Positions 1 to 64,000 of a stretch of 64,000 bases of DNA are shown here, one piece after another. The notes under the pieces were generated by a model, which searched no databases, had not been told where the DNA came from, and saw only the letters and a program-made list of their open reading frames with translations. A program made the position numbers and the translations under genes. The DNA is from an uncultured beta proteobacterium. GTDB taxonomy: Bacteria > Pseudomonadota > Gammaproteobacteria > Burkholderiales > Burkholderiaceae_C. Location: positions 1 through 64,000 of the forward strand of contig CAJAES010000116.1 of the NCBI GenBank assembly GCA_903938815.1, given 5' to 3'. Numbering within the stretch: position 1 is the first letter of the stretch; every line of letters begins with the position of its first letter.

Positions 1-98
1 ATGACGCGGACCGTACTGTCCTCGTGGATCCAGTCGTCGAGTCGTTCGGGGAAGAGAACGCTCTGCGTTCGATCCTGGCCTTCGACGTATCGCCCCAT
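1..98 (-). CDS. IS1182-type transposase, N-terminal fragment (cut by window edge)
   Basis: The minus strand reads ATG at 98-96 and stays open to base 1. The first residues are MGRYVEGQDRTQSVLFPERL, continuing DDWIHEDSTVRVI. This is the typical amino end of IS1182-family (IS5-like DDE) transposases, which begin with a R-Y-x-x-G-x-x-R-x-Q-x-x-L-F-P segment followed by a D-D-W/L-I stretch. Only about 32 codons lie in the window, so whether the element is intact cannot be judged. A weak ribosome site (AGGGGTG) precedes the ATG. Bases 99-373 hold no convincing gene. They should contain the end of the insertion sequence, but I could not define its terminal inverted repeat. A GC-rich partial inverted repeat near 319-359 may end the neighbouring UPF0114 gene. 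Confidence 0.75.
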   Translation of the reverse strand, partial: MGRYVEGQDRTQSVLFPERLDDWIHEDSTVRV

Positions 99-373
99 CG
101 TTCACCCCTGTCGGTCTGACGGGAGCTATGACATCGGCCAAGGCAAAGAGTTTCCACACAGCCTCGGTCGGGACAAGACGGCCACCCAGCGCTTGCGCAT
201 GGCGGAACAGGCGGCGTGGCTCTGCGCGCAACGATGCCGGGCCACATCCGCGGGAAGAAGCGATCCGCGGTCACCGTCAGTTGATGACCCGCAAGTGCAG
301 TGTCGGGATCAGCCTGGCCGGGGCTGAGCCGGATTCTCGGGCCCGGGACCGTCCAGCCCGGCCCCGGACGCAT

Positions 374-994
374 TCACTGCTTTTCCCGCGTCAGCCGCTC
401 GGCAAACGAGATCCCGATGGCCGACAGCACGAAGGTGAAGTGAATGACCGCCACCATCGTCACGACCTGTATGTTTTCCAGAGTCAGGTCGCCACTCAGG
501 TAGGTCTTCAACGCATGGACGCCTGAAATGGAAATGATGGCGAATGCGAGTTTCAACTTGAGGTTGTAGGTATTGACGTGGTCCAGCCAGTCGGGCTTCT
601 TCATGTCCTTCTTGTCGAAGTGCCCGGTGGTCACGAAGAGCGAGACACCCGCCAGCGCCACGACCCAGACGAGTTGCGCCACCATCGTCATGTCGACCAG
701 TTCGAGCACCTTGATGATCAGGTCGATCTTCTCGAGATCGCCGAACAGCAGGGTGTTCATCAGCTTGTAGGTTTCCAGTACGAACTTGCCGAGGATCCCG
801 AAGATGATCGCCACCAGCCCCACGTAGAAGAACAGCATCGTGAACCGCATGCCGTAGAGCAGCGACCCGACCCCTGAAAGTATCTTTTCCAATTTTCCTG
901 CCTTGAAACTGCCGGCCAGCCTGCGCTGCCAAGCCCGCGAGTGTGCGGCCGAAGCCTCGACTCCTGTGGAGGTTTTTCCGATGTCCGGCTTCAT
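374..994 (-). CDS. UPF0114 (YqhA-type) inner-membrane protein
   Basis: A 206-residue protein with about four hydrophobic segments, near residues 52-75, 100-122, 140-160 and 175-197. The conserved stretch around MRFTMLFFYVGLV and the final FAERL are typical of the UPF0114/YqhA family of small integral membrane proteins, whose biochemical role is unknown. The family is usually about 160-190 residues, so the first 35 or so residues, hydrophilic and poorly conserved, are an extension. The start at 994 was preferred to an upstream in-frame codon at 1054 because it gives a length closer to the family's. The gene stands alone between the insertion sequence and the yjgR-like gene. Confidence 0.8.
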   Translation of the reverse strand: MKPDIGKTSTGVEASAAHSRAWQRRLAGSFKAGKLEKILSGVGSLLYGMRFTMLFFYVGLVAIIFGILGKFVLETYKLMNTLLFGDLEKIDLIIKVLELVDMTMVAQLVWVVALAGVSLFVTTGHFDKKDMKKPDWLDHVNTYNLKLKLAFAIISISGVHALKTYLSGDLTLENIQVVTMVAVIHFTFVLSAIGISFAERLTREKQ

Positions 995-1088
995 GAATGC
1001 CTGCTTTTCCGCAAGCCGGGTCACGGGCGCCGAATTCGGGCGTCCGCGGTCCATGGCACCGCGAACGGCTTGACGAGCGCCCGGCCGA

Positions 1089-2603
<1,515 letters not shown>

Positions 2604-2637
2604 CGCGAGCGGCTCCGTGGCGGGTGGAGCCGCCAGT

Positions 2638-3768
2638 CTATTGGATGAAACGCCCGTCGCTGCCCACCATCGCGAGATCCACGAAGCGGCTGCCGGTGTG
2701 CTCGTCGCCGCGATAGACCACGTGCACGCCGCCCAGGTCGACGTCGAAGTCCTGCAGGGCGCGCAGCAGGCTGGCGCGGGTGGGCCCGGCGCCGGCCGCG
2801 CGCAGCGCCGCCACCAGCGCCTTGGCGGTCATGTAGCCCTCCAGGCTGCCGTAGGAGAACGGCGCGCTGGCCGAGGCGCCGCGCCAGTGTTGCTGGTACT
2901 CCCGCGTGAGCGCCGTCTTGCGGGCCACGGGGCTGGGCACGATCTGCGCGAAGACCATGTTGCGCGCCAGCGGTCCCAGGGCGGCGGCCAGCGGGGTGGA
3001 GCCGGAGTTGACGCCCCAGAACGAGGCGCGGCCCCCGGCGGCGCGGGCGCGCCGGATCAGCCGCTCGTACACACCCGGGGAGCCGTGGTTCAGGACCAGA
3101 TCGACCTGACGCTCCGCCACGCTGGCGGCCACGCCCTCGAGCTGCGCGTCGGTGATGTCCGACTTGAAGGCCAGCCCGCCGCCGAACGCCATGCCCGCCT
3201 CGGCCGCCAGCAGGCGCACGTTGTCGAGGTGCTGCCGCCCGACATCGGAATCGGCATGGAACAGCGCCACCCGCTTCAAGCCGGTGCGCACCCCGTAGGC
3301 GATGAGCGCGCGGAATTCCTCGCGGTGCTCGGCGCGTACCGGGAACACCAGCGGCTGCTTCGGTCGCCGCAGGCTGGGCGAGCCGGCCATCGGACCGAAG
3401 AACGGCGTGCCGGTGTCGATCGCGGCCTTCATCACCGCGGTGCTGGGGCCGCCCTCGATGGAGCCGAACAGCACGAAGGCGCCTTCGGCCACCAGCTTGC
3501 GGGCGTTCGATTCGGCCTGAGCCGCCTGGTTGTCGTCGTCCAGCGTGCGCAGCGCGAGGCGCCGGCCGTTGATGCCGCCCGCGCGGTTCACGGCCTCGAA
3601 CATCACCCGCACGCCGGCCAGGGCATCGGTGCCGTAGCCGTTCTTGCCGCCCTGCAGCGTGAGGGTCTGGCCGATGACCAGTTCGTCCGCTGCGCGGGCC
3701 CAGGAGGGGCAGCCGAGCGCGGCTGCGGCGCCCAGCAACAGGCGGCGGCGGGGGAGTCGGAAGGTCAT
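2638..3768 (-). CDS. Periplasmic ABC-transporter substrate-binding protein, branched-chain amino-acid (LivK) type
   Basis: A 376-residue type I periplasmic binding protein. The N-terminus ([14 protein letters not shown], cleavage near SWARAA) is a signal peptide with twin arginines, so Tat export is possible. The mature part begins [13 protein letters not shown] and contains the [20 protein letters not shown] block typical of Leu/Ile/Val-type receptors (Peripla_BP_6). No permease or ATPase gene is adjacent, so it is an orphan receptor; in Burkholderiales such orphans are common and the ligand cannot be predicted. Possible alternatives are an amide or urea receptor. Confidence 0.85.
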
Positions 3769-3943
3769 GCTTCATCATCGCCGCGCGTTCCGACGGCCGT
3801 CAATGCTCGAGATCAAGGCATGCGCGCCGATCGGCGCCGATTCGCGCAACAAGCCACATTCCGGCTCGCCGCGCGCGGGCGCCGGGGGCAGGGCGCGCGT
3901 CCGCCGTAAAATGCCGGGTTCTGCAAGAGGAGCTCAGCCCCAC

Positions 3944-4669
3944 ATGGCCGGTCATTCCAAATGGGCGAATATCCAGCACCGCAAGGGCCGCCAGGACGAA
4001 AAGCGCGGCAAGGTCTGGACCCGCATCATCCGTGAGATCACGGTCGCGACCCGCCAGGGCGGTGCCGACGTCAGCGCCAACCCGCGCCTGCGGCTGGCCA
4101 TCGAGAAGGCCAAGGCAGCCAACATGCCGGCCGATCGCGTCAAGTACAACATCGACAAGGCCTCGGGCTCGCTGGAAGGCGTCAGCTACGAGGAGATCCG
4201 CTACGAGGGCTACGGCATCGGCGGCGCGGCCGTCATGATCGACACGATGACCGACAACCGTGTCCGCACGGTGGCCGAGGTGCGCCACGCCTTCAGCAAG
4301 TACGGCGGCAACATGGGCACCGACGGCTCGGTGGCCTTCCAGTTCAAGCACTGCGGGCAGCTGGTGTTCGCGCCCGGCACCGACGAGGACAAGCTGATGG
4401 AGGCCGCGCTCGAGGCCGGCGCCGAGGACGTCATCACCGACGCCGACGGCGCCATCGAGGTGCTCACGCCCCCGGCCGACTTCGAGGTCGTGAAGAACGC
4501 CCTCGAAGCCGCCGGCTTCAAGCCGGAGCTGGCCGAGGTGACGATGCGCGCCGAGAACACCATCGAGCTCGCCGGCGAGGACGCCGCCCGCATGCAGAAG
4601 CTGCTGGACATCATCGAGGATCTCGACGACGTGCAGGCGGTCTATCACAACGCCGAGATGGCCGAATGA
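3944..4669 (+). CDS. yebC: YebC/PmpR-family protein (DUF28)
   Basis: A 241-residue protein beginning [18 protein letters not shown], the invariant start of YebC/PmpR proteins. Family members were described as DNA-binding regulators, and some (YebC/TACO1) assist translation of proline-rich stretches. The start at 3944 is set by this invariant N-terminus; AAGAGGAG about 13 bases upstream is a loose ribosome site. A TAAAAT box at 3907-3912 is a possible -10 element. The stop codon overlaps the purD start (ATGA), so this gene heads the housekeeping operon that runs to rng. Confidence 0.95.
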
Positions 4670-5949
4670 AGGTTCTCGTGATCGGCGGCGGCGGCCGCGA
4701 ACACGCCATTGCCTGGAAGCTGGCGCAATGCGCCCGCGTGCAATCGGTGTTCGTGGCGCCCGGCAACGGCGGCACCGCCACCGATCCGGCCCTGCGCAAC
4801 GTGCCCATCACCGACATCGCGGCGCTGGCGGATTTCGCCGCGGCCGAGAAGGTGGCGCTCACCGTCGTCGGCCCCGAGGCCCCGCTGGCTGCCGGCGTGG
4901 TGGACCTGTTCCGCGCCCGCGGCCTGCGCATCTTCGGGCCCACGCAGGCGGCCGCGCAGCTGGAAAGCTCCAAGGCCTTCGCCAAGGAGTTCATGCAGCG
5001 CCACGGCATCCCGACCGCGCTGTACGGCAGCTTCACCGACGCCGCCGCGGCGCACGCGCACGTCGACCGCCACGGCGCGCCCATCGTCATCAAGGCCGAC
5101 GGCCTGGCCGCCGGCAAGGGCGTGGTGGTGGCGATGACCGCCGACGAGGCGCATGCCGCCATCGACGACATGCTCGGCAGCAACACGCTCGGCGTGAAGC
5201 ACAACGCCGCCGGCGCGCGCGTGGTCATCGAGGAGTTCATGGCCGGCGAGGAGGCCAGCTTCATCGTCGTCAGCGACGGGAAGAACGTGGTCTCGCTGGC
5301 CACCAGCCAGGACCACAAGCGCGTGGGCGACGGCGACACCGGCCCCAACACTGGCGGCATGGGCGCGTATTCGCCCGCCCCGGTGGTGACGCCCGACGTG
5401 CACGCCCGTGTGATGCGCGAGATCATCCACCCCGCCATCGCCGGCATGGCGCGCGACGGCACCCCGTTCACGGGCTTCCTGTATGCGGGCCTGATGATCG
5501 ACGGCGACGGCCGCCCGCGCACGGTCGAGTTCAACTGCCGCCTCGGCGACCCCGAGACGCAACCGATCCTGATGCGGCTGAAGAGCGATCTGTTCGAACT
5601 GCTGATGCACGCCACCGACGGCACGCTCGACCAGGCCGAACTGCAGTGGGACCGCCGCGTCGCGCTGGGTGTCGTGATGGCCGCGCATGGCTACCCGGGC
5701 ACATTGCGCCAGGGCGACCCCATCACCGGCCTGCCCGCCGACACCGAGGACCTGAAGGTCTTCCATGCGGGCACGACGCTGCACGACGGGCAGTTGCTCA
5801 CCAGCGGCGGGCGCGTGCTGTGCGTGACCGCGCTCGGCGATTCGGTGCGCGTGGCGCAGCAGCGGGCCTACGAGGGCCTGCGGACCATCGCCATGCCCGG
5901 CGCCGTGTGGCGCAGCGACATCGGCCACCGCGCGATCAAGCCCCGTTGA
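4666..5949 (+). CDS. purD: Phosphoribosylamine-glycine ligase (GAR synthetase)
   Basis: A 427-residue enzyme of de novo purine synthesis: it joins glycine to 5-phosphoribosylamine with ATP, giving GAR. It begins [20 protein letters not shown], the family's N-domain nucleotide-type loop. It continues with the ATP-grasp core ([29 protein letters not shown]) and the conserved [11 protein letters not shown] near residue 285. Full length for the family. The start overlaps the yebC stop by four bases and the next start (TTG) overlaps the purD stop, so translation is probably coupled along the operon. Confidence 0.97.
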
Positions 5950-6560
5950 GCCCTCCGCCCGTCGAGATCACCGAACGGCGGGTGCACCTGCGCGGCAGCC
6001 CGATGGCGGCCATCGTGCTCGGCATGCTCGGTTGGCGCGTGCTGTGGAACGGCCTGCCCGCCAGGCAGGGCGTGCTGGTGGTGTACCCGCACACCTCGAA
6101 CTGGGATTTCCCGGTCGGGCTGCTGGCCAAGTGGGCCTTCGGCATCGACTGCGTCTTCTGGGGCAAGGATTCGCTGTTCAAGCTGCCGCTGATCGGCCGC
6201 TGGATGCGCTGGGTCGGCGGCGTGCCGGTAAACCGCAGCGCTTCGGGCGGCATGGTGGGCGCGATGGTGGCCCGCATGCGCGAGGCGCGCGAACAGGACC
6301 GCATGCTCTGGCTGGCGCTCGCGCCCGAGGGCACGCGGTCGCGGGCGCCGGGCTGGCGCAGCGGCTTCTACCGCGTGGCGGTCGAGGCGCAGGTGCCCGT
6401 GGCCCTGGTTCATCTGGATTTCGGCCGCCGTGTCATCGGTGTCCACTCCTGCCTGATGCTCGGCGGCGACGCCGAGGCCGACATGGCCGAGATTGCGCGC
6501 CGCTTCGACGGCGTGCAGGGGTATCGTCCCGAACTTGCCGCACCCATCCGACTGACATGA
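5946..6560 (+). CDS. PlsC-family acyltransferase (1-acyl-glycerol-3-phosphate acyltransferase-like)
   Basis: A 204-residue protein of the PlsC superfamily. The catalytic motif is HTSNWD (the HX4D box) and the acyl-acceptor motif PEGTR follows about 70 residues later. A short version of the family (about 200 residues, no transmembrane anchor needed) is common in Burkholderiales and is presumed to acylate lysophospholipids or a related lipid at the inner membrane. The proposed start is a TTG at 5946, overlapping the purD stop; an ATG at 6003 would give 185 residues, so the start is not certain. The gene ends in an ATGA overlap with hemF. Confidence 0.85.
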
Positions 6561-7474
6561 GCACCACCACCGCCGACGTTCGCGCCTATCTGCTGGGCCT
6601 GCAGCAGAACATCATTTCCGCCTTGCAGGCCGAGGATGGCCACACCTTCCTGACCGATGGCTGGACGCGCGGCCCCGAGGAGCGGCTGCAGGGGGACGGC
6701 TACAGCCGCCTCGTGGAGGAGGGCGGCGTCTTCGAGCGCGGCGGCTGCAACTTCAGCCATGTGCGCGGCCCCACCCTGCCGCCTTCGGCCACGCAGCACC
6801 GGCCCGAACTGGCCGGGGCGCCGTTCGAGGCCATGGGTGTGTCGCTGGTGATGCACCCGCGCAACCCCTATGTGCCCACCGCGCACATGAACGTGCGCAT
6901 GTTCGCCGCGCTGCCGCCCGGGCAGGAGCCCGTGGTGTGGTTCGGCGGGGGCATGGATCTCACCCCCTACTACGGCTTCGAGGAAGACGCGCAGCACTTC
7001 CACGCCACCTGCCGCGACGCGCTGGCGCCCTTCGGCGACGACAAGTACCCGCGCTTCAAGACCTGGTGCGACGAGTACTTCTTCCTCAAGCACCGCAACG
7101 AGCCGCGCGGCGTGGGCGGTGTGTTCTTCGACGATTTCGCCGAACTCGGCTTCGACGGCAGCTTCGCGATGACGCGCGCCGTGGGCGATGCCTTCGTGAA
7201 CGCCTACCTGCCGTTGGTGCAGCGCCGCAAGGACACCCCCTACGGCGAGCGCGAGCGTGATTTCCAGGCCTATCGGCGCGGCCGCTATGTCGAGTTCAAC
7301 CTCGTCTTCGACCGCGGCACGCTGTTCGGCCTGCAGAGCGGCGGGCGCACCGAGAGCATCCTGATGTCGATGCCGCCGGTGGTGAAGTGGCGCTACGCCT
7401 GGGCGCCCGAGCCCGGCACCCCCGAGGCCCGCCTGTACACCGACTTCCTGCGCCCGCGAGACTGGGCCGCTTGA
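6557..7474 (+). CDS. hemF: Oxygen-dependent coproporphyrinogen III oxidase
   Basis: A 305-residue enzyme that oxidatively decarboxylates coproporphyrinogen III to protoporphyrinogen IX with O2, in haem synthesis. The conserved blocks are present: [55 protein letters not shown] and [20 protein letters not shown]. Length is usual for the family. Presence of the aerobic enzyme indicates growth with oxygen. The start lies in a four-base overlap with the acyltransferase and the stop overlaps the nadD TTG start. Confidence 0.97.
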
Positions 7475-8073
7475 AACGCATCGGCATCTTCGGCGGTAGC
7501 TTCGACCCGCCGCACCAGGCGCATGTCGAACTCGCACGGACGGCGCTGCACGCGCTCGCGCTGGACGAGGTGCGCTGGATCCCCGCCGGGCAGCCCTGGC
7601 AGAAGATGGCGTCGGCCCGGGCCATGACGCCCGCCCCGCACCGCGAAGCCATGGTGAGCCTGGCCATTGCCGGCGAACCCGGCTTCGTGCTCGACCGCAT
7701 CGAGATCGAGCGCGAGGGGCCGAGCCTCACGCTGGACACCGTCGTCGCCTTCCAGGCCGCCGAGCCCGGCGCCGAGTGGGTGCTGCTGATCGGCGGCGAC
7801 CAGTACGCCAACCTGCACACATGGCGCCACTGGACGGACCTCCTCGACCGCGTGACGCTGGCCGTCGCGCAGCGCCCGGGCGTGACGCGGGAGCCCGATG
7901 CTGCTGTGCAGCATCGCCCGCACCGCGCGGTTCCGCTGCCGATGCTGGACATTTCATCGACCGACATCCGGCAACGCGTGTCACGCGGGCTGGGCATCGA
8001 ACATCTGGTGCCGCCCGCGGTGGCGCGCTATATTGAACAAAACGGTCTCTACCGGGAAGGCAAAGTCCACTGA
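7471..8073 (+). CDS. nadD: Nicotinate-nucleotide adenylyltransferase
   Basis: A 200-residue nucleotidyltransferase that makes nicotinate adenine dinucleotide from NaMN and ATP. The sequence opens with the signature [16 protein letters not shown] (the HxGH-like T/HxxH nucleotide-binding loop) and ends with the ISSTDIR block that binds ATP. The start is a TTG at 7471 overlapping the hemF stop; no upstream or nearby ATG keeps the conserved [14 protein letters not shown] segment. The nadD-rsfS-rlmH order is widely conserved. The stop directly abuts the rsfS ATG. Confidence 0.95.
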
Positions 8074-9012
8074 ATGGATATCCGCAAACTGCAGCGCGCC
8101 ATCGTCGATGGTCTTGAAGACGTCAAGGCCCAGCACATCGCCGTCTTCAACACGGAGCACCTGTCGCCGCTGTTCGAGCGGGTGATCATCGCCTCGGGCA
8201 CCAGCAACCGCCAGACGAAGGCGCTCGCGGCCAGCGTGCGCGATTCCGTCCGCGCGCGCGGCATGGATGTCCTGCGCACCGAGGGCGAGGACAACGGCGA
8301 ATGGATCATCGTGGACTGCGGCGCCGCCGTGGCCCACATCATGCAACCCTCCATCCGCGAGTACTACAACCTCGAGGAGATCTGGGGCGGCAAGCACGTG
8401 AAGATGAAGCTCGGCGACGTCAAGGTCGGCCTCGTGAAGGCGGCCGAGCCCGAGCCCGCGCGCACCGCGGCGCGCAAGGCCGTGCCGGTGAAGAAGGGCG
8501 CGCTCAAGAAGCCGCCGGTGGCGGCCCAGCCCGCCAAGGCGGCACCGGCCAAGCCCGGCCCGGGCCGCGGCGCACCCGCGAAGAGCGCGACCGCCCGGAC
8601 AGCCGCCGGACGAGCCGCCACCACCCGCCGTCCGGTCGCCCCGGCTGCGGCGCCCGTGAAGCCCGCCGGCAAGACGGTTGCCAAGACGGTTGCCAAGCCT
8701 GTCGCACGGACGGCCGGCAAGGCCGTGGTGAAGCCGGCGCCCACTACGGTGGCATCCAAGGCCGTTTCCAAGGTGGCCAAGGCCCCCGTGCGCAGCCCGG
8801 CGGCTAATGTGGCCAAGGCCCCCGTGCGCAGCCCGGCGGCCAAGGGTGCGCCGTCGAAGAGCGCGCCGGTCAAGACGATGGTGATCAAGAACACCCCGGC
8901 GAAGAAGGCCGTGGCGAAGAAATCCGCCGTCAAGAAGGCCGCGCCGGCCCGCAAGGCACCGGCTGCCAAGAAGGCTCCCGCCAGGAAAGCCGCCGCGCCG
9001 CGCCGCGGCTGA
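8074..9012 (+). CDS. rsfS: Ribosomal silencing factor RsfS with a long Lys/Ala/Pro-rich C-terminal tail
   Basis: Residues 1-120 are a complete RsfS/Iojap domain ([56 protein letters not shown]). This domain binds ribosomal protein L14 and blocks joining of the 30S and 50S subunits under starvation. The protein is 312 residues, against roughly 105-130 for usual RsfS. The extra 190 residues are made almost only of K, A, P, R, T, V and S and resemble histone H1-like or AlgP-like tails. They contain KTVA repeats and a perfect 32-bp direct repeat encoding [11 protein letters not shown] twice. The tail is in frame with no stop and so appears genuine; a nucleic-acid-binding role is inferred. Confidence 0.9.
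8773..8840 (+). repeat. Two-copy direct repeat in the rsfS tail (36-bp period)
   Basis: The 32-base segment at 8773-8804 recurs exactly at 8809-8840, a 36-base (12-codon) period. It encodes [11 protein letters not shown] twice. A shorter 12-base repeat (AAGACGGTTGCC, twice) lies just upstream at about 8671-8694. Such repeats suggest the tail expands and contracts by slippage. Confidence 0.9.
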
Positions 9013-9016
9013 GCCC

Positions 9017-9484
9017 ATGAAGCTGCTGGTCGTGGCCGTCGGCCAACGGCAGCCGGCCTGGGCCGACACCGCCTGGGCGGATTTCGCGAAGCGTTATCCG
9101 CCCGAATGGCGTTTCGAGCTCAAGGAACTGAAGGCCGAGCCGCGTGCCGGCAAGACTGCCGTGCAGTGCATGGCTGCCGAGGCGCTGCGTTTCGAGCAGG
9201 CCCTGGGCAAGGGCTGGCGCCGCGTGGTGCTGGATGAACGCGGCACCCGCCTGACGACCACGCAACTGGCCGACCGTCTGCTGAACTGGCAGGGCGACGG
9301 GCGCGACGTGGCACTGCTGATCGGCGGGCCCGACGGCCTGGACCCTGCCTTGAAGGCCACCGCCGACGAGACGCTGCGCCTGTCCGACCTGACCCTGCCG
9401 CACGCCTTCGCCCGCGTGCTGCTGGCCGAGGCGTTGTACCGGGCCTGGTCGGTCACGGCCGGCCACCCCTACCACCGTGAATGA
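9017..9484 (+). CDS. rlmH: 23S rRNA (pseudouridine1915-N3)-methyltransferase
   Basis: A 155-residue SPOUT methyltransferase that methylates pseudouridine 1915 of 23S rRNA. The C-terminal knot has the conserved [13 protein letters not shown] loop for S-adenosylmethionine, followed by [27 protein letters not shown] (read here as two blocks) and the terminal HPYHRE, all diagnostic of RlmH. Full length. It follows rsfS by four bases, the usual order, and its stop overlaps the beginning of the maf reading frame. Confidence 0.97.
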
Positions 9485-9485
9485 G

Positions 9486-10094
9486 ATGACTCCGCCGCTG
9501 TACCTCGCCTCCCAGAGCCCGCGCCGCAGCCAGCTGCTGGGCCAGATCGGCGCCGCGCACACGCTGCTGCTGCCCGACGCCGCCGAGGACGCCGAGGCGC
9601 TGGAAGCCGTGATGCCCGGCGAACTGCCTGCCGCCTACGTGCAGCGCGTCACCGCGCTCAAGCTGCGCGCTGCCGTGGCCCGCCATGCGCGGCGCGGCCT
9701 GGCGCCGGGCGTCATCCTCGCGTCCGACACCACGGTGGCGCTGGGTCGCCGCATCCTCGGCAAGCCGGCCGATGCCGCCGAGGCCGCCGCCACGCTGCAG
9801 GCCCTGTCGGGCCGCACGCACCGCGTGCTGACGGCCGTGGCGCTGCAGGCCGGGCGCCGACGCCTGCAGGCCCTGCAGGTCTCGCGCGTGCGCTTCGCGG
9901 TGCTGCCGCCCGCGGTCGTCGCGGCCTACGTGGCCGGTGGCGAACCCTTCGGCAAGGCCGGTTCCTACGCGATCCAGAGCGCCCTGGCGGGCTGGATCGC
10001 CCACATCGAGGGCAGCCATTCCGGCATCATGGGCCTGCCCCTGTTCGAGACTGCCCAACTGCTGCGCCGTGCCGGCGTGGCCCTCACGCTCTAG
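9486..10094 (+). CDS. maf: Maf-family nucleoside triphosphate pyrophosphatase
   Basis: A house-cleaning enzyme of about 202 residues that hydrolyses non-canonical or modified NTPs (dTTP/UTP or 7-methyl-GTP type). The signature LASQSPRRSQLL lies right at the N-terminus and the second motif ASDTTVALGRRILGKP lies in the middle. The ending GSHSGIMGLPLFET is also family-typical. ATG at 9486 is preferred; a GTG three codons upstream (9477) would overlap rlmH. The family's usual position before rng (RNase G) is kept. Which Maf subfamily it belongs to is not certain. Confidence 0.93.
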   Translation: MTPPLYLASQSPRRSQLLGQIGAAHTLLLPDAAEDAEALEAVMPGELPAAYVQRVTALKLRAAVARHARRGLAPGVILASDTTVALGRRILGKPADAAEAAATLQALSGRTHRVLTAVALQAGRRRLQALQVSRVRFAVLPPAVVAAYVAGGEPFGKAGSYAIQSALAGWIAHIEGSHSGIMGLPLFETAQLLRRAGVALTL

Positions 10095-10104
10095 ATTGAA
10101 CCCC

Positions 10105-11571
10105 ATGGCCAACCAGGACATCCTCATCAACTGGGCGCCGCAGGAGACCCGCGTGGCCGTCATCGAGAACGGCGCACTGCAGGAGCTGTTCCTCGAACGC
10201 ACGCTGGAACGCGGGCAGGTCGGCAACGTCTATCTCGGCAAGGTCGCGCGCGTGCTGCCCGGCATGCAGAGCGCCTTCATCGACATCGGCCTCGAGCGCG
10301 CCGCCTTCCTGCACGTGGCCGACCTGCACGACCCCACCGGCGCCGGCCCGCGCAACGACGCGCCCCAGGTGCCGATCGAGAAGCGCGTCTTCGAGGGCCA
10401 GACCCTGACCGTGCAGGTCATCAAGGACGCCATCGGCACCAAGGGCGCCCGGCTGTCGTCGCAGATCTCCATCGCCGGGCGCATGCTGGTCTTCCTGCCG
10501 CAGGACAAGCACATCGGCATCTCGCAGAAGATCGGCTCGCACGAGACGCGCGAGGCGCTGCGCGAGCGCATGCACAGTCTCGCGGGCGATGTCGGCGGCG
10601 GCTTCATCCTGCGCACCAACGCCGAGGAAGCCACCGACGCCGAACTGGCCGAGGACATCGCCTACCTGCGCAAGACCTGGACGACCATCCGAGAGCGCAG
10701 CATGTCGCGCCCGCCCGGCACGCTGCTGCACCAGGACCTGAGCCTCGCGGAGCGCGTGCTGCGCGACCTGACCGGCGAGCAGACCCAGACCATCCGCATC
10801 GACTCCAAGATGCAGTTCGACGTGCTGCGCGGCTTCGGCGAGAGCTTCATGCCGGGCGCCGTGGGCAAGCTCGACCTGTACCGCGGCGAGCGGCCCATCT
10901 TCGACCTCTTCGGCATCGAGGAGGAGATCCAGCGCGCGCTGGCCCGGCGCGTGGACCTCAAGAGCGGCGGCTACCTCATCGTCGACCAGACCGAGGCCCT
11001 GACCACGGTGGACGTGAACACCGGCGGCTACGTGGGCGCGCGCAACTTCGACGACACGATCTTCAAGACCAACCTCGAGGCGGCCGGCGCCATCGCGCGG
11101 CAGCTGCGCCTGCGCAACCTGGGCGGCATCATCATCGCCGACTTCATCGACATGGTGCGCGAGGACCACCAGCAGGCCGTGCTGGCCGAATTCCGAAAGC
11201 AGCTCTCGCGCGACCGCGTTCGCACGACGGTGAGCGGCTTCACGCAGCTCGGCCTGGTGGAGATGACCCGAAAGCGCACCCGCGAGAGCCTGGCGCACAT
11301 GCTCTGCGAACCCTGCCCCACCTGCCAGGGCCGAGGGCAGGTCAAGACCGCGCGCAGCGTCTGCTACGACATCCTGCGCGAGATCCTGCGCGAGGCCCGG
11401 CAGTTCAGCCCCAAGGAATTCCGCGTGCTCGCGAGCGCTGCGGTCGTGGAGATGCTGCTCGACGAGGAGAGCACGCACCTGGCCGGCCTGAGCGAGTTCA
11501 TCGGCAAGCCGATCTCGCTGAGCGCCGAGCCGACGATGAACCCGGAGCAGTACGACATCGTGCTGATGTGA
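10105..11571 (+). CDS. rng: Ribonuclease G
   Basis: A 488-residue RNase E/G-family endoribonuclease, involved in 5' maturation of 16S rRNA and mRNA decay. It has the N-terminal S1-like domain (GNVYLGKVARVLPGMQSAFI), the DNase I-like catalytic region (LIVDQTEALTTVDVNTGG, with the metal-binding aspartates) and the Zn-link cysteines in CEPCPTCQG. Length matches RNase G, not the much longer RNase E. It follows maf by ten bases and closes the operon; a hairpin follows. Confidence 0.97.
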   Translation: MANQDILINWAPQETRVAVIENGALQELFLERTLERGQVGNVYLGKVARVLPGMQSAFIDIGLERAAFLHVADLHDPTGAGPRNDAPQVPIEKRVFEGQTLTVQVIKDAIGTKGARLSSQISIAGRMLVFLPQDKHIGISQKIGSHETREALRERMHSLAGDVGGGFILRTNAEEATDAELAEDIAYLRKTWTTIRERSMSRPPGTLLHQDLSLAERVLRDLTGEQTQTIRIDSKMQFDVLRGFGESFMPGAVGKLDLYRGERPIFDLFGIEEEIQRALARRVDLKSGGYLIVDQTEALTTVDVNTGGYVGARNFDDTIFKTNLEAAGAIARQLRLRNLGGIIIADFIDMVREDHQQAVLAEFRKQLSRDRVRTTVSGFTQLGLVEMTRKRTRESLAHMLCEPCPTCQGRGQVKTARSVCYDILREILREARQFSPKEFRVLASAAVVEMLLDEESTHLAGLSEFIGKPISLSAEPTMNPEQYDIVLM

Positions 11572-11590
11572 TGTTTCGCGGGATGGCGCG

Positions 11591-11607
11591 CCGGGCGGTT
11601 TGCCCGG
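11591..11607 (+). terminator. Possible terminator hairpin after rng
   Basis: CCGGGC / GCCCGG arms with the loop GGTTT lie 20 bases after the rng stop and are followed by AAAATTT. The stem is short (6 bp) and the T tract is poor, so this is only a candidate. Confidence 0.4.
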
Positions 11608-11667
11608 AAAATTTGCGCCATGCCTGCTGAACGCAGGTGACGCAGCCTTTGACCCGGAGCGCCTTCC

Positions 11668-13050
11668 ATGACCTGCCGATTCCTGACCGCCGTCGCCCTG
11701 GCGGCCTTGTGCCTGACCGCACACGCCGATGAGGCCGCCCGCTGGCAGCAGGTCGAGGCCGAGGCCAGAGGCGACTTTTCGCGGCTGCTGGCCGTGGTGC
11801 AGGCCGCACCCCTGCACCCGCAGACGCGCCAGGCGCGGCCGCTGGCCCGGCAGGTGGAAGTGCTCGAGCGGGCAGGGCGCTTCGCCGCGCTGGGCATCGA
11901 CCGCGAGCAGGGTCGCGAACTGGTGGCGGCCTGGTATCGCCGCCAGGGACTGAATCCTTCGGGCACGCCGATGACCACCGGGGCCACCCCGGCCGTCAGG
12001 GTGACCCCGGCCGAGCCTGTAGCGCCCGCAGCGGCGCTGCCGTTGGCTTCCCTGCCGCCGGCCGGCTACCGCGCCGGCCGCGAGTTCGACCCCCTGCAGG
12101 CCGTGCTGCTCCGCTGGCCCTTCGATTGGGCCTCGCTGCGCGACGAATACGCCGTGCTCGTCAAGACCATCGTCGACAGCGGCGCCGAAGCCCGCATCTG
12201 GGTGGACACCGCGCGTCAGCGCACAGCGGCCGAGCGCTACCTGAAGGGCCGCAACGTGAGCCTGCAGCGCGTGGTCTGGAAGGTCGAGAAGACGGACACC
12301 GTCTGGCTGCGCGACTACGGGCCGAGCTTCATCTACGGGGCCGGCGCATCCGACTGGGGCGTGGTGGACTTCCACTACTACAACTCGCGCCCCGCCGACG
12401 ACGACACGCCGCTGGTGGTCGCCGCCAGCGAAGGCAAGACCGTCGTGGACCGGCAGGTCGCCGACCGCGTCTTCACCGAAGGCGGCAACATCAGCACCGA
12501 CGGCCACGGTGCGGTGCTGTTCTCCACGCGCACCTACACCAAGAACCCCGGCGTGGCGCCGGCCGTGATCGACGAGCGGATCGGCAGCGCCCTCTCCGCA
12601 CCCGTGCGCACGGTACTGCTCGATCCTTCCCTCGACGCCACCGGCCACGTCGACATGTTCTCGAAGATCGTCGACGCCCGGACCGTTCTGGTGGCGCAAT
12701 ACGATGCCGACGAGACGGACCACGCCGTGCTGGAGACCAACGCAGGGCGCCTGGCAGCGGCCGACAATGGCAGCGGGCAGCGCTGGAACGTGGTGCGCAT
12801 CCGCCAGCCCGACGTGTACTACGAAGGGCTCGTGAACCCGGTGATCCGCACGTACACCAACTCGCTGATCGTCAACGACCGCGTGATCGTGCCGGTGTAC
12901 GGCATCCCGGACGATGCGGCCGCGCTGGCGCTCTACCAGAGCCTGTTTCCGAACCGGACGATCGTGCCTCTGAACGCCAACGGCATCATCGGCTCGGCCG
13001 GTGCCTGGCACTGCGTGACGATGGAGTTCCCGGTGCCGGGCCGGCCCTGA
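11668..13050 (+). CDS. Secreted agmatine-deiminase-family protein
   Basis: A 460-residue protein of the peptidyl-arginine/agmatine deiminase family (PAD_porph type). Residues 1-20 are a Sec signal peptide (cleavage near TAHA). Residues 21-130 are an extra N-terminal region rich in Ala/Arg/Pro; the catalytic fold follows. Catalytic features seen: TVWLRDYGP, FTEGGNIS, the GHVDMF histidine block and the nucleophile cysteine in AGAWHC near the C-terminus. Cytoplasmic AguA is about 370 residues and unsecreted. A periplasmic form may act on agmatine or another guanidino compound. The gene is isolated, with a hairpin between it and the convergent lysR. Confidence 0.85.
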   Translation: MTCRFLTAVALAALCLTAHADEAARWQQVEAEARGDFSRLLAVVQAAPLHPQTRQARPLARQVEVLERAGRFAALGIDREQGRELVAAWYRRQGLNPSGTPMTTGATPAVRVTPAEPVAPAAALPLASLPPAGYRAGREFDPLQAVLLRWPFDWASLRDEYAVLVKTIVDSGAEARIWVDTARQRTAAERYLKGRNVSLQRVVWKVEKTDTVWLRDYGPSFIYGAGASDWGVVDFHYYNSRPADDDTPLVVAASEGKTVVDRQVADRVFTEGGNISTDGHGAVLFSTRTYTKNPGVAPAVIDERIGSALSAPVRTVLLDPSLDATGHVDMFSKIVDARTVLVAQYDADETDHAVLETNAGRLAAADNGSGQRWNVVRIRQPDVYYEGLVNPVIRTYTNSLIVNDRVIVPVYGIPDDAAALALYQSLFPNRTIVPLNANGIIGSAGAWHCVTMEFPVPGRP

Positions 13051-13056
13051 GGGATC

Positions 13057-13090
13057 ATTTCCGGGCGCCTGGCGCCTGGCGCCTGGAAAT
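13057..13090. terminator. Inverted repeat between convergent genes, likely bidirectional terminator
   Basis: ATTTCC and GGAAAT arms (13057-13062, 13085-13090) enclose a GGCGCC-rich core made of three GCGCCTG units. It lies seven bases after the deiminase stop and downstream of the convergent lysR gene. No long T tract follows. Confidence 0.45.
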
Positions 13091-13163
13091 CGCCCAGCGC
13101 CGTCTTCGCTGTCTTTGCCGCCAGTGCCGCCAGTGCCGCTGCGCGAGCCCTTGAACTCCGGGC

Positions 13164-14072
13164 TCACCAGGTGTCGGACCACCAGGTCTCGCCCATCTCG
13201 CCCTGCAGCCACTCGACGAACCCGATCACCTTGGCCGGCACCTGGCGCGGAGACGGGTAGACGGCGTGCACTTCCTGGGACGGCAGCTTCCAGTCGGCCA
13301 GCACCGGCTGCACGGCGCCGGTCTTCACGGACTCGTGCGCCACATACCAGGGCAGCGCCGCCAGGCCGAGGCCGCCGCGCGCTGCGGCCAGCAGCGCTGA
13401 CAGGTTGTTCGAGCGCAGCGGGCCACGCACGGTCGTCGGCTGCGCGCGGCCGTCGGCGCCGCTGAACAGCCAGCGTGCGTCGCCCTGCACCGTGCTGTAG
13501 ATGAGAGCGTCGTGCTGCGCCAGGTCTGCCGGCGAGGCGGGCACGCCGCGCCGCGCCAGGTAGTCGGGCGCCGCCACGACCACCCAGGGGTTGATGCCGA
13601 TGAAGCGCGCACCCAGCGTGGAGTCGGCCAGGCGCCCCATGCGAACGGCCACGTCGATGCCCTGCTCCACGAGATCGACATAGCGGTCCTCGAAGCTGAG
13701 CTCGACCTGCAGCTTCGGGTGCAACTGCATGAAGCGCATCACCAGCGGCGCCATCACGCGCCGGCCGAAGGCCACCGAGGTGCTGATGCGCAGGCCGCCC
13801 TGCACCTGCGACTGCATCAGCGCTGCCACGGATTCGGCCTCCTCCACGTGGTGCGTGATGAGCTTGCACTTCTGGTAGTACAGCAGGCCGATCTCGGTGG
13901 GCGTCACGCCGTGCGTGGAGCGGTGAAGCAGCCGCGCGCCGAGCTTGGCCTCCAACTGCGCCACCAGCTTCGTGGCCGAGGGTTGGCCGATGCCCATGTC
14001 GGCCGCGGCCTTGCTGAAGGAGCCGAGGTCGACCACGCGAACGAAGAGCTTGATGCCTTGGATGCGGTCCAT
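13164..14072 (-). CDS. LysR-family transcriptional regulator of the glyoxylate genes
   Basis: A 302-residue LysR regulator with an N-terminal winged helix-turn-helix ([38 protein letters not shown]) and a C-terminal effector domain. The start at 14072 (MDRIQG) was chosen because it gives the standard N-terminus; the upstream extension lacks family similarity. It is divergent from gcl with a 141-base intergenic region that contains inverted repeats of the T-N11-A type, so it probably activates gcl-hyi-glxR and the glycerate kinase gene. The inducer is likely a glyoxylate-pathway intermediate (inference). Confidence 0.88.
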
Positions 14073-14102
14073 GCCTGTATTGGGACACAGGCCGCTGAGG
14101 CG

Positions 14103-14121
14103 CTGGAATTCCAGATTGGAA
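14103..14121. promoter_or_regulatory. Candidate LysR operator between lysR and gcl
   Basis: CTGGAATTCCAG is a perfect 12-base palindrome (14103-14114). It overlaps TTCCAGATTGGAA (14109-14121), an inverted repeat of the T-N11-A form bound by LysR proteins. It lies about 90 bases upstream of gcl and about 30 upstream of lysR. Confidence 0.5.
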
Positions 14122-14213
14122 TAACCGTAATGCGCGTGCCGTGGCTTCCGTCTCCGGCCCCTGTCCGCGAGCATCCGTTCCAGAGATTTTCAATCCACGA
14201 CTGGAGACGCGAG

Positions 14214-16004
<1,791 letters not shown>

Positions 16005-16102
16005 CCTGGCCGGGGCCGACACCGCGCCGGCCCCGGCTTGACACGACATGACCCTGCGCCCGGGCGCCGATGCAGGGCTTTTCCGATTCCCAGGAGACAC
16101 GC

Positions 16103-16882
16103 ATGCCACGCTTCGCCGCGAACCTCACGATGATGTTCACCGAGCACCCCTTCCTCGACCGCTTCGAGCGTGCTGCCCGCGCGGGCTTCGAGGCCGTGGA
16201 GTTCCTGTTCCCCTACGCCTTCGAGGCCGGGCAGATCCGCCAGCGCCTGGACGACAACGGCCTGCAACTGGTGCTGCACAACCTGCCCGCCGGCGACTGG
16301 GAAGCCGGTGAGCGCGGCATCGCCTGCCTGCCTGGGCGCCAGGAGGAGTTCCGCGCCGGCGTGGCGCGCGCCATCGGCTACGCGCAGGCGCTGGGGGTCG
16401 GTCAGCTCAATTGCCTGGCCGGCAAGGCGCCGGCCGGCGTCGACGCGGGCCTGCTGCGCGCTACCTTCGTCGAGAACCTGGCCTTCGCGGCGCAGGAGCT
16501 GAAGGGCGCCGGGCTGCGCCTGCTCGTCGAGCCGATCAACACCTACGACATCCCGGGTTTCTTCCTGAACCGCACGGCGCAGGCGGCAGACATCCTGCAG
16601 GAGGTCGGCGCAGACAACGCCTTCATCCAGTACGACATCTATCACGCGCAGCGCATGGAAGGCGAACTCGCCGCCACGATGCAGCGTCACCTGGCCCGCA
16701 TCGGCCACATCCAGCTGGCCGACAACCCGGGGCGCAACGAGCCGGGCACCGGCGAGATCAACTACGCGTTCCTGTTCGCTCACATCGACCGCATCGGCTA
16801 CGACGGCTGGATCGGCTGTGAATACAAGCCCGCCGCCACCACCGAAGCCGGCCTGGGCTGGCGCCAGCAGCTGGCGCGCTGA
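16103..16882 (+). CDS. hyi: Hydroxypyruvate isomerase
   Basis: A 259-residue TIM-barrel enzyme that interconverts hydroxypyruvate and tartronate semialdehyde. It begins MPRFAANLTMMFTEHPFLDR, the usual Hyi start, and has the metal-binding LVEPINTYDIPGFF and IQYDIYHAQRMEG blocks. The ATG at 16103 has a good ribosome site (AGGAG) seven bases upstream. It lies 98 bases after gcl and 38 before glxR. Confidence 0.95.
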   Translation: MPRFAANLTMMFTEHPFLDRFERAARAGFEAVEFLFPYAFEAGQIRQRLDDNGLQLVLHNLPAGDWEAGERGIACLPGRQEEFRAGVARAIGYAQALGVGQLNCLAGKAPAGVDAGLLRATFVENLAFAAQELKGAGLRLLVEPINTYDIPGFFLNRTAQAADILQEVGADNAFIQYDIYHAQRMEGELAATMQRHLARIGHIQLADNPGRNEPGTGEINYAFLFAHIDRIGYDGWIGCEYKPAATTEAGLGWRQQLAR

Positions 16883-16920
16883 GCGCCTGCGCCTCGACCC
16901 CAAGACACGAAGGACAAGAC

Positions 16921-17826
16921 ATGACCTCCTCCCCCCTCAGGATCGGCTTCGTCGGACTCGGCATCATGGGCGCGCCCATGGCCGCCAACCTGATCAAGGC
17001 CGGGCACCAGCTTTTCGTCCACACCCGTGGCAAGGTGCCCGAGGCCGTTGCCGGCAGCAGCGCCACGCAGTGCGTCAGCGCGCGCGGTGTCGCCGAGCGT
17101 GCCGACATCATCGTCCTCATGCTGCCCGACACCCCCGACGTCGAGGCCGTGCTGTTCGGCGAGACCGGCATCGCCTCCGGGCTGAGCGCCGGCAAGGTGG
17201 TGGTGGACATGAGCTCCATCTCGCCGATCGCGACCAAGGCCTTCGCGCAGAAGATCAACGCGCTGGGCTGCGAGTACCTCGACGCCCCGGTGTCGGGAGG
17301 CGAAGTGGGCGCGAGGAACGCCACGCTGTCCATCATGGTCGGCGGCAGCGAGGCCACCTTCGAGCGCGTCAGGCCGCTGTTCGAGCTGATGGGAAAGAAC
17401 ATCACGCTCGTGGGCGGCAACGGCGACGGGCAGACCGCCAAGGTGGCCAACCAGATCATCGTCGCGCTGAACATCGAGGCCGTGGCCGAGGCTCTGCTGT
17501 TCGCGTCGCGCGCGGGCGCCGACCCCGCACGCGTGCGCCAGGCGCTGATGGGCGGCTTCGCGTCGAGCCGGATCCTCGAGGTGCATGGCGAGCGTATGGT
17601 CAAGCGCAGCTTCGACCCGGGCTTTCGCATCGAGCTGCACCAGAAGGACCTGAACCTGGCGCTGTCCAGCGCCCGCGCGCTGGGCGTCAGCCTGCCGAAC
17701 ACCGCCACCGCGCAGGAGCTGTTCAATTCCTGCGTGGCCCATGGCGGCAAGGCCTGGGACCACTCCGCGATGGTGCGCGCGCTGGAGAAGATGGCCAACT
17801 TCGAGATCGGCCAGAAGGCCGGCTGA
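16921..17826 (+). CDS. glxR: Tartronate-semialdehyde reductase (2-hydroxy-3-oxopropionate reductase)
   Basis: A 301-residue beta-hydroxyacid dehydrogenase that reduces tartronate semialdehyde to D-glycerate with NAD(P)H. The Rossmann loop is GFVGLGIMGAPMAANLIKAG (near residues 9-28), the substrate loop is LDAPVSGGEVGA, and the catalytic lysine region is GQTAKVANQI. Length is normal for the family. It is the third enzyme of the gcl set. Confidence 0.95.
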   Translation: MTSSPLRIGFVGLGIMGAPMAANLIKAGHQLFVHTRGKVPEAVAGSSATQCVSARGVAERADIIVLMLPDTPDVEAVLFGETGIASGLSAGKVVVDMSSISPIATKAFAQKINALGCEYLDAPVSGGEVGARNATLSIMVGGSEATFERVRPLFELMGKNITLVGGNGDGQTAKVANQIIVALNIEAVAEALLFASRAGADPARVRQALMGGFASSRILEVHGERMVKRSFDPGFRIELHQKDLNLALSSARALGVSLPNTATAQELFNSCVAHGGKAWDHSAMVRALEKMANFEIGQKAG

Positions 17827-17900
17827 GCCTGCCCGCCCGATCCCGCAGCCAAGCTCGCACGCACCCCGCAACCGCCCCCGCCCCGCCCCGCCCCCGCCCC

Positions 17901-19190
17901 GTGAAGACAGACGCATCTCCGCCCAGCGCCCAGAGGGATCTTCTGCGCCGCATGTTCGATGCGGCCATCGCCAGCGCACAGCCCGCGCTGTGCATCCCGG
18001 CCCACCTGCCGGCCCCGCCGAAGGGCCGGGTCATCGTCATCGGCGCCGGCAAGGCGTCGGCGGCCATGGCGCAGACGGTGGAGGCCCACTGGCCCGGCCC
18101 TCTATCGGGCCTGGTCGTGACCCGCTACGGCTACGCGGTGCCTTGCGAGCGCATCGAGATCGTCGAGGCCTCGCACCCGGTGCCCGATGCAGCCGGCCTG
18201 GCTGCGGCGCAGCGCATGATGGCGCTGGTGTCGGGCCTGCACGAGGATGATCTGGTGCTGTGCCTGATGTCCGGTGGCGGCTCGTCGTTGTTGCCGGGGC
18301 CGTCCGAAGGCCTGAGCCTGGAGGACAAGCAGGCCCTGAACCGCGACCTGCTGAAGTCGGGCGCGACCATCAGCGAGATGAACTGCGTGCGGCGCCATCT
18401 CTCGTCCATCAAGGGCGGGCGGCTGGCCGCAGCCTGCCACCCAGCGCGCGTTCTGACGCTGATGATCTCCGACGTGCCGGGCGATGACCCCGTCAATGTC
18501 GCATCCGGCCCGACGGTGGGCGACCCCACGAGCTGCGCCGATGCGCTCGAGATCGTGCGGCGCTACCGCATCGACCTGCCCAAGGCTGCGCGCGATCACC
18601 TGTCCAGCGGCCGGGGCGAGACCGTGAAGCCGGACGACCCGCGGCTCGCGCGTGCCGAGGTCAGGATGATCGCCACGCCCCGCATGGCGCTGGAGGCAGC
18701 GGCCGTGGTGGCCCGCGCCGCCGGCATCACGCCCTACATCCTCGGCGACGCCATCGAGGGCGAGGCGAGCGACGTGGGCCGCGTGCTCGGCGCCATCGCG
18801 CTGCAGGTGGCCGGGCGCGGGGAGCCTGTGACGGCGCCCTGCGTGCTGCTGTCGGGCGGCGAGACCACGGTCACCGTGCACGGCCGGGGGCGCGGCGGGC
18901 GCAACGTGGAATGCCTGCTGGCGATGGCGCTGACCATGGGCGACCACCCGCGCATCCATGCGCTGGCCGGGGACACCGACGGTGTCGACGGCCAGGAGGA
19001 GATCGCCGGGGCCGTGCTGGCACCGGACTCGCTGGCGCGTGCCTGGCGGCTGGGCGTGAGGCCGCGCGACGCGCTCGACGACAACGACGGCCACGGCTTC
19101 TTCGGCGCGCTCGGCGACTCCGTCGTGACCGGGCCGACCCTGACCAACGTGAACGACTTCCGCGCGATCCTGATCGAGGCCGAAGCCTAG
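17901..19190 (+). CDS. ttuD: Glycerate 2-kinase (MOFRL/DUF4147 family)
   Basis: A 429-residue kinase of the TtuD/GckA type that phosphorylates D-glycerate to 2-phosphoglycerate, passing the glyoxylate carbon into glycolysis. It has an N-terminal DUF4147 domain (IVIGAGKASAAMAQ; LMSGGGSSLLPGP) and a C-terminal MOFRL domain (LLSGGETTVTVHGRGRGGRN; GDTDGVDG). The start is a GTG at 17901; the 30 bases before it are an uninterrupted CCCCG-type tract. The stop (TAG) overlaps the stop of the convergent lipid-kinase gene in CTAG. Confidence 0.93.
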   Translation: MKTDASPPSAQRDLLRRMFDAAIASAQPALCIPAHLPAPPKGRVIVIGAGKASAAMAQTVEAHWPGPLSGLVVTRYGYAVPCERIEIVEASHPVPDAAGLAAAQRMMALVSGLHEDDLVLCLMSGGGSSLLPGPSEGLSLEDKQALNRDLLKSGATISEMNCVRRHLSSIKGGRLAAACHPARVLTLMISDVPGDDPVNVASGPTVGDPTSCADALEIVRRYRIDLPKAARDHLSSGRGETVKPDDPRLARAEVRMIATPRMALEAAAVVARAAGITPYILGDAIEGEASDVGRVLGAIALQVAGRGEPVTAPCVLLSGGETTVTVHGRGRGGRNVECLLAMALTMGDHPRIHALAGDTDGVDGQEEIAGAVLAPDSLARAWRLGVRPRDALDDNDGHGFFGALGDSVVTGPTLTNVNDFRAILIEAEA

Positions 19191-20071
19191 CGCCCGACCA
19201 CCCGCAGCACGCCCGGCAACACCTCGACCTCCACCTCGGTGGCCGCCTGCAGCGCCTCGCCGTCCGCCGCCAGCGGCAGCGGCGTGTCGCTGACGATGCG
19301 CAGGGTCGTGAAGGAAGCGGTCGCCACCTGTGCATGGCCCAGGTGCCTTCCGGCCAGCAGGCGCGGCAGCATGCCCAGCACGCCCAGGCGGCCGAAACGT
19401 GCGGCCAGCAGCAGGTCGAGCCGTCCGTCGGTGGTGCGGGCGCCTGGCACGGCGGGCATGCCGCTGCCGTAGCTCGGGGTGTTCAGCGTCGACGCGAAGA
19501 GCGCCGGGCCTTCGTACCAGCGGCTGCCGTCGACGTCGATGTGCAGACGGTGCTGCCGCAGCGCGGCCAGTTCGCGCAGCGTGGCCCACAGGTAGCGCGG
19601 CAGGCCGGTCAGGGCCGCAGGCCCGTGCAGCGCGCGCTGCGCCACCGCGGCGTCGAAGCCCGCCGCCAGGCTGGAGATGAAGGGCCGCCGCTCGTGCGCG
19701 GTGCGCACCTCGCCCAGGTCCATCGGCGAAGACGGCGCGTCCAGGGCGTGGCTCAGTGCCACAGCCAGCGGCAGGCCGCGCAGGCCGAGCGCACGGGCGG
19801 TGTCGTCGCCGCTGCCCGCGGGGATCAACGCCAGCTCGTGCCCGCGCGCCAGCAGCGCGGGCAGCAGGCGGTGCAGCGTGCCGTCGCCGCCCACCAGCAC
19901 CACGCGCGAGCCCGAGGGCCAGGCCTCGATCAGCGCCTGTGCCTCGGCCAGGGTCGCGGGGGCCGCGAACGAGGCCTGGCGCCGTTCGTCCGCCAGCCGC
20001 TGCCGCAGCGGCGCTTCCAGCGCGGCCGCCTTGCCGCCGCCGGCGCGCCGGTTGAGCAGCACCAGGCTCAC
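19187..20071 (-). CDS. Diacylglycerol/lipid kinase-family protein (YegS-like)
   Basis: A 294-residue protein of the DAGK catalytic family. The ATP-binding loop is VVLVGGDGTLHRLL and the downstream LALIPAGSGDDTARAL matches the GGDGT...N/DxAR pattern. The substrate (diacylglycerol, phosphatidylglycerol or another lipid) cannot be told. It starts with GTG, six bases after the preceding gene's stop, and is the last gene of the msbA unit. Its stop overlaps that of the convergent glycerate kinase. Confidence 0.85.
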   Translation of the reverse strand: MSLVLLNRRAGGGKAAALEAPLRQRLADERRQASFAAPATLAEAQALIEAWPSGSRVVLVGGDGTLHRLLPALLARGHELALIPAGSGDDTARALGLRGLPLAVALSHALDAPSSPMDLGEVRTAHERRPFISSLAAGFDAAVAQRALHGPAALTGLPRYLWATLRELAALRQHRLHIDVDGSRWYEGPALFASTLNTPSYGSGMPAVPGARTTDGRLDLLLAARFGRLGVLGMLPRLLAGRHLGHAQVATASFTTLRIVSDTPLPLAADGEALQAATEVEVEVLPGVLRVVGR

Positions 20072-20077
20072 GGCCGG

Positions 20078-20662
20078 TCAGCCCTTGGTGCGCGGCACCC
20101 GGCCCATCAGGAAGAACTCGTCGTTCGGGCGCATGGCGCTCAGGTTGGCCAGGCGGTTGCTGAGGCCGAAGAACGCCGTGATGGCGCCGATGTCCCAGAT
20201 GTCGTCGTCGTCGAAGCCGTGCGCGCGCAAGGCCTCGAAATCGGCTTCCTCGACGCTGTGCGAGGCCTGGCAGACCTTCATCGCGAAGTCGATCATCGCG
20301 CGCTGGCGCGGCGTGATGTCGGCCTTGCGGTGATTGACGGCTACCTGGTCGGCCACCAGCGGCTTCTTCTCGTAGATGCGCAGGATGGCGCCGTGGGCCA
20401 CCACGCAATACAGGCACTGGTTGGCCGCCGACGTGGCGACGATGATCATCTCGCGCTCGCCCTTGGTGAGCGAGCCGGTTTCCTTGAGCAGCAGCGCGTC
20501 GTGCCAGGCCATGAAGGCGCGCCACTCGGCAGGGCGGTGCGCCAGCGCCAGGAAGACGTTGGGCACGAAGCCGGCCTTGGCCTGCACTTCGAGGATGCGG
20601 TCCTGCAGGTCCTGCGGCAGGTCCTTGATCTCGGGCACGGGGAATCGAGAGATGGGTGGCAT
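20078..20662 (-). CDS. Peroxidase-related (carboxymuconolactone decarboxylase/AhpD-like) protein
   Basis: A 194-residue member of the AhpD-like family. The redox centre is visible as CLYC followed by VVAHG (CxxC...H), the thiol pair used by alkyl-hydroperoxidase D proteins. The start PISRFPVPEIKDLPQDLQDR and the end NEFFLMGRVP are typical of the peroxidase-related subgroup. It lies 17 bases after msbA on the same strand. Its physiological electron partner is unknown. Confidence 0.87.
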   Translation of the reverse strand: MPPISRFPVPEIKDLPQDLQDRILEVQAKAGFVPNVFLALAHRPAEWRAFMAWHDALLLKETGSLTKGEREMIIVATSAANQCLYCVVAHGAILRIYEKKPLVADQVAVNHRKADITPRQRAMIDFAMKVCQASHSVEEADFEALRAHGFDDDDIWDIGAITAFFGLSNRLANLSAMRPNDEFFLMGRVPRTKG

Positions 20663-20679
20663 GGGTGTCTCCTCCAGGC

Positions 20680-22404
20680 TCAGGTCTTGAACTGCATGGC
20701 GTGCAGCCGGGCGTACAGCCCGCCCTGCGTCAGCAGCTGGGCATGCGGGCCTTGCTCCACCACGCGGCCGGCCTCGATGGCCACCACGCGGTCGGCATGT
20801 TCGATGGTGGACAGCCGGTGCGCGACGACGAGCGTCGTGCGGCCGCGCATCAGCAGTTCCAGCGCCACCTGCACCGCGCGTTCGGATTCGCTGTCGAGCG
20901 CCGAGGTGGCTTCGTCCAGGATCAGGATGGGCGCGTCCTTGCAGATGGCCCGCGCGATGGCCAGGCGCTGGCGCTGGCCGCCGGAGAGCTGGCTGCCGTT
21001 GTGGCCGATCACGGTGTCCAGGCCTTGCGGCAGGGTCTCGACGAAATCGAGCAGCTGCGCGCCGGCCAGCGCGTCGCGGATGCGCTCCCGCGTGGCGTCG
21101 CTCCCCATGGCCACGTTGGCGGCCACGGTGTCGTTGAAGAGCACCACGTCCTGGCTGACGAGCGCGAACTGCCGGCGCAGCGCGTGGGTGTCCCAGTCGG
21201 CCAGCGGCACGCCGTCCAGCAGCACGCTGCCGCCCGTGGGCTCGACGAAGCGTGGCAGCAGGTTCACGAGCGTGCTCTTGCCCGCGCCCGATGGGCCGAC
21301 CAGTGCCACCGTCTCGCCCGCCCGAACGGTCAGCGACAGGCCGTCCAGCGCCGGCAGGCCGTCCTCGCGGTAGCTCAGGCGCACGTCCTGCAGTTCGATG
21401 TCGCCGCGCGCTCGGCCCGGGGCGTGCGTGCCGCCGGTCTCGCGCGGGGTCTGCTCCATCAGGTCGAGACCGCGCTCCACGGCCGCCAGGCCGCGCGTGA
21501 TGGGCGCCACCACGTCCGACAGGTGGCGCAAGGGCGCCACGATCATCAGCATCGCGGTGATGAAGGCGACGAAGCTGCCCACGGTGCCGCCGCCGGTGCC
21601 GCTTTGCCACAGCGCGATGACGATCACGGTGGACAGCGCGCAGGCCGCGAGGATCTGCGTGAGCGGCGTGATGGCGCCCGACGAGGACACGTACTTCAGC
21701 ATCAGCCGCCGCAGCCTGTCGCCCTGGCCGTAGAAGCGCGCTGCCTGCTGCGCCTCGGCGCCGTGCAGCCGCACGATGCGCCACGCGAGCACGTTTTCCT
21801 CGACCACGTAGGCCAGGTCGTCGGTGGCTTGCTGCCCGGCCACCGAAAGCCGCCGCAGCCGCCGGCCCAGTTGCCGCATCACGAAGGCCAGCGCCGGGAA
21901 CAGCAGGCCCACCAGCAGCGTGAGCTGCCAGTTCAGCCAGAACAGGTACACGAGCAGCGCCACCAGCGTGAGCGAGTCCTTCGCCAGCGTCAGCAGCGCA
22001 CTGACCAGCATGGTCGTGCCTTGTTGCACTTCATACACGACGGTATTGGTCAGCTGGCTGGCCGACTGGCGCGTGAACAGGCCCGTCGGTGCGGCCAGCA
22101 GGTGCGCGAACAGGTCCTGCCGCAGGGCCAGGACCGCGCGCTGCGCGGCCCAGGCCAGGCCGTACTGGGCGATGAAACCCGCCAGGCCGCGCACCGTGAA
22201 CAGGCCCACGATCACCAGCGGCACCAGCCACAGCGGCCAGGTGCGCGTGCCGAAGCCTTCGTCGAGCAGGGGCTGCATCAGCGCCGGTATGACGGGTTCG
22301 GTGGCGGCGCCGACCGCGGCCCCCAGGCCCGCCCAGATCAGGCCCCGACGCCCGGGGCGCAGGTAGGGCGAGAGGCGGGAGAGGCGTTGCAGCAGGGTCG
22401 GCAT
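20680..22404 (-). CDS. msbA: Lipid A export ABC transporter permease/ATPase
   Basis: A 574-residue half-transporter that flips lipid A-core across the inner membrane. The N-terminal half has six transmembrane helices and the C-terminal half has the ATPase: Walker A VGPSGAGKST, signature LSGGQRQRLAIARA, Walker B ILILDEATSALD and H-loop AHRLST. Length is close to E. coli MsbA (582). The start at 22404 (MPTLLQRLSRL) was preferred to a much longer upstream extension, which would run through the tolB promoter. It is divergent from tolB. No lpxK or kdsB lies beside it in this window. Confidence 0.93.
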   Translation of the reverse strand: MPTLLQRLSRLSPYLRPGRRGLIWAGLGAAVGAATEPVIPALMQPLLDEGFGTRTWPLWLVPLVIVGLFTVRGLAGFIAQYGLAWAAQRAVLALRQDLFAHLLAAPTGLFTRQSASQLTNTVVYEVQQGTTMLVSALLTLAKDSLTLVALLVYLFWLNWQLTLLVGLLFPALAFVMRQLGRRLRRLSVAGQQATDDLAYVVEENVLAWRIVRLHGAEAQQAARFYGQGDRLRRLMLKYVSSSGAITPLTQILAACALSTVIVIALWQSGTGGGTVGSFVAFITAMLMIVAPLRHLSDVVAPITRGLAAVERGLDLMEQTPRETGGTHAPGRARGDIELQDVRLSYREDGLPALDGLSLTVRAGETVALVGPSGAGKSTLVNLLPRFVEPTGGSVLLDGVPLADWDTHALRRQFALVSQDVVLFNDTVAANVAMGSDATRERIRDALAGAQLLDFVETLPQGLDTVIGHNGSQLSGGQRQRLAIARAICKDAPILILDEATSALDSESERAVQVALELLMRGRTTLVVAHRLSTIEHADRVVAIEAGRVVEQGPHAQLLTQGGLYARLHAMQFKT

Positions 22405-22483
22405 GGCGGGCGGTGGCGGATTATGGTCGCTGCCTACAATGCATCCGGTGAACCATTTGCACAAAAGCGCCTCCATCCCTTCC

Positions 22484-23761
22484 ATGAAGACGGACACGAG
22501 ACGCAGAGCCCTGCTGACTTCCCTTGGCGCCCTGGCTGCAGCGCCGGCGTTCGCACAGTTCCGCATCGAGATCACGGGTGTCGGCGCCACCCAGTTGCCG
22601 GTGGCGGTGGCGGATTTCCGCGACGAGGCCGCCAGCGGCGTGGCCATCGCCGCCGTGGTGCGGGCCGACCTTCAGCGCAGCGGCCTGTTCCGCCTGATCG
22701 AGGCGCGCGCCACGCTGGATGAAACCAGCCGCCCCGTGCTGCCGGAATGGCGCGGGCAGGGCGCCGACGCGCTCGTGGCGGGTTCCGTGACGCGCCTGTC
22801 GGACGGCCGGTTCGACGTGCGCTACAAGCTCTGGGATGCCGCGAAGGGCGAGGACCTCCTGGGCCAGAGCCAGGTGGTGGTGGCGGGCGACCTGCGCCTG
22901 GCCGCGCACCGCATCGCCGACGCCATCCACAAGAACCTGATCGGCGAGCCGGGCGTCTTTGCCACGCGCATCGCCTACGTGGTGCAGCAGGGCAAGCAGT
23001 ATTCGCTGCTGGTGACCGACGCCGACGGCGAGAAGGCACAGACGGCGCTCAACAGCCTCGACCCCATCATTTCACCGGCCTGGGCGCCGGACGGCCGCCA
23101 GCTGGCCTATGTGTCCTTCGAGTCGCAGAAGGCCGTGGTCTGGGTGCAGGACACCGCCACCGGCCAGCGCCGCATGCTGGCGAACTTCCGCGGCTCCAAC
23201 AGCGCGCCAGCCTGGGCGCCCGATGGCCAGACCCTGGTGCTGGCCCTGTCGCAGGGCGGGCTCACGCAGCTGTGGCGCATGCCGGCAGCGGGCGGCACGC
23301 CCGTGCGCCTGACCACCAGCCGCGCCATCGACACCGAGCCGGTGTTCACCGCCGACGGCCAGACGATCTTCTTCGTCAGCGACCGGGGCGGCGGCCCGCA
23401 GATCTACCGCATGTCGGCCGGCGGCGGCAGCGCCGAGCGCATCACCTTCGACGGCGACTACAACATCAGCCCGACCGTCAGCCCCGACGGCCGCACGCTG
23501 GCGTACGTGTCGCGCGTGGGTGGCTCGGCCTTCAAGCTGATGACGCTGGAGCTGGGCACCGGCACCGTGCGCACGCTCACCACGACGCGCGACGACGAAA
23601 GCCCGAGCTTCGCGCCGAACGGCCGGTTGATCGTCTACGCCACCCGCCTGGAAGGGCGCGACGTGTTGATGACCACCACCCTGGATGGCAAGATCAAGGC
23701 GCGGCTGCTGACCAGCGGCGCCGACGTGCGTGAACCGGCCTGGGGTCCCTACGGACGCTGA
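22484..23761 (+). CDS. tolB: Tol-Pal system periplasmic protein TolB
   Basis: A 425-residue periplasmic protein. Residues 1-25 are a signal peptide (MKTDTRRRALLTSLGALAAA); an N-terminal alpha/beta domain follows, then a six-bladed beta-propeller with repeats of the SPAWAPDGRQLAYVS type. It binds Pal and helps outer-membrane constriction at division. The start at 22484 gives the signal peptide directly. TACAAT at 22435-22440 is a candidate -10 element in the short divergent region with msbA. Followed by pal and cpoB, but tolQRA are not next to it. Confidence 0.95.
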   Translation: MKTDTRRRALLTSLGALAAAPAFAQFRIEITGVGATQLPVAVADFRDEAASGVAIAAVVRADLQRSGLFRLIEARATLDETSRPVLPEWRGQGADALVAGSVTRLSDGRFDVRYKLWDAAKGEDLLGQSQVVVAGDLRLAAHRIADAIHKNLIGEPGVFATRIAYVVQQGKQYSLLVTDADGEKAQTALNSLDPIISPAWAPDGRQLAYVSFESQKAVVWVQDTATGQRRMLANFRGSNSAPAWAPDGQTLVLALSQGGLTQLWRMPAAGGTPVRLTTSRAIDTEPVFTADGQTIFFVSDRGGGPQIYRMSAGGGSAERITFDGDYNISPTVSPDGRTLAYVSRVGGSAFKLMTLELGTGTVRTLTTTRDDESPSFAPNGRLIVYATRLEGRDVLMTTTLDGKIKARLLTSGADVREPAWGPYGR

Positions 23762-23806
23762 AGCCGGCTGCGCTGAATGATGGTTCCCGCAGACAAGGAG
23801 ATTGCG

Positions 23807-24394
23807 ATGTCGCTGAGAAAGCCCCTGCCGATGGCCGCCCTGGCCCTGGCCGCCGCCCTGATGGTCGGTTGCTCGTCGCCGGTGAAGCTGGACGAAACCG
23901 CTGCTGCCACGCCGGCCCCGGTCACGACCGCGCAGCCGGGCGGCACCCCCGCCGCGCGCCCCGCCGCCCAGACCACGCCCGCCCCGCAATCGCAGGTGGC
24001 CACGGTCGACCTGGCGCGCCAGCGCGCCGAACAGGAAGCCGCCGCCGCCCGCGCGGCCACCGCGAACCTGCCCCGCGTTCTGTACTTCGATTTCGACAGC
24101 TACGTGATGCGCGGTCAGGACAAGCCCGCCGTGGAAGCCTACTCGCGCCTGCTCGTGGCCCAGCGCAACCTGCGCATGAGCCTCGAAGGGCATGCCGACG
24201 AGCGCGGTGGCCGTGAATACAACCTGGCCCTCGGCCAGAAGCGCGCCGAAGCCGTGGCCAAGGCCATGGAACTGCTGGGCGTGAATGCCAACCAGGTGGA
24301 GGCCGTGAGCTTCGGCGAGGAACGCCCTGCCGAGACCGGCAGCAGCGAAGCGGCCTGGGCCAAGAACCGCCGCGTCGAGCTGAAGGACCGCTGA
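23807..24394 (+). CDS. pal: Peptidoglycan-associated lipoprotein Pal
   Basis: A 195-residue outer-membrane lipoprotein. The lipobox ALMVGC sits after a hydrophobic signal, then a Pro/Ala/Thr linker of about 55 residues. The OmpA-like peptidoglycan-binding domain has YFDFDSY and the signature LEGHADERGGREYNLALGQKRA. The start at 23807 has a strong AAGGAG ribosome site. Together with TolB it tethers the outer membrane to the cell wall. Confidence 0.95.
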   Translation: MSLRKPLPMAALALAAALMVGCSSPVKLDETAAATPAPVTTAQPGGTPAARPAAQTTPAPQSQVATVDLARQRAEQEAAAARAATANLPRVLYFDFDSYVMRGQDKPAVEAYSRLLVAQRNLRMSLEGHADERGGREYNLALGQKRAEAVAKAMELLGVNANQVEAVSFGEERPAETGSSEAAWAKNRRVELKDR

Positions 24395-24395
24395 C

Positions 24396-25196
24396 ATGAT
24401 GCGTGCGACATGGCGTCCGCTGGCCCTGGCGGCGGCGCTGTTGCTGGCCGGCACCGCGCAGGCCGGCCTGTTCGACGACGAGGAGGCCCGCAAGGCCATC
24501 CTCGACCTGCGCGCCCGCATCCAGGCCACCGATGACGCCGCCCGCAAGTCCGTGGCCGATCTGGGCGCCGTCAACGCGCAAATGGCCGAGCAGCTGAACG
24601 GTCAGCTGGCGGCCATGCGCCGCAGCCTTCTGGAGCTCAACAACCAGCTCGAGACCATGCGCGGCGAGATCGCCCGGCTGCGCGGCGATGGCGAGCAGCT
24701 GCTGCGCGACGTGGCCGTGCTGCAGCGCACCCAGAAGGACGCCAACCAGACCTTCGACGAGCGCCTGCGCAAGCTGGAGCCGCAGAAGGTGTCCCTGGAC
24801 GGCCGCGAGTTCTCGGCCGACCCGGGCGAGAAGCGCGCCTACGACGACGCCATCTCTGCCATCCGCAGCGGCGACTTCGACGGCGCCGCGTCTGCGCTGG
24901 CGAGCTTCCAGACGCGCTTTCCGTCCAGTGGCTACCTGGCTTCGGCGCGCTTCTGGCAGGGCAACGCCCTGTACGGCAAGCGCGACTACAAGGGCGCCAT
25001 CGCCGCGTTTCGCGGCATGGTGGCCGATGCGCCCGATCACCCGAAGGCGCCCGAGGCGCTGCTGGCCGCGGCCAACAGCCAGGCCGAGATGAAGGACCCG
25101 CGTGGCGCCCGCAAGACCATCGACGAGCTCCTGAAGGCCTACCCTCAGTCGGAGGCGGCCCTGGCAGGCAAGGAACGCCTGGCGGCGCTCAAATGA
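24396..25196 (+). CDS. cpoB: Cell division coordinator CpoB (YbgF)
   Basis: A 266-residue periplasmic protein with a signal peptide (cleaved near AQA), an N-terminal coiled coil (about residues 45-125: LNGQLAAMRRSLLELNNQLE and similar) and C-terminal TPR repeats (KRAYDDAISAIRSGDFDGA; FWQGNALYGKRDYKGAIAAF). CpoB links Tol-Pal function to PBP1B at the division site. The ATG lies one base after the pal stop, the usual gene order. Confidence 0.93.
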   Translation: MMRATWRPLALAAALLLAGTAQAGLFDDEEARKAILDLRARIQATDDAARKSVADLGAVNAQMAEQLNGQLAAMRRSLLELNNQLETMRGEIARLRGDGEQLLRDVAVLQRTQKDANQTFDERLRKLEPQKVSLDGREFSADPGEKRAYDDAISAIRSGDFDGAASALASFQTRFPSSGYLASARFWQGNALYGKRDYKGAIAAFRGMVADAPDHPKAPEALLAAANSQAEMKDPRGARKTIDELLKAYPQSEAALAGKERLAALK

Positions 25197-25228
25197 GGCC
25201 CGGCGGGCGCGCCTAGAATCCGCGCCCG

Positions 25229-26344
25229 ATGCAGGAATCCGATCTCCCCGGCCTGGTGGCCCAGGTTCTCTGGGCAGCTTTCGCGCTGGGCGTGGCCTTT
25301 GGCGCCGTGGCGCAGCGTGCCCATTTCTGCACCATGGGCGCGCTGTCGGACATCTTCTCGATGGGCGACTGGACGCGCCTGCGCATGTGGGCGCTGGCCG
25401 TGGGCGTGGCTGTGCTCGGCTTCAACGGCATGGTCCTGCTGGGCTGGGTCGAGGCCGCGGACAGCGTCTACGCGCGCCCGCAGCTCATCTGGCTGTCCAA
25501 CCTCGTCGGCGGGCTCCTGTTCGGCTTCGGCATGGTGCTGGCCTCGGGTTGCGGCAGCAAGACGCTCGTGCGCCTGGGCGGCGGCAGCCTGAAGGCGCTG
25601 GTCGTCTTCTGCGTGCTGGGCATCGCCTCGTATGCCACGCTGCGCGGCCTCACCGCCGTGTGGCGCGTGGCCACGGTGGACACCGTGATGCTGCAGTTGC
25701 CGGTGGCGCAGGACCTGCCCACACTGCTGAGCCACTACGCCGGCCTGCCACGCGCCACGGCCGTGCTGCTGCTGGGCGGCGGCCTCGGCTTCGGGCTCGT
25801 CGGCTGGGTGCTGTACCGGCCCGAGGGGCGCTCGGCCGATACGCTGCTGGGCGGCATCGGCATCGGCGCCGTCATCGTGGCCGCCTGGTGGGTCTCGGGC
25901 GTTCTGGGCCATCTGTCCGAGCACCCGGTGACATTGGAAGAGTCCTTTCTCGCCACCAGCACGCGCAGCATGGAGTCGTTCACCTTCGTGGCGCCCATCG
26001 CCTACACGATCGACTGGTTCATTCTGTTCAGCGACAGCAGCAAGGTGCTCACCTACGGCATCGCCAGCGTGATCGGCGTCGTCGTCGGTTCGGCCGTCGT
26101 CGCGCTGGCCACCGGCAACTTTCGCTGGGAGGGCTTCGCCAGCACCGAGGACACCGCCAACCATGTGGTGGGCGCGGTGCTGATGGGCATCGGGGGCGTC
26201 ACCGCCTTCGGCTGCACGGTGGGGCAGGGCCTGTCGGGCCTGTCGACACTGTCGCTCGGCAGTTTCATCGCCGTGGCCGGCATCGTGGGCGGCGCGATGC
26301 TGGCGCTGCGCTACCAGACCTGGCGCCTGGAGCGCATGGCCTGA
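25229..26344 (+). CDS. YeeE/YedE-family sulfur-compound transporter
   Basis: A 371-residue integral membrane protein (about ten hydrophobic helices) of the YeeE/TsuA family, which imports thiosulfate in E. coli. The conserved cysteine motifs are present: AHFCTMG near the N-terminus, LASGCGSKTLVRLGGGSLKA in the middle and FGCTVGQGLSGLSTLSLGS near the end. It lies 32 bases after cpoB and overlaps tcdA by one base (TGATG), so they may be co-transcribed. No YeeD-like TusA gene is adjacent. Confidence 0.9.
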   Translation: MQESDLPGLVAQVLWAAFALGVAFGAVAQRAHFCTMGALSDIFSMGDWTRLRMWALAVGVAVLGFNGMVLLGWVEAADSVYARPQLIWLSNLVGGLLFGFGMVLASGCGSKTLVRLGGGSLKALVVFCVLGIASYATLRGLTAVWRVATVDTVMLQLPVAQDLPTLLSHYAGLPRATAVLLLGGGLGFGLVGWVLYRPEGRSADTLLGGIGIGAVIVAAWWVSGVLGHLSEHPVTLEESFLATSTRSMESFTFVAPIAYTIDWFILFSDSSKVLTYGIASVIGVVVGSAVVALATGNFRWEGFASTEDTANHVVGAVLMGIGGVTAFGCTVGQGLSGLSTLSLGSFIAVAGIVGGAMLALRYQTWRLERMA

Positions 26345-27129
26345 TGGGCGGCGAAGACCTCGCTGGCCTGCCCGACGACGATGCCGATCTCGAGCGCCGT
26401 TTCGGCGGCCTGCGCCGGTTGTATGGCGAGGCGGCCTATGCGCGTCTGCGCGGCCTCGCGGTGTGCGTGGTAGGCGTGGGCGGCGTCGGCTCATGGGCGG
26501 CCGAGGCCCTGGCGCGCAGCGGCGTCGCGCGGCTGGTGCTGATCGATCTCGACCATGTGTCGGAGTCCAACATCAACCGTCAGGTCCAGGCGGTGTCGCC
26601 CACGGTCGGGCAGGCCAAGGTGCTGGCGCTGCAGGAGCGCATCGCGCTCATCCACCCGGGCTGCGTGGTGCAGGCGGTCGAGGCCTTCGTCGAGCCCGAG
26701 ACCTGGCCGCAGCTGCTGCCCGGCCCGGTGGACGTCCTCATCGATGCCTGCGATCAGTCCCGCGCCAAGCTGGCCCTCGCGGCCTGGGGCCTGGGCAGCG
26801 GCACGCCGGTGGTTTGCGTGGGTGCCGCTGGCGGCAAGCGGCTGCCCCATCGGGTGGAGGTGGACGACCTCGCCACCGCCACGCACGACCCCCTGCTGGC
26901 CAGCCTGCGCCAGCGCCTGCGGCGCGACCACGCAGCACCGCGCAGCGGCCCCATCGGGCTGCGCTGCGTCTTCTCGCGCGAGAGCGTGGCGGCCCCGCAG
27001 GGCGACGACTGTGCGGTCGACGGCACGCTCAACTGCAGCGGCTATGGCTCGAGCGTCACGGTGACCGCGACCTTCGGCATGACGGCCGCTGCAACGGCCA
27101 TCGAGACAGCGCTCGCGCGGGCCCTATAA
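26344..27129 (+). CDS. tcdA: tRNA threonylcarbamoyladenosine dehydratase
   Basis: A 261-residue ubiquitin-E1/ThiF-like enzyme that uses ATP to cyclise t6A37 of tRNAs to ct6A. It has RRFGGLRRLYG at the start, the nucleotide loop VVGVGGVGSWAAEALARSG and the NINRQVQA block, and it ends with CSGYGSSVTVTATFGM. The family (TcdA/CsdL) is about 260-270 residues, so it is full length. It directly precedes two tRNA-Lys genes, which are themselves t6A-type (ANN-decoding) tRNAs; the closeness may be chance. Confidence 0.93.
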   Translation: MGGEDLAGLPDDDADLERRFGGLRRLYGEAAYARLRGLAVCVVGVGGVGSWAAEALARSGVARLVLIDLDHVSESNINRQVQAVSPTVGQAKVLALQERIALIHPGCVVQAVEAFVEPETWPQLLPGPVDVLIDACDQSRAKLALAAWGLGSGTPVVCVGAAGGKRLPHRVEVDDLATATHDPLLASLRQRLRRDHAAPRSGPIGLRCVFSRESVAAPQGDDCAVDGTLNCSGYGSSVTVTATFGMTAAATAIETALARAL

Positions 27130-27130
27130 T
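27125..27130 (+). promoter_or_regulatory. Consensus -10 box for the tRNA-Lys(UUU) gene
   Basis: TATAAT lies 19 bases before the tRNA and overlaps the end of tcdA. A weak -35-like GAGACA (27103-27108) sits 16 bases upstream. Confidence 0.6.
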
Positions 27131-27148
27131 GCTGGGTTGTTTGAAGGC

Positions 27149-27224
27149 GGGTCGTTAGCTCAGTCGGTAGAGCAGCGGACTTTTAATCCGTTGGTCGCGT
27201 GTTCGAGTCACGCACGACCCACCA
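27149..27224 (+). tRNA. tRNA-Lys (anticodon TTT)
   Basis: A 76-base cloverleaf: acceptor GGGTCGT pairs with ACGACCC. The D-arm is GCTCAGTCGGTAGAGC. The anticodon loop is CTTTTAA (anticodon TTT) in a GCGGA/TCCGT stem, and the T-arm contains GTTCGAGTC. The 3' CCA is encoded. All conserved positions are present. Confidence 0.98.
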
Positions 27225-27246
27225 AAACCGCTACAATGCGCGGTTT
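27225..27246 (+). promoter_or_regulatory. Hairpin with a -10-like box between the two tRNA-Lys genes
   Basis: AAACCGC (27225-27231) and GCGGTTT (27240-27246) form a perfect 7-bp inverted repeat whose loop is TACAATGC. The loop carries a TACAAT -10-like hexamer (27232-27237). It could act as a terminator of the first tRNA, as a promoter of the second, or as a processing signal. Confidence 0.45.
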
Positions 27247-27287
27247 CCGAGGATGTTTTCCGGGTACGTTTCCGGCAAGACAGCTCC

Positions 27288-27363
27288 GGGCTCTTAGCTC
27301 AGTTGGTAGAGCAGCGGACTCTTAATCCGTTGGTCGCAAGTTCGAATCTTGCAGGGCCCACCA
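27288..27363 (+). tRNA. tRNA-Lys (anticodon CTT)
   Basis: A 76-base cloverleaf: acceptor GGGCTCT pairs with AGGGCCC (one G-T pair). The D-arm is GCTCAGTTGGTAGAGC. The anticodon loop is CTCTTAA (anticodon CTT), and the T-arm contains GTTCGAATC. The 3' CCA is encoded. The anticodon stem and loop region is almost identical to the tRNA 63 bases upstream. Confidence 0.98.
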
Positions 27364-27370
27364 ATATTTC

Positions 27371-27402
27371 AGAAGGCTCACGCAGCATTGCGTGGGCCTT
27401 CT
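27371..27402 (+). terminator. Hairpin terminator after the tRNA-Lys pair
   Basis: AGAAGGCTCACGCA and TGCGTGGGCCTTCT form a 14-bp stem (one G-T mismatch) around a GCAT loop, seven bases after the tRNA. The 3' side is not a clean T run because the 20-bp repeat array starts there. Confidence 0.6.
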
Positions 27403-27500
27403 GTCCTTGTGGCGTGCCGTTTGTCCCTGTGGCGTGGCACTTGTCCCTGTGGCGTGCCACTTGCCCTTGTAGCGCGCCGCTCGTCCTTGTGGCGTGCCAA
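27401..27500. repeat. Five-copy 20-bp tandem repeat
   Basis: Five head-to-tail 20-base units, in exact register at 27401, 27421, 27441, 27461 and 27481. The best copy is TTGTCCCTGTGGCGTGCCAC; copies differ at a few positions each. The array lies between the tRNA-Lys terminator and the DMT transporter and does not fit a gene. There are no spacers, so it is not a CRISPR. The remaining bases to 27566 show no feature. Confidence 0.95.
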
Positions 27501-27566
27501 TCCCCCGTGCATACGCCGGGCGGCCCGCTTCGAGCCTTGTCGGCCCCATCGCGGACACTGTGAGCC

Positions 27567-28619
27567 ATGTCGAGCCTTCAAACCTCCCCCGCCCTCCAGG
27601 GCAGCCTGCTTGCGCTGCTCGCCGCCGCACTGTTCGGGCTGAGCACGCCTCTGGTGCAGCGCTTCGGCGCGGGTCTCGGGCCGTTCACCACGGCGGCGCT
27701 TCTGTATGCAGGTGCCGCAGCCGTGGCCTGGGCGCTGCGCCGACCGCCGGCCCGCGAGGCGCAGCTGCGCCGCGGCGATGCGCCCCGGCTGCTCGGCATG
27801 GCCGCCATGGGCGCGGTGATCGGGCCCGTGGCGCTGGCCTGGGGCCTGCAGCGCACCAGCGGTTCCAGCGCGTCGCTGATGCTGACGCTCGAGGCCGTGT
27901 TCACTGCCATCCTCGCCTGGCGCTGGTACGGCGAGACGCTGGACCGCCGCGTCATCGCCGCCGTGCTGCTGCTGCTCGCAGGCGGGGTGGCCCTGGTGCT
28001 GGAGCAGGGCCTGGCGGGCCAGGTGCAGTTGCTGGGCCTGCTGGCGGTGCTGGCCGCCACGGTGGCCTGGGGTGTCGACAACACCTTGTCGCGCGGCGTG
28101 GCCGACCGCGACCCCGGCCAGGTGGTGCTCGCCAAGGCGGCGCTGGGCACGACAGCCACGCTGCTCGTCGCGATCGCGGCCGGCGAGCCCATGCCCGGGT
28201 GGCCCGCCGCTGCGGCCTTGCTGGCCGTAGGCGCCACGGGCTACGGCCTGAGCCTGAGGTTCTACCTGCTGGCCCAGCGCGCGTTCGGCGCCGGCCGCAC
28301 GGGCTCGGTCTTCGCCTTCGCACCCTTCATCGGCGCGCTGGGTGCGTTCGCGCTGGGCGATCGCTCGGCCTCCTGGCTGATGCTGCTGGGCGGATTCCTG
28401 ATGGTCTGCGGCGTCCTGCTGCATCTGGCAGAACGCCACGAACACCAACACGCCCATGAGGCGCTGGCGCACGAGCACGCGCATACCCACGACGACGGGC
28501 ACCACCTGCATGCGCACGCGGTGCCGCCAGCAGGCGCTCACAGCCACTGGCATCGGCACGACCCGATGCAGCACGCGCACCCGCACGTGCCGGATGCGCA
28601 TCACGTGCATCGGCACTGA
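27567..28619 (+). CDS. EamA/DMT-family transporter with a histidine-rich C-terminal tail
   Basis: A 350-residue protein of ten predicted helices in two EamA repeats (about residues 10-145 and 150-285). The tail from about residue 290 to the end has more than twenty histidines (HEHQHAHEALAHEHAHTHDD; GAHSHWHRHDPMQHAHPHV; HHVHRH). Related DMT proteins with such tails are known in proteobacteria, and a role in metal binding or metal export is inferred, not shown. The substrate of the core is unknown. The gene stands alone before the arsenic island. Confidence 0.85.
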   Translation: MSSLQTSPALQGSLLALLAAALFGLSTPLVQRFGAGLGPFTTAALLYAGAAAVAWALRRPPAREAQLRRGDAPRLLGMAAMGAVIGPVALAWGLQRTSGSSASLMLTLEAVFTAILAWRWYGETLDRRVIAAVLLLLAGGVALVLEQGLAGQVQLLGLLAVLAATVAWGVDNTLSRGVADRDPGQVVLAKAALGTTATLLVAIAAGEPMPGWPAAAALLAVGATGYGLSLRFYLLAQRAFGAGRTGSVFAFAPFIGALGAFALGDRSASWLMLLGGFLMVCGVLLHLAERHEHQHAHEALAHEHAHTHDDGHHLHAHAVPPAGAHSHWHRHDPMQHAHPHVPDAHHVHRH

Positions 28620-28774
28620 ACCGGGCTCGTCCCGAGCACCTCACGCGCATCAACCGTGAGGCGCAGGCGGGGTGGTTCGTGAGCCAGGGCCCCCTTGACC
28701 TGCCTCAATGCCGGCCCGCACACCCGGGGCGCAGAATGAATTTCGACCCGCAACCTGCGGGTCAGGAGTTCGCG

Positions 28775-29317
28775 ATGAACACACGCATCAGCCTCACACA
28801 CGCCGCCTTCGGCCTCATTGCACTCGTGGCACTCGCGGGCTGCGCCCAGGCGCCCGTCGATCACTCGGCGCACCAGGCCGCCGGCGCGCCCGGCGCGGGC
28901 ATGGACATGGGCATGGGCGCCGGCATGGGCGACCACATGGCCAGGATGGACACGCACATGAAGGCCATGCGCGAGATGCACGAGAAGATGGCGCGCGCGC
29001 GGACGCCGGAGGAGCGTCAGGCGTTGATGGACGAGCACCGCAAGCTCATGCGCGAGGGCATGGTCATGATGGGCGGAATGCAGGGCATGGGCATGGGCGC
29101 CGGTCCTGGCCCCGGTTCAGGTCCTGGCGCCGGTCCCGGTGCTAGTTCTGGTCCCGGCACCGGCACCGGCACCGGCGCCGGTCCGGGCGGCGGCATGGGC
29201 GCTGGCATGAAGGGCATGGGCGGCCATCACCAGATGATGGAAAAGCGCATGCAGATGATGCACTCGATGATGCAGATGATGATGGACCGCATGGAGATGC
29301 CGGCGCCCAGGCCGTGA
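28775..29317 (+). CDS. Met/His-rich lipoprotein, putative metal-binding
   Basis: A 180-residue protein of unknown family. It starts at 28775 after a good AGGAG site. A signal peptide ends in the lipobox ALAGC. The mature protein is very rich in methionine, histidine and glycine: MDMGMGAGMGDHMARMDTHM and, at the C-terminus, MMEKRMQMMHSMMQMMMDRM. A Gly/Pro/Ser/Thr linker of about 40 residues built from hexanucleotide repeats (29101-29190) divides these segments. Methionine clusters of this kind bind Cu(I) in CopA/CusF-type proteins, so periplasmic copper or arsenite binding is an inference. It lies 83 bases upstream of the first arsR. Confidence 0.7.
   Translation: MNTRISLTHAAFGLIALVALAGCAQAPVDHSAHQAAGAPGAGMDMGMGAGMGDHMARMDTHMKAMREMHEKMARARTPEERQALMDEHRKLMREGMVMMGGMQGMGMGAGPGPGSGPGAGPGASSGPGTGTGTGAGPGGGMGAGMKGMGGHHQMMEKRMQMMHSMMQMMMDRMEMPAPRP
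29101..29190 (+). repeat. GGTCCT/GGCACC-type hexanucleotide repeat in the lipoprotein gene
   Basis: Imperfect hexamers of the GGTCCC/GGCACC kind, in frame, encode an alternating PG/SG/TG stretch. The best run is three tandem GGCACC units around 29155-29174. Confidence 0.8.
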
Positions 29318-29338
29318 GTGCCCGAGTGGCCACGCGCC

Positions 29339-29393
29339 TTGACGGGCACGCGCGGAGCCGTCAACATTCTTCGTAATTCTACGAAATACGAAG
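29339..29393 (+). promoter_or_regulatory. ArsR-type promoter and operator before arsR
   Basis: TTGACG (29339-29344) and CAACAT (29362-29367), 17 bases apart, form a likely sigma-70 promoter. Immediately after it TTCGTA-ATTC-TACGAA (29370-29385) is a perfect inverted repeat and TACGAAG (29387-29393) adds a third half site. The CGTAnnnnTACG core matches the inverted repeats bound by ArsR repressors. It lies eight bases before the arsR start. Confidence 0.75.
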
Positions 29394-29400
29394 GATCCCC

Positions 29401-29703
29401 TTGGGCAGAGCCCGTTGCGCCCCCGCCGCCCCCGAACTCGACGCCGACGAACTGGCCGCGCTGCTGAAGGCGCTGGCCCACCCGGCCCGCATCCGTCTGC
29501 TGCAGCACCTGGCGCGCCAGGGCAGTTGCTATTTCGGCAACCTGTCTGACGTGACCGGTCTCGCGGCCTCCACCACCTCTCAGCATGTGAAGGTGCTCAG
29601 GGATGCCGGCCTCGTGCTGGGTGCGGCCGAGGAGCAGCGCACCTGCTACTGCGTGAACCCGGCCCGGCTCGATTTGCTCAAGCGGCTGGTCGGGGCGCTC
29701 TGA
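29401..29703 (+). CDS. arsR: ArsR-family metalloid-responsive repressor
   Basis: A 100-residue winged-helix repressor. The recognition helix is near residues 52-66 (TGLAASTTSQHVKVLRDAGL). Cysteines at 43, 82 and 84 (GSCYFGNL; RTCYCVN) are candidates for As(III) binding; the classic ELCVCDL motif is absent. The start is TTG at 29401 because no ATG fits and the operator ends just before it; GAAGGA is a possible ribosome site. It is the first gene of a six-gene operon and probably represses it from the adjacent operator. The MFS gene starts one base after its stop. Confidence 0.85.
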   Translation: MGRARCAPAAPELDADELAALLKALAHPARIRLLQHLARQGSCYFGNLSDVTGLAASTTSQHVKVLRDAGLVLGAAEEQRTCYCVNPARLDLLKRLVGAL

Positions 29704-29704
29704 G

Positions 29705-31111
29705 ATGCGCCTGCCACACCGCACCGGAACCGTCGCGGCGCTGGGCACCGCGCAGACGCTGGCCTGGGCCTCCACCTTCTATCTGCCCGCTATCCTGGCC
29801 GCGCCGATGGCGCGCGATCTGGGCGTTCCGGTCCCCACGGTCTTCGCCGCCTTCTCGCTGGCCTTGATCGTCTCGGCCCTGGTCGGGCCGCTGGCAGGCC
29901 GGACGATCGACCGCCGTGGCGGCCGCCCGGTATTGATGGCCACCAGCGTGATGTTCGCCGCCGGCCTGGTGGCGCTGGCCTGTGCACAGGGCCCTGCGAC
30001 GCTGTTCCTGGCGTGGGTGCTCATCGGCCTGGCCATGGGCTCGGGCCTGTACGAGGCCGCATTCGCCACGCTGGTGCGGCTGTACGGCCACGATGCCCGC
30101 AACACCATCACCGGCATCACGCTGCTGGCGGGCTTTGCCAGCACCGTGGGTTGGCCTCTGTCGGCGTGGATGGAGACGCAGGTGGGCTGGCGCGGCGCCT
30201 GTCTGTCCTGGGCCGGCCTGCACCTGCTGCTGGGCTTGCCCCTGAACGCCTGGCTGCCTCGCGCCGCCGTGGCGGGCGCTGGTGTCGGCGCAGGTGCAGG
30301 TGCGGGTGCAGGTGCAGGTGCAGGTGCAGGTGCAGGCGTGCCTGCTGTCGCTGTCGCGTCCGGGTCGGCCGATGCCGCGCGGCCAGCGGTTCCGGTCGAC
30401 AACGCCGCATCCGCATCCGCATCTGGATCCGGATCTGCATCTGCATCTGCCTCTTCATCTGCACACACACCCGCCGCCGCGCCAACCGCCCGTTGGACGA
30501 CCGCCCTGCTCGCGTTCGTGTTCGCGGTCACGTGGTTCGTCAGCACGGCGATGGCCACGCACTTTCCGCGCATGCTGCAGGAGGCCGGCGCTTCGCTGGC
30601 CACAGCGGTGGCGGTGGGCGCGCTGATCGGGCCGGCCCAGGTGGCGGGCCGGCTGTTCGAGTTCGGCTTCCTGCGGCACGTGCACCCGCTGCTGTCGGCG
30701 CGGCTGGCAGCGCTGGCGCATCCCGTCGGCGTGCTGGCGTTGCTGGGCCTGGGCACGCCGCTCGCGCCGTTGTTCGCGCTGCTGCACGGCGCCGGCAACG
30801 GCATCCTCACCATCGCCAAGGGCACGCTGCCCCTGGTGCTCTTCGGCCCCCAGGGCTACGGCGCGCGCCAGGGCTGGCTGCTCATGCCGGCGCGCGTGGC
30901 GCAGGCCCTGGCGCCGTTTCTCTTCGGCCTGGCGCTGGACGGCTGGGGTGCAGGCGCGATGCTGCTGTCGGCGGCGCTCGGGCTCCTGGCCTTCGCGGCA
31001 CTGCTTCTGGTGCGTGGTGCTGGCCCAGCTTCCGGCTCTGCGTCCAGCCCTGCGCCTGGCCCTGGGCAAGCCGGCACTTCATCGACCGCTTCGACAAGGA
31101 CCCCCTCATGA
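29705..31111 (+). CDS. MFS transporter with repeat-expanded central loop, ars-linked
   Basis: A 468-residue major-facilitator protein with about twelve helices. The family feature GRTIDRRGGRPVLMA lies in the loop between helices 2 and 3. The loop between helices 6 and 7 (about residues 193-260) is expanded by alternating GA units and an Ala/Ser stretch, both built on DNA microsatellites. It follows arsR by one base and overlaps the MBL gene, so it is under ArsR control. It may export an arsenical, but it is not recognisable as ArsJ (which is encoded separately downstream). Substrate unknown. Confidence 0.8.
   Translation: MRLPHRTGTVAALGTAQTLAWASTFYLPAILAAPMARDLGVPVPTVFAAFSLALIVSALVGPLAGRTIDRRGGRPVLMATSVMFAAGLVALACAQGPATLFLAWVLIGLAMGSGLYEAAFATLVRLYGHDARNTITGITLLAGFASTVGWPLSAWMETQVGWRGACLSWAGLHLLLGLPLNAWLPRAAVAGAGVGAGAGAGAGAGAGAGAGVPAVAVASGSADAARPAVPVDNAASASASGSGSASASASSSAHTPAAAPTARWTTALLAFVFAVTWFVSTAMATHFPRMLQEAGASLATAVAVGALIGPAQVAGRLFEFGFLRHVHPLLSARLAALAHPVGVLALLGLGTPLAPLFALLHGAGNGILTIAKGTLPLVLFGPQGYGARQGWLLMPARVAQALAPFLFGLALDGWGAGAMLLSAALGLLAFAALLLVRGAGPASGSASSPAPGPGQAGTSSTASTRTPS
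30290..30336 (+). repeat. GCAGGT hexanucleotide microsatellite in the MFS gene
   Basis: About eight GCAGGT/GCGGGT units in tandem, in frame, encode (Gly-Ala) repeats. Copy number changes would keep the frame. Confidence 0.9.
30404..30462 (+). repeat. GCATCC/GCATCT hexanucleotide repeat in the MFS gene
   Basis: About nine imperfect hexamers (GCATCC, GGATCT, GCATCT) in frame encode a stretch of alternating Ala/Gly and Ser. Confidence 0.85.
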
Positions 31112-32079
31112 GAACGTCCGTGCGCCGCTGGTTCACCCAGCCGATCCGTCTGTCCGTGATGCCCGTGATGCCCATGATGGCCGTGATGACCATGATGGCC
31201 GTGACAGCGGCCGGGGCCGTCACGGTCGACTTCCGCCCCGTGGCCGACGGCGTCTACGCGCACGTGGGCGACACCGGCGCGCGCAGCGTCGACAACGAGG
31301 GCCTGAACGCCAACATCGGCCTCGTCGTCACGCCTGCCGGCGCGGTGCTGATCGACAGCGGCGCCACGCACCAGAGCGCGCGCCAGATTGCCGAGGCCGC
31401 GCGCCGCGTGACGCCGCAGCCCATCCGCTGGGTCATCAACACCGGCGGGCAGGACCATCGCTGGCTCGGCAACGGCTACTTCCAGTCCCAGGGCGCCGAG
31501 ACCATCGCCCATGCCGCGGGGCGGGCCGACATGGACAACCGCGGCAACGACCACCTGCAAGCCCTGCGCGCCGTGCTGAAGGAACGCGCGGACGGCACCG
31601 TGCCCTCGCTGCCCACGCGCTGGGTCAGCGCGCCTGACGAGCGGCTCGAGTTCGGCGGCGTCGTTCTCGAGCTGAAGCATCGCGGCGGCGCGCACACGCC
31701 CGGCGACATGATGGTGTGGCTGCCGCAGAAGAAGCTGCTCTTCACCGGCGATGTGGTCTACGTGGACCGCATGCTCGGCGTCATTCCCGTGAGCAACACG
31801 AAGCGCTGGCTCGACAGCTTCGCGGCCATCGAGCCGCTGCGGCCCGCGGTGCTGGTGCCCGGCCACGGCCGGGTCACGGATCTGGCCACCGCGAAGGCCG
31901 ACACGCAGGCCTACCTGATGGCGCTGCGGGCGCACATGAAGAAGGCCGTCGACGATGGAACCGACGTGAGCGCGGCCGTGAAGTCCTTCGATACGGCGCC
32001 CTTCATGCGGCTGCTCAATGCGGCCGATCTGATGCCGGGCAACGCCAGCCGCACCTACCTGGAACTGGAGCGCGAGTGA
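31108..32079 (+). CDS. Exported metallo-beta-lactamase-fold protein with a degenerate metal motif
   Basis: A 323-residue MBL-fold protein. The first 36 residues are a signal peptide containing methionine repeats (MPVMPMMAVMTMMAV). The core has GLVVTPAGAVLIDSGA, then TGGQDHRWLGN at residues 112-122 where hydrolases normally have THxHxDH, then GGAHTPGD (H196), FTGDVVYVDR (D215) and VPGHGRV (H253). Two histidines of the first metal site are therefore missing, while the other ligands remain. It may bind one metal or act on an unusual substrate. It is translationally coupled (ATGA, GTGA) to the MFS and ATP-grasp genes. Confidence 0.82.
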   Translation: MRTSVRRWFTQPIRLSVMPVMPMMAVMTMMAVTAAGAVTVDFRPVADGVYAHVGDTGARSVDNEGLNANIGLVVTPAGAVLIDSGATHQSARQIAEAARRVTPQPIRWVINTGGQDHRWLGNGYFQSQGAETIAHAAGRADMDNRGNDHLQALRAVLKERADGTVPSLPTRWVSAPDERLEFGGVVLELKHRGGAHTPGDMMVWLPQKKLLFTGDVVYVDRMLGVIPVSNTKRWLDSFAAIEPLRPAVLVPGHGRVTDLATAKADTQAYLMALRAHMKKAVDDGTDVSAAVKSFDTAPFMRLLNAADLMPGNASRTYLELERE

Positions 32080-33362
32080 ACACCTCGGAGACCCTGAATC
32101 GCGAGTGCTTCTGCTTCAGCCTCGACCGCGACGCGCTGGCGCGGGCACTCGACGCCGACCCGGCGCACCCGGGCCTGTCGGCACTGCTGCAGGAGCGCTG
32201 TCCGTCGGTGTTCTCGGCGCAGCCCGTGTTCGTGGCGGCACCGCACCTGCGGCGCATGGCGGAGGTGGTTCGCGCCGTCGAATCGGTGGTGGCGCTGCCG
32301 GCCTGGCGCGAGCATGCCCTGGCGACGGCGCCGGCCATCGCCCGCTTGAGCCCTCAGGGCGCGCGCGGGGTGTTCTTCGGCTTCGACTTCCACCTCGCCG
32401 AGGGCCGGCTGGGCCTCATCGAGATCAATACCAACGCCGGCGGCGCGATGCTCAACGCGGTGCTGGCGCGCGCGCAGCGCAGCTGCTGCCCAGCGATGGA
32501 CACGCTGCTGCCCGCGCTGGCGGGCGTGCGGGCGTTCGAGGAAGGCATGGTGCGCATGTTCCTGGAAGAGTGGCGGCTGGCCGGCCGTTCGCGGCCGCTG
32601 CGCAGCATCGCCATCGTCGACGAAGCGCCTTCGCAGCAGTACCTGTACCCGGAGTTCCTGCTCTTCGAGAGCCTGTTCGCGCGGCACGGCCTGCAGGCCG
32701 TCGTGGCCGACCCGGCCGATCTCCAGTGGCGCGGCGGCGCGCTGTGGCACGGTGACCTGGCCATCGATCTCGTCTACAACCGGCTCACGGATTTCTACCT
32801 CGATCAGCCCGCCAGCGCGGCCCTGCGCGAGGCCCACGAGCAGCAGGGCGTGGTGCTGACCCCGCACCCCCAGGCGCACGCGCTGTATGCCGACAAGCGC
32901 CACCTCGCCGTCTTCTGCGACGTGGCCCGGATGCAGGCCCTGGGCGTGCCCGAGGCCACCCGCCAGATCCTGCTGGACGCCGTGCCGCACACCGAGGTGG
33001 TGGATCCCGCCGATGGCGAGCGCCTGTGGGCGGCCCGCCGGGGCCTCTTCTTCAAGCCCGTGGCGGGCTTCGGCAGCCGCGCCGCCTACCGCGGCGACAA
33101 GATCACCCGGCGCGTCTGGCAGGACATCCTGGCCGGCGACTACGTGGCGCAGGCCATCGTGCAGCCCGGTGAGCGCATGATCGAGACGGCCCGCGACGCG
33201 CAGCAGCCGATGAAGTTCGATCTGCGCGCCTATGCCTACGCCGGTGAAACGCAATGGGTGGCCGCGCGCGTGTACCAGGGGCAGACCACCAACTTCAGGA
33301 CACCGGGCGGGGGCTTCGCGCCGGTGTTCAGCGATCCCGCCCCCCAGGAGAACCGCCCGTGA
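32076..33362 (+). CDS. ATP-grasp-like protein of unknown function, ars-linked
   Basis: A 428-residue soluble protein. The C-terminal half resembles an ATP-grasp ligase domain: RRGLFFKPVAGFGSRAAYRG (residues about 320-340), YVAQAIVQPGERM, MKFDLRAYAYAGETQW and a Gly-rich end. A mid-protein block FGFDFHLAEGRLGLIEINTN also suggests a circularly permuted ATP-grasp. The N-terminus has a CxC pair (NRECFCFSLD) and a CC pair lies near residue 131 (RSCCPAMD). Such enzymes join a carboxylate to an amine or thiol. The start GTG overlaps the MBL stop. I could not name the reaction. Confidence 0.7.
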   Translation: MNTSETLNRECFCFSLDRDALARALDADPAHPGLSALLQERCPSVFSAQPVFVAAPHLRRMAEVVRAVESVVALPAWREHALATAPAIARLSPQGARGVFFGFDFHLAEGRLGLIEINTNAGGAMLNAVLARAQRSCCPAMDTLLPALAGVRAFEEGMVRMFLEEWRLAGRSRPLRSIAIVDEAPSQQYLYPEFLLFESLFARHGLQAVVADPADLQWRGGALWHGDLAIDLVYNRLTDFYLDQPASAALREAHEQQGVVLTPHPQAHALYADKRHLAVFCDVARMQALGVPEATRQILLDAVPHTEVVDPADGERLWAARRGLFFKPVAGFGSRAAYRGDKITRRVWQDILAGDYVAQAIVQPGERMIETARDAQQPMKFDLRAYAYAGETQWVAARVYQGQTTNFRTPGGGFAPVFSDPAPQENRP

Positions 33363-33673
33363 CGCTGCACCTCAGTTTCCTGATCGTGGCCCTCGCGTGC
33401 TGCTTCGCGCCGGGCGCCGCCGTCGCCAGCCAGGCCCTGGCCTCGGACCTGGGCTGCTACAACTGCCACGGCAACCCGCCCCGCAAGAAGGCCCCCACCT
33501 TCGCCGATCTGGCCCGCACCTATGCGCCCGCAGGCCAGGACGCTGCTTCGCAGAAGAAGCTCGCCGACAAGCTGCGTGACGGCTCCATCTTCAGCCACAT
33601 CGACGCCCACGAGAGGCTGAGCCCCGAGGTGGCCGAACGGCTTGTCCGCTGGATCAGCGAGGGCGCCAAGTGA
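33359..33673 (+). CDS. Small exported c-type cytochrome
   Basis: A 104-residue protein with a signal peptide (cleaved near AVAS) and one haem c motif, CYNCH at residues 33-37. The mature domain is about 80 residues, like monohaem cytochromes c-552/c-553. No methionine follows the haem site; where an axial methionine is expected there is a HIDAHERLS segment, so the sixth ligand may be histidine. It sits between the ATP-grasp gene and arsA with GTGA overlaps on both sides. It may carry electrons in the periplasm for the MBL protein or another partner (inference). Confidence 0.8.
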   Translation: MTLHLSFLIVALACCFAPGAAVASQALASDLGCYNCHGNPPRKKAPTFADLARTYAPAGQDAASQKKLADKLRDGSIFSHIDAHERLSPEVAERLVRWISEGAK

Positions 33674-35604
33674 ACATCGCCATCGATTCCCCGCTGGCCC
33701 TGCTCCGTCAGGCGCCGCGTTTCCTGTTCTTCACCGGCAAGGGCGGCGTCGGCAAGACCTCGCTCGCCTGCGCGTGCGCGCTGACCCTGGCCGATGCCGG
33801 ACGCCGTGTCCTGCTGGTGAGCACCGACCCGGCCTCGAACCTCGACGAGATGCTCGGCCTGGCCTTGTCGGATCAGCCCCGTGCCGTGCCCGGCGCGCCC
33901 GGCCTGGAGGCGATGAACATCGACCCCGAAGCCGCCGCCGACGCCTACCGCGTCCGCGTGATCGAGCAGATGCCGGCCGGCACCACCGACGCCGAGCGGG
34001 GCGTGGTGCGCGAGCAGCTCTCCGGCGCCTGCACGACCGAGATCGCGGCCTTCGACGAATTCATCGGCCTGCTGGCCGGCGATGCCGCGCGCTACGAGCA
34101 CGTGGTCTTCGACACCGCGCCGACGGGGCACACGCTGCGCCTGCTGAGCCTGCCCAAGGCCTGGACGGGCTTCCTGCAGGGCAACGACCGGGGCGCCTCG
34201 TGCCTGGGCCCCCACTCGGGCCTGAAGATGCGCGAGGAGCGCTTCAGGGCGGGCCTGGGGGCGCTGGCCGATGCGGGCCTGACCGCCATCGTGCTGGTCA
34301 CGCGGGCCGACCGCGGCGCCCTGCGCGAGGCCGCTCGCACGGCCGGGGAACTGCGCTCGCTCGGCCTGGCCAACCAGCACCTGGTGGTCAATGCGGTCTT
34401 CCGCGCCTCGGTGCCCGATGACCGGGTGGCCGCGGCCTTGCAGGCGCTGGGCGACCAGGCGCTGGCCGCACTCCCCGCCGCGCTGGCCGGCCTGCCGCAG
34501 GACCGCGTGCCCCTGCGGCCGTTCGACATGGTGGGCCTGCCGGCATTGCGCGCACTGCTGCGGCCGGCGGTCGCAGCGGCGCAGGCTGACGATGCTGCCG
34601 TGATCACCGCTTCGCCCTCGGCCTCGACCTCCGAGGCATCGACATCGACATCGACATCGGCGCCGGGCGATGCAACGCAGCCGCTGGCGTCGCCCGTCAT
34701 CGCGTCCGCCGGCCTGCAGGCTCCGCACTCGCCGCAGTCACTGCAGGCGCTGGCCGACGAACTGGCCCTGAAGGACCGGGGCCTCGTGATGGTCATGGGC
34801 AAGGGCGGGGTCGGCAAGACGACCATCGCGGCCGCTCTGGCGGTGGCCCTGGCCGAACGCGGCAAGACCGTGCACCTGTCCACCACCGACCCCGCCGCGC
34901 ACCTGGCCGCCACGCTCGACGGCAGCCTGCCGGGCCTGCAGGTGGCCCGCATCGACCCGGCCGCCGAGACGCAGCGCTACATCGACAAGGTCATGGCCAG
35001 CCGTGGCCGCGAGCTCGACGACGCCGGCCGGGCCCTGCTGCTGGAGGACCTGCGTTCGCCCTGCACCGAGGAGGTCGCCGTGTTCCATGCGTTCGCGCGC
35101 ACCGTGGGCGAGGCGCGCAGCGCGTTCGTCGTGCTCGACACCGCGCCCACCGGGCACACCCTGCTGCTGATGGACGCCACCGGCGCGTACCACCGGCAGA
35201 TGTCGCGCGAGTTCGAGGGCGGGGCCGCGGCCGGGCGCTTCGTCACGCCGCTGATGCGCCTGCAGGACCCCGACTACACCCGCATCGTGCTGGTGACGCT
35301 GCCCGAGATCACGCCCGTCTCGGAGGCCGCCGGCCTGCAGGACGATCTGCGCCGGGCGAGCATCGAGCCCTTCGCCTGGGTCGTCAACCGCAGCCTCGCG
35401 GCCAGCGGTACGACCGACCCCCTGCTGTTCGCGCGCCTGGCCGGGGAGCGTGCGCAGATGTCGCGCGTTTCGGGTTCCCTGGCGCGACGGGCCTACGTGG
35501 TGCCCTGGGTGCCCGAGCCGCCGGTGGGCGTTGCCGCGCTGCGTGCGCTCACCAGCACCAGCAACGCCATCGGCACCGGCACCGGCACCGGCGCGCGAGA
35601 CTGA
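33670..35604 (+). CDS. arsA: Arsenite-stimulated ATPase ArsA (two-domain)
   Basis: A 644-residue ATPase with two homologous halves: GKGGVGKT at residues 23-30 and again at about 377-384, each with a DTAPTGHTL switch block. The metalloid-site cysteines known in E. coli ArsA (113, 172, 422) are present here as C121 (GACTTE), C178 (ASCLG) and C465 (SPCTEE). It energises an arsenite exporter; ACR3, encoded convergently nearby, is a possible partner, as no ArsB or ArsD is present. The linker (about residues 310-345) and C-terminus carry Ser/Thr or Gly/Thr repeats from microsatellites. GTG start. Confidence 0.93.
   Translation: MNIAIDSPLALLRQAPRFLFFTGKGGVGKTSLACACALTLADAGRRVLLVSTDPASNLDEMLGLALSDQPRAVPGAPGLEAMNIDPEAAADAYRVRVIEQMPAGTTDAERGVVREQLSGACTTEIAAFDEFIGLLAGDAARYEHVVFDTAPTGHTLRLLSLPKAWTGFLQGNDRGASCLGPHSGLKMREERFRAGLGALADAGLTAIVLVTRADRGALREAARTAGELRSLGLANQHLVVNAVFRASVPDDRVAAALQALGDQALAALPAALAGLPQDRVPLRPFDMVGLPALRALLRPAVAAAQADDAAVITASPSASTSEASTSTSTSAPGDATQPLASPVIASAGLQAPHSPQSLQALADELALKDRGLVMVMGKGGVGKTTIAAALAVALAERGKTVHLSTTDPAAHLAATLDGSLPGLQVARIDPAAETQRYIDKVMASRGRELDDAGRALLLEDLRSPCTEEVAVFHAFARTVGEARSAFVVLDTAPTGHTLLLMDATGAYHRQMSREFEGGAAAGRFVTPLMRLQDPDYTRIVLVTLPEITPVSEAAGLQDDLRRASIEPFAWVVNRSLAASGTTDPLLFARLAGERAQMSRVSGSLARRAYVVPWVPEPPVGVAALRALTSTSNAIGTGTGTGARD
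34637..34659 (+). repeat. CATCGA microsatellite in the arsA linker
   Basis: Nearly four tandem CATCGA units encode alternating Ser and Thr between the two ArsA halves. A second small run (CGGCAC, three units) lies at 35571-35592 near the C-terminus. Confidence 0.85.
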
Positions 35605-35652
35605 GCCTGTTCCCGGCCGGGTCGCGTGCCGGCGCGCACGCGCACGCGAACG

Positions 35653-36703
<1,051 letters not shown>

Positions 36704-36833
36704 GCGACCGATTGTGGGCGAGAGGGATACGTCGCTGGCTGACGCCGAAGTGTCCTGCAGGGAACTTCCGTGCCCGGTGGATGCATCCGGCGGACATCGA
36801 GTCTCCGGCGGGTTGCGTGCCCTCCGTGTCCGA

Positions 36834-37163
36834 TCAGCAGCGGGCGCAGCCGATGGCGACCGGCGCGACCTCGCAGGGCCGGCCCTCGCAGCAATGCGCC
36901 GTGAGATAGCCCAGCAGCTCGTTCATGCGCGCCAGTTCGGGCCGGTAGATGAGGTGCCGGCCGTCGCGCTGCTGCGAGACGAGGCCGGCCTGCGCCAGTT
37001 CCTTCAGGTGGAAGGACAGCGTGGACGCCGGCACGTCCAGCGTGGCCGAGAGCGCGCCCGGCGTCAGCCCCTGCGGCCCGGCGCCCACGAGCGCGCGGAA
37101 CACGCGCAGGCGCATGCCCTGGGCCAGTGCGGCCAGCGCGGCGACGGCGGCGGTCTCGTCCAT
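36834..37163 (-). CDS. arsR: ArsR-family repressor with C-terminal cysteine cluster
   Basis: A 109-residue winged-helix repressor. The recognition helix is [20 protein letters not shown] (residues 39-58). The C-terminus carries five cysteines, C91, C92, C97, C106 and C109 ([15 protein letters not shown]). C-terminal vicinal cysteines are used for As(III) sensing in the AfArsR type. The start at 37163 has AAGGAG six bases upstream. Unusually it lies inside the minus-strand operon, between arsJ and acr3, rather than at its head; it probably also regulates the site at 39568-39592. Confidence 0.88.
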
Positions 37164-37173
37164 GGCGGCTCCT

Positions 37174-38496
37174 TCAGTCGGGCTTGGCAGGCGTGGCGGG
37201 CAGGGCGGCGGCACGCTGAGTCGGCAGGGACAGCGTGACGACCCAGCACAGCACCAGCATCACGGCCGAGCCTGTGAGCGCGCCCGGAAGGCCCCAGCCC
37301 TGGTACAGCAGGCCCGACAGCAAGGTTCCGATGAAACGGCCCAGCGCGTTCGCGGCGTAGTAGAAGCCGACGTCCTCGGCGGCCTTCTCGCTGCCGGCGT
37401 AGGCCAGGATCAGGTACGAGTGCACCGAGGAGTTGACGGCGAACGCGAAGCCGAACACCGCGAGGCCGCCCACCACCACCCACTCCAGGTGCGGCACCTG
37501 CGCCAGCACCAGGCCGGCCAGCACCATGGGCACCAGCGCCAGTGCGGCCGACCACGCTCGCGCGGCCGGCACCTCGGTGCTCAGGCCGTCGTCGCTGCGG
37601 CGCACCAGCCGGGGCGCGAGGCCCTGCACCACGCCGTAGCCGATGGTCCACAGCGCCAGGAAGCCGCCCACCATGGTGAAGTTCCAGCCCGCCGAGTACA
37701 GGAACACCGGCACGCCGACGACGAACCACACGTCGCGCGCTCCGAAGAGCGCCACGCGCGCGGCCGCCAGCCCGTTGATGCCGCGGTTCTTGGCGAACAG
37801 TTCCTTCGCCGACTTCGACGCCTTCGCCTTGCCCATCAGCGGCGGCACGAAGGCCAGCACGCCGACCAGCACGATCGCCAGCAGGGCCGCCATCGTCCAC
37901 AGCGAGACGCGGAACCCGAGCGTCTGCAGCAGCAGGCCGCCGAGGAAGAAGCCCACGCCCTTCATCGCGTTCTTGCTGCCGGTGAAGAAGGCCACCCACT
38001 TGAAGAGCTGGCCCGAGGCTGTGCCCGCCGTCAGCTTGATGGCCGACTTGCTGGCCGTCTTGGTGAGGTCCTTCGCGACGCCGCATACGCCCTGCGCCAG
38101 CACCACCCACGCAACCGACATCACGGCCGTCCACTGCGGCGAGAGTGCCGACAGCAGCAGGAAGCCCGTGATCTGCGTGATCAGCCCCACGACCAGCATG
38201 CGCTGGATGCCGTAGCGCGTGGCCAGCCAGCCGCCGATGAGGTTGGCCGCGATGCCCGCCGCCTCGTACAGCAGGAACAGGAAGGCGAGCGTGAAGGGCG
38301 AATAGCCGAGCCGGTAGAAGTGCAGCAGCACCAGCATGCGCAGCGCGCCGTCGGTGAGCGTGAAGCCCCAGTAGGCGGCCGTGACGATGGCGTAGTTGCG
38401 CGTGCCGCTGGAGGCGCCCGCAGTGGCGATTCCGGACCCGGCGCCAGGCCCGCCATCAACACTGCGGGCACTATCGCGGCTGCGGTCGGCAGTCAT
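37174..38496 (-). CDS. arsJ: MFS transporter ArsJ (1-arseno-3-phosphoglycerate exporter)
   Basis: A 440-residue major-facilitator protein with a poorly conserved 32-residue N-terminus and then NYAIVTAAYWGFTLTDGALR, typical of ArsJ. Other blocks are GVAKDLTKTASKSAIKL and GSKNAMKGVGFFLGG. ArsJ exports the unstable product formed when GAPDH uses arsenate in place of phosphate, giving arsenate resistance. It follows the GAPDH gene by four bases and precedes arsR by ten, supporting the pairing. Confidence 0.93.
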   Translation of the reverse strand: MTADRSRDSARSVDGGPGAGSGIATAGASSGTRNYAIVTAAYWGFTLTDGALRMLVLLHFYRLGYSPFTLAFLFLLYEAAGIAANLIGGWLATRYGIQRMLVVGLITQITGFLLLSALSPQWTAVMSVAWVVLAQGVCGVAKDLTKTASKSAIKLTAGTASGQLFKWVAFFTGSKNAMKGVGFFLGGLLLQTLGFRVSLWTMAALLAIVLVGVLAFVPPLMGKAKASKSAKELFAKNRGINGLAAARVALFGARDVWFVVGVPVFLYSAGWNFTMVGGFLALWTIGYGVVQGLAPRLVRRSDDGLSTEVPAARAWSAALALVPMVLAGLVLAQVPHLEWVVVGGLAVFGFAFAVNSSVHSYLILAYAGSEKAAEDVGFYYAANALGRFIGTLLSGLLYQGWGLPGALTGSAVMLVLCWVVTLSLPTQRAAALPATPAKPD

Positions 38497-38500
38497 GGCC

Positions 38501-39544
38501 TTACAGGCCCTGCGCGTGCATGTGGCACGCCAGGTCGACCATGCGGCAGGCGTAGCCCATCTCGTTGTCGTACCAGGCGTAGACCTTCAGCAGCGTGCCG
38601 TCGGTCACCAGCGTGGAGAGCGCATCGACGATGGCGCTGCGCGTGTCGCCCGCGTAGTCTGCGCTCACGAGCGGGCGTTCCTCCACCCCGAGGATGCCCG
38701 CCAGCGCGCCGCGCGCCGCGGCCGTGAAGAGCGCGTTCACCTCGGCCGCCGTGGTGGCGTGCTTCAGTTCGAACACGCAGTCCGTCAGCGAGGCGTTGAG
38801 CACCGGCGCGCGCACCGCGTGGCCGTCGAGCTTGCCCTTCAGCTCGGGGTAGATCAGCGCGATGGCGGTGGCGCTGCCGGTGGTGGTGGGCGCCAGGCTG
38901 AGCATCGCGCTGCGGGCGCGGCGCAGGTCCTTGTGCGGCGCGTCCACGATCAGGTTGGTGTTGGTCGGGTCGTGGATGGTGGTGATCTGGCCGTGGCGGA
39001 TGCCGAGGGCTTCGTGGATCACCTTCACCACCGGCGCCAGGCAGTTGGTGGTGCACGACGCCGCCGTGACGATGCGGTGCTGCGCGGGCGCGTAGAGGTG
39101 CTCGTTGACGCCGACGACGATGTTCAGCACGCCGCCCACCTTCACCGGCGCGGCAACGATCACGCGCTTCGCGCCGCGGTCGAGGTGGCCCTGCAGCGTC
39201 TGCGGCGTCAGGAACTTGCCTGTGCATTCCAGAACCACCTCGACGCCGAGATCGCCCCAGGGAATCTCGGCGGCCGTGGCGTGCGACGAGAACGACAGTT
39301 CGTGCCCGTCGATGCGGATGCGGTCCTCGCCCTCGGCGGCGATGTCGGCGCGCCAGCGGCCCTGCACGCTGTCGAACGCCAGCAGGTGGGCCGTGGCGGC
39401 CGCGCCGCCCTTGAGTTCGTTGAGGTGCACCACCTCCAGCCGGTTGCCGCCGCGCGGGTCGTCCGCGGGCCGATGCGCGGCGCCCAGGGCCGCACGCAGC
39501 GCCAGGCGGCCGATGCGCCCCATTCCGTTGATGCCGACCCTCAT
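38501..39544 (-). CDS. gapdh: ArsJ-associated glyceraldehyde-3-phosphate dehydrogenase
   Basis: A 347-residue GAPDH with the Rossmann start [13 protein letters not shown] and the catalytic cysteine C164 in [12 protein letters not shown]. It forms 1-arseno-3-phosphoglycerate from arsenate for ArsJ to export. Alternative start MKAARR at 39574 would place the codon inside the palindrome, so 39544 is preferred; its upstream GGGGTGG is a modest ribosome site. Its immediate neighbour is arsJ, not the glycolytic genes, so it is the dedicated arsenate-resistance copy. Confidence 0.92.
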
Positions 39545-39567
39545 GACCACCCCGTTCCGCCTTGCGG

Positions 39568-39592
39568 CTTTCATGTTTCGATGAAAGTCGAA
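39568..39592 (-). promoter_or_regulatory. Candidate ArsR operator upstream of the GAPDH-arsJ-arsR-acr3 genes
   Basis: CTTTCAT (39568-39574) and ATGAAAG (39581-39587) form a perfect 7-bp inverted repeat separated by GTTTCG; TTCGA and TCGAA (39577-39581, 39588-39592) form a second overlapping one. It lies 24 bases upstream of the chosen GAPDH start. Confidence 0.55.
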
Positions 39593-39692
39593 GGATAGAT
39601 CGGTACCGTGACGGTTCGGTGACAGCCGCGCCGCGGCGGAGTGTCGCTGCCTGGCCCTGCCGTCTGCCGACCCGCCAGCCCGGCCGCCTGGT

Positions 39693-39929
39693 TCAGGCCG
39701 ACAGCCAGCGCCGCAGTTCCGACTGCGTCGGGATGCGGCCGCTGCAGACCAGCTTGTCGTCGATCACGAGGCCGGGCGTCGACAGCAGGCCATAGCTGAG
39801 GATGGCGTCCATGTCGGTGACCTTCAGGAAGCTGGCAGCGATGCCGGCGGCCGTGGCGGCTTCGCGCACAGCGGCTTCCAGCTTCCTGCAGTCGGAGCAC
39901 CCGGATCCGAGGATCTTCACCGTCTTCAT
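39693..39929 (-). CDS. Thioredoxin-like small disulfide protein
   Basis: A 78-residue thioredoxin-fold protein, [20 protein letters not shown], with CSDC at residues 11-14 and a cis-proline block [11 protein letters not shown]. Such redox-active disulfide proteins often accompany ArsR/ACR3/ArsJ operons. It lies 148 bases upstream of the GAPDH gene on the same strand. The 235 bases upstream (39930-40164) contain three TTGGCACG-like repeats (about 39960-39990) but no gene. Confidence 0.85.
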
Positions 39930-40164
39930 CGTCGTTTCTCCTGGTTCGCTGCTTCGGCATGGTCGGCACGGTTGGCACGATTGGCACGCCGCCTATGAAA
40001 AGCCCCGCAACGGCCATCTCCGTTGACAACGATCAATCCCCCGGTGTTCACCGGCTCGGCGCGCACCCCGACGCCGGTGGCTTAAGGCCTGGTTAATCGG
40101 CCACGCCCAGGATCCGTCCCATCCCATCAGCCTGCCCCCAGGGCGGTGTCTCCAGGAGTACCGA

Positions 40165-40815
40165 GTGCTGGCCATGTCCCTGCCGCCGCGTGAAGCGACG
40201 AATCCGATTTCCCCGTCCCGCGAGCACGCCACGCCCGCCGCGGCCCCGCGCCTGCGCATGCACCGCCCCGGCGATGCCGGCCGTGCCGCCGTCGAGGAAT
40301 TCATCCGCGGCGTCTACCGCGAACGCTACGGCGCCGATGTGCGCCAGTTCGCGCCCGTGCTGGTGAGCCTGCACGACGAAGCCGGCGAACTGGTCGCCGC
40401 TGCCGGCTACCGCGCGGCCGACGCCGGGCCCCTGTTCCTGGAGCGCTACCTGCATGCGCCGGTGGACGCGCTGCTGGCCGACGAGCGCGACGCGCGCCCG
40501 GCGCGCGGCCGCATCGTCGAGGTGGGCCACCTCGCGGCGGGCCGAGCCGGCGAGGGCCGGCGGCTCATCCTGCTGCTCGGCCCGCATCTCGCGGCGCAGG
40601 GCTTCCAGTGGGTGGTCAGCACGCTGACCGAGGAACTGCGCATGCTCTTCGTGCGCCTGGGCATCGCGCCCCTGGCGCTGGGCGTGGCCGACCCGAGCGT
40701 GCTCGGCGATGAAGCCGCCTGCTGGGGCAGCTACTACGACCACCGCCCGGTGGTGCTGGCCGGCCCCATCGAGGCCGCGCTGCAGATGCTCGCGCGCCGG
40801 AAGACCGCACCGTGA
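40165..40815 (+). CDS. Thermostable-hemolysin-family protein (GNAT-like)
   Basis: A 216-residue protein of the T_hemolysin (PF12261) family. Recognisable blocks are FIRGVYRERYGADVRQFAP, LVSLHDEAGELVAAAGYRA, VEVGHLAAGR and FVRLGIAPLALGVADPS. Despite the name it has no signal peptide. Its fold is GNAT/autoinducer-synthase-like, so an acyl transfer is a plausible reaction (inference). The start is a GTG at 40165, seven bases after AGGAG; the ATG at 40174 is too far from it. It overlaps the ligase gene by four bases and opens a five-gene operon. Confidence 0.85.
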   Translation: MLAMSLPPREATNPISPSREHATPAAAPRLRMHRPGDAGRAAVEEFIRGVYRERYGADVRQFAPVLVSLHDEAGELVAAAGYRAADAGPLFLERYLHAPVDALLADERDARPARGRIVEVGHLAAGRAGEGRRLILLLGPHLAAQGFQWVVSTLTEELRMLFVRLGIAPLALGVADPSVLGDEAACWGSYYDHRPVVLAGPIEAALQMLARRKTAP

Positions 40816-42239
40816 GGCCGGCGCTGCGCGACGGCCGCCGCGCGTGGTCCGCCGCTGATCTGGATGCGGCCGTGGCCGAAGCCGGCGCCGCCCTGCGTGC
40901 CGGCGGCACACGCGTGCTGGCGACCGTCCTCGACAACGGCGCGGCCTTCGTCGTGCTCGACGAGGCCGCCCGCGCGCAATCGGTGGTGCATGTGCCGCTG
41001 CCGCTCTTCTTCACGCCCGCGCAGATGCAGCACGCGCTGCAGGCCGCAGGGGTGGACACCCTGATGGCCGCCGCCCCGCTGGCCGCGCGCTGGCCCGGCC
41101 TGCCCTGGGCGCCCGTGGCCGTGGCCGGCGAGACGCTGATGCAGGCCCGCCTGCCCGCCGTGCCGGTGCCAATGCCCGCCGGCACCGTGAAGATCACCTT
41201 CACCTCCGGCACCACGGGCACGCCCAAGGGCGTGTGCCTGTCGGGCGCCGCGCTCGATGCCGTGGCGGACGGTCTCGTCACCGCGATGGCGCCGCTGGGC
41301 ATCGAGCGGCACCTGAACGCGCTGCCGTTCGCGGTGCTGCTCGAGAACATCGCCGGCCTGATGGCGCCGCGCCGGCACGGCGCCACCCTGCTCACGCTGC
41401 CCCTGGGCCAGGTCGGCCTGAGTGGCTCGTCGAGCTTCGACGCCGCGCGCCTGCAGGCCGCCGTCGACGCGCTGCAGCCGCACAGCCTGATCCTGCTGCC
41501 GCAGATGCTGCGCGCCTGGTGCGGCCACCTGATGCAGACGGGCCAGCGCGCGCCTGCCTGCCTGAAGCTGGTGGCCGTGGGCGGCGCGGCCGTCGGTGCG
41601 CCGCTGATCCAGGCGGCGCAGGCGCTGGGCATACCGGCCTGCGAAGGCTACGGCCTCTCGGAGGGCGCCTCGGTCCAGACGCTGAACCTGCCGGGCGCGC
41701 AACGCCCGGGCAGCGCCGGCCGCGTCCTGCCGCATGCGCGCATGCGCGTGTCGGACGACGGTGAACTGCAGATCTCCGGCAGCCTCTTCAGCGGCTACCT
41801 GGGCGACGCAGCCGAGGTGCCCGAGTGGTGGCCCACCGGCGACCTGGGCCGCATCGACGAAGAAGGCTTCGTGCATGTGCTGGGCCGCCGCAAGAACCTG
41901 CTGATCACGTCCTACGGCCGCAATGTCTCGCCCGAATGGGTGGAGACCGCACTGCGCGGCCACCCGGCCGTGGCGCAGGCGGTGGTCTTCGGTGAGGGCC
42001 AGCCCGCGCTGAGCGCCGTGCTGTGGCCGCTGCAGCCCGACGCGCCCGACGATCGACTCGAGGCCGCCGTGGCCGCCGCGAACGAAACGCTTCCCGACTA
42101 CGCCCGCATCGCCCGCTGGACGCGCGGCCGCGCGGCCTTCGACACAGCCAGCGGCCTGGCCACTGCCAACGGCCGCCCCCAGCGCGGCGCGATCGCGCAA
42201 CTGCACGCCGACGCGCTGGAAACCGCAACCCTTGCCTGA
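40812..42239 (+). CDS. AMP-dependent synthetase/ligase
   Basis: A 475-residue ANL-superfamily enzyme. Motifs: the P-loop FTSGTTGTPKGVCLSG, the ATP motif ACEGYGLSEGA, and GDLGRIDEEGFVHVLGRRKN ahead of the C-terminal hinge. It activates a carboxylic acid (perhaps a fatty acid) as acyl-AMP and passes it to CoA or another acceptor. It lacks the last lysine-domain length typical of acetyl-CoA synthetases, but is full for its own group. Start GTG overlaps the preceding stop. Confidence 0.85.
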   Translation: MRPALRDGRRAWSAADLDAAVAEAGAALRAGGTRVLATVLDNGAAFVVLDEAARAQSVVHVPLPLFFTPAQMQHALQAAGVDTLMAAAPLAARWPGLPWAPVAVAGETLMQARLPAVPVPMPAGTVKITFTSGTTGTPKGVCLSGAALDAVADGLVTAMAPLGIERHLNALPFAVLLENIAGLMAPRRHGATLLTLPLGQVGLSGSSSFDAARLQAAVDALQPHSLILLPQMLRAWCGHLMQTGQRAPACLKLVAVGGAAVGAPLIQAAQALGIPACEGYGLSEGASVQTLNLPGAQRPGSAGRVLPHARMRVSDDGELQISGSLFSGYLGDAAEVPEWWPTGDLGRIDEEGFVHVLGRRKNLLITSYGRNVSPEWVETALRGHPAVAQAVVFGEGQPALSAVLWPLQPDAPDDRLEAAVAAANETLPDYARIARWTRGRAAFDTASGLATANGRPQRGAIAQLHADALETATLA

Positions 42240-42249
42240 GCAACCCGAC

Positions 42250-42933
42250 ATGAGCTTTCACGCCCGACTCCTCGAAGAGACCGCCAGCGCCCGCCAGGGC
42301 CTGCTTGGAACCCCCATCATCCAGGGCGCGCTGCGCGGCGAGGTCTCGCTGCCCAGCTACATCGCGTTCCTGCGCGAGGCCTTTCACCACGTGCGCCACA
42401 CGGTGCCGCTGCTGCAGGCCATGAAGGCCGCGCTGCCCGCACGGCACGCCTGGCTCGAGAGCGCGCTGGACGAATACATCGAGGAGGAAGCCGGCCACGA
42501 CGAGTGGATCCTCGACGACATCGCCGCCTGCGGCGCCGACGCCGAGGCCGTGCGCCGCGGCTCCCCGGGCCACGCCACCGAGGTGATGGTGGCCTACGCC
42601 TACGACACCATCGCGCGCGGCAACCCGCTCGGGTTCTTCGGCATGGTGCATGTGCTGGAGGGCACGAGCGTGTCGCTCGCGCTGCTGGCCGCCGACGCCA
42701 TCCAGAAGCCGCTGCATCTGCCGGATTCCGCCTTCAGCTACCTGCGCTCGCACGGCACGCTGGATCAGGAGCACACCGCGCACTTCGCGCTGCTGATGGA
42801 CCAGATCGACGACCCGGAAGACCAGGCCGCTATCGTGCACGCCGCACGCGCCTTCTTCCGTCTGTATGGCGATGTCTTCCGCGGCCTGCCGCTGCCCCAG
42901 GTGGCTGCGCAAGCCGAGGCGGTGCCCGCATGA
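42250..42933 (+). CDS. Haem-oxygenase-like diiron oxidase (iron-containing redox enzyme family)
   Basis: A 227-residue all-helical protein. Conserved metal-ligand-type segments are EEAGHDEWILDD (H83), GMVHVLEGTS (E137) and DQEHTAHFALLMD (H175, H178), matching the haem-oxygenase-like diiron oxidases (UndA, BesC, SznF relatives) and the TenA-like superfamily. Such enzymes oxidatively decarboxylate, fragment or hydroxylate small molecules with O2. Its position after an acyl-activating ligase suggests it acts on an activated or carrier-bound acid. An upstream TTG (42232) is a less likely start. Confidence 0.8.
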   Translation: MSFHARLLEETASARQGLLGTPIIQGALRGEVSLPSYIAFLREAFHHVRHTVPLLQAMKAALPARHAWLESALDEYIEEEAGHDEWILDDIAACGADAEAVRRGSPGHATEVMVAYAYDTIARGNPLGFFGMVHVLEGTSVSLALLAADAIQKPLHLPDSAFSYLRSHGTLDQEHTAHFALLMDQIDDPEDQAAIVHAARAFFRLYGDVFRGLPLPQVAAQAEAVPA

Positions 42934-43709
42934 AGGCCGCGCAGGCACGCGTGCTCCTGACCGGCGCCAGCGGCGGCATCGGCCAAGCCATGGCGCAGGC
43001 GCTGGGCGCGGCGGGTGCGGCCGTGATGGGCGTGGGCCGTGGCGATGCGCCCGCCGGCATGCCCTGGGTGCAGGCCGACCTGACCACCGATGCCGGTGTT
43101 GCAGCCGTGGCGGCTGCGGCCGGCGCATGGCGCGCCAATGTGATGGTGCATGCGGCCGGGGCCCCGGCCTTCGGCCCGCTGGCCGCCACACCGGCCGCGC
43201 AGATGCAGGCGGTGCTGGAGGCCAACCTGCTGGCGCCGATGCGCCTGACGCAGGCCCTGCTGCCGCAATTGCTGCGCCAGCCGCAGGCGCAGGTGGTCTT
43301 TGTCGGCTCGGCGCTGGGCCGCATCGGCCTGCCGGGTTTCAGCGTCTACGGCGCCAGCAAGGCAGGGCTGCACGGATTCGCCGAAGCGCTGCGCCGGGAA
43401 CTCGCCGACACCCCCGTGCGGGTGCAGACCCTCGCCCCGCGCAGCACGCGCACCGGTTTCAACGGCGCCGCCGTCGAGGCCTACAACCGCGCCACCGGCA
43501 CGGCGATGGACAGCCCCGAAACCGTCGCCGCCGCGCTGCTGGATCTGATCGAAAGCGAAGCCGCGGAGCGGTTCCTCGGATTCCCCGAGCGCCTGGCCGT
43601 GCGTCTGAACGGCCTTCTCGGCCCGCTGCTGGACGGCAGCTTCGTCAAGCACCGTCGCAGCCTGCCGGCCGCACCCCTAGAAACCATCGTTCCCGGAGCC
43701 CCCACATGA
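42930..43709 (+). CDS. Short-chain dehydrogenase/reductase
   Basis: A 259-residue SDR with the NAD(P) loop LLTGASGGIGQAMAQAL at the N-terminus and the catalytic YxxxK (SVYGASKAG). The substrate is unknown. ATGA overlaps join it to the diiron oxidase upstream and the TPR gene downstream, so it belongs to the pathway of the preceding three genes and probably reduces or oxidises the product. Confidence 0.88.
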   Translation: MKAAQARVLLTGASGGIGQAMAQALGAAGAAVMGVGRGDAPAGMPWVQADLTTDAGVAAVAAAAGAWRANVMVHAAGAPAFGPLAATPAAQMQAVLEANLLAPMRLTQALLPQLLRQPQAQVVFVGSALGRIGLPGFSVYGASKAGLHGFAEALRRELADTPVRVQTLAPRSTRTGFNGAAVEAYNRATGTAMDSPETVAAALLDLIESEAAERFLGFPERLAVRLNGLLGPLLDGSFVKHRRSLPAAPLETIVPGAPT

Positions 43710-44368
43710 ACAAGACCCTGTCGAGACTGGCCCTCGCCCCGCTGTGTGCACTGAGCGTACTTGCCGCATTCGGTGCCCCGAGCGCGCTTGCCGCGCCCGT
43801 GGACGACGCCGTCGTCGAACTGCAGCGCGACTGGGAAGTGGTGCGCTACCAGACCCCCGCCGCCGAGCGCGAGAAGCGCTTCGAGGTGCTCGCCACCAAG
43901 GCCCACAAGGTCAGCGAAAGCTTTGCCGGCCGCAGCGAGCCGCTGGTCTGGGAAGGCATCATCGTCAGCTCCTGGGCGGGTGAGAAGGGCGGCCTCGGCG
44001 CGCTGGGCCTCGTCAAGCAGGCCAAGGGCCTGTACGAGCAGGCCCTGCAGATCGACGCCAAGGCGCTCGAGGGCTCGGCCTACAACAGCCTCGGGGTGCT
44101 GTACTACAAGGTTCCGGGCTGGCCGCTGGGCTTCGGCGACAAGGCCAAGGCGAAGGAGCTGCTGCAGAAGGCGCTGGCGATCAACCCGCAGGGCATCGAC
44201 CCTAACTTCTTCTATGGTGAATACCTGGTCGAGACGGATCGCCTCGGCGAGGCCGTGACCTACCTCGAGCGTGCCCTCCAGGCGCCCCCGCGCCCGGGCC
44301 GGCAGATCGCCGACACCGGCCGGCGCGAGGAGATCCGGGCGCTGCTCGCGAAGATCAGGTCGAACTGA
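43706..44368 (+). CDS. Exported tetratricopeptide-repeat protein
   Basis: A 220-residue protein with a signal peptide (cleaved near ALAAPV) and one or two TPR-like hairpins (VKQAKGLYEQALQIDAKALE; AKAKELLQKALAINP). No recognised enzyme domain. It shares a four-base overlap with the SDR gene and is convergent with, and overlaps by 14 bases, the histidine-kinase gene. It may be a periplasmic scaffold for the pathway's product or export (inference). Confidence 0.8.
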   Translation: MNKTLSRLALAPLCALSVLAAFGAPSALAAPVDDAVVELQRDWEVVRYQTPAAEREKRFEVLATKAHKVSESFAGRSEPLVWEGIIVSSWAGEKGGLGALGLVKQAKGLYEQALQIDAKALEGSAYNSLGVLYYKVPGWPLGFGDKAKAKELLQKALAINPQGIDPNFFYGEYLVETDRLGEAVTYLERALQAPPRPGRQIADTGRREEIRALLAKIRSN

Positions 44369-45680
44369 GTTCGGCCACGACGCCGCGCCCGTCCGAGCGC
44401 GCGCCGTAGCGCAGCGTCAGCCCATGCAGCGCCGCGATGCGCTGCACGATGGACACCCCCAGGCCGCTGCCGCTCTCGGCCTGGCCGTCGACGCGGCGAA
44501 AGCGCTCGCCCAGCTGCGCCAGCTCGGCCGCGGGCAGCGGCTCGCCGTCGTTTTCCACCGCCAGGCCTGAAGAGCCGAAACGCAACGTCACCGCGCTGCC
44601 CTCGGGCGCGTAGCGCACGGCGTTGTCGAGCAGGTTGCGCAGCAGCACGGCCAGCAGGCCGGCATCGCCCTGCAGCGTGAAGGGCGCCTCGCCTTCGGGC
44701 GGCCAGTCGCAGCCCAGATCGATGCGGCGGCGCTCGGCGAGCGGCAGCACGTCGCTCATCGCCTGCTCCACGATAGGCGCCCAGTCCACCGGGGCGGCCT
44801 GCGGCAGCCGGTCGGTCGCTTCCAGGCGGGCCAGCGCCAGCATCTGCGTCACGAGCCGGTCCATGCGGTCCATGCCGGCCGACAGGCGGGCTTCGGCGCG
44901 GCGGCGTTCGGTGTCGTCGGTGGCGCGCTGCAGCACATCCCACTGCGCGCGCAGCACGGCCAGGGGCGTGCGCAGTTCGTGCGCGGCGTCGGCCATGAAC
45001 CGGCGCTCGCGTGCCAGCGTGGCGCCGATGCGTTCGAACAGGCCGTTCATCGCGCCCACCATCGGCTGCAGTTCGACCGGCGCGTGGCTGGCCGGCACGG
45101 GGCGCAGGTCGTCGGGCCCGCGGCCCTGCAATTCGGCCGTCAGAGCGCGCACCGGCGCCAGCGCCTTCCGCACGGCCCAGGCCATGGCCACCAGCAGCAC
45201 CGGCAGCACCAGCAGCCAGGGCAGCAGCTGGCTGCCCAGCAGGTTCAGTACCAGCTCCTCGCGCTCGTGCACGCGCTGCCCGGCTGCCACCAGCCATTCG
45301 CCGCGTGGCGACTGCAGGTAGTAGACGCGCCAGGTGTCGCCGTCCAGCGGCATGTCGACGAAGCCGGATGCATCGGGCTGGCGCGGCAGGTTCACACCTT
45401 CGCGGTCGACCAGCAGCAGCCGGCCTTCGGCATTCCAGACCGCGATGGCCAGATCGCGCAGGTCGGCCTCGCCCCCCGGGGGTGTGCTGGCCATCGGCTG
45501 CCCCGGGTTGCTGACGCCCACCAGCGTGGCCTGCACCTGACGCGCGAGCCGGATGATCTCGGTGTCGAAGAGCTCGTTGACTTCCAGCCGGGCGCGGTCG
45601 GCCGAGGCCACCAGCGCCACGCCCCACACCACCGGCGCGCACAGCAGCAGGTAGATGAGCAGGCGGCGCTGCAGGCTCAT
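44355..45680 (-). CDS. Sensor histidine kinase (QseC/TctE type)
   Basis: A 441-residue inner-membrane sensor. There are transmembrane helices near residues 5-25 and 155-180 flanking a periplasmic domain. Then comes a HAMP-like region, the DHp histidine in MADAAHELRTPLAVLRAQ, and the ATPase with NLLDNAVRYAPEG and GSGLGVSIV. The signal is unknown. It follows the response-regulator gene by ten bases on the same strand, forming a two-gene unit convergent with the TPR gene. Confidence 0.92.
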   Translation of the reverse strand: MSLQRRLLIYLLLCAPVVWGVALVASADRARLEVNELFDTEIIRLARQVQATLVGVSNPGQPMASTPPGGEADLRDLAIAVWNAEGRLLLVDREGVNLPRQPDASGFVDMPLDGDTWRVYYLQSPRGEWLVAAGQRVHEREELVLNLLGSQLLPWLLVLPVLLVAMAWAVRKALAPVRALTAELQGRGPDDLRPVPASHAPVELQPMVGAMNGLFERIGATLARERRFMADAAHELRTPLAVLRAQWDVLQRATDDTERRRAEARLSAGMDRMDRLVTQMLALARLEATDRLPQAAPVDWAPIVEQAMSDVLPLAERRRIDLGCDWPPEGEAPFTLQGDAGLLAVLLRNLLDNAVRYAPEGSAVTLRFGSSGLAVENDGEPLPAAELAQLGERFRRVDGQAESGSGLGVSIVQRIAALHGLTLRYGARSDGRGVVAELSST

Positions 45681-45690
45681 TGCGGCACCT

Positions 45691-46371
45691 TCATGCCGCC
45701 GGTTCCGCGTCGGCGGCGCCGAGCGCATAGCCCACGCCGCGCACGGTGCGCACCACGCCCGCGTGGATCTTTCGGCGCAGGTGGTGCACGTGCACTTCGA
45801 GCGTGTTGCTCTCGGGCTCGCCGCCGCTCCAGTCGTAGAGCTTTTCCTGCAGCTGCGCCTTCGACAGAACCCGCTGCGGGTGCATCAGCAGCGCTTCCAG
45901 CAGGGCGAGTTCGCGGCCGGTCAGGTCCACCGCGCGGCCCTGCCAGTGCACCTGCTTCGCTGCAGGGTCGTACTGCAGTTCGCCGTGCGTCCAGACGGCC
46001 TGGGCGCGGCCCGAGGCGCGGCGCAGCATGGCGCGCAGCCGCGCCGAGAGCTCGTCGATCGCGATGGGTTTGATCAGGTAGTCGTCGGCGCCGGCGTCGA
46101 GGCCGGCGATGCGCTGCTCGACGCCGTCGCGCGCCGTGAGCACCAGCACCGGCAGCGTCAGCCCGCGCTCGCGCCAGCGGCGCAGCCAGACCATGCCGTC
46201 GGCGCCCGGCAGGCCCAGGTCGAGCACCATCGCGTCGTAGGGCGCGCCCGTCAGGGCGGCGTCGGCCTGGGTGCCGTCCTGGAACCAGTCCACGGCCTGC
46301 CCACGCTGGCGCAGGCCGGTGGCCAGGGCGTCACCGAGCTGGGGGTCGTCTTCGAGGATGAGCAGGCGCAT
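45691..46371 (-). CDS. OmpR/QseB-type response regulator
   Basis: A 226-residue regulator. The receiver has the acidic pair LLILEDD and the phospho-acceptor in YDAMVLDLGLPGADG, and K in DYLIKPI. The C-terminal winged helix has the LTGRELALLEALLMHPQR and LEVHVHHLRRKI segments of the OmpR/PhoB type. It is the first gene of the pair and its partner is the kinase. Divergent from the small lipoprotein gene. Confidence 0.93.
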   Translation of the reverse strand: MRLLILEDDPQLGDALATGLRQRGQAVDWFQDGTQADAALTGAPYDAMVLDLGLPGADGMVWLRRWRERGLTLPVLVLTARDGVEQRIAGLDAGADDYLIKPIAIDELSARLRAMLRRASGRAQAVWTHGELQYDPAAKQVHWQGRAVDLTGRELALLEALLMHPQRVLSKAQLQEKLYDWSGGEPESNTLEVHVHHLRRKIHAGVVRTVRGVGYALGAADAEPAA

Positions 46372-46493
46372 GGGCGTGGCGGATTATGGCGATGGGCCTG
46401 CAGGCCGCGCCGGGATGCGCGGAATCCCCGCGTGCCGCAGCTGCCGTGACCCCGATGGGAATGCGCAGGCGCCGTCGGGCGTATTCTCCTTCC

Positions 46494-47042
46494 ATGAAGT
46501 ACACCTCCTGCCTGCCGATCCTGTTTCGTGTCGTGTCGCCTGTCGTGCTGCGTTCCGTGCTGCCCGCCGCGCTGTCGGCCGCACTCCTGGGCGGCTGCGC
46601 CGGGCCCGGCATCACACCCCTGCGCGGCGGCCAGCCCGAAGCCGAGGTGGTCAAGCTCTGGGGCACGCCGACGGCCCGCTACGCACTGCCATCCGGCGCA
46701 CGCCTGGAATACGCCACCGGCCCCGCCGGCCGCGAGACCTGGATGGTCGACCTGGACGACCAGGGCCGCGCGCTGGCCTGGCGCCAGGTGCTGGACTGGC
46801 GCAACCTCGAGCGGGTGCAGGGCGACCTGACCGGGATGTCGCGCGACCAGCTCCTGCGCACGCTCGGCCGCGCGGGCGATGTGCGCTCCGGCGGCCGCGA
46901 GGGCGGGCAGGTCTGGTCCTGGCGTTTCGATTCACCCTTCTGCCTGTGGTTCCAGGCTTCGGTGTCCGACGCCGGCCGCGTGACCAGCGCCGCGTTCGCG
47001 CCCGACCCGCAGTGCGACAGCTTCGACGACCAGACTCCCTGA
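46494..47042 (+). CDS. Putative lipoprotein
   Basis: A 182-residue protein of unknown function. The signal peptide ends with the lipobox ALLGGC. The mature part has GGQPEAEVVKLWGTPTARY and then short beta-like repeats (GRETWMVDLDDQGRALAWRQ; GDLTGMSRDQLLRTLGRAGD), resembling outer-membrane SmpA/BamE-like small lipoproteins. The BamE-type relation is only suggested by the WG-x-P and repeated G-D-x-R pattern. It is divergent from the response regulator and 23 bases before the Spx-like gene. Confidence 0.7.
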   Translation: MKYTSCLPILFRVVSPVVLRSVLPAALSAALLGGCAGPGITPLRGGQPEAEVVKLWGTPTARYALPSGARLEYATGPAGRETWMVDLDDQGRALAWRQVLDWRNLERVQGDLTGMSRDQLLRTLGRAGDVRSGGREGGQVWSWRFDSPFCLWFQASVSDAGRVTSAAFAPDPQCDSFDDQTP

Positions 47043-47065
47043 CCCACGGACCCGCGGACTTCCCC

Positions 47066-47410
47066 ATGGCCATCGTCCTCTACGGCATTCCGAACTGCGA
47101 CACCGTCAAGCGCGCCCGCGCGTGGCTGGCGGCGCAGGGGCACGAGGCCGCATTCCACGACTTCAAGAAGGCAGGCGTGCCGCCCGAGGCCCTGGACCGC
47201 TGGATCGCGGCGCTGGGCTGGGAGCGGCTGGTGAACCGGCAGGGCACCACCTGGCGCAAGCTCGACGACGCCACCCGCGCGGCCGTGACCGACGCCGCAT
47301 CGGCCCGCGCCCTGATGCTGGCGCAGCCCAGCGTGATCAAGCGGCCCGTGGTCGACTGGGGAACGGCGCTGACGGTCGGCTTCGACGCAGCCGCCTGGCC
47401 GCCCGGCTGA
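47066..47410 (+). CDS. Spx/ArsC-family protein (YffB-like)
   Basis: A 114-residue thioredoxin-fold protein with one conserved cysteine at the N-terminus (IVLYGIPNCDTVKRARAWL) and the family end PSVIKRPVVDWG. This is the YffB/Spx branch of the ArsC superfamily. It has the single N-terminal cysteine, not a CxxC. It is not part of the arsenic island 7 kb away and is probably a glutathione-dependent or regulatory protein, not the arsenate reductase of that island. Confidence 0.87.
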   Translation: MAIVLYGIPNCDTVKRARAWLAAQGHEAAFHDFKKAGVPPEALDRWIAALGWERLVNRQGTTWRKLDDATRAAVTDAASARALMLAQPSVIKRPVVDWGTALTVGFDAAAWPPG

Positions 47411-47461
47411 AGCTGCTGAATCGGCTGAATCGGCTTTAGCGGGCGAACCGGCCGAATCGGT

Positions 47462-48592
47462 TCAGTCCGTCTCCAGCGCGAACTCCGCGACCGCCAGCAC
47501 CTGGCCATTGACGCGCAGGTCCAGCACGTGGCGGCCCGGGCGGTATTGCCGGGTCGTCACCGGCCGCATCGAATGCCGTCTGGCCAGGCGCCGCGTCTCG
47601 CCGGCCGCCAGCACGAGGTTCCAGCCCTTGAACACCTTGGGGCTCAGCGAGCCGTCGGCCTTGAGGTGATGCACGGCGTAGTCGATCACCAGCTTCTGCG
47701 CGCCCGGGGCGTGCGAGACCAGGGTCACGTCCAGTTCCAGTGATTCGCCCAGGCGCACGCACGCCGGCGCCAGCGCCAGCCGCGCCTGCCCCTGCAGGGC
47801 GCTGCCCAGCCCCCAGGCGTCCAGCATGGCCGGGTCGCCGCGCTTGACCAGCGTCCGGCTGGCGTGGCGCAGCAGCGCAAGGCGCGTGCCGGTGCCGCCC
47901 GGGGCGTGCTCGCGCACCCAGCCGGTCACCACGGCCGGGTGGTCCTTGGCGATGTCGTTGAGGTGGTTGGCCACGCTGCGGCGCACGTACTCGCTGTCGT
48001 CGTCCATCAGCGCACGCAGCAGCGGCAGCGTGGGTGCCGGGTCCCGGATCAGCGCCTTCAGCTGCAGGCCCCAGGGCAGGCGCGGGCGGCTGCCTTCGCT
48101 CACCAGTCTGCGCACATGCGCACTGGGGTCGTTCGTCCAGCGCTGCAGCGTGTCGAAGGCCAGCGCCGGGTGCGCGGCGATGAACGGCCGGATCGCGAAC
48201 TCGGCGCTGAAGCGCTGTGTCAGTGCGTGCAGCGCCTGCAGGCCGCGCGCAGGCTGGCCCAACCCGCGGCGCGCCACGAACTCGCCCGCGGGCCACAGCG
48301 CCCAGCCTTCCAGGCCGTCGCGGCAAGGGTCATCGCTGCCCAGGCGGCCACCGGGCCAGGCCGGCGCGAGCGCGCTTTCCAGCACCGTGGCGGCGTGGTC
48401 GAAATCGGCGGGCAGCGTGGCCTCCAGCGCATCGGCCAGCTGCATCGCGCGGGCCTTCATCTCCAGCGCATCCAGCCCCGCCGTGGCCTGGGCCGCGAAA
48501 GCCTGCGCATCGAAGCCGGGCCAGGCGCGCTGCAGGTGGGCGGCCATGCGGTCCACCAGGGCCGCGTTCAGCAGGTTCTTGAACGGTTCCAT
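47462..48592 (-). CDS. alkC: DNA alkylation repair glycosylase, AlkC type
   Basis: A 376-residue HEAT-repeat DNA glycosylase. It starts MEPFKNLLNAALVDRMA, like AlkC. The central HEAT-like repeats include RWTNDPSAHVRRLVSEGSRP and DDSEYVRRSVANHLNDIAKD. The C-terminal about 100 residues (RLALAPACVRLGESLELDVT to the end) look like the beta-sandwich domain found in the longer AlkC subgroup. AlkC removes 3-methylcytosine and 1-methyladenine from DNA. Alternative assignment is an AlkD-like enzyme, which is shorter and lacks that domain. Confidence 0.83.
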   Translation of the reverse strand: MEPFKNLLNAALVDRMAAHLQRAWPGFDAQAFAAQATAGLDALEMKARAMQLADALEATLPADFDHAATVLESALAPAWPGGRLGSDDPCRDGLEGWALWPAGEFVARRGLGQPARGLQALHALTQRFSAEFAIRPFIAAHPALAFDTLQRWTNDPSAHVRRLVSEGSRPRLPWGLQLKALIRDPAPTLPLLRALMDDDSEYVRRSVANHLNDIAKDHPAVVTGWVREHAPGGTGTRLALLRHASRTLVKRGDPAMLDAWGLGSALQGQARLALAPACVRLGESLELDVTLVSHAPGAQKLVIDYAVHHLKADGSLSPKVFKGWNLVLAAGETRRLARRHSMRPVTTRQYRPGRHVLDLRVNGQVLAVAEFALETD

Positions 48593-48607
48593 CTTGAACG
48601 GTTCCAG

Positions 48608-49810
48608 TCAGCGCAGGGCCACCGGCATCCCGCTGAAACCCCGGAAGCGCACGCGCATGTCGCGCTTCGGCGCACCCTCCAGGCGGATGCCGGGGAAGCG
48701 CGCCAGCAGCCCGCCGAGCGCGATGCGGGCCTCCAGCCGCGCCACGTTCATGCCCGCGCAGGCATGCGCCCCGTGCCCGAAGGCCACGTGCGGGTTGGGC
48801 TTGCGGGCCAGGTCGAGCCGGTCGGGCTGCGTGAAGGCTTCGGGGTCGCGGTTGGCCGCGCCGATGCCCAGCGTCAGGAAGCTGCCCGCCGGAATCTCGC
48901 GGCCGCCCAGCGTCATCGGCGCCAGTGTGAGCCGGTTGTTGAGCTGCAGCGGGCTCTCGAAGCGCAGCAGTTCCTCGACGGCGGTCGTCATCAGCGCGGG
49001 CTCCGCCGCCAGGCGCTCGAGCTGCTCGCGGTGCGTCATCAGCGCGTGCATGCCGTTGCCGATGAGGTTGCTGGTGGTCTCGTGGCCGGCATTGAGGAGG
49101 AAGATGCAGTTGTGCAGCAGCTCGTCCTCGCTCAGGCGCTCGCCGTCGATCTCGCCCTGGATCAGCCGCGTGAGTACGTCCACGTCGGGGTCGCCCGGCT
49201 CGACGCGGCGCTGCGCCACCAGCGTGCGCAGGGCGGCCAGGAAATCGGTGGTGGCGGCGTTGGCGCGTGCCAGCACGGCAGGCGAGGGCGCGGGCTCCAG
49301 CGCCGACAGGATGGCCAGCGACCACTCGCGCAGCGGCTCGCGCGCGGCATGCGGCACGGCGAGCAGGTTGCCGATCACCTCCACCGGGATGCGCGACGCG
49401 AAGTCCTCGATCAGGTCCGGCGCGGGCAGCGTGGCCATGCGGTCCAGCAGGTCGTCCACCAGGCGCACCACGCCGGCTTCCATGCGCGCGATGGCGCGCT
49501 GGTTCAGCGCGCCCATCATGAGCCGGCGCACGCGCGTGTGCAGCGGGGGGTCGTTGAACACCAGGCTGGTGGTGTGGTGCGCGTGGATGGGTGAGCCCAC
49601 GCCCAGCTTCGGGCCGAACTCGCGCTGCTTGTCGCTGCTGACGTCGGCGCTGCGGTAGACGTCCGAGACATCCGCATGGCGCGTCAGCAGGAAGGAGCCG
49701 GGCGCCATCTCATGCACCGGCGACTGCGCGCGCAGCGCGGCATACACGGGGTAGGGGTTGTCGATGAAGCCCGGCGGCGGGCTGGCCAGGCTGAAGTGGG
49801 GCAGGGTCAT
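48608..49810 (-). CDS. Cytochrome P450
   Basis: A 400-residue soluble bacterial P450. The oxygen-activating I-helix is LNAGHETTSNLIGNG, the ExxR motif is EELLRFESPLQL and the haem-ligand loop is FGHGAHACAGMNVARLE (near residue 348). It has no transmembrane anchor and needs ferredoxin or similar partners, none of which lies next to it. The start is at 49810 (MTLPHFS). Substrate unknown. The gene is 15 bases after the alkC start on the same strand (alkC downstream), so both may be one transcript. Confidence 0.93.
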   Translation of the reverse strand: MTLPHFSLASPPPGFIDNPYPVYAALRAQSPVHEMAPGSFLLTRHADVSDVYRSADVSSDKQREFGPKLGVGSPIHAHHTTSLVFNDPPLHTRVRRLMMGALNQRAIARMEAGVVRLVDDLLDRMATLPAPDLIEDFASRIPVEVIGNLLAVPHAAREPLREWSLAILSALEPAPSPAVLARANAATTDFLAALRTLVAQRRVEPGDPDVDVLTRLIQGEIDGERLSEDELLHNCIFLLNAGHETTSNLIGNGMHALMTHREQLERLAAEPALMTTAVEELLRFESPLQLNNRLTLAPMTLGGREIPAGSFLTLGIGAANRDPEAFTQPDRLDLARKPNPHVAFGHGAHACAGMNVARLEARIALGGLLARFPGIRLEGAPKRDMRVRFRGFSGMPVALR

Positions 49811-49903
49811 GGGCGTACCTTCTTGCTGCGGGCGCCGGCATTCGCCCCTGTAGCGGCCCGGTGGGCGCATGCACCAAGTCTATGTCCGTCGATAATCCGC
49901 GCC

Positions 49904-50575
49904 ATGTTCACCGGCATCGTTCAAGGCATCGCCCGCGTGGTCGCACTCCGCGACCGCCCCGGCCTGCGCAGCTTCACGCTGCAGTTCCCCGCGGGTTTCT
50001 GCGCGGGCCTGGAAATCGGCGCCAGCGTCGCCATCGACGGCACCTGCCTGACGGTGACGGCGCTGCCCGGCCCCGACACCGCGGATTTCGACGTGATGCA
50101 GCAGACGCTCGCGCTCACCACGCTGGGCGCCCTGCGCGAGGGCGGCCGCATCAACGCGGAACGCTCGGCCCGCGAGGGCGTCGAGATCGGCGGCCACATC
50201 CTGTCCGGCCATGTCGATGCGCAGGCCACGGTGGCCGCCATCCGCCGCCCCGAGAACAACCACGTGCTGCGCTTCGCGGTGCCCGCGCCCTGGATGCGCT
50301 ATGTCTTTGCCAAGGGCTTCATCGCCGTCAACGGCGCCAGCCTCACGGTGGCCGAAGCCGGCCGCGAGCCCGGCGGCAGCGGCTGGTTCGAGGTCTGGCT
50401 CATCCCCGAGACGCTGCGCATGACGACCTTCGGCGACAAGGTCGAGGGTGACACCGTCAACCTCGAGATCGAGCGCCAGACGCAGGTGATCGTCGACACG
50501 GTCGAGCGCATGCTCGAAGAGCGCCTGGGCCCCTTGCGGCCGGCGCTGGAGAAACTGCTGGCGCAGCAGCCGTGA
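49904..50575 (+). CDS. ribE: Riboflavin synthase, alpha subunit
   Basis: A 223-residue enzyme that dismutates two 6,7-dimethyl-8-ribityllumazine molecules to riboflavin. The two homologous lumazine-binding halves are seen: MFTGIVQGIARVVAL with SVAIDGTCLTV, and IGGHILSGHVDA with IAVNGASLTVAEA. GATAAT at 49891-49896 is a candidate -10 box. It stands apart from other rib genes in the window. The amidohydrolase start overlaps its stop (GTGA). Confidence 0.95.
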   Translation: MFTGIVQGIARVVALRDRPGLRSFTLQFPAGFCAGLEIGASVAIDGTCLTVTALPGPDTADFDVMQQTLALTTLGALREGGRINAERSAREGVEIGGHILSGHVDAQATVAAIRRPENNHVLRFAVPAPWMRYVFAKGFIAVNGASLTVAEAGREPGGSGWFEVWLIPETLRMTTFGDKVEGDTVNLEIERQTQVIVDTVERMLEERLGPLRPALEKLLAQQP

Positions 50576-52644
50576 CCGCGACCCTGGCCTCGGCCTCGGC
50601 CACACCGCAGGCGGCGCCGATGCGCATGATCCGCGTGGCCCTGGCCGCACTGCTGCTGCTGGCCGGCACGGTGGCCGCGCATGCGGCTGAATTCGTGGTG
50701 CTCATCCAGAGCGAACCCGCCGGGCGCCTGCTGGTGAACACGGCCCCTGACGGCAGCATCACCACCGACTTCAGCTACCGTGACAACGGCCGCGGCCCCG
50801 ACCAGCGCGAGACCATCCGCCTCGGCCCCGACGGCATCCCGGTCCAGTACGAGATGAGCGGCCGCTCGACCTACGGCGCCGAGGTTCGCGAGACCTACCG
50901 GCGCGAAGCCGGCCGCGCGCGCTGGCAGAGTCACGCCGACTCCGGGGACGAGCCCGTGCCCGCCGACTTCGTCTTCATTCCGCTGGACGCGACGCTGGGC
51001 TACCACGACCGCGTGGTGCGCGCGCTGCTGTCCCGCCCCGATGCCGCCCTGCCCACGATCGCCGGCCTGAAGCTGCAGACCGAGCGCGGCATCCGGCTCA
51101 CGATCCCCGGCCCGGACGGGCCCGTGCCGCTGGCGCTGGCCGTGGTGACCGGCGCCGGCACCGAGCCCGATTACTACTGGATTCGCGACGACGGCAGCAA
51201 CGCGTTGCTCGGCATCGTCTGGCCGGGTTTCGCGGTCATCGAGAAGGGTTACGAGTCGCTGGTGCCGGCCCTGCTGACGCGCCAGCTGCAGGCGCAGGAC
51301 GAGCGCCTCGTGCAGCTGCGCCGCCGCCTGGCGCAGCCCATCGAAGGGGCCACGCTGATCCGCAGCGTGCGCTGGTTCGACGCGCCTGCGGCGCGCATGC
51401 GCGGGCCGTCGGATGTCTGGCTGTTCGACGGCCGCATCGGCGCCGTGGTGCCCCCCGGCGCCCTGAAGGCCCGGCCCGACCGCGTGGTGGAAGGCGCCGG
51501 CCGCACGCTGCTGCCCGGCCTGTGGGACATGCACGCGCACATGTGGCCCGAGGGCGGGCTGGCGCACCTGGCCGGCGGCGTGACCAGTGTTCGCGACCCC
51601 GCGAACCTGAACGAGGAGATCCTGCGGCTGCAGCGGCGCACGGCGCGCGGCGAGCTGGCCGGCCCGGCCATCCACATCGCAGGCTTCATCGAGGGCAAGA
51701 GTGCCTACTCGTCGCGCAACGGCTTCGTCGTCGACAGCGTCGAGGCCGGGCTGGCGGCGGTGGACTGGTACGCCGCGCGCGGCTTTCGCAGCATCAAGCT
51801 GTACAGCTCGGTCAAGCCCGCCTGGGTGAAGCCCATCGCGGCGCGCGCCCATGCGCAGGGCATGCACGTCAGCGGCCACGTGCCCGCCTTCATGCGCGCC
51901 GAAGAGGCCGTGCGCGCCGGCTACGACGAGATCACCCACATCAACCAGGTGATGCTGAACTTCGTCGTGCGGCCCGGCGACGACACGCGCACGCTCATGC
52001 GCTTCGAGCGCGTGGGCGCCGACGGCGGGCGCCTGGATCTGGAAGGCCCGCAGGCCCGGGCCTTCATCCGCCTGCTGCGCGAGCGCGGCACGGTGGTGGA
52101 CCCGACACTGGGTACCTTCGAGGCCATGTTCACGCAGAAGCAGGGCGAGCCGAACCCTTCGCTCGCCGATGTGGCCGCAAACCTGCCCGTGTTGTGGCAG
52201 CGGGGCCTGAAGGCGGCCGAGATCGACCTGCAGGGCAAGAAGCTGACGACCTATCGCGGCAGCTACCAGCGGATGCTGGACATGACGCTGGCCCTGCACC
52301 GTGCCGGCGTGCCGCTGGTGGCCGGCACCGACGGCTGGGCCGGCCTGGGCCTGCACCGTGAACTCGCGCTGTACGTGAAGGCGGGCATCCCGGCGCTGGA
52401 GGCCCTGCGCATCGGCACCTGGAACGGCGCGCGCGTGGCCGGCGAGAGCGCCACGCGCGGGCGCATCGCCCGCGGCTACGCCGCCGACCTGGTGCTGGTG
52501 GACGGCGACCCCGCCGCCGACATCACGACCCTGCGTCGCGCCGTGATGGTGTTCCAGGGGCAGGTGGCCTATCTGCCCGCGCAACTGTACGAGGCGCAGG
52601 GCTACAAGCCTTTCGTGCCGGGGGCGGAGTTTCTGGCGCCCTGA
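50572..52644 (+). CDS. Secreted amidohydrolase
   Basis: A 690-residue protein with a signal peptide (near residues 17-39, MRMIRVALAALLLLAGTVAA), an N-terminal domain of about 240 residues, and an amidohydrolase barrel. Metal-ligand blocks are WDMHAHMW (HxH), SGHVPAFM, ITHINQV and GTDGWAG. The usual start is open to question: a GTG at 50572 overlaps ribE, while ATG codons at 50620 or 50626 would begin directly at the signal peptide. Members of this group hydrolyse varied amide or ester bonds; the substrate is unknown. Confidence 0.83.
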   Translation: MTATLASASATPQAAPMRMIRVALAALLLLAGTVAAHAAEFVVLIQSEPAGRLLVNTAPDGSITTDFSYRDNGRGPDQRETIRLGPDGIPVQYEMSGRSTYGAEVRETYRREAGRARWQSHADSGDEPVPADFVFIPLDATLGYHDRVVRALLSRPDAALPTIAGLKLQTERGIRLTIPGPDGPVPLALAVVTGAGTEPDYYWIRDDGSNALLGIVWPGFAVIEKGYESLVPALLTRQLQAQDERLVQLRRRLAQPIEGATLIRSVRWFDAPAARMRGPSDVWLFDGRIGAVVPPGALKARPDRVVEGAGRTLLPGLWDMHAHMWPEGGLAHLAGGVTSVRDPANLNEEILRLQRRTARGELAGPAIHIAGFIEGKSAYSSRNGFVVDSVEAGLAAVDWYAARGFRSIKLYSSVKPAWVKPIAARAHAQGMHVSGHVPAFMRAEEAVRAGYDEITHINQVMLNFVVRPGDDTRTLMRFERVGADGGRLDLEGPQARAFIRLLRERGTVVDPTLGTFEAMFTQKQGEPNPSLADVAANLPVLWQRGLKAAEIDLQGKKLTTYRGSYQRMLDMTLALHRAGVPLVAGTDGWAGLGLHRELALYVKAGIPALEALRIGTWNGARVAGESATRGRIARGYAADLVLVDGDPAADITTLRRAVMVFQGQVAYLPAQLYEAQGYKPFVPGAEFLAP

Positions 52645-52727
52645 AGGCTAGGCTCTGAAGCGTCGGTGGGTCGCCGTAACAACGCCGTCGTTGGCCCGAG
52701 CGCCACCCAGCATTGCAGAGTGATGGA

Positions 52728-55700
52728 TCACTGGCGAGGTGCATCGTTGCCGAATCTGCCGCTCATGCTCTGCTGCCACACATGCTCGTACAGCATCTTT
52801 GCCATGGCGTCCTTGTCGTCTGGCGTGTACGGCGGCTCGGGCAGCATGAAGACCTGGTCGAGGATGACGGTTTCCACCTCGGCCCGGGTCTGCTCCTTCT
52901 CGGTCCATTGGTCCAGCGGCGCGATGATGCGCATCAATTCGGCCAGCAGTTCCCGGCTGGATTGCTTGATGCGCTCTCGCTCGGTAGCGGCCAGAGTGGT
53001 CTTCTGCATCAAGTCGAAGATGGCGAGTTCGCCTTCGCTGAGACCCTCGCGCACGGCGCGGCGTTGCTCGTCGTCCATGCTCATCGACAGCGCCATCAAC
53101 TGCGCGAAGATCTGCTCGATCGTCGTCCGGTCCTTGTCGAGGTTGTAGGCAGCCACGATCTCGCGGTACTTGACCTCGAAGTCCATGCGCGTGGGGTTCT
53201 GGGCCAACAGCAGCGCGAGCTTGCGCTCCACGAGTTGCCGGATGTCCTCGATCGCCGTTGCCTTGTGCTTCACCTTCTTGGCGAACTCGTCGCGAAGCTT
53301 CTCCAGGTCGATGCGCGACAGGTCCACCGTCAGGCCTTGCGCCTGGTCCGCGCCGGGCACATCGGCCTGGATGGCCTCGTTGACGATGCGGTGCAGCGCC
53401 TTCAGCAGTTCGGAGATGTCGGCGTCATCGCGCTTCTCGGACAGCTTCTTGTAGATCGCCTCGATATTGTCGTGCCGCTCGGCATAGAGGTGCACCGTTG
53501 GCTCTGTCACCAGCGCCTTGAATCGCAGGAAGATAGCGCGCGCCAGGATCTCGAAGCGCTGCCGCGAATGGTCAGCACCGGCTGGCGGGCTACTCGATTC
53601 GTACGCCGCCGGAACGGTGTTGGTCGATGGCGGCAGGATGGCAGGCGCGTTGATGGCCTCCACGGCATCCGCCAGCGCCGCAATGCGCGTCCAGCCCTTG
53701 GCGCCTGTCAGGCGGTTCGGTTCGAAACCCCGTGCCCGCAAGAACAGCTCTGCCTCGGCAATCGCGTCATCCAGCGCTGCCACGCGTTCGTGCAGCGGTG
53801 CCACGATCTCGGGCGACCCCATGGCGTCGTCACCGAGTGCGTACTGCGCCAGGGCCGCGCGCAATGCCGCCAGCATGCCGTTGTAATCCACCACCAGGCC
53901 GAAATCCTTGCCCGGAAAGCGCCGGTTGGCCCGGGCGATGGCCTGCATCAGCGTGTGCGCCTTCATCGGCTTGTCGATGTACAGCGTCGACAGGCATTCC
54001 ACGTCGAAACCTGTCAGCCACATCGCACAGACGACCGCCACGCGGAACGGGTGCTTCGGGTCCTTGTAGGCCGTCTCGACATCCACGCGCTTGCCGTCGG
54101 GTGTCTCGAAGCCCTGCTTCATCAGTGCGCGGTGCGGAATGATGTCGAAGCCCCAGCGCTGGAACTCAGCCACCTCGCCCTGTGACTCGCTGACGACGAG
54201 CCCGAGAATGGTTTCATCCAGCCACTGCGCCTGCGCCAGCAGGCGGTCGCGCTGGGCATGAAATTGCTGCCGCGCGTCGGCGTCCGTGGCCGCGTCGATC
54301 TCGGTCTGCTTGACCGCGGCGGCCCTGCGCACGGACGCCGCCTTGGCCCGCCACAGCGGCTGGATCATCGCCAGCATGCGGGCGCAGGTCACCTTGTCGA
54401 TGCAGACGAACAGCGCCTTTCCAGCCTCCCAGCGCGCGGCGCAGTGATCGACGAAGTCGCGTGCAATCTTTGCGAGCCGGTCGTCGGCCGTAATCACCTC
54501 GTAGTCCTGCCCCAGCAGTCTCTGCAGGTTGGCCTGCTGGTCGGCATCGAGTTCGGCTTCGTCGATGGCGGCCGCGATGCGCTCGTTTAGGTCCTTGCGC
54601 GCGACGCCCAGCTTCTCGCCGCGGTTCTCATAGACCAGGCGTACCGTGGCCCCGTCTTCCTCCGAGCGCTTGAAGTCGTAGCGCGACACATAGCCGCCGA
54701 AGATGCGCTTGGTGAGGCTGTCGTTCTTGAACAGCGGTGTTCCGGTGAAGCCGATGAAGGCTGCATTGGGCAGCGCGACGCGCATGTTGCGCGCCAGCCG
54801 GCCAGCCTGTGTCCGGTGGGCCTCGTCGGAGATCACGATGATGTCGTCCCGGGCGCTGTAGGGCTCCTCGGGCGCCACGTCCTGGTTGAACTTGTGGATG
54901 AGGCTGAACACATAGCGGTGGTTCTGCCCAAGGAGGTTGCGCAGCGACTCGCCCGACTCCGCCCGCGGAGTGGACGGTGGCACGATGCCGCAGCCGACGA
55001 AGGTCTTGTAGATCTGGCTGTCCAGGTCGTTGCGGTCGGTCATCAACAGGAAGGTGAAGTTGCCCGGCACCGTTCGACGCACCTTCTCGGCGAAGAACAG
55101 CATCGAGTACGACTTGCCGCTGCCTTGCGTGTGCCACACCACCCCCAGGCGGCCGAGGTCCGGGTGCGCCCTTTCGATGAGCGTGATGTCCCTGGGCGCA
55201 CGGCCTGGCACCGCAGCCTCGGCGGTGTGCAGCGCAGCCAGCGACGACGCATTGGCCGCGTCGCCCATGCCCTCGGCATCGAACGTCGCCGATTCAGCCA
55301 GCGGGATCGTCACGACCCGGTGGCGCAGCCGTTCGCCCATCGGGAACTGCGCCTTCAGGGCCTCCTGTCGCACCACGGCCGCCACGGCCAGGTTCACGCC
55401 CATCACCTGGTGGTTGCGCGCCACCACCTTGCGCACCGCGCCAGCGCGGCTCTCGTCGAAGACGATGAAGTTCTCCAGCAGGTCCAGCAGGCGGCCGCGA
55501 GCCAGCATGCCGTTGAGCAGCACCTCGGCGGCCACGCTGCCTTTGTCGGTTTCCTCCAGGCGCTTCCATTCGGCGTAGTGGTCCCAGCCGCTGGTCACCG
55601 AGCCGTAGCGTGCCGCATGGCCGTTGCTCACCACGATGAAGGCGTTGTGGTGGAAGGCGTGGGCGATGACGTTCTCGTCCAGGTAATCCTTCAGATTGCC

Positions 55701-56246
55701 CTCGTAGGCGGCGCGCACGTTCAGGTACACCGCCTTCAGCTCGATGAAGACCAGCGGCAGGCCGTTGACAAAGCACACCAGGTCGGCGCGGCGGTTGTAG
55801 TTGGGCGTGCGCAGGCCGGTGATCTTCAACTCGCGCACGGCCAGGAAGCGGTTGTTCAGCGGGTCGCGGAAGTCGATCAACCGGGCCTGCGTCTGGCGCA
55901 TCTGCCCGGCACCGTCGCGCCAACGTACCGGCACACCGTCGCGCAGCAGGGTGTGGAAGCCTCGGTTGTGCTGCACCAGCGAGCGCGTCGGGTCATGCAG
56001 CGTCAGTGCCGTCACGGCGTCTTCGATGGCGCCCGGCGGCAATTCAGGGTTCAGCCTGGCCAGCGCCGCACGCAGGTCGCGCACCAGCACGATGTCGCGC
56101 GTGTCCTTGCGGCCCAGCGTGCCGTCGGGGCCGAAGGTCTCCTGGTTCCAGGCGTAGACGCTCTCCCAGCCCAGCGCGTTTTCCAGATGGTCGGCGAACG
56201 TGGCCTGGACCAGGCGGTCTTCGCTGTTGATGTCGGTGTAAGCCAT
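52728..56246 (-). CDS. hsdR: Type I restriction enzyme, HsdR (R subunit)
   Basis: A 1172-residue motor and nuclease subunit. The nuclease core (PLVFIELKAV, ExK) is near residue 165. The ATP-dependent translocase has HTQGSGKSYSM (near 375) and the DEAH box VISDEAHRTQ, followed by GFTGTPLF (motif III). The start at 56246 (MAYTDINSEDRLV) is the usual HsdR N-terminus. It is the last gene of the hsdM-hsdS unit on the minus strand. The enzyme cuts unmethylated DNA far from the recognition site, after translocation. Confidence 0.95.
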   Translation of the reverse strand: MAYTDINSEDRLVQATFADHLENALGWESVYAWNQETFGPDGTLGRKDTRDIVLVRDLRAALARLNPELPPGAIEDAVTALTLHDPTRSLVQHNRGFHTLLRDGVPVRWRDGAGQMRQTQARLIDFRDPLNNRFLAVRELKITGLRTPNYNRRADLVCFVNGLPLVFIELKAVYLNVRAAYEGNLKDYLDENVIAHAFHHNAFIVVSNGHAARYGSVTSGWDHYAEWKRLEETDKGSVAAEVLLNGMLARGRLLDLLENFIVFDESRAGAVRKVVARNHQVMGVNLAVAAVVRQEALKAQFPMGERLRHRVVTIPLAESATFDAEGMGDAANASSLAALHTAEAAVPGRAPRDITLIERAHPDLGRLGVVWHTQGSGKSYSMLFFAEKVRRTVPGNFTFLLMTDRNDLDSQIYKTFVGCGIVPPSTPRAESGESLRNLLGQNHRYVFSLIHKFNQDVAPEEPYSARDDIIVISDEAHRTQAGRLARNMRVALPNAAFIGFTGTPLFKNDSLTKRIFGGYVSRYDFKRSEEDGATVRLVYENRGEKLGVARKDLNERIAAAIDEAELDADQQANLQRLLGQDYEVITADDRLAKIARDFVDHCAARWEAGKALFVCIDKVTCARMLAMIQPLWRAKAASVRRAAAVKQTEIDAATDADARQQFHAQRDRLLAQAQWLDETILGLVVSESQGEVAEFQRWGFDIIPHRALMKQGFETPDGKRVDVETAYKDPKHPFRVAVVCAMWLTGFDVECLSTLYIDKPMKAHTLMQAIARANRRFPGKDFGLVVDYNGMLAALRAALAQYALGDDAMGSPEIVAPLHERVAALDDAIAEAELFLRARGFEPNRLTGAKGWTRIAALADAVEAINAPAILPPSTNTVPAAYESSSPPAGADHSRQRFEILARAIFLRFKALVTEPTVHLYAERHDNIEAIYKKLSEKRDDADISELLKALHRIVNEAIQADVPGADQAQGLTVDLSRIDLEKLRDEFAKKVKHKATAIEDIRQLVERKLALLLAQNPTRMDFEVKYREIVAAYNLDKDRTTIEQIFAQLMALSMSMDDEQRRAVREGLSEGELAIFDLMQKTTLAATERERIKQSSRELLAELMRIIAPLDQWTEKEQTRAEVETVILDQVFMLPEPPYTPDDKDAMAKMLYEHVWQQSMSGRFGNDAPRQ

Positions 56247-56262
56247 GCCGGGTGGCGTCTGT

Positions 56263-56976
56263 TCAGCCCATGCGCTCGTCGCGCAGGCTGCCCAGCCGGC
56301 GCAGCCGCAAGGCGCCACCCGTGGAGTCGGGAACCAGGTAGCGTGTGAAGGCGTTTCCCGTGTGCGAGATGCGGTGCAACTCCAGGTGTTCCGAGATCCG
56401 CGTCAGTGCGTGGTTCAGGCTGAAATCATGAGCGGGCCCGTCGGGCGGGTACTTGAGCGCGGGCACGACGCAGGGGCAGGGCCGCAGGCGGTAAGTCTTC
56501 AATCCCTTGCGTTCCATGACGAGCGGCTCCAGAAGTCGGACTTCGATCAGCCCCTCGTGCGCCTTCGGGCCTTCATCGGCCGCACTCCACGCATCCGTGC
56601 GCCCCGCGCCGCGCCCGTGATGCCTGCGTGTCTCCTCGCGGGCGTACCCCAAAGCGTCCAGCGTACCCTCACGCCTCAGGCGCGCGACCAAGGAAGGGTC
56701 GTCCAGCGATCGCGTGTCCACGAGGGCGAAGAGCACCTGTTCTTGGGGCAACAGCTCGCGCATCTCCAGCAGGCTGAGCGCGGCGAGCTGCTCCTTGTCG
56801 ATCAGGCTCGCGGCCCGTACCCGCAACTGCACGCTGGAACCCGGACGCAGTTGAGGCAAGGGCGTGCCGTCACTCTGGGTGAACTTGCCCTCAGGCCCTA
56901 CCTGGGCCTGAATCACGACATGTTCGTCGGCCCTGTCGGCCGTGAAATCGCCCAGCCTGTAACCCGTGCCCGTCAT
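56263..56976 (-). CDS. Unknown protein within the type I RM locus
   Basis: A 237-residue soluble protein that I do not recognise. The N-terminal half looks alpha/beta (HVVIQAQVGPEGKFTQSDG; SSVQLRVRAASLIDKEQLA). The middle is rich in Arg/Glu/His and holds an RRHHGRG patch. The C-terminal region ends in a basic RLRRLGSLRDERMG tail. The start at 56976 has GGGGGAA eight bases upstream; a TTG at 57114 would add 46 residues. It sits 16 bases before hsdR and after the AlbA_2 gene on the same strand, so it is likely co-transcribed with them. Confidence 0.6.
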   Translation of the reverse strand: MTGTGYRLGDFTADRADEHVVIQAQVGPEGKFTQSDGTPLPQLRPGSSVQLRVRAASLIDKEQLAALSLLEMRELLPQEQVLFALVDTRSLDDPSLVARLRREGTLDALGYAREETRRHHGRGAGRTDAWSAADEGPKAHEGLIEVRLLEPLVMERKGLKTYRLRPCPCVVPALKYPPDGPAHDFSLNHALTRISEHLELHRISHTGNAFTRYLVPDSTGGALRLRRLGSLRDERMG

Positions 56977-57139
56977 TCGGTTTCCCCCTGTGTGGCCGGC
57001 AAACGGCGCCTTGGGGCGCTCTTGGGTGTGCCGGGCTTGTCGATCAAGGACAGCCGGCCGCCGCCTCAAGGACATTGCGCCCCGAGTGTCCTTTAGATTC
57101 GCAAGCCAAATCAAGCACTTGCGTGCGGCGGGTCATGAC

Positions 57140-58813
57140 TTAGCCCGCCGCGGCCGCCGATTTCGGGTGCGGCTGTCCTTTTGTGAGGCGGTAGCGCCGC
57201 CAACGGCGCTCACCGGCGAACGCAACCTCTCCCGAGCTCACCAGGTCGTCCAGCGCCCGCTTGACGGTCTTCACCGACAACTCCGGCCCCACGCGGCCCA
57301 GGATCTCGGAGCTGGCCGAACCGGGGTAGCGCGCCAGGTCTTCCAGGATCAGGGCCCGCAGCCGGTGCGGCTCGATGCGCGCCAGCGTCGTGGCCGCCGG
57401 AACCCTGGCTCCGCGCAACAGCGCCGGTGCCACGAAGTAGCGCTGGCCCCGGGTCCGGCCGGCGGTGTGCACCAGGTCCAGTGCCAGCAGGCGCCCCAGC
57501 CAGGGCCTCAGCGCATCGGCGTCGGTCACTTCCACCTGCCTGCACAGGTCCAGCGCGGTCAGGCCGTCGGCCTGCGCCAGGATGCCCAGCGTGATGCGCT
57601 CGCGCTGGCTCAACTGGAAACGCTGGTCGGCGCTGTCGATGAGCGCGATGACCTGCGGCTTCACGATGCGCCGCTGCACGGTCACGGTCACCGAATCGAT
57701 GCCCTCGGTGGGCAGCGGCGGTGGCCGGCCGCTGGACAGCAGCCGCTCGTACATCAGGTCGAAGCCGCTGCCCTCGCGCTCCATCAGGCCCAGGTCATGA
57801 AACACGCGCGCCAGCCCGTCGTTGCGGCGCCGGCTGTCGTGCAGGATGGTCTGCGGCGAAACGCCCAGCGGCAGGCGCCCGGCGTTCACCACCTCCAACC
57901 GGTCGGGGTGCAGGTTCAGGAAGATGTCGCCGCGCTGGGTGTAGGGCCGGTGTACCAGCGCGTTCACCAGCAGTTCGCGCAGCACCTTCTCGTCGAAGGC
58001 CGGCACGCTGCGCCGGTACAGCCCCTCGGGCAGCTCGTAGGTCTCGCGGAAGTCGGGTACGCCCTGCCAGACGGCGTCCACCAACTGCAGCGGCGACAGG
58101 CTGTGGTCGTCCCACACCCACTTGTTGACCTTGCTGCCCTGCTCGTCGTACTTCAGGCACTGCACCACCGGCGCGGTGCCCAGCCGGGCGCGGTCTTGCC
58201 GGCGGCCCAGCAGCAGCGCGCCCAGGTGGGTGACGGTGTCGCCGGCGGTCAGGTCGTAGTGGTCGAGCAGTTCGTCGGCGGACTTTTCCTTGACCGAGCC
58301 CTTCACGCGCGCCGATGCCCGCACGGCCGCCACGAAGGCGGCGCACTGGTCGGCATCCAGCCCGCTGCGCACCAGCCCCGCTACCGGCAGCGATTCCCAG
58401 GGCCGCGCCGGCCGGTCGTTGAGCAGGCGCGTGATGTCGTCGCCCACCACCGGCTTGCTCTCGTCGCCGATGCGCAGCGCGTAGCGCCCGTCGGACGTGG
58501 ACGCCACGCCCTGGGCGCGGGCCACGCGCAGTTCGAGGAACTCGCCGCCGTGGGGCGCCATGCTGATGCGCGTGGCCAGTTCGACGTTGACGGTGAGTTC
58601 GCGCATGCGCCGGGCCACGGTCTCGGCCAGGCCCGGCGGCAGGGTCTGGCCCGGCGGCGGCAGGTCCTGCGCGTCCTCGATGCCGATCAGCAGGCTGCCG
58701 CCCTGCGCATTGGCGAAGGCCACGCAGTCCAGCGCCAGCTCGGCCCATGCCGCGCTCCCGCCCGTTACCTTGCGCAGCGACTTGCGGTCGAAGTGCTGGT
58801 TCTCGGGCGCCAT
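57140..58813 (-). CDS. AlbA_2/Schlafen-like ATP-binding protein of the RM locus
   Basis: A 557-residue protein. The N-terminal AlbA_2 (Schlafen AlbA-like) domain covers about residues 1-130 (FANAQGGSLLIGIEDAQDLP). A central GHKL-like ATPase follows (LRELLVNALVHRPYTQRGDI, RLEVVNAGRLP near residues 285-330), and a C-terminal winged helix ends it. Such proteins are common in type I restriction loci and other defence islands; a regulatory or sensor role is presumed. It lies three bases after hsdS. Confidence 0.8.
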   Translation of the reverse strand: MAPENQHFDRKSLRKVTGGSAAWAELALDCVAFANAQGGSLLIGIEDAQDLPPPGQTLPPGLAETVARRMRELTVNVELATRISMAPHGGEFLELRVARAQGVASTSDGRYALRIGDESKPVVGDDITRLLNDRPARPWESLPVAGLVRSGLDADQCAAFVAAVRASARVKGSVKEKSADELLDHYDLTAGDTVTHLGALLLGRRQDRARLGTAPVVQCLKYDEQGSKVNKWVWDDHSLSPLQLVDAVWQGVPDFRETYELPEGLYRRSVPAFDEKVLRELLVNALVHRPYTQRGDIFLNLHPDRLEVVNAGRLPLGVSPQTILHDSRRRNDGLARVFHDLGLMEREGSGFDLMYERLLSSGRPPPLPTEGIDSVTVTVQRRIVKPQVIALIDSADQRFQLSQRERITLGILAQADGLTALDLCRQVEVTDADALRPWLGRLLALDLVHTAGRTRGQRYFVAPALLRGARVPAATTLARIEPHRLRALILEDLARYPGSASSEILGRVGPELSVKTVKRALDDLVSSGEVAFAGERRWRRYRLTKGQPHPKSAAAAG

Positions 58814-58816
58814 GGC

Positions 58817-60033
58817 TCAGACGGTGAGTTCGCCGCTCATCAGGCGAGGCAAGAGTAGGTCGCGGGCGGTGCGGAGTTTGCGCGCCTGCTCCTCAAGCGT
58901 GTCGATCTGTTCGCTCACTTCATCTGCAAAGGTCGCGAACCGGTCCTGCAAGGCTTTTGGCGGGACAGGCACCGCCACACTTTGAAGTGCGCCCGCGCTG
59001 AGGTTTGCCATCGTGGAGCCCTTGGCCCGATTAGCGATGTCGCCAGCGACGGCTGGCGCACGCAAGACCTCGAACAGGTAACGTGGATGCACCCGCGCAG
59101 GGTCGGGCCGCAGGCGCAGGCACCCTGTGCCACAGAAGTAGCCCGCCTGGCGCGGACCGATATAGGCGCGGCGCCCGATCTCGCCACGACGCCCGAAGAC
59201 AATGTCGCCGCGCCGCATCCGATGCCTTCCCAATTCATCCGCCAAGTGTTCAGGAATGCGGGCTATGGTCTGGGTGTCGATCTTCATGGTCGCCAAGTCC
59301 TTGGGCATCACGACAGGCACGCCGTCCTCGGAGTAGTCCGACTGGTGTAGTTGGCTGCCAAACGGCCCCGTCTGTATTCCGCCCTCGTCGACGCACAGTT
59401 GCTGGAGCGCAAGAGTGGGCCAGCTTGGTTTGCCGGCTTTGACGAACCACTCGTCGAACAGCAGCCGCACCGAGTCTTCCAGCAGCTTGATGCGGCGGTG
59501 GTTGTTCTCGATCAGGTCGTCGTAGGCCGACACGGTTGAGACTATTGCGTCCTGCACACGCAGCGGCGGGTTGGGAACTTCAAGGTCGTTGAGGATGCCT
59601 GCGCTGAGATTCAGCATGGTCGTGCCTACAGCCCGGCCCTCAAGCCACGAACCAACATCGTCACTCGACATGACGTAGTAGAGGAACCTTGACGCGAAAA
59701 TCGATCTATCAACCCGAATCTTCAAGCACCCTGTGCCGCAAAGCGAACCTTCCGTTTGAAGGGTTACGAGGGCACACTTGCGAATGTCGCCACGCCGCGG
59801 AAAGACAATGTCGCCGGCGGCAAGCAAATGACGCGCCATCTCTTGCGCTTTCGCGTCGCCTACTCTCGCAATCCCGGTCAGATCGATGCCACCGTCGACG
59901 ATGTCCTTGGGCATGACGACAGGCACACCTTCATCGACGTAGTCGTGCTGATGTAATTGCGATCCGAACGGTCCAGTCTGAACGATGGCACGTCCGGCGG
60001 CCACTTCGTCGCCAAGGCGAACCCTCGACCAAA

Positions 60034-60037
<4 letters not shown>
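58817..60037 (-). CDS. hsdS: Type I restriction-modification specificity subunit HsdS
   Basis: A 406-residue specificity subunit with two target recognition domains separated by a helical spacer. TRD1 begins AIVQTGPFGSQLHQ (residue about 18) and TRD2 begins GIQTGPFGSQLHQ (about 221). Both continue with the same ...DYxxxGVPVVMPKD..., GDIVFxRRG, CGTGCL and TMxNLSAG blocks, so the two domains are close homologues. A C-terminal coiled coil (RFATFADEVSEQIDTLEEQA) follows. It starts in a four-base overlap with hsdM. The DNA looks less GC-rich than its neighbours. Confidence 0.92.
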
Positions 60038-62169
<2,132 letters not shown>

Positions 62170-62206
62170 GGGTTACCTTGCGTCGTCGCGCATTCTCGTT
62201 GACCTT

Positions 62207-62228
62207 GATCCACCCGCGTGGGTGGATC
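62207..62228. promoter_or_regulatory. Perfect 22-bp palindrome upstream of hsdM
   Basis: GATCCACCC-GCGT-GGGTGGATC, with 9-bp arms, 38 bases before the hsdM start. It could be an operator for the RM operon or a hairpin in its leader. Bases 62229-62349 hold no other clear signal except TATGAT (62332-62337), a candidate -10 box for the riboswitch transcript. Confidence 0.55.
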
Positions 62229-62349
62229 CCCGCCTGGGTTCTGGACGGCTTGAACAAGTCACTCCTTGTGATGACGGTCGGCTTATCCGCGTCGATGCCT
62301 TTCTCTGACAGGGCCTGAACAAACCTGCGCTTATGATCGACCTCGCTTC

Positions 62350-62552
62350 AGGTGCCCGCGGCAATGACTTGCCAAAGGTTGAACGGGAAGCAGGTGACAG
62401 GTCTGGCGACAGACCCCAACCCTGCGCTGCCCCCGCACCGGTAAGCAGGCGCAAGGCCACCAGCATGCCACTGGGAACCGCAAGGTTCCTGGGAAGGCGG
62501 TGGCCCCCGGAGAGGATCCCCTCGATGGCCTGCGAGCCCGGATACCGGCCTC
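62350..62552 (+). ncRNA. Cobalamin (B12) riboswitch
   Basis: The leader carries the hallmarks of the AdoCbl riboswitch. It has AGGTGCC at the start, CGGGAAGCAGGTG, GCTGCCCCCGCACCGGTAAG (the B12 box region), CCACTGGGAA, CTGGGAAGGCGG and a closing GCGAGCCCGGATACCGGCCT. It ends about 85 bases before the btuB start. In this class cobalamin binding lowers expression of the downstream uptake gene. Confidence 0.92.
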
Positions 62553-62636
62553 GGAGCAGGGTGCCCCATGGCGCGCAAGCGTCGCGGGGCTTTTGCCACC
62601 ATACCGCCTGCGGGGACGCTGGCGGCTGGAGTCATC

Positions 62637-64000
62637 GTGAAACTCATCCTCCGTGCCCTGGCGGCCGCCGCTGGCGGTTGCCTGTCCCTTGCCCCTGTCG
62701 GGGCGCAAACCAACCCCTCCACCACGGTCGTCGTCACAGGCGCCCGGATGGCGCAGTCCGTCTCGGATTCGCCGCTGGACATCCGCGTCATCGACCGCGA
62801 GCAGATCGAACGCGCTGGCGTCTCGGGCCTGGCCGAACTGCTGCAGCGGCAGGCCGGTGTCGAGATCAGCGCCACCGGCGGCGCCGGGCAACCGGGCGGG
62901 CTTTTCCTGCGCGGCAGCAACACGAGCCACGTGCTCCTGCTGATCGACGGCGTGCGCGTCAACTCCGCCACCAGCGGCACGAATGCGTTCGAGCATCTGT
63001 CGCTGGACCAGATCGACCGCATCGAGGTGCTGCTCGGCCCGGCCAGCGGCCTGTACGGCGCCGACGCCATCGGCGGCGTGGTGCAGATCTTCACGGTGCG
63101 GGCCGACGGCCTCTCGGCCCGCGTGGGCCTGGGCAGCGAGCGCACCCGCACCGCCAATGCCAGCCTCGGCGGCAGCCGTGGCGGCACGCGTGGGTCGCTG
63201 ACGGTGGGATGGCGCGAGAGCGAGCCCGCCTCGTCCACCAACGCGACGAACACCTACTCGTTCAACGCCGATGCCGACCCCTACCGCAACGCCAGCCTGG
63301 CCGGGGTGCTGGAGCATGACTGGGCCACGGGCCAGCGCGTGACGCTGCGCCTGACGCGCGCCGACACGCGCACGCATTTCGACGCCGGCCCCGACAGCGA
63401 CGACTTCAACCGCCAGCGCCTGACCACGCTCGCATTCGAGAGCCGCAACCGCCTGGCGCCGGGCTGGACCAGCCTGCTGCGCGCGGCGCGCGGCACCGAC
63501 GACATCGAGACGGTGGGCACCTACCCGGGCGGGTTCCGGACCGACCAGGACCAGCTGACCTGGCAGAACGACATCGACCTGGCCGGCGGCCGCGTCGCGG
63601 CGGGCCTGGAGTGGCGCCGCGAGAGCGTGGACAGCGACACCGCCTTCACGGTCGACACGCGCCGCGTGGCCTCGGCCTTCGGCGGCTGGACGGGCGCGGT
63701 GGCGCCGGGCCATCAGCTGCAACTCGCGCTGCGCCACGACAGCAACACGCAGTTCGGCGGCCGCAGCACGGGCAACATCGGCTGGGGCTGGGCCTTCGCA
63801 CCCGGCTGGCGTGCCACGGCCGCGGCGGGTTCGGCCTTCAAGGCGCCGAGCTTCAACGACCTGTACTACCCGCTGCAGTACGGCTACAGCGGCAACCCGG
63901 GCCTGAAGCCCGAGCGCTCGCGCAGCCTCGAGGCAGGCCTGCGCTACGCGGCCAGCGCGGTGCAGTTCGGCGCCACGGTGTTCCAGAACCGCATCAGCGA
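62637..64000 (+). CDS. btuB: TonB-dependent outer-membrane receptor, BtuB type (cut by window edge)
   Basis: An open frame from GTG at 62637 that runs off the end of the window (about 454 codons seen). A signal peptide (MKLILRALAAAAGGCLS, cleaved near VGAQ) is followed by a TonB box (TTVVVTGAR). The plug domain follows (IDREQIERAGVSGLAELLQR; LFLRGSNTSHVLLLIDGVRV; IDRIEVLLGPASGLYGADAI), then beta-barrel strands. With the riboswitch just upstream it is the vitamin B12 receptor. The barrel end and stop lie outside the window. Ribosome site CTGGAG lies just before the GTG. Confidence 0.93.
   Translation, partial: MKLILRALAAAAGGCLSLAPVGAQTNPSTTVVVTGARMAQSVSDSPLDIRVIDREQIERAGVSGLAELLQRQAGVEISATGGAGQPGGLFLRGSNTSHVLLLIDGVRVNSATSGTNAFEHLSLDQIDRIEVLLGPASGLYGADAIGGVVQIFTVRADGLSARVGLGSERTRTANASLGGSRGGTRGSLTVGWRESEPASSTNATNTYSFNADADPYRNASLAGVLEHDWATGQRVTLRLTRADTRTHFDAGPDSDDFNRQRLTTLAFESRNRLAPGWTSLLRAARGTDDIETVGTYPGGFRTDQDQLTWQNDIDLAGGRVAAGLEWRRESVDSDTAFTVDTRRVASAFGGWTGAVAPGHQLQLALRHDSNTQFGGRSTGNIGWGWAFAPGWRATAAAGSAFKAPSFNDLYYPLQYGYSGNPGLKPERSRSLEAGLRYAASAVQFGATVFQNRIS

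Follow-up and report, generated by a model that had tools for sequence, protein, structure and literature searches.

An ArsR-type operon that joins an ArsK-like exporter and ArsA to a predicted glutathione-synthetase-fold ligase recurring beside arsenic, copper and mercury genes

Introduction

The window, a stretch of 64,000 nt from an uncultured beta proteobacterium, carries a run of six genes in which arsR and arsA enclose an MFS exporter, a metallo-beta-lactamase (MBL)-fold protein, an ATP-grasp ligase and a c-type cytochrome. An earlier note on this DNA could name no described arsenic pathway that uses the four enclosed genes as a set and proposed that they might build, export and process an arsenic conjugate, or protect a thiol. 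The locus thus raises the question of what such genes contribute to a resistance operon, and whether arsenic is their particular concern. Our leading answer, held at roughly even odds (about 0.5), is that they constitute an accessory thiol or ligand module on an ArsR-repressed, ArsK-like/ArsA metal(loid)-resistance operon, with the ligase as its core and a chemistry that is predicted. No paper describing the MFS-MBL-ligase-cytochrome set was recognized among the literature matches listed, as far as their visible text extends; the ATP-grasp protein of PMC7826186 is a member of another pathway.

Results and discussion

Organization and regulation of the operon

Examination of the open reading frames bore out the place, order and spacing claimed for the six genes, all of which lie on the forward strand. 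The first, arsR (29401..29703, TTG start), encodes a 100 aa ArsR/SmtB-type repressor that scores 65 bits against the HTH_metalloreg model NF033788 (cut-off 55) and carries cysteines at position 43 and in a CxC pair within TCYC. It is separated by 1 nt from the gene for the 468 aa MFS exporter (29705..31111, ATG start), which is followed by those encoding the MBL-fold protein (31108..32079, ATG start), the ligase (32076..33362, GTG start), the small cytochrome (33359..33673, GTG start) and ArsA (33670..35604, GTG start), each of these four overlapping its predecessor by 4 nt. With such tight spacing the genes are likely to share one transcript, and the claim of a single ArsR-type operon is supported. 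Its genes have a G+C content of 69-74%, similar to that of the window (70%).

The same claim had placed a promoter and an ArsR palindrome ahead of arsR, of which the palindrome was found and the promoter was not. The candidate operator, TTCGTA-N4-TACGAA with the spacer ATTC (29370..29385, forward strand), is an exact 6-4-6 inverted repeat 15 nt upstream of the TTG start, and constitutes the sole match in 64 kb when up to two mismatches are allowed. Shuffled sequence gave a mean of 0.17 matches, with at least one in 15 of 100 shuffles, hence the palindrome is suggestive of an ArsR operator rather than decisive. A crude scan for sigma-70-like promoter hexamers returned none.

Arsenic genes of known families

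The product of arsA is a two-domain arsenical pump-driving ATPase with P-loop matches in both halves, and scores 698.4 bits against TIGR04291 (cut-off 650). The MFS exporter, which contains an Ala/Gly/Ser-rich insert at about residues 186-262, reaches 231.3 bits against the MFS_ArsK model NF033733, below its cut-off of 400. Since a shorter relative with 64% identity, encoded at a locus of the same genus (L108), also attains 255.6 bits only, we regard the window protein as ArsK-like, though not ArsK by that test. The exporter is therefore not outside known arsenic biology.

Convergent with the operon is a second group of ars genes, all on the reverse strand and each above its own cut-off: acr3, encoding an arsenite exporter (35684..36703; TIGR00832, 416 bits, cut-off 283), a second arsR (36834..37214; NF033788, 57.7 bits, cut-off 55), arsJ, encoding an organoarsenical exporter (37174..38496; NF033734, 523 bits, cut-off 400), and the gene of the ArsJ-associated GAPDH (38501..39574; NF033735, 537 bits, cut-off 450). 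With these neighbours, the six-gene operon forms part of an arsenic island, in which ACR3 is the likely partner of ArsA.

Fold and conserved residues of the ligase

At the sequence level the ligase could not be linked to a characterized ligase by Pfam, NCBIfam or GSP_synth profile comparison. The window protein had no Pfam or NCBIfam match at an E value of 1, including to PF03738 (GSP_synth), for which no match was listed for 45 aligned family members either, and a PF03738 search of the window's own genome did not recover it. Profile comparison with four GSP_synth proteins was poor (probability 1.25%, E 0.042), a sequence search of the PDB gave a single chance-level match, and the circularly permuted ATP-grasp type 2 family of Pfam matched 7 of the 45 sequences weakly (best 1.9e-6).

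A structural model built from the 45 aligned sequences (pLDDT 91.3, pTM 0.91) matched, over nearly its full length, glutathione synthetases, homoglutathione synthetase, glutathionylspermidine synthetase and YgiC/YjfC, far in excess of the next folds; on this model, the ATP-grasp-type ligase that had been proposed appears genuine, with a glutathione-synthetase fold. In the weak GSP_synth profile alignment, D104, E116 and N118, residues of ATP/Mg type that all but one of 104 aligned ligase sequences retain (103 of 104), stand opposite the invariant Asp, Glu and Asn. G102, kept in 98 of the 104, stands opposite an invariant Arg, which suggests that the chemistry of the ligase may differ. The protein would accordingly be a putative active ATP-grasp C-N ligase, probably with another acceptor or donor.

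The MBL-fold protein and the cytochrome

The MBL fold was recovered by PF00753 at 71.4 bits (cut-off 22.7), and a hydrophobic N-terminus, judged by eye, suggests export. As had been noted from the sequence, the metal motif is altered: NTGGQDHRWLGN occupies the place of HxHxDH, the motif of canonical MBL hydrolases, whilst H196, D215 and H253 are kept. The replacement is itself conserved, with N111, G113, Q115-W119 (QDHRW), G121 and N122 at the HxHxDH site invariant in all 20 aligned relatives.

The cytochrome contains the single CxxCH previously reported, scores 20 bits against PF00034 (cut-off 21.3) and, again by eye, appears to be exported. Among the sequences searched it had three clear relatives (73%, 51% and 40% identity), one of which (at L231) had no other gene of the module around it. 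Weak matches at E 0.001 were found in 101 of 148 related genomes, as expected of a small cytochrome c.

Distribution of the ligase amongst metal-resistance loci

The genomic company of the ligase was scored with a panel of metal genes, recognized by their similarity to about 25 proteins at thresholds chosen by hand; the panel can under-count, having missed the ArsK-like MFS of L108, and some of its members (permease, CDF) need not be metal-specific. The ligase was present on 31 of 72,556 plasmid records, and amongst six plasmid loci with inspected neighbours, five carried panel genes, with copper genes at four loci and mercury genes at two. In named genomes, the best 80 of at least 572 relatives, whose titles lean to Burkholderiales and Pseudomonas, had a panel gene in the locus in 44 cases and within 3 kb in 36; arsenic genes occurred in 18 of these loci and copper genes in 25 (both sums of combinations). 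A class-wide sample placed the ligase in 13 of 321 genomes, that of the window included, and at six of the 12 other loci a metal gene lay no more than 3 kb away. In these genomes, 18 random windows contained none (of 20 control stretches, two were non-existent and two short).

A quick tree of 129 rows, in which 50 of 126 inner branches had less than 80% support, included 100 non-redundant cysteine-bearing sequences, 23 of them from arsenic-only contexts (the window amongst them) and 18 from copper- or mercury-only contexts, rows with both contexts, neither, or zinc genes only being left unlabelled. At least seven changes between the arsenic and the copper/mercury contexts were needed on this tree. 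The reading of the operon as arsenic-only is thus rejected on the copper and mercury loci on plasmids and in genomes, and with 36 of the 80 close relatives lacking a panel gene anywhere in the locus, the arsenic specificity implied earlier is not upheld. Wide occurrence without arsenic genes had been named as the finding that would separate the accessory genes from arsenic detoxification; this was borne out in part, by the copper and mercury loci of the ligase and by the MBL protein, since arsenic genes accompany the latter at one of 15 class-sample loci in the panel count. Copper genes were likewise present at one of the 15, and a sixteenth MBL locus outside the panel count (L132) has ACR3.

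Several relatives placed in the window's genus encode parts of the module in other combinations; permease here denotes an ArsP_1 protein, and thioredoxin one of the MTH895/ArsE kind. For instance, permease-MBL-thioredoxin-ligase was found at L106 and, with a rhodanese in addition, at L109, whilst the order at L107 is permease-MBL-ligase-thioredoxin-rhodanese. L230 carries permease-MBL-thioredoxin-rhodanese-cytochrome-CDF (the rhodanese assigned by eye) and L108 carries ACR3-MFS-ligase-OsmC-CDF, the latter repeating the pairing of an MFS exporter with the ligase that was claimed for the window. Elsewhere, cytochrome-ligase-CDF (L037) and permease-ligase-thioredoxin-CDF (L025) were seen, and ACR3 lies directly beside the ligase in six loci. 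Within 3 kb of the ligase, 99 non-redundant cysteine-bearing loci had ACR3 (12), thioredoxin (7), permease (6), CDF (5), MBL (3), OsmC (3) and cytochrome (1), none of which appeared in 22 cysteine-less loci or 18 controls.

A fixed four-gene module was rejected, as the MBL protein and the ligase co-occur in four of 321 class-sample genomes, about two being expected, and within that sample stand together only in the window, the nearest pair otherwise being 26 kb apart (G272). The idea that the cytochrome regularly accompanies the ligase was likewise rejected, with short exported CxxCH open reading frames near the ligase in two other loci only (L020 and L066), by a scan whose crude signal filter missed the close cytochrome relative at L037.

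This variability bears on a passenger view, in which the accessory genes would have everyday metabolic roles, be carried along on metal islands and plasmids, and make no contribution to arsenic resistance. Gene sets that differ from locus to locus, the scarcity of the MBL protein and the cytochrome near the ligase, and the 44 of 80 close relatives with no panel gene within 3 kb (36 with none in the whole locus) would all be explained in this way. We nevertheless consider it improbable, because metal genes are absent from 18 cysteine-less loci described below and from the 18 random windows, the ligase directly adjoins ACR3 or the permease in several hosts, and the window operon is coupled by overlaps.

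The cysteine set and the cysteine-less branch

The N-terminal CxC pair attributed to the ligase is present, and belongs to a larger set: C11, C13, C137 and C138 all occur in 94 of 104 aligned sequences. All four are missing in L113, L115 and L179, and L114 retains C11 without the other three. In the class and phylum samples together, metal genes lay within 3 kb at 9 of 20 cysteine-bearing loci versus 0 of 18 cysteine-less ones, after five mixed loci were dropped (one from the class sample, one from the phylum top set and three from the phylum cysteine-less set), which indicates that the cysteine set goes with metal islands. Amongst 12 loci taken from genomes related to that of the window, metal genes were found at four of seven cysteine-bearing, one of four cysteine-less and none of one mixed locus; the single cysteine-less case, L112 with copper genes, was so counted because its ligase match begins at residue 140, the cysteine region simply being missing.

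In the phylum sample, 128 of 398 genomes had a ligase profile match at E 1e-10, and 20 cysteine-less loci were hand-picked by score and contig size from about 115. The ligase gene overlaps or nearly abuts TIGR04283- and TIGR04282-like genes in seven of these 20, all in family f241, where the two proteins of L288 pass their cut-offs (256 and 169 bits) and the others were called by similarity to L288. NCBIfam annotates both families as 'arsenosugar biosynthesis glycosyltransferases'. An MFS gene, of another kind than that of the window, precedes the ligase by 0-701 nt in 12 of the 20, whilst neither glycosyltransferase-like genes nor an MFS were found at L295. ArsS (TIGR04167) was above cut-off in all 20 cysteine-less-ligase genomes picked first and, in a test joining samples of 398 and 397 genomes with counts uncorrected for ancestry, was present at E 1e-60 or better in 96 of 115 presumed cysteine-less-ligase genomes versus 20 of 282 others, cysteines having been checked in the fetched loci and the remaining genomes called cysteine-less by exclusion. 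ArsS was also found in 15 of the 18 families that have the cysteine-less ligase. The association of this ligase with ArsS is a lead confounded by ancestry, as f241 and a few other families supply most of it.

These data would suit a ligase that is an arsenic- or metalloid-conjugating enzyme, building an amino-acid or peptide organoarsenical in a manner akin to a late arsenosugar step, with the adjacent MFS exporting the product. That reading seems unlikely, given that shared ancestry could explain both the seven f241 loci and the ArsS genomes, that the glycosyltransferases owe their names to annotation, and that on contigs carrying both, ArsS and the ligase are tens to hundreds of kb apart (e.g. 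G474, G503, G472 and G561). Furthermore, no ArsS reaches E 1e-60 in the window's genome, and only two of 13 cysteine-bearing genomes have it at this threshold, one of the 13 (G731) having the CxC pair but not the CC pair.

Very doubtful is a third possibility, a ligase that binds metal or is gated by it and works through its cysteine set rather than through a new small molecule: the four cysteines are mostly present or absent together, and the model has isolated strand bridges, at residue 16 and residue 134, that could bring the two pairs close, but the retained ATP-grasp-type residues argue for catalysis and L114 breaks up the set. Housekeeping glutathione synthesis is unlikely because an ordinary GshB is encoded elsewhere in the same genome, and a defence or phage system was rejected with no padloc match for ligase, MBL protein or cytochrome and one weak PHROGs match, to the MBL protein only.

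Proposed function

In the preferred reading, that of an accessory thiol or ligand module, arsenite or another soft ion would release ArsR from the operon, and the exporter and ArsA would lower the ion, steps suggested by families of known function, in part as named by NCBIfam. The ligase would most likely be an ATP-consuming enzyme that makes an amide bond on a thiol such as glutathione or gamma-glutamylcysteine; its product would serve as a ligand or conjugate for the thiol-binding ions As(III), Cu(I) and Hg(II) and could be removed by the neighbouring exporter. The conserved cysteine set may provide a binding site for the ion or a thiol, and the exported MBL protein and cytochrome may process the product once it has reached the periplasm, outside the inner membrane. 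As the steps from the ligase onwards are drawn from fold, conservation and company, the build-export-process scheme of the earlier note survives as a proposal for soft metals generally and not for arsenic alone.

A broader version is tentative, with the odds against it: an undescribed family of four-cysteine, glutathione-synthetase-fold ligases might serve general soft-metal(loid) resistance, its thiol ligand or conjugate being exported by arsenic, copper and mercury exporters and processed by QDHR-type MBL proteins and the cytochrome, whilst a cysteine-less sister branch would serve arsenosugar metabolism. Should the ligase make a metal-linked thiol product, it would represent an inducible, mobile bacterial counterpart of phytochelatin- or trypanothione-like chelation, for arsenic and copper, and a function would be found for proteins at present labelled hypothetical. 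Even if it does not, arsenic-specific and general soft-metal genes have been separated in a kind of resistance operon of which little has been described, and a conserved MBL subfamily whose metal site is rebuilt is available for study.

Comparison with known systems

ArsK is reportedly an arsenite efflux MFS of the arsR-arsK type, which the window resembles in having an ArsR-type repressor beside an ArsK-like MFS, and from which it differs in the sub-threshold score of that MFS and in the MBL, ligase, cytochrome and ArsA genes that follow. With ArsA-ACR3 and ArsAB efflux it shares a two-domain ArsA above cut-off and an ACR3 79 nt away on the opposite strand; here, however, arsA ends another operon, convergent with acr3. 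The best NCBIfam matches of the MBL protein are TIGR04558 and TIGR04559, SoxH-like/quinoprotein relay proteins with which it has an exported MBL fold in common, but at 149 and 158 bits it falls below their cut-offs of 300 and 280, and GxQDHR replaces HxHxDH. The ligase, in its model, shares a full-length fold with eukaryotic-type glutathione synthetase, glutathionylspermidine synthetase and YgiC/YjfC, and its Asp, Glu and Asn align, weakly, with those of GSP_synth; it is set apart from these enzymes by the lack of a Pfam or NCBIfam match, by a Gly in place of the aligned Arg, by a metal-island context and by four cysteines that most of its close relatives retain.

Gene neighbourhoods and length variants of the ligase

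A DinG-like helicase gene was found 36-849 nt 5' of the gene for the glutathione-synthetase-fold ligase in seven loci (L092, L094, L098, L100, L101, L115 and L168), and this pairing is a recurring non-metal neighbourhood. The ligase ORF of Acidovorax sp. T1 (locus L016, 8977-10626) encodes 549 aa, including an additional C-terminal stretch of about 120 aa, and ORFs of similar length were present in L025 and in Stutzerimonas loci. For G108:C1 (loci L014 and L116), a second match to the ligase, interrupted by a stop, was identified within the same genome.

Features of the arsR-arsA cluster and its left flank

Low-complexity Ala/Gly/Ser/Thr stretches enlarge both a loop of the MFS protein (window 30260-30490) and the inter-domain linker of ArsA (about 34590-34720), the repetition of short units within them suggesting slippage. 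Approximately 2 kb left of the cluster, a pair of tRNA-Lys genes (27149-27363) represents a possible integration site. A transporter-like ORF (27567-28619, + strand), the tail of which is rich in His, precedes a Met/His/Gly-rich lipoprotein-like ORF (28679-29317, + strand), which ends 83 nt 5' of arsR; judged by eye, both look metal-related.

The QDHR motif of the window MBL-fold protein was shared with that encoded on a Pseudosulfitobacter plasmid (L024), in an ArsR-permease-thioredoxin-MBL-OsmC-CDF operon near genes annotated as arsenate reductase (azurin).
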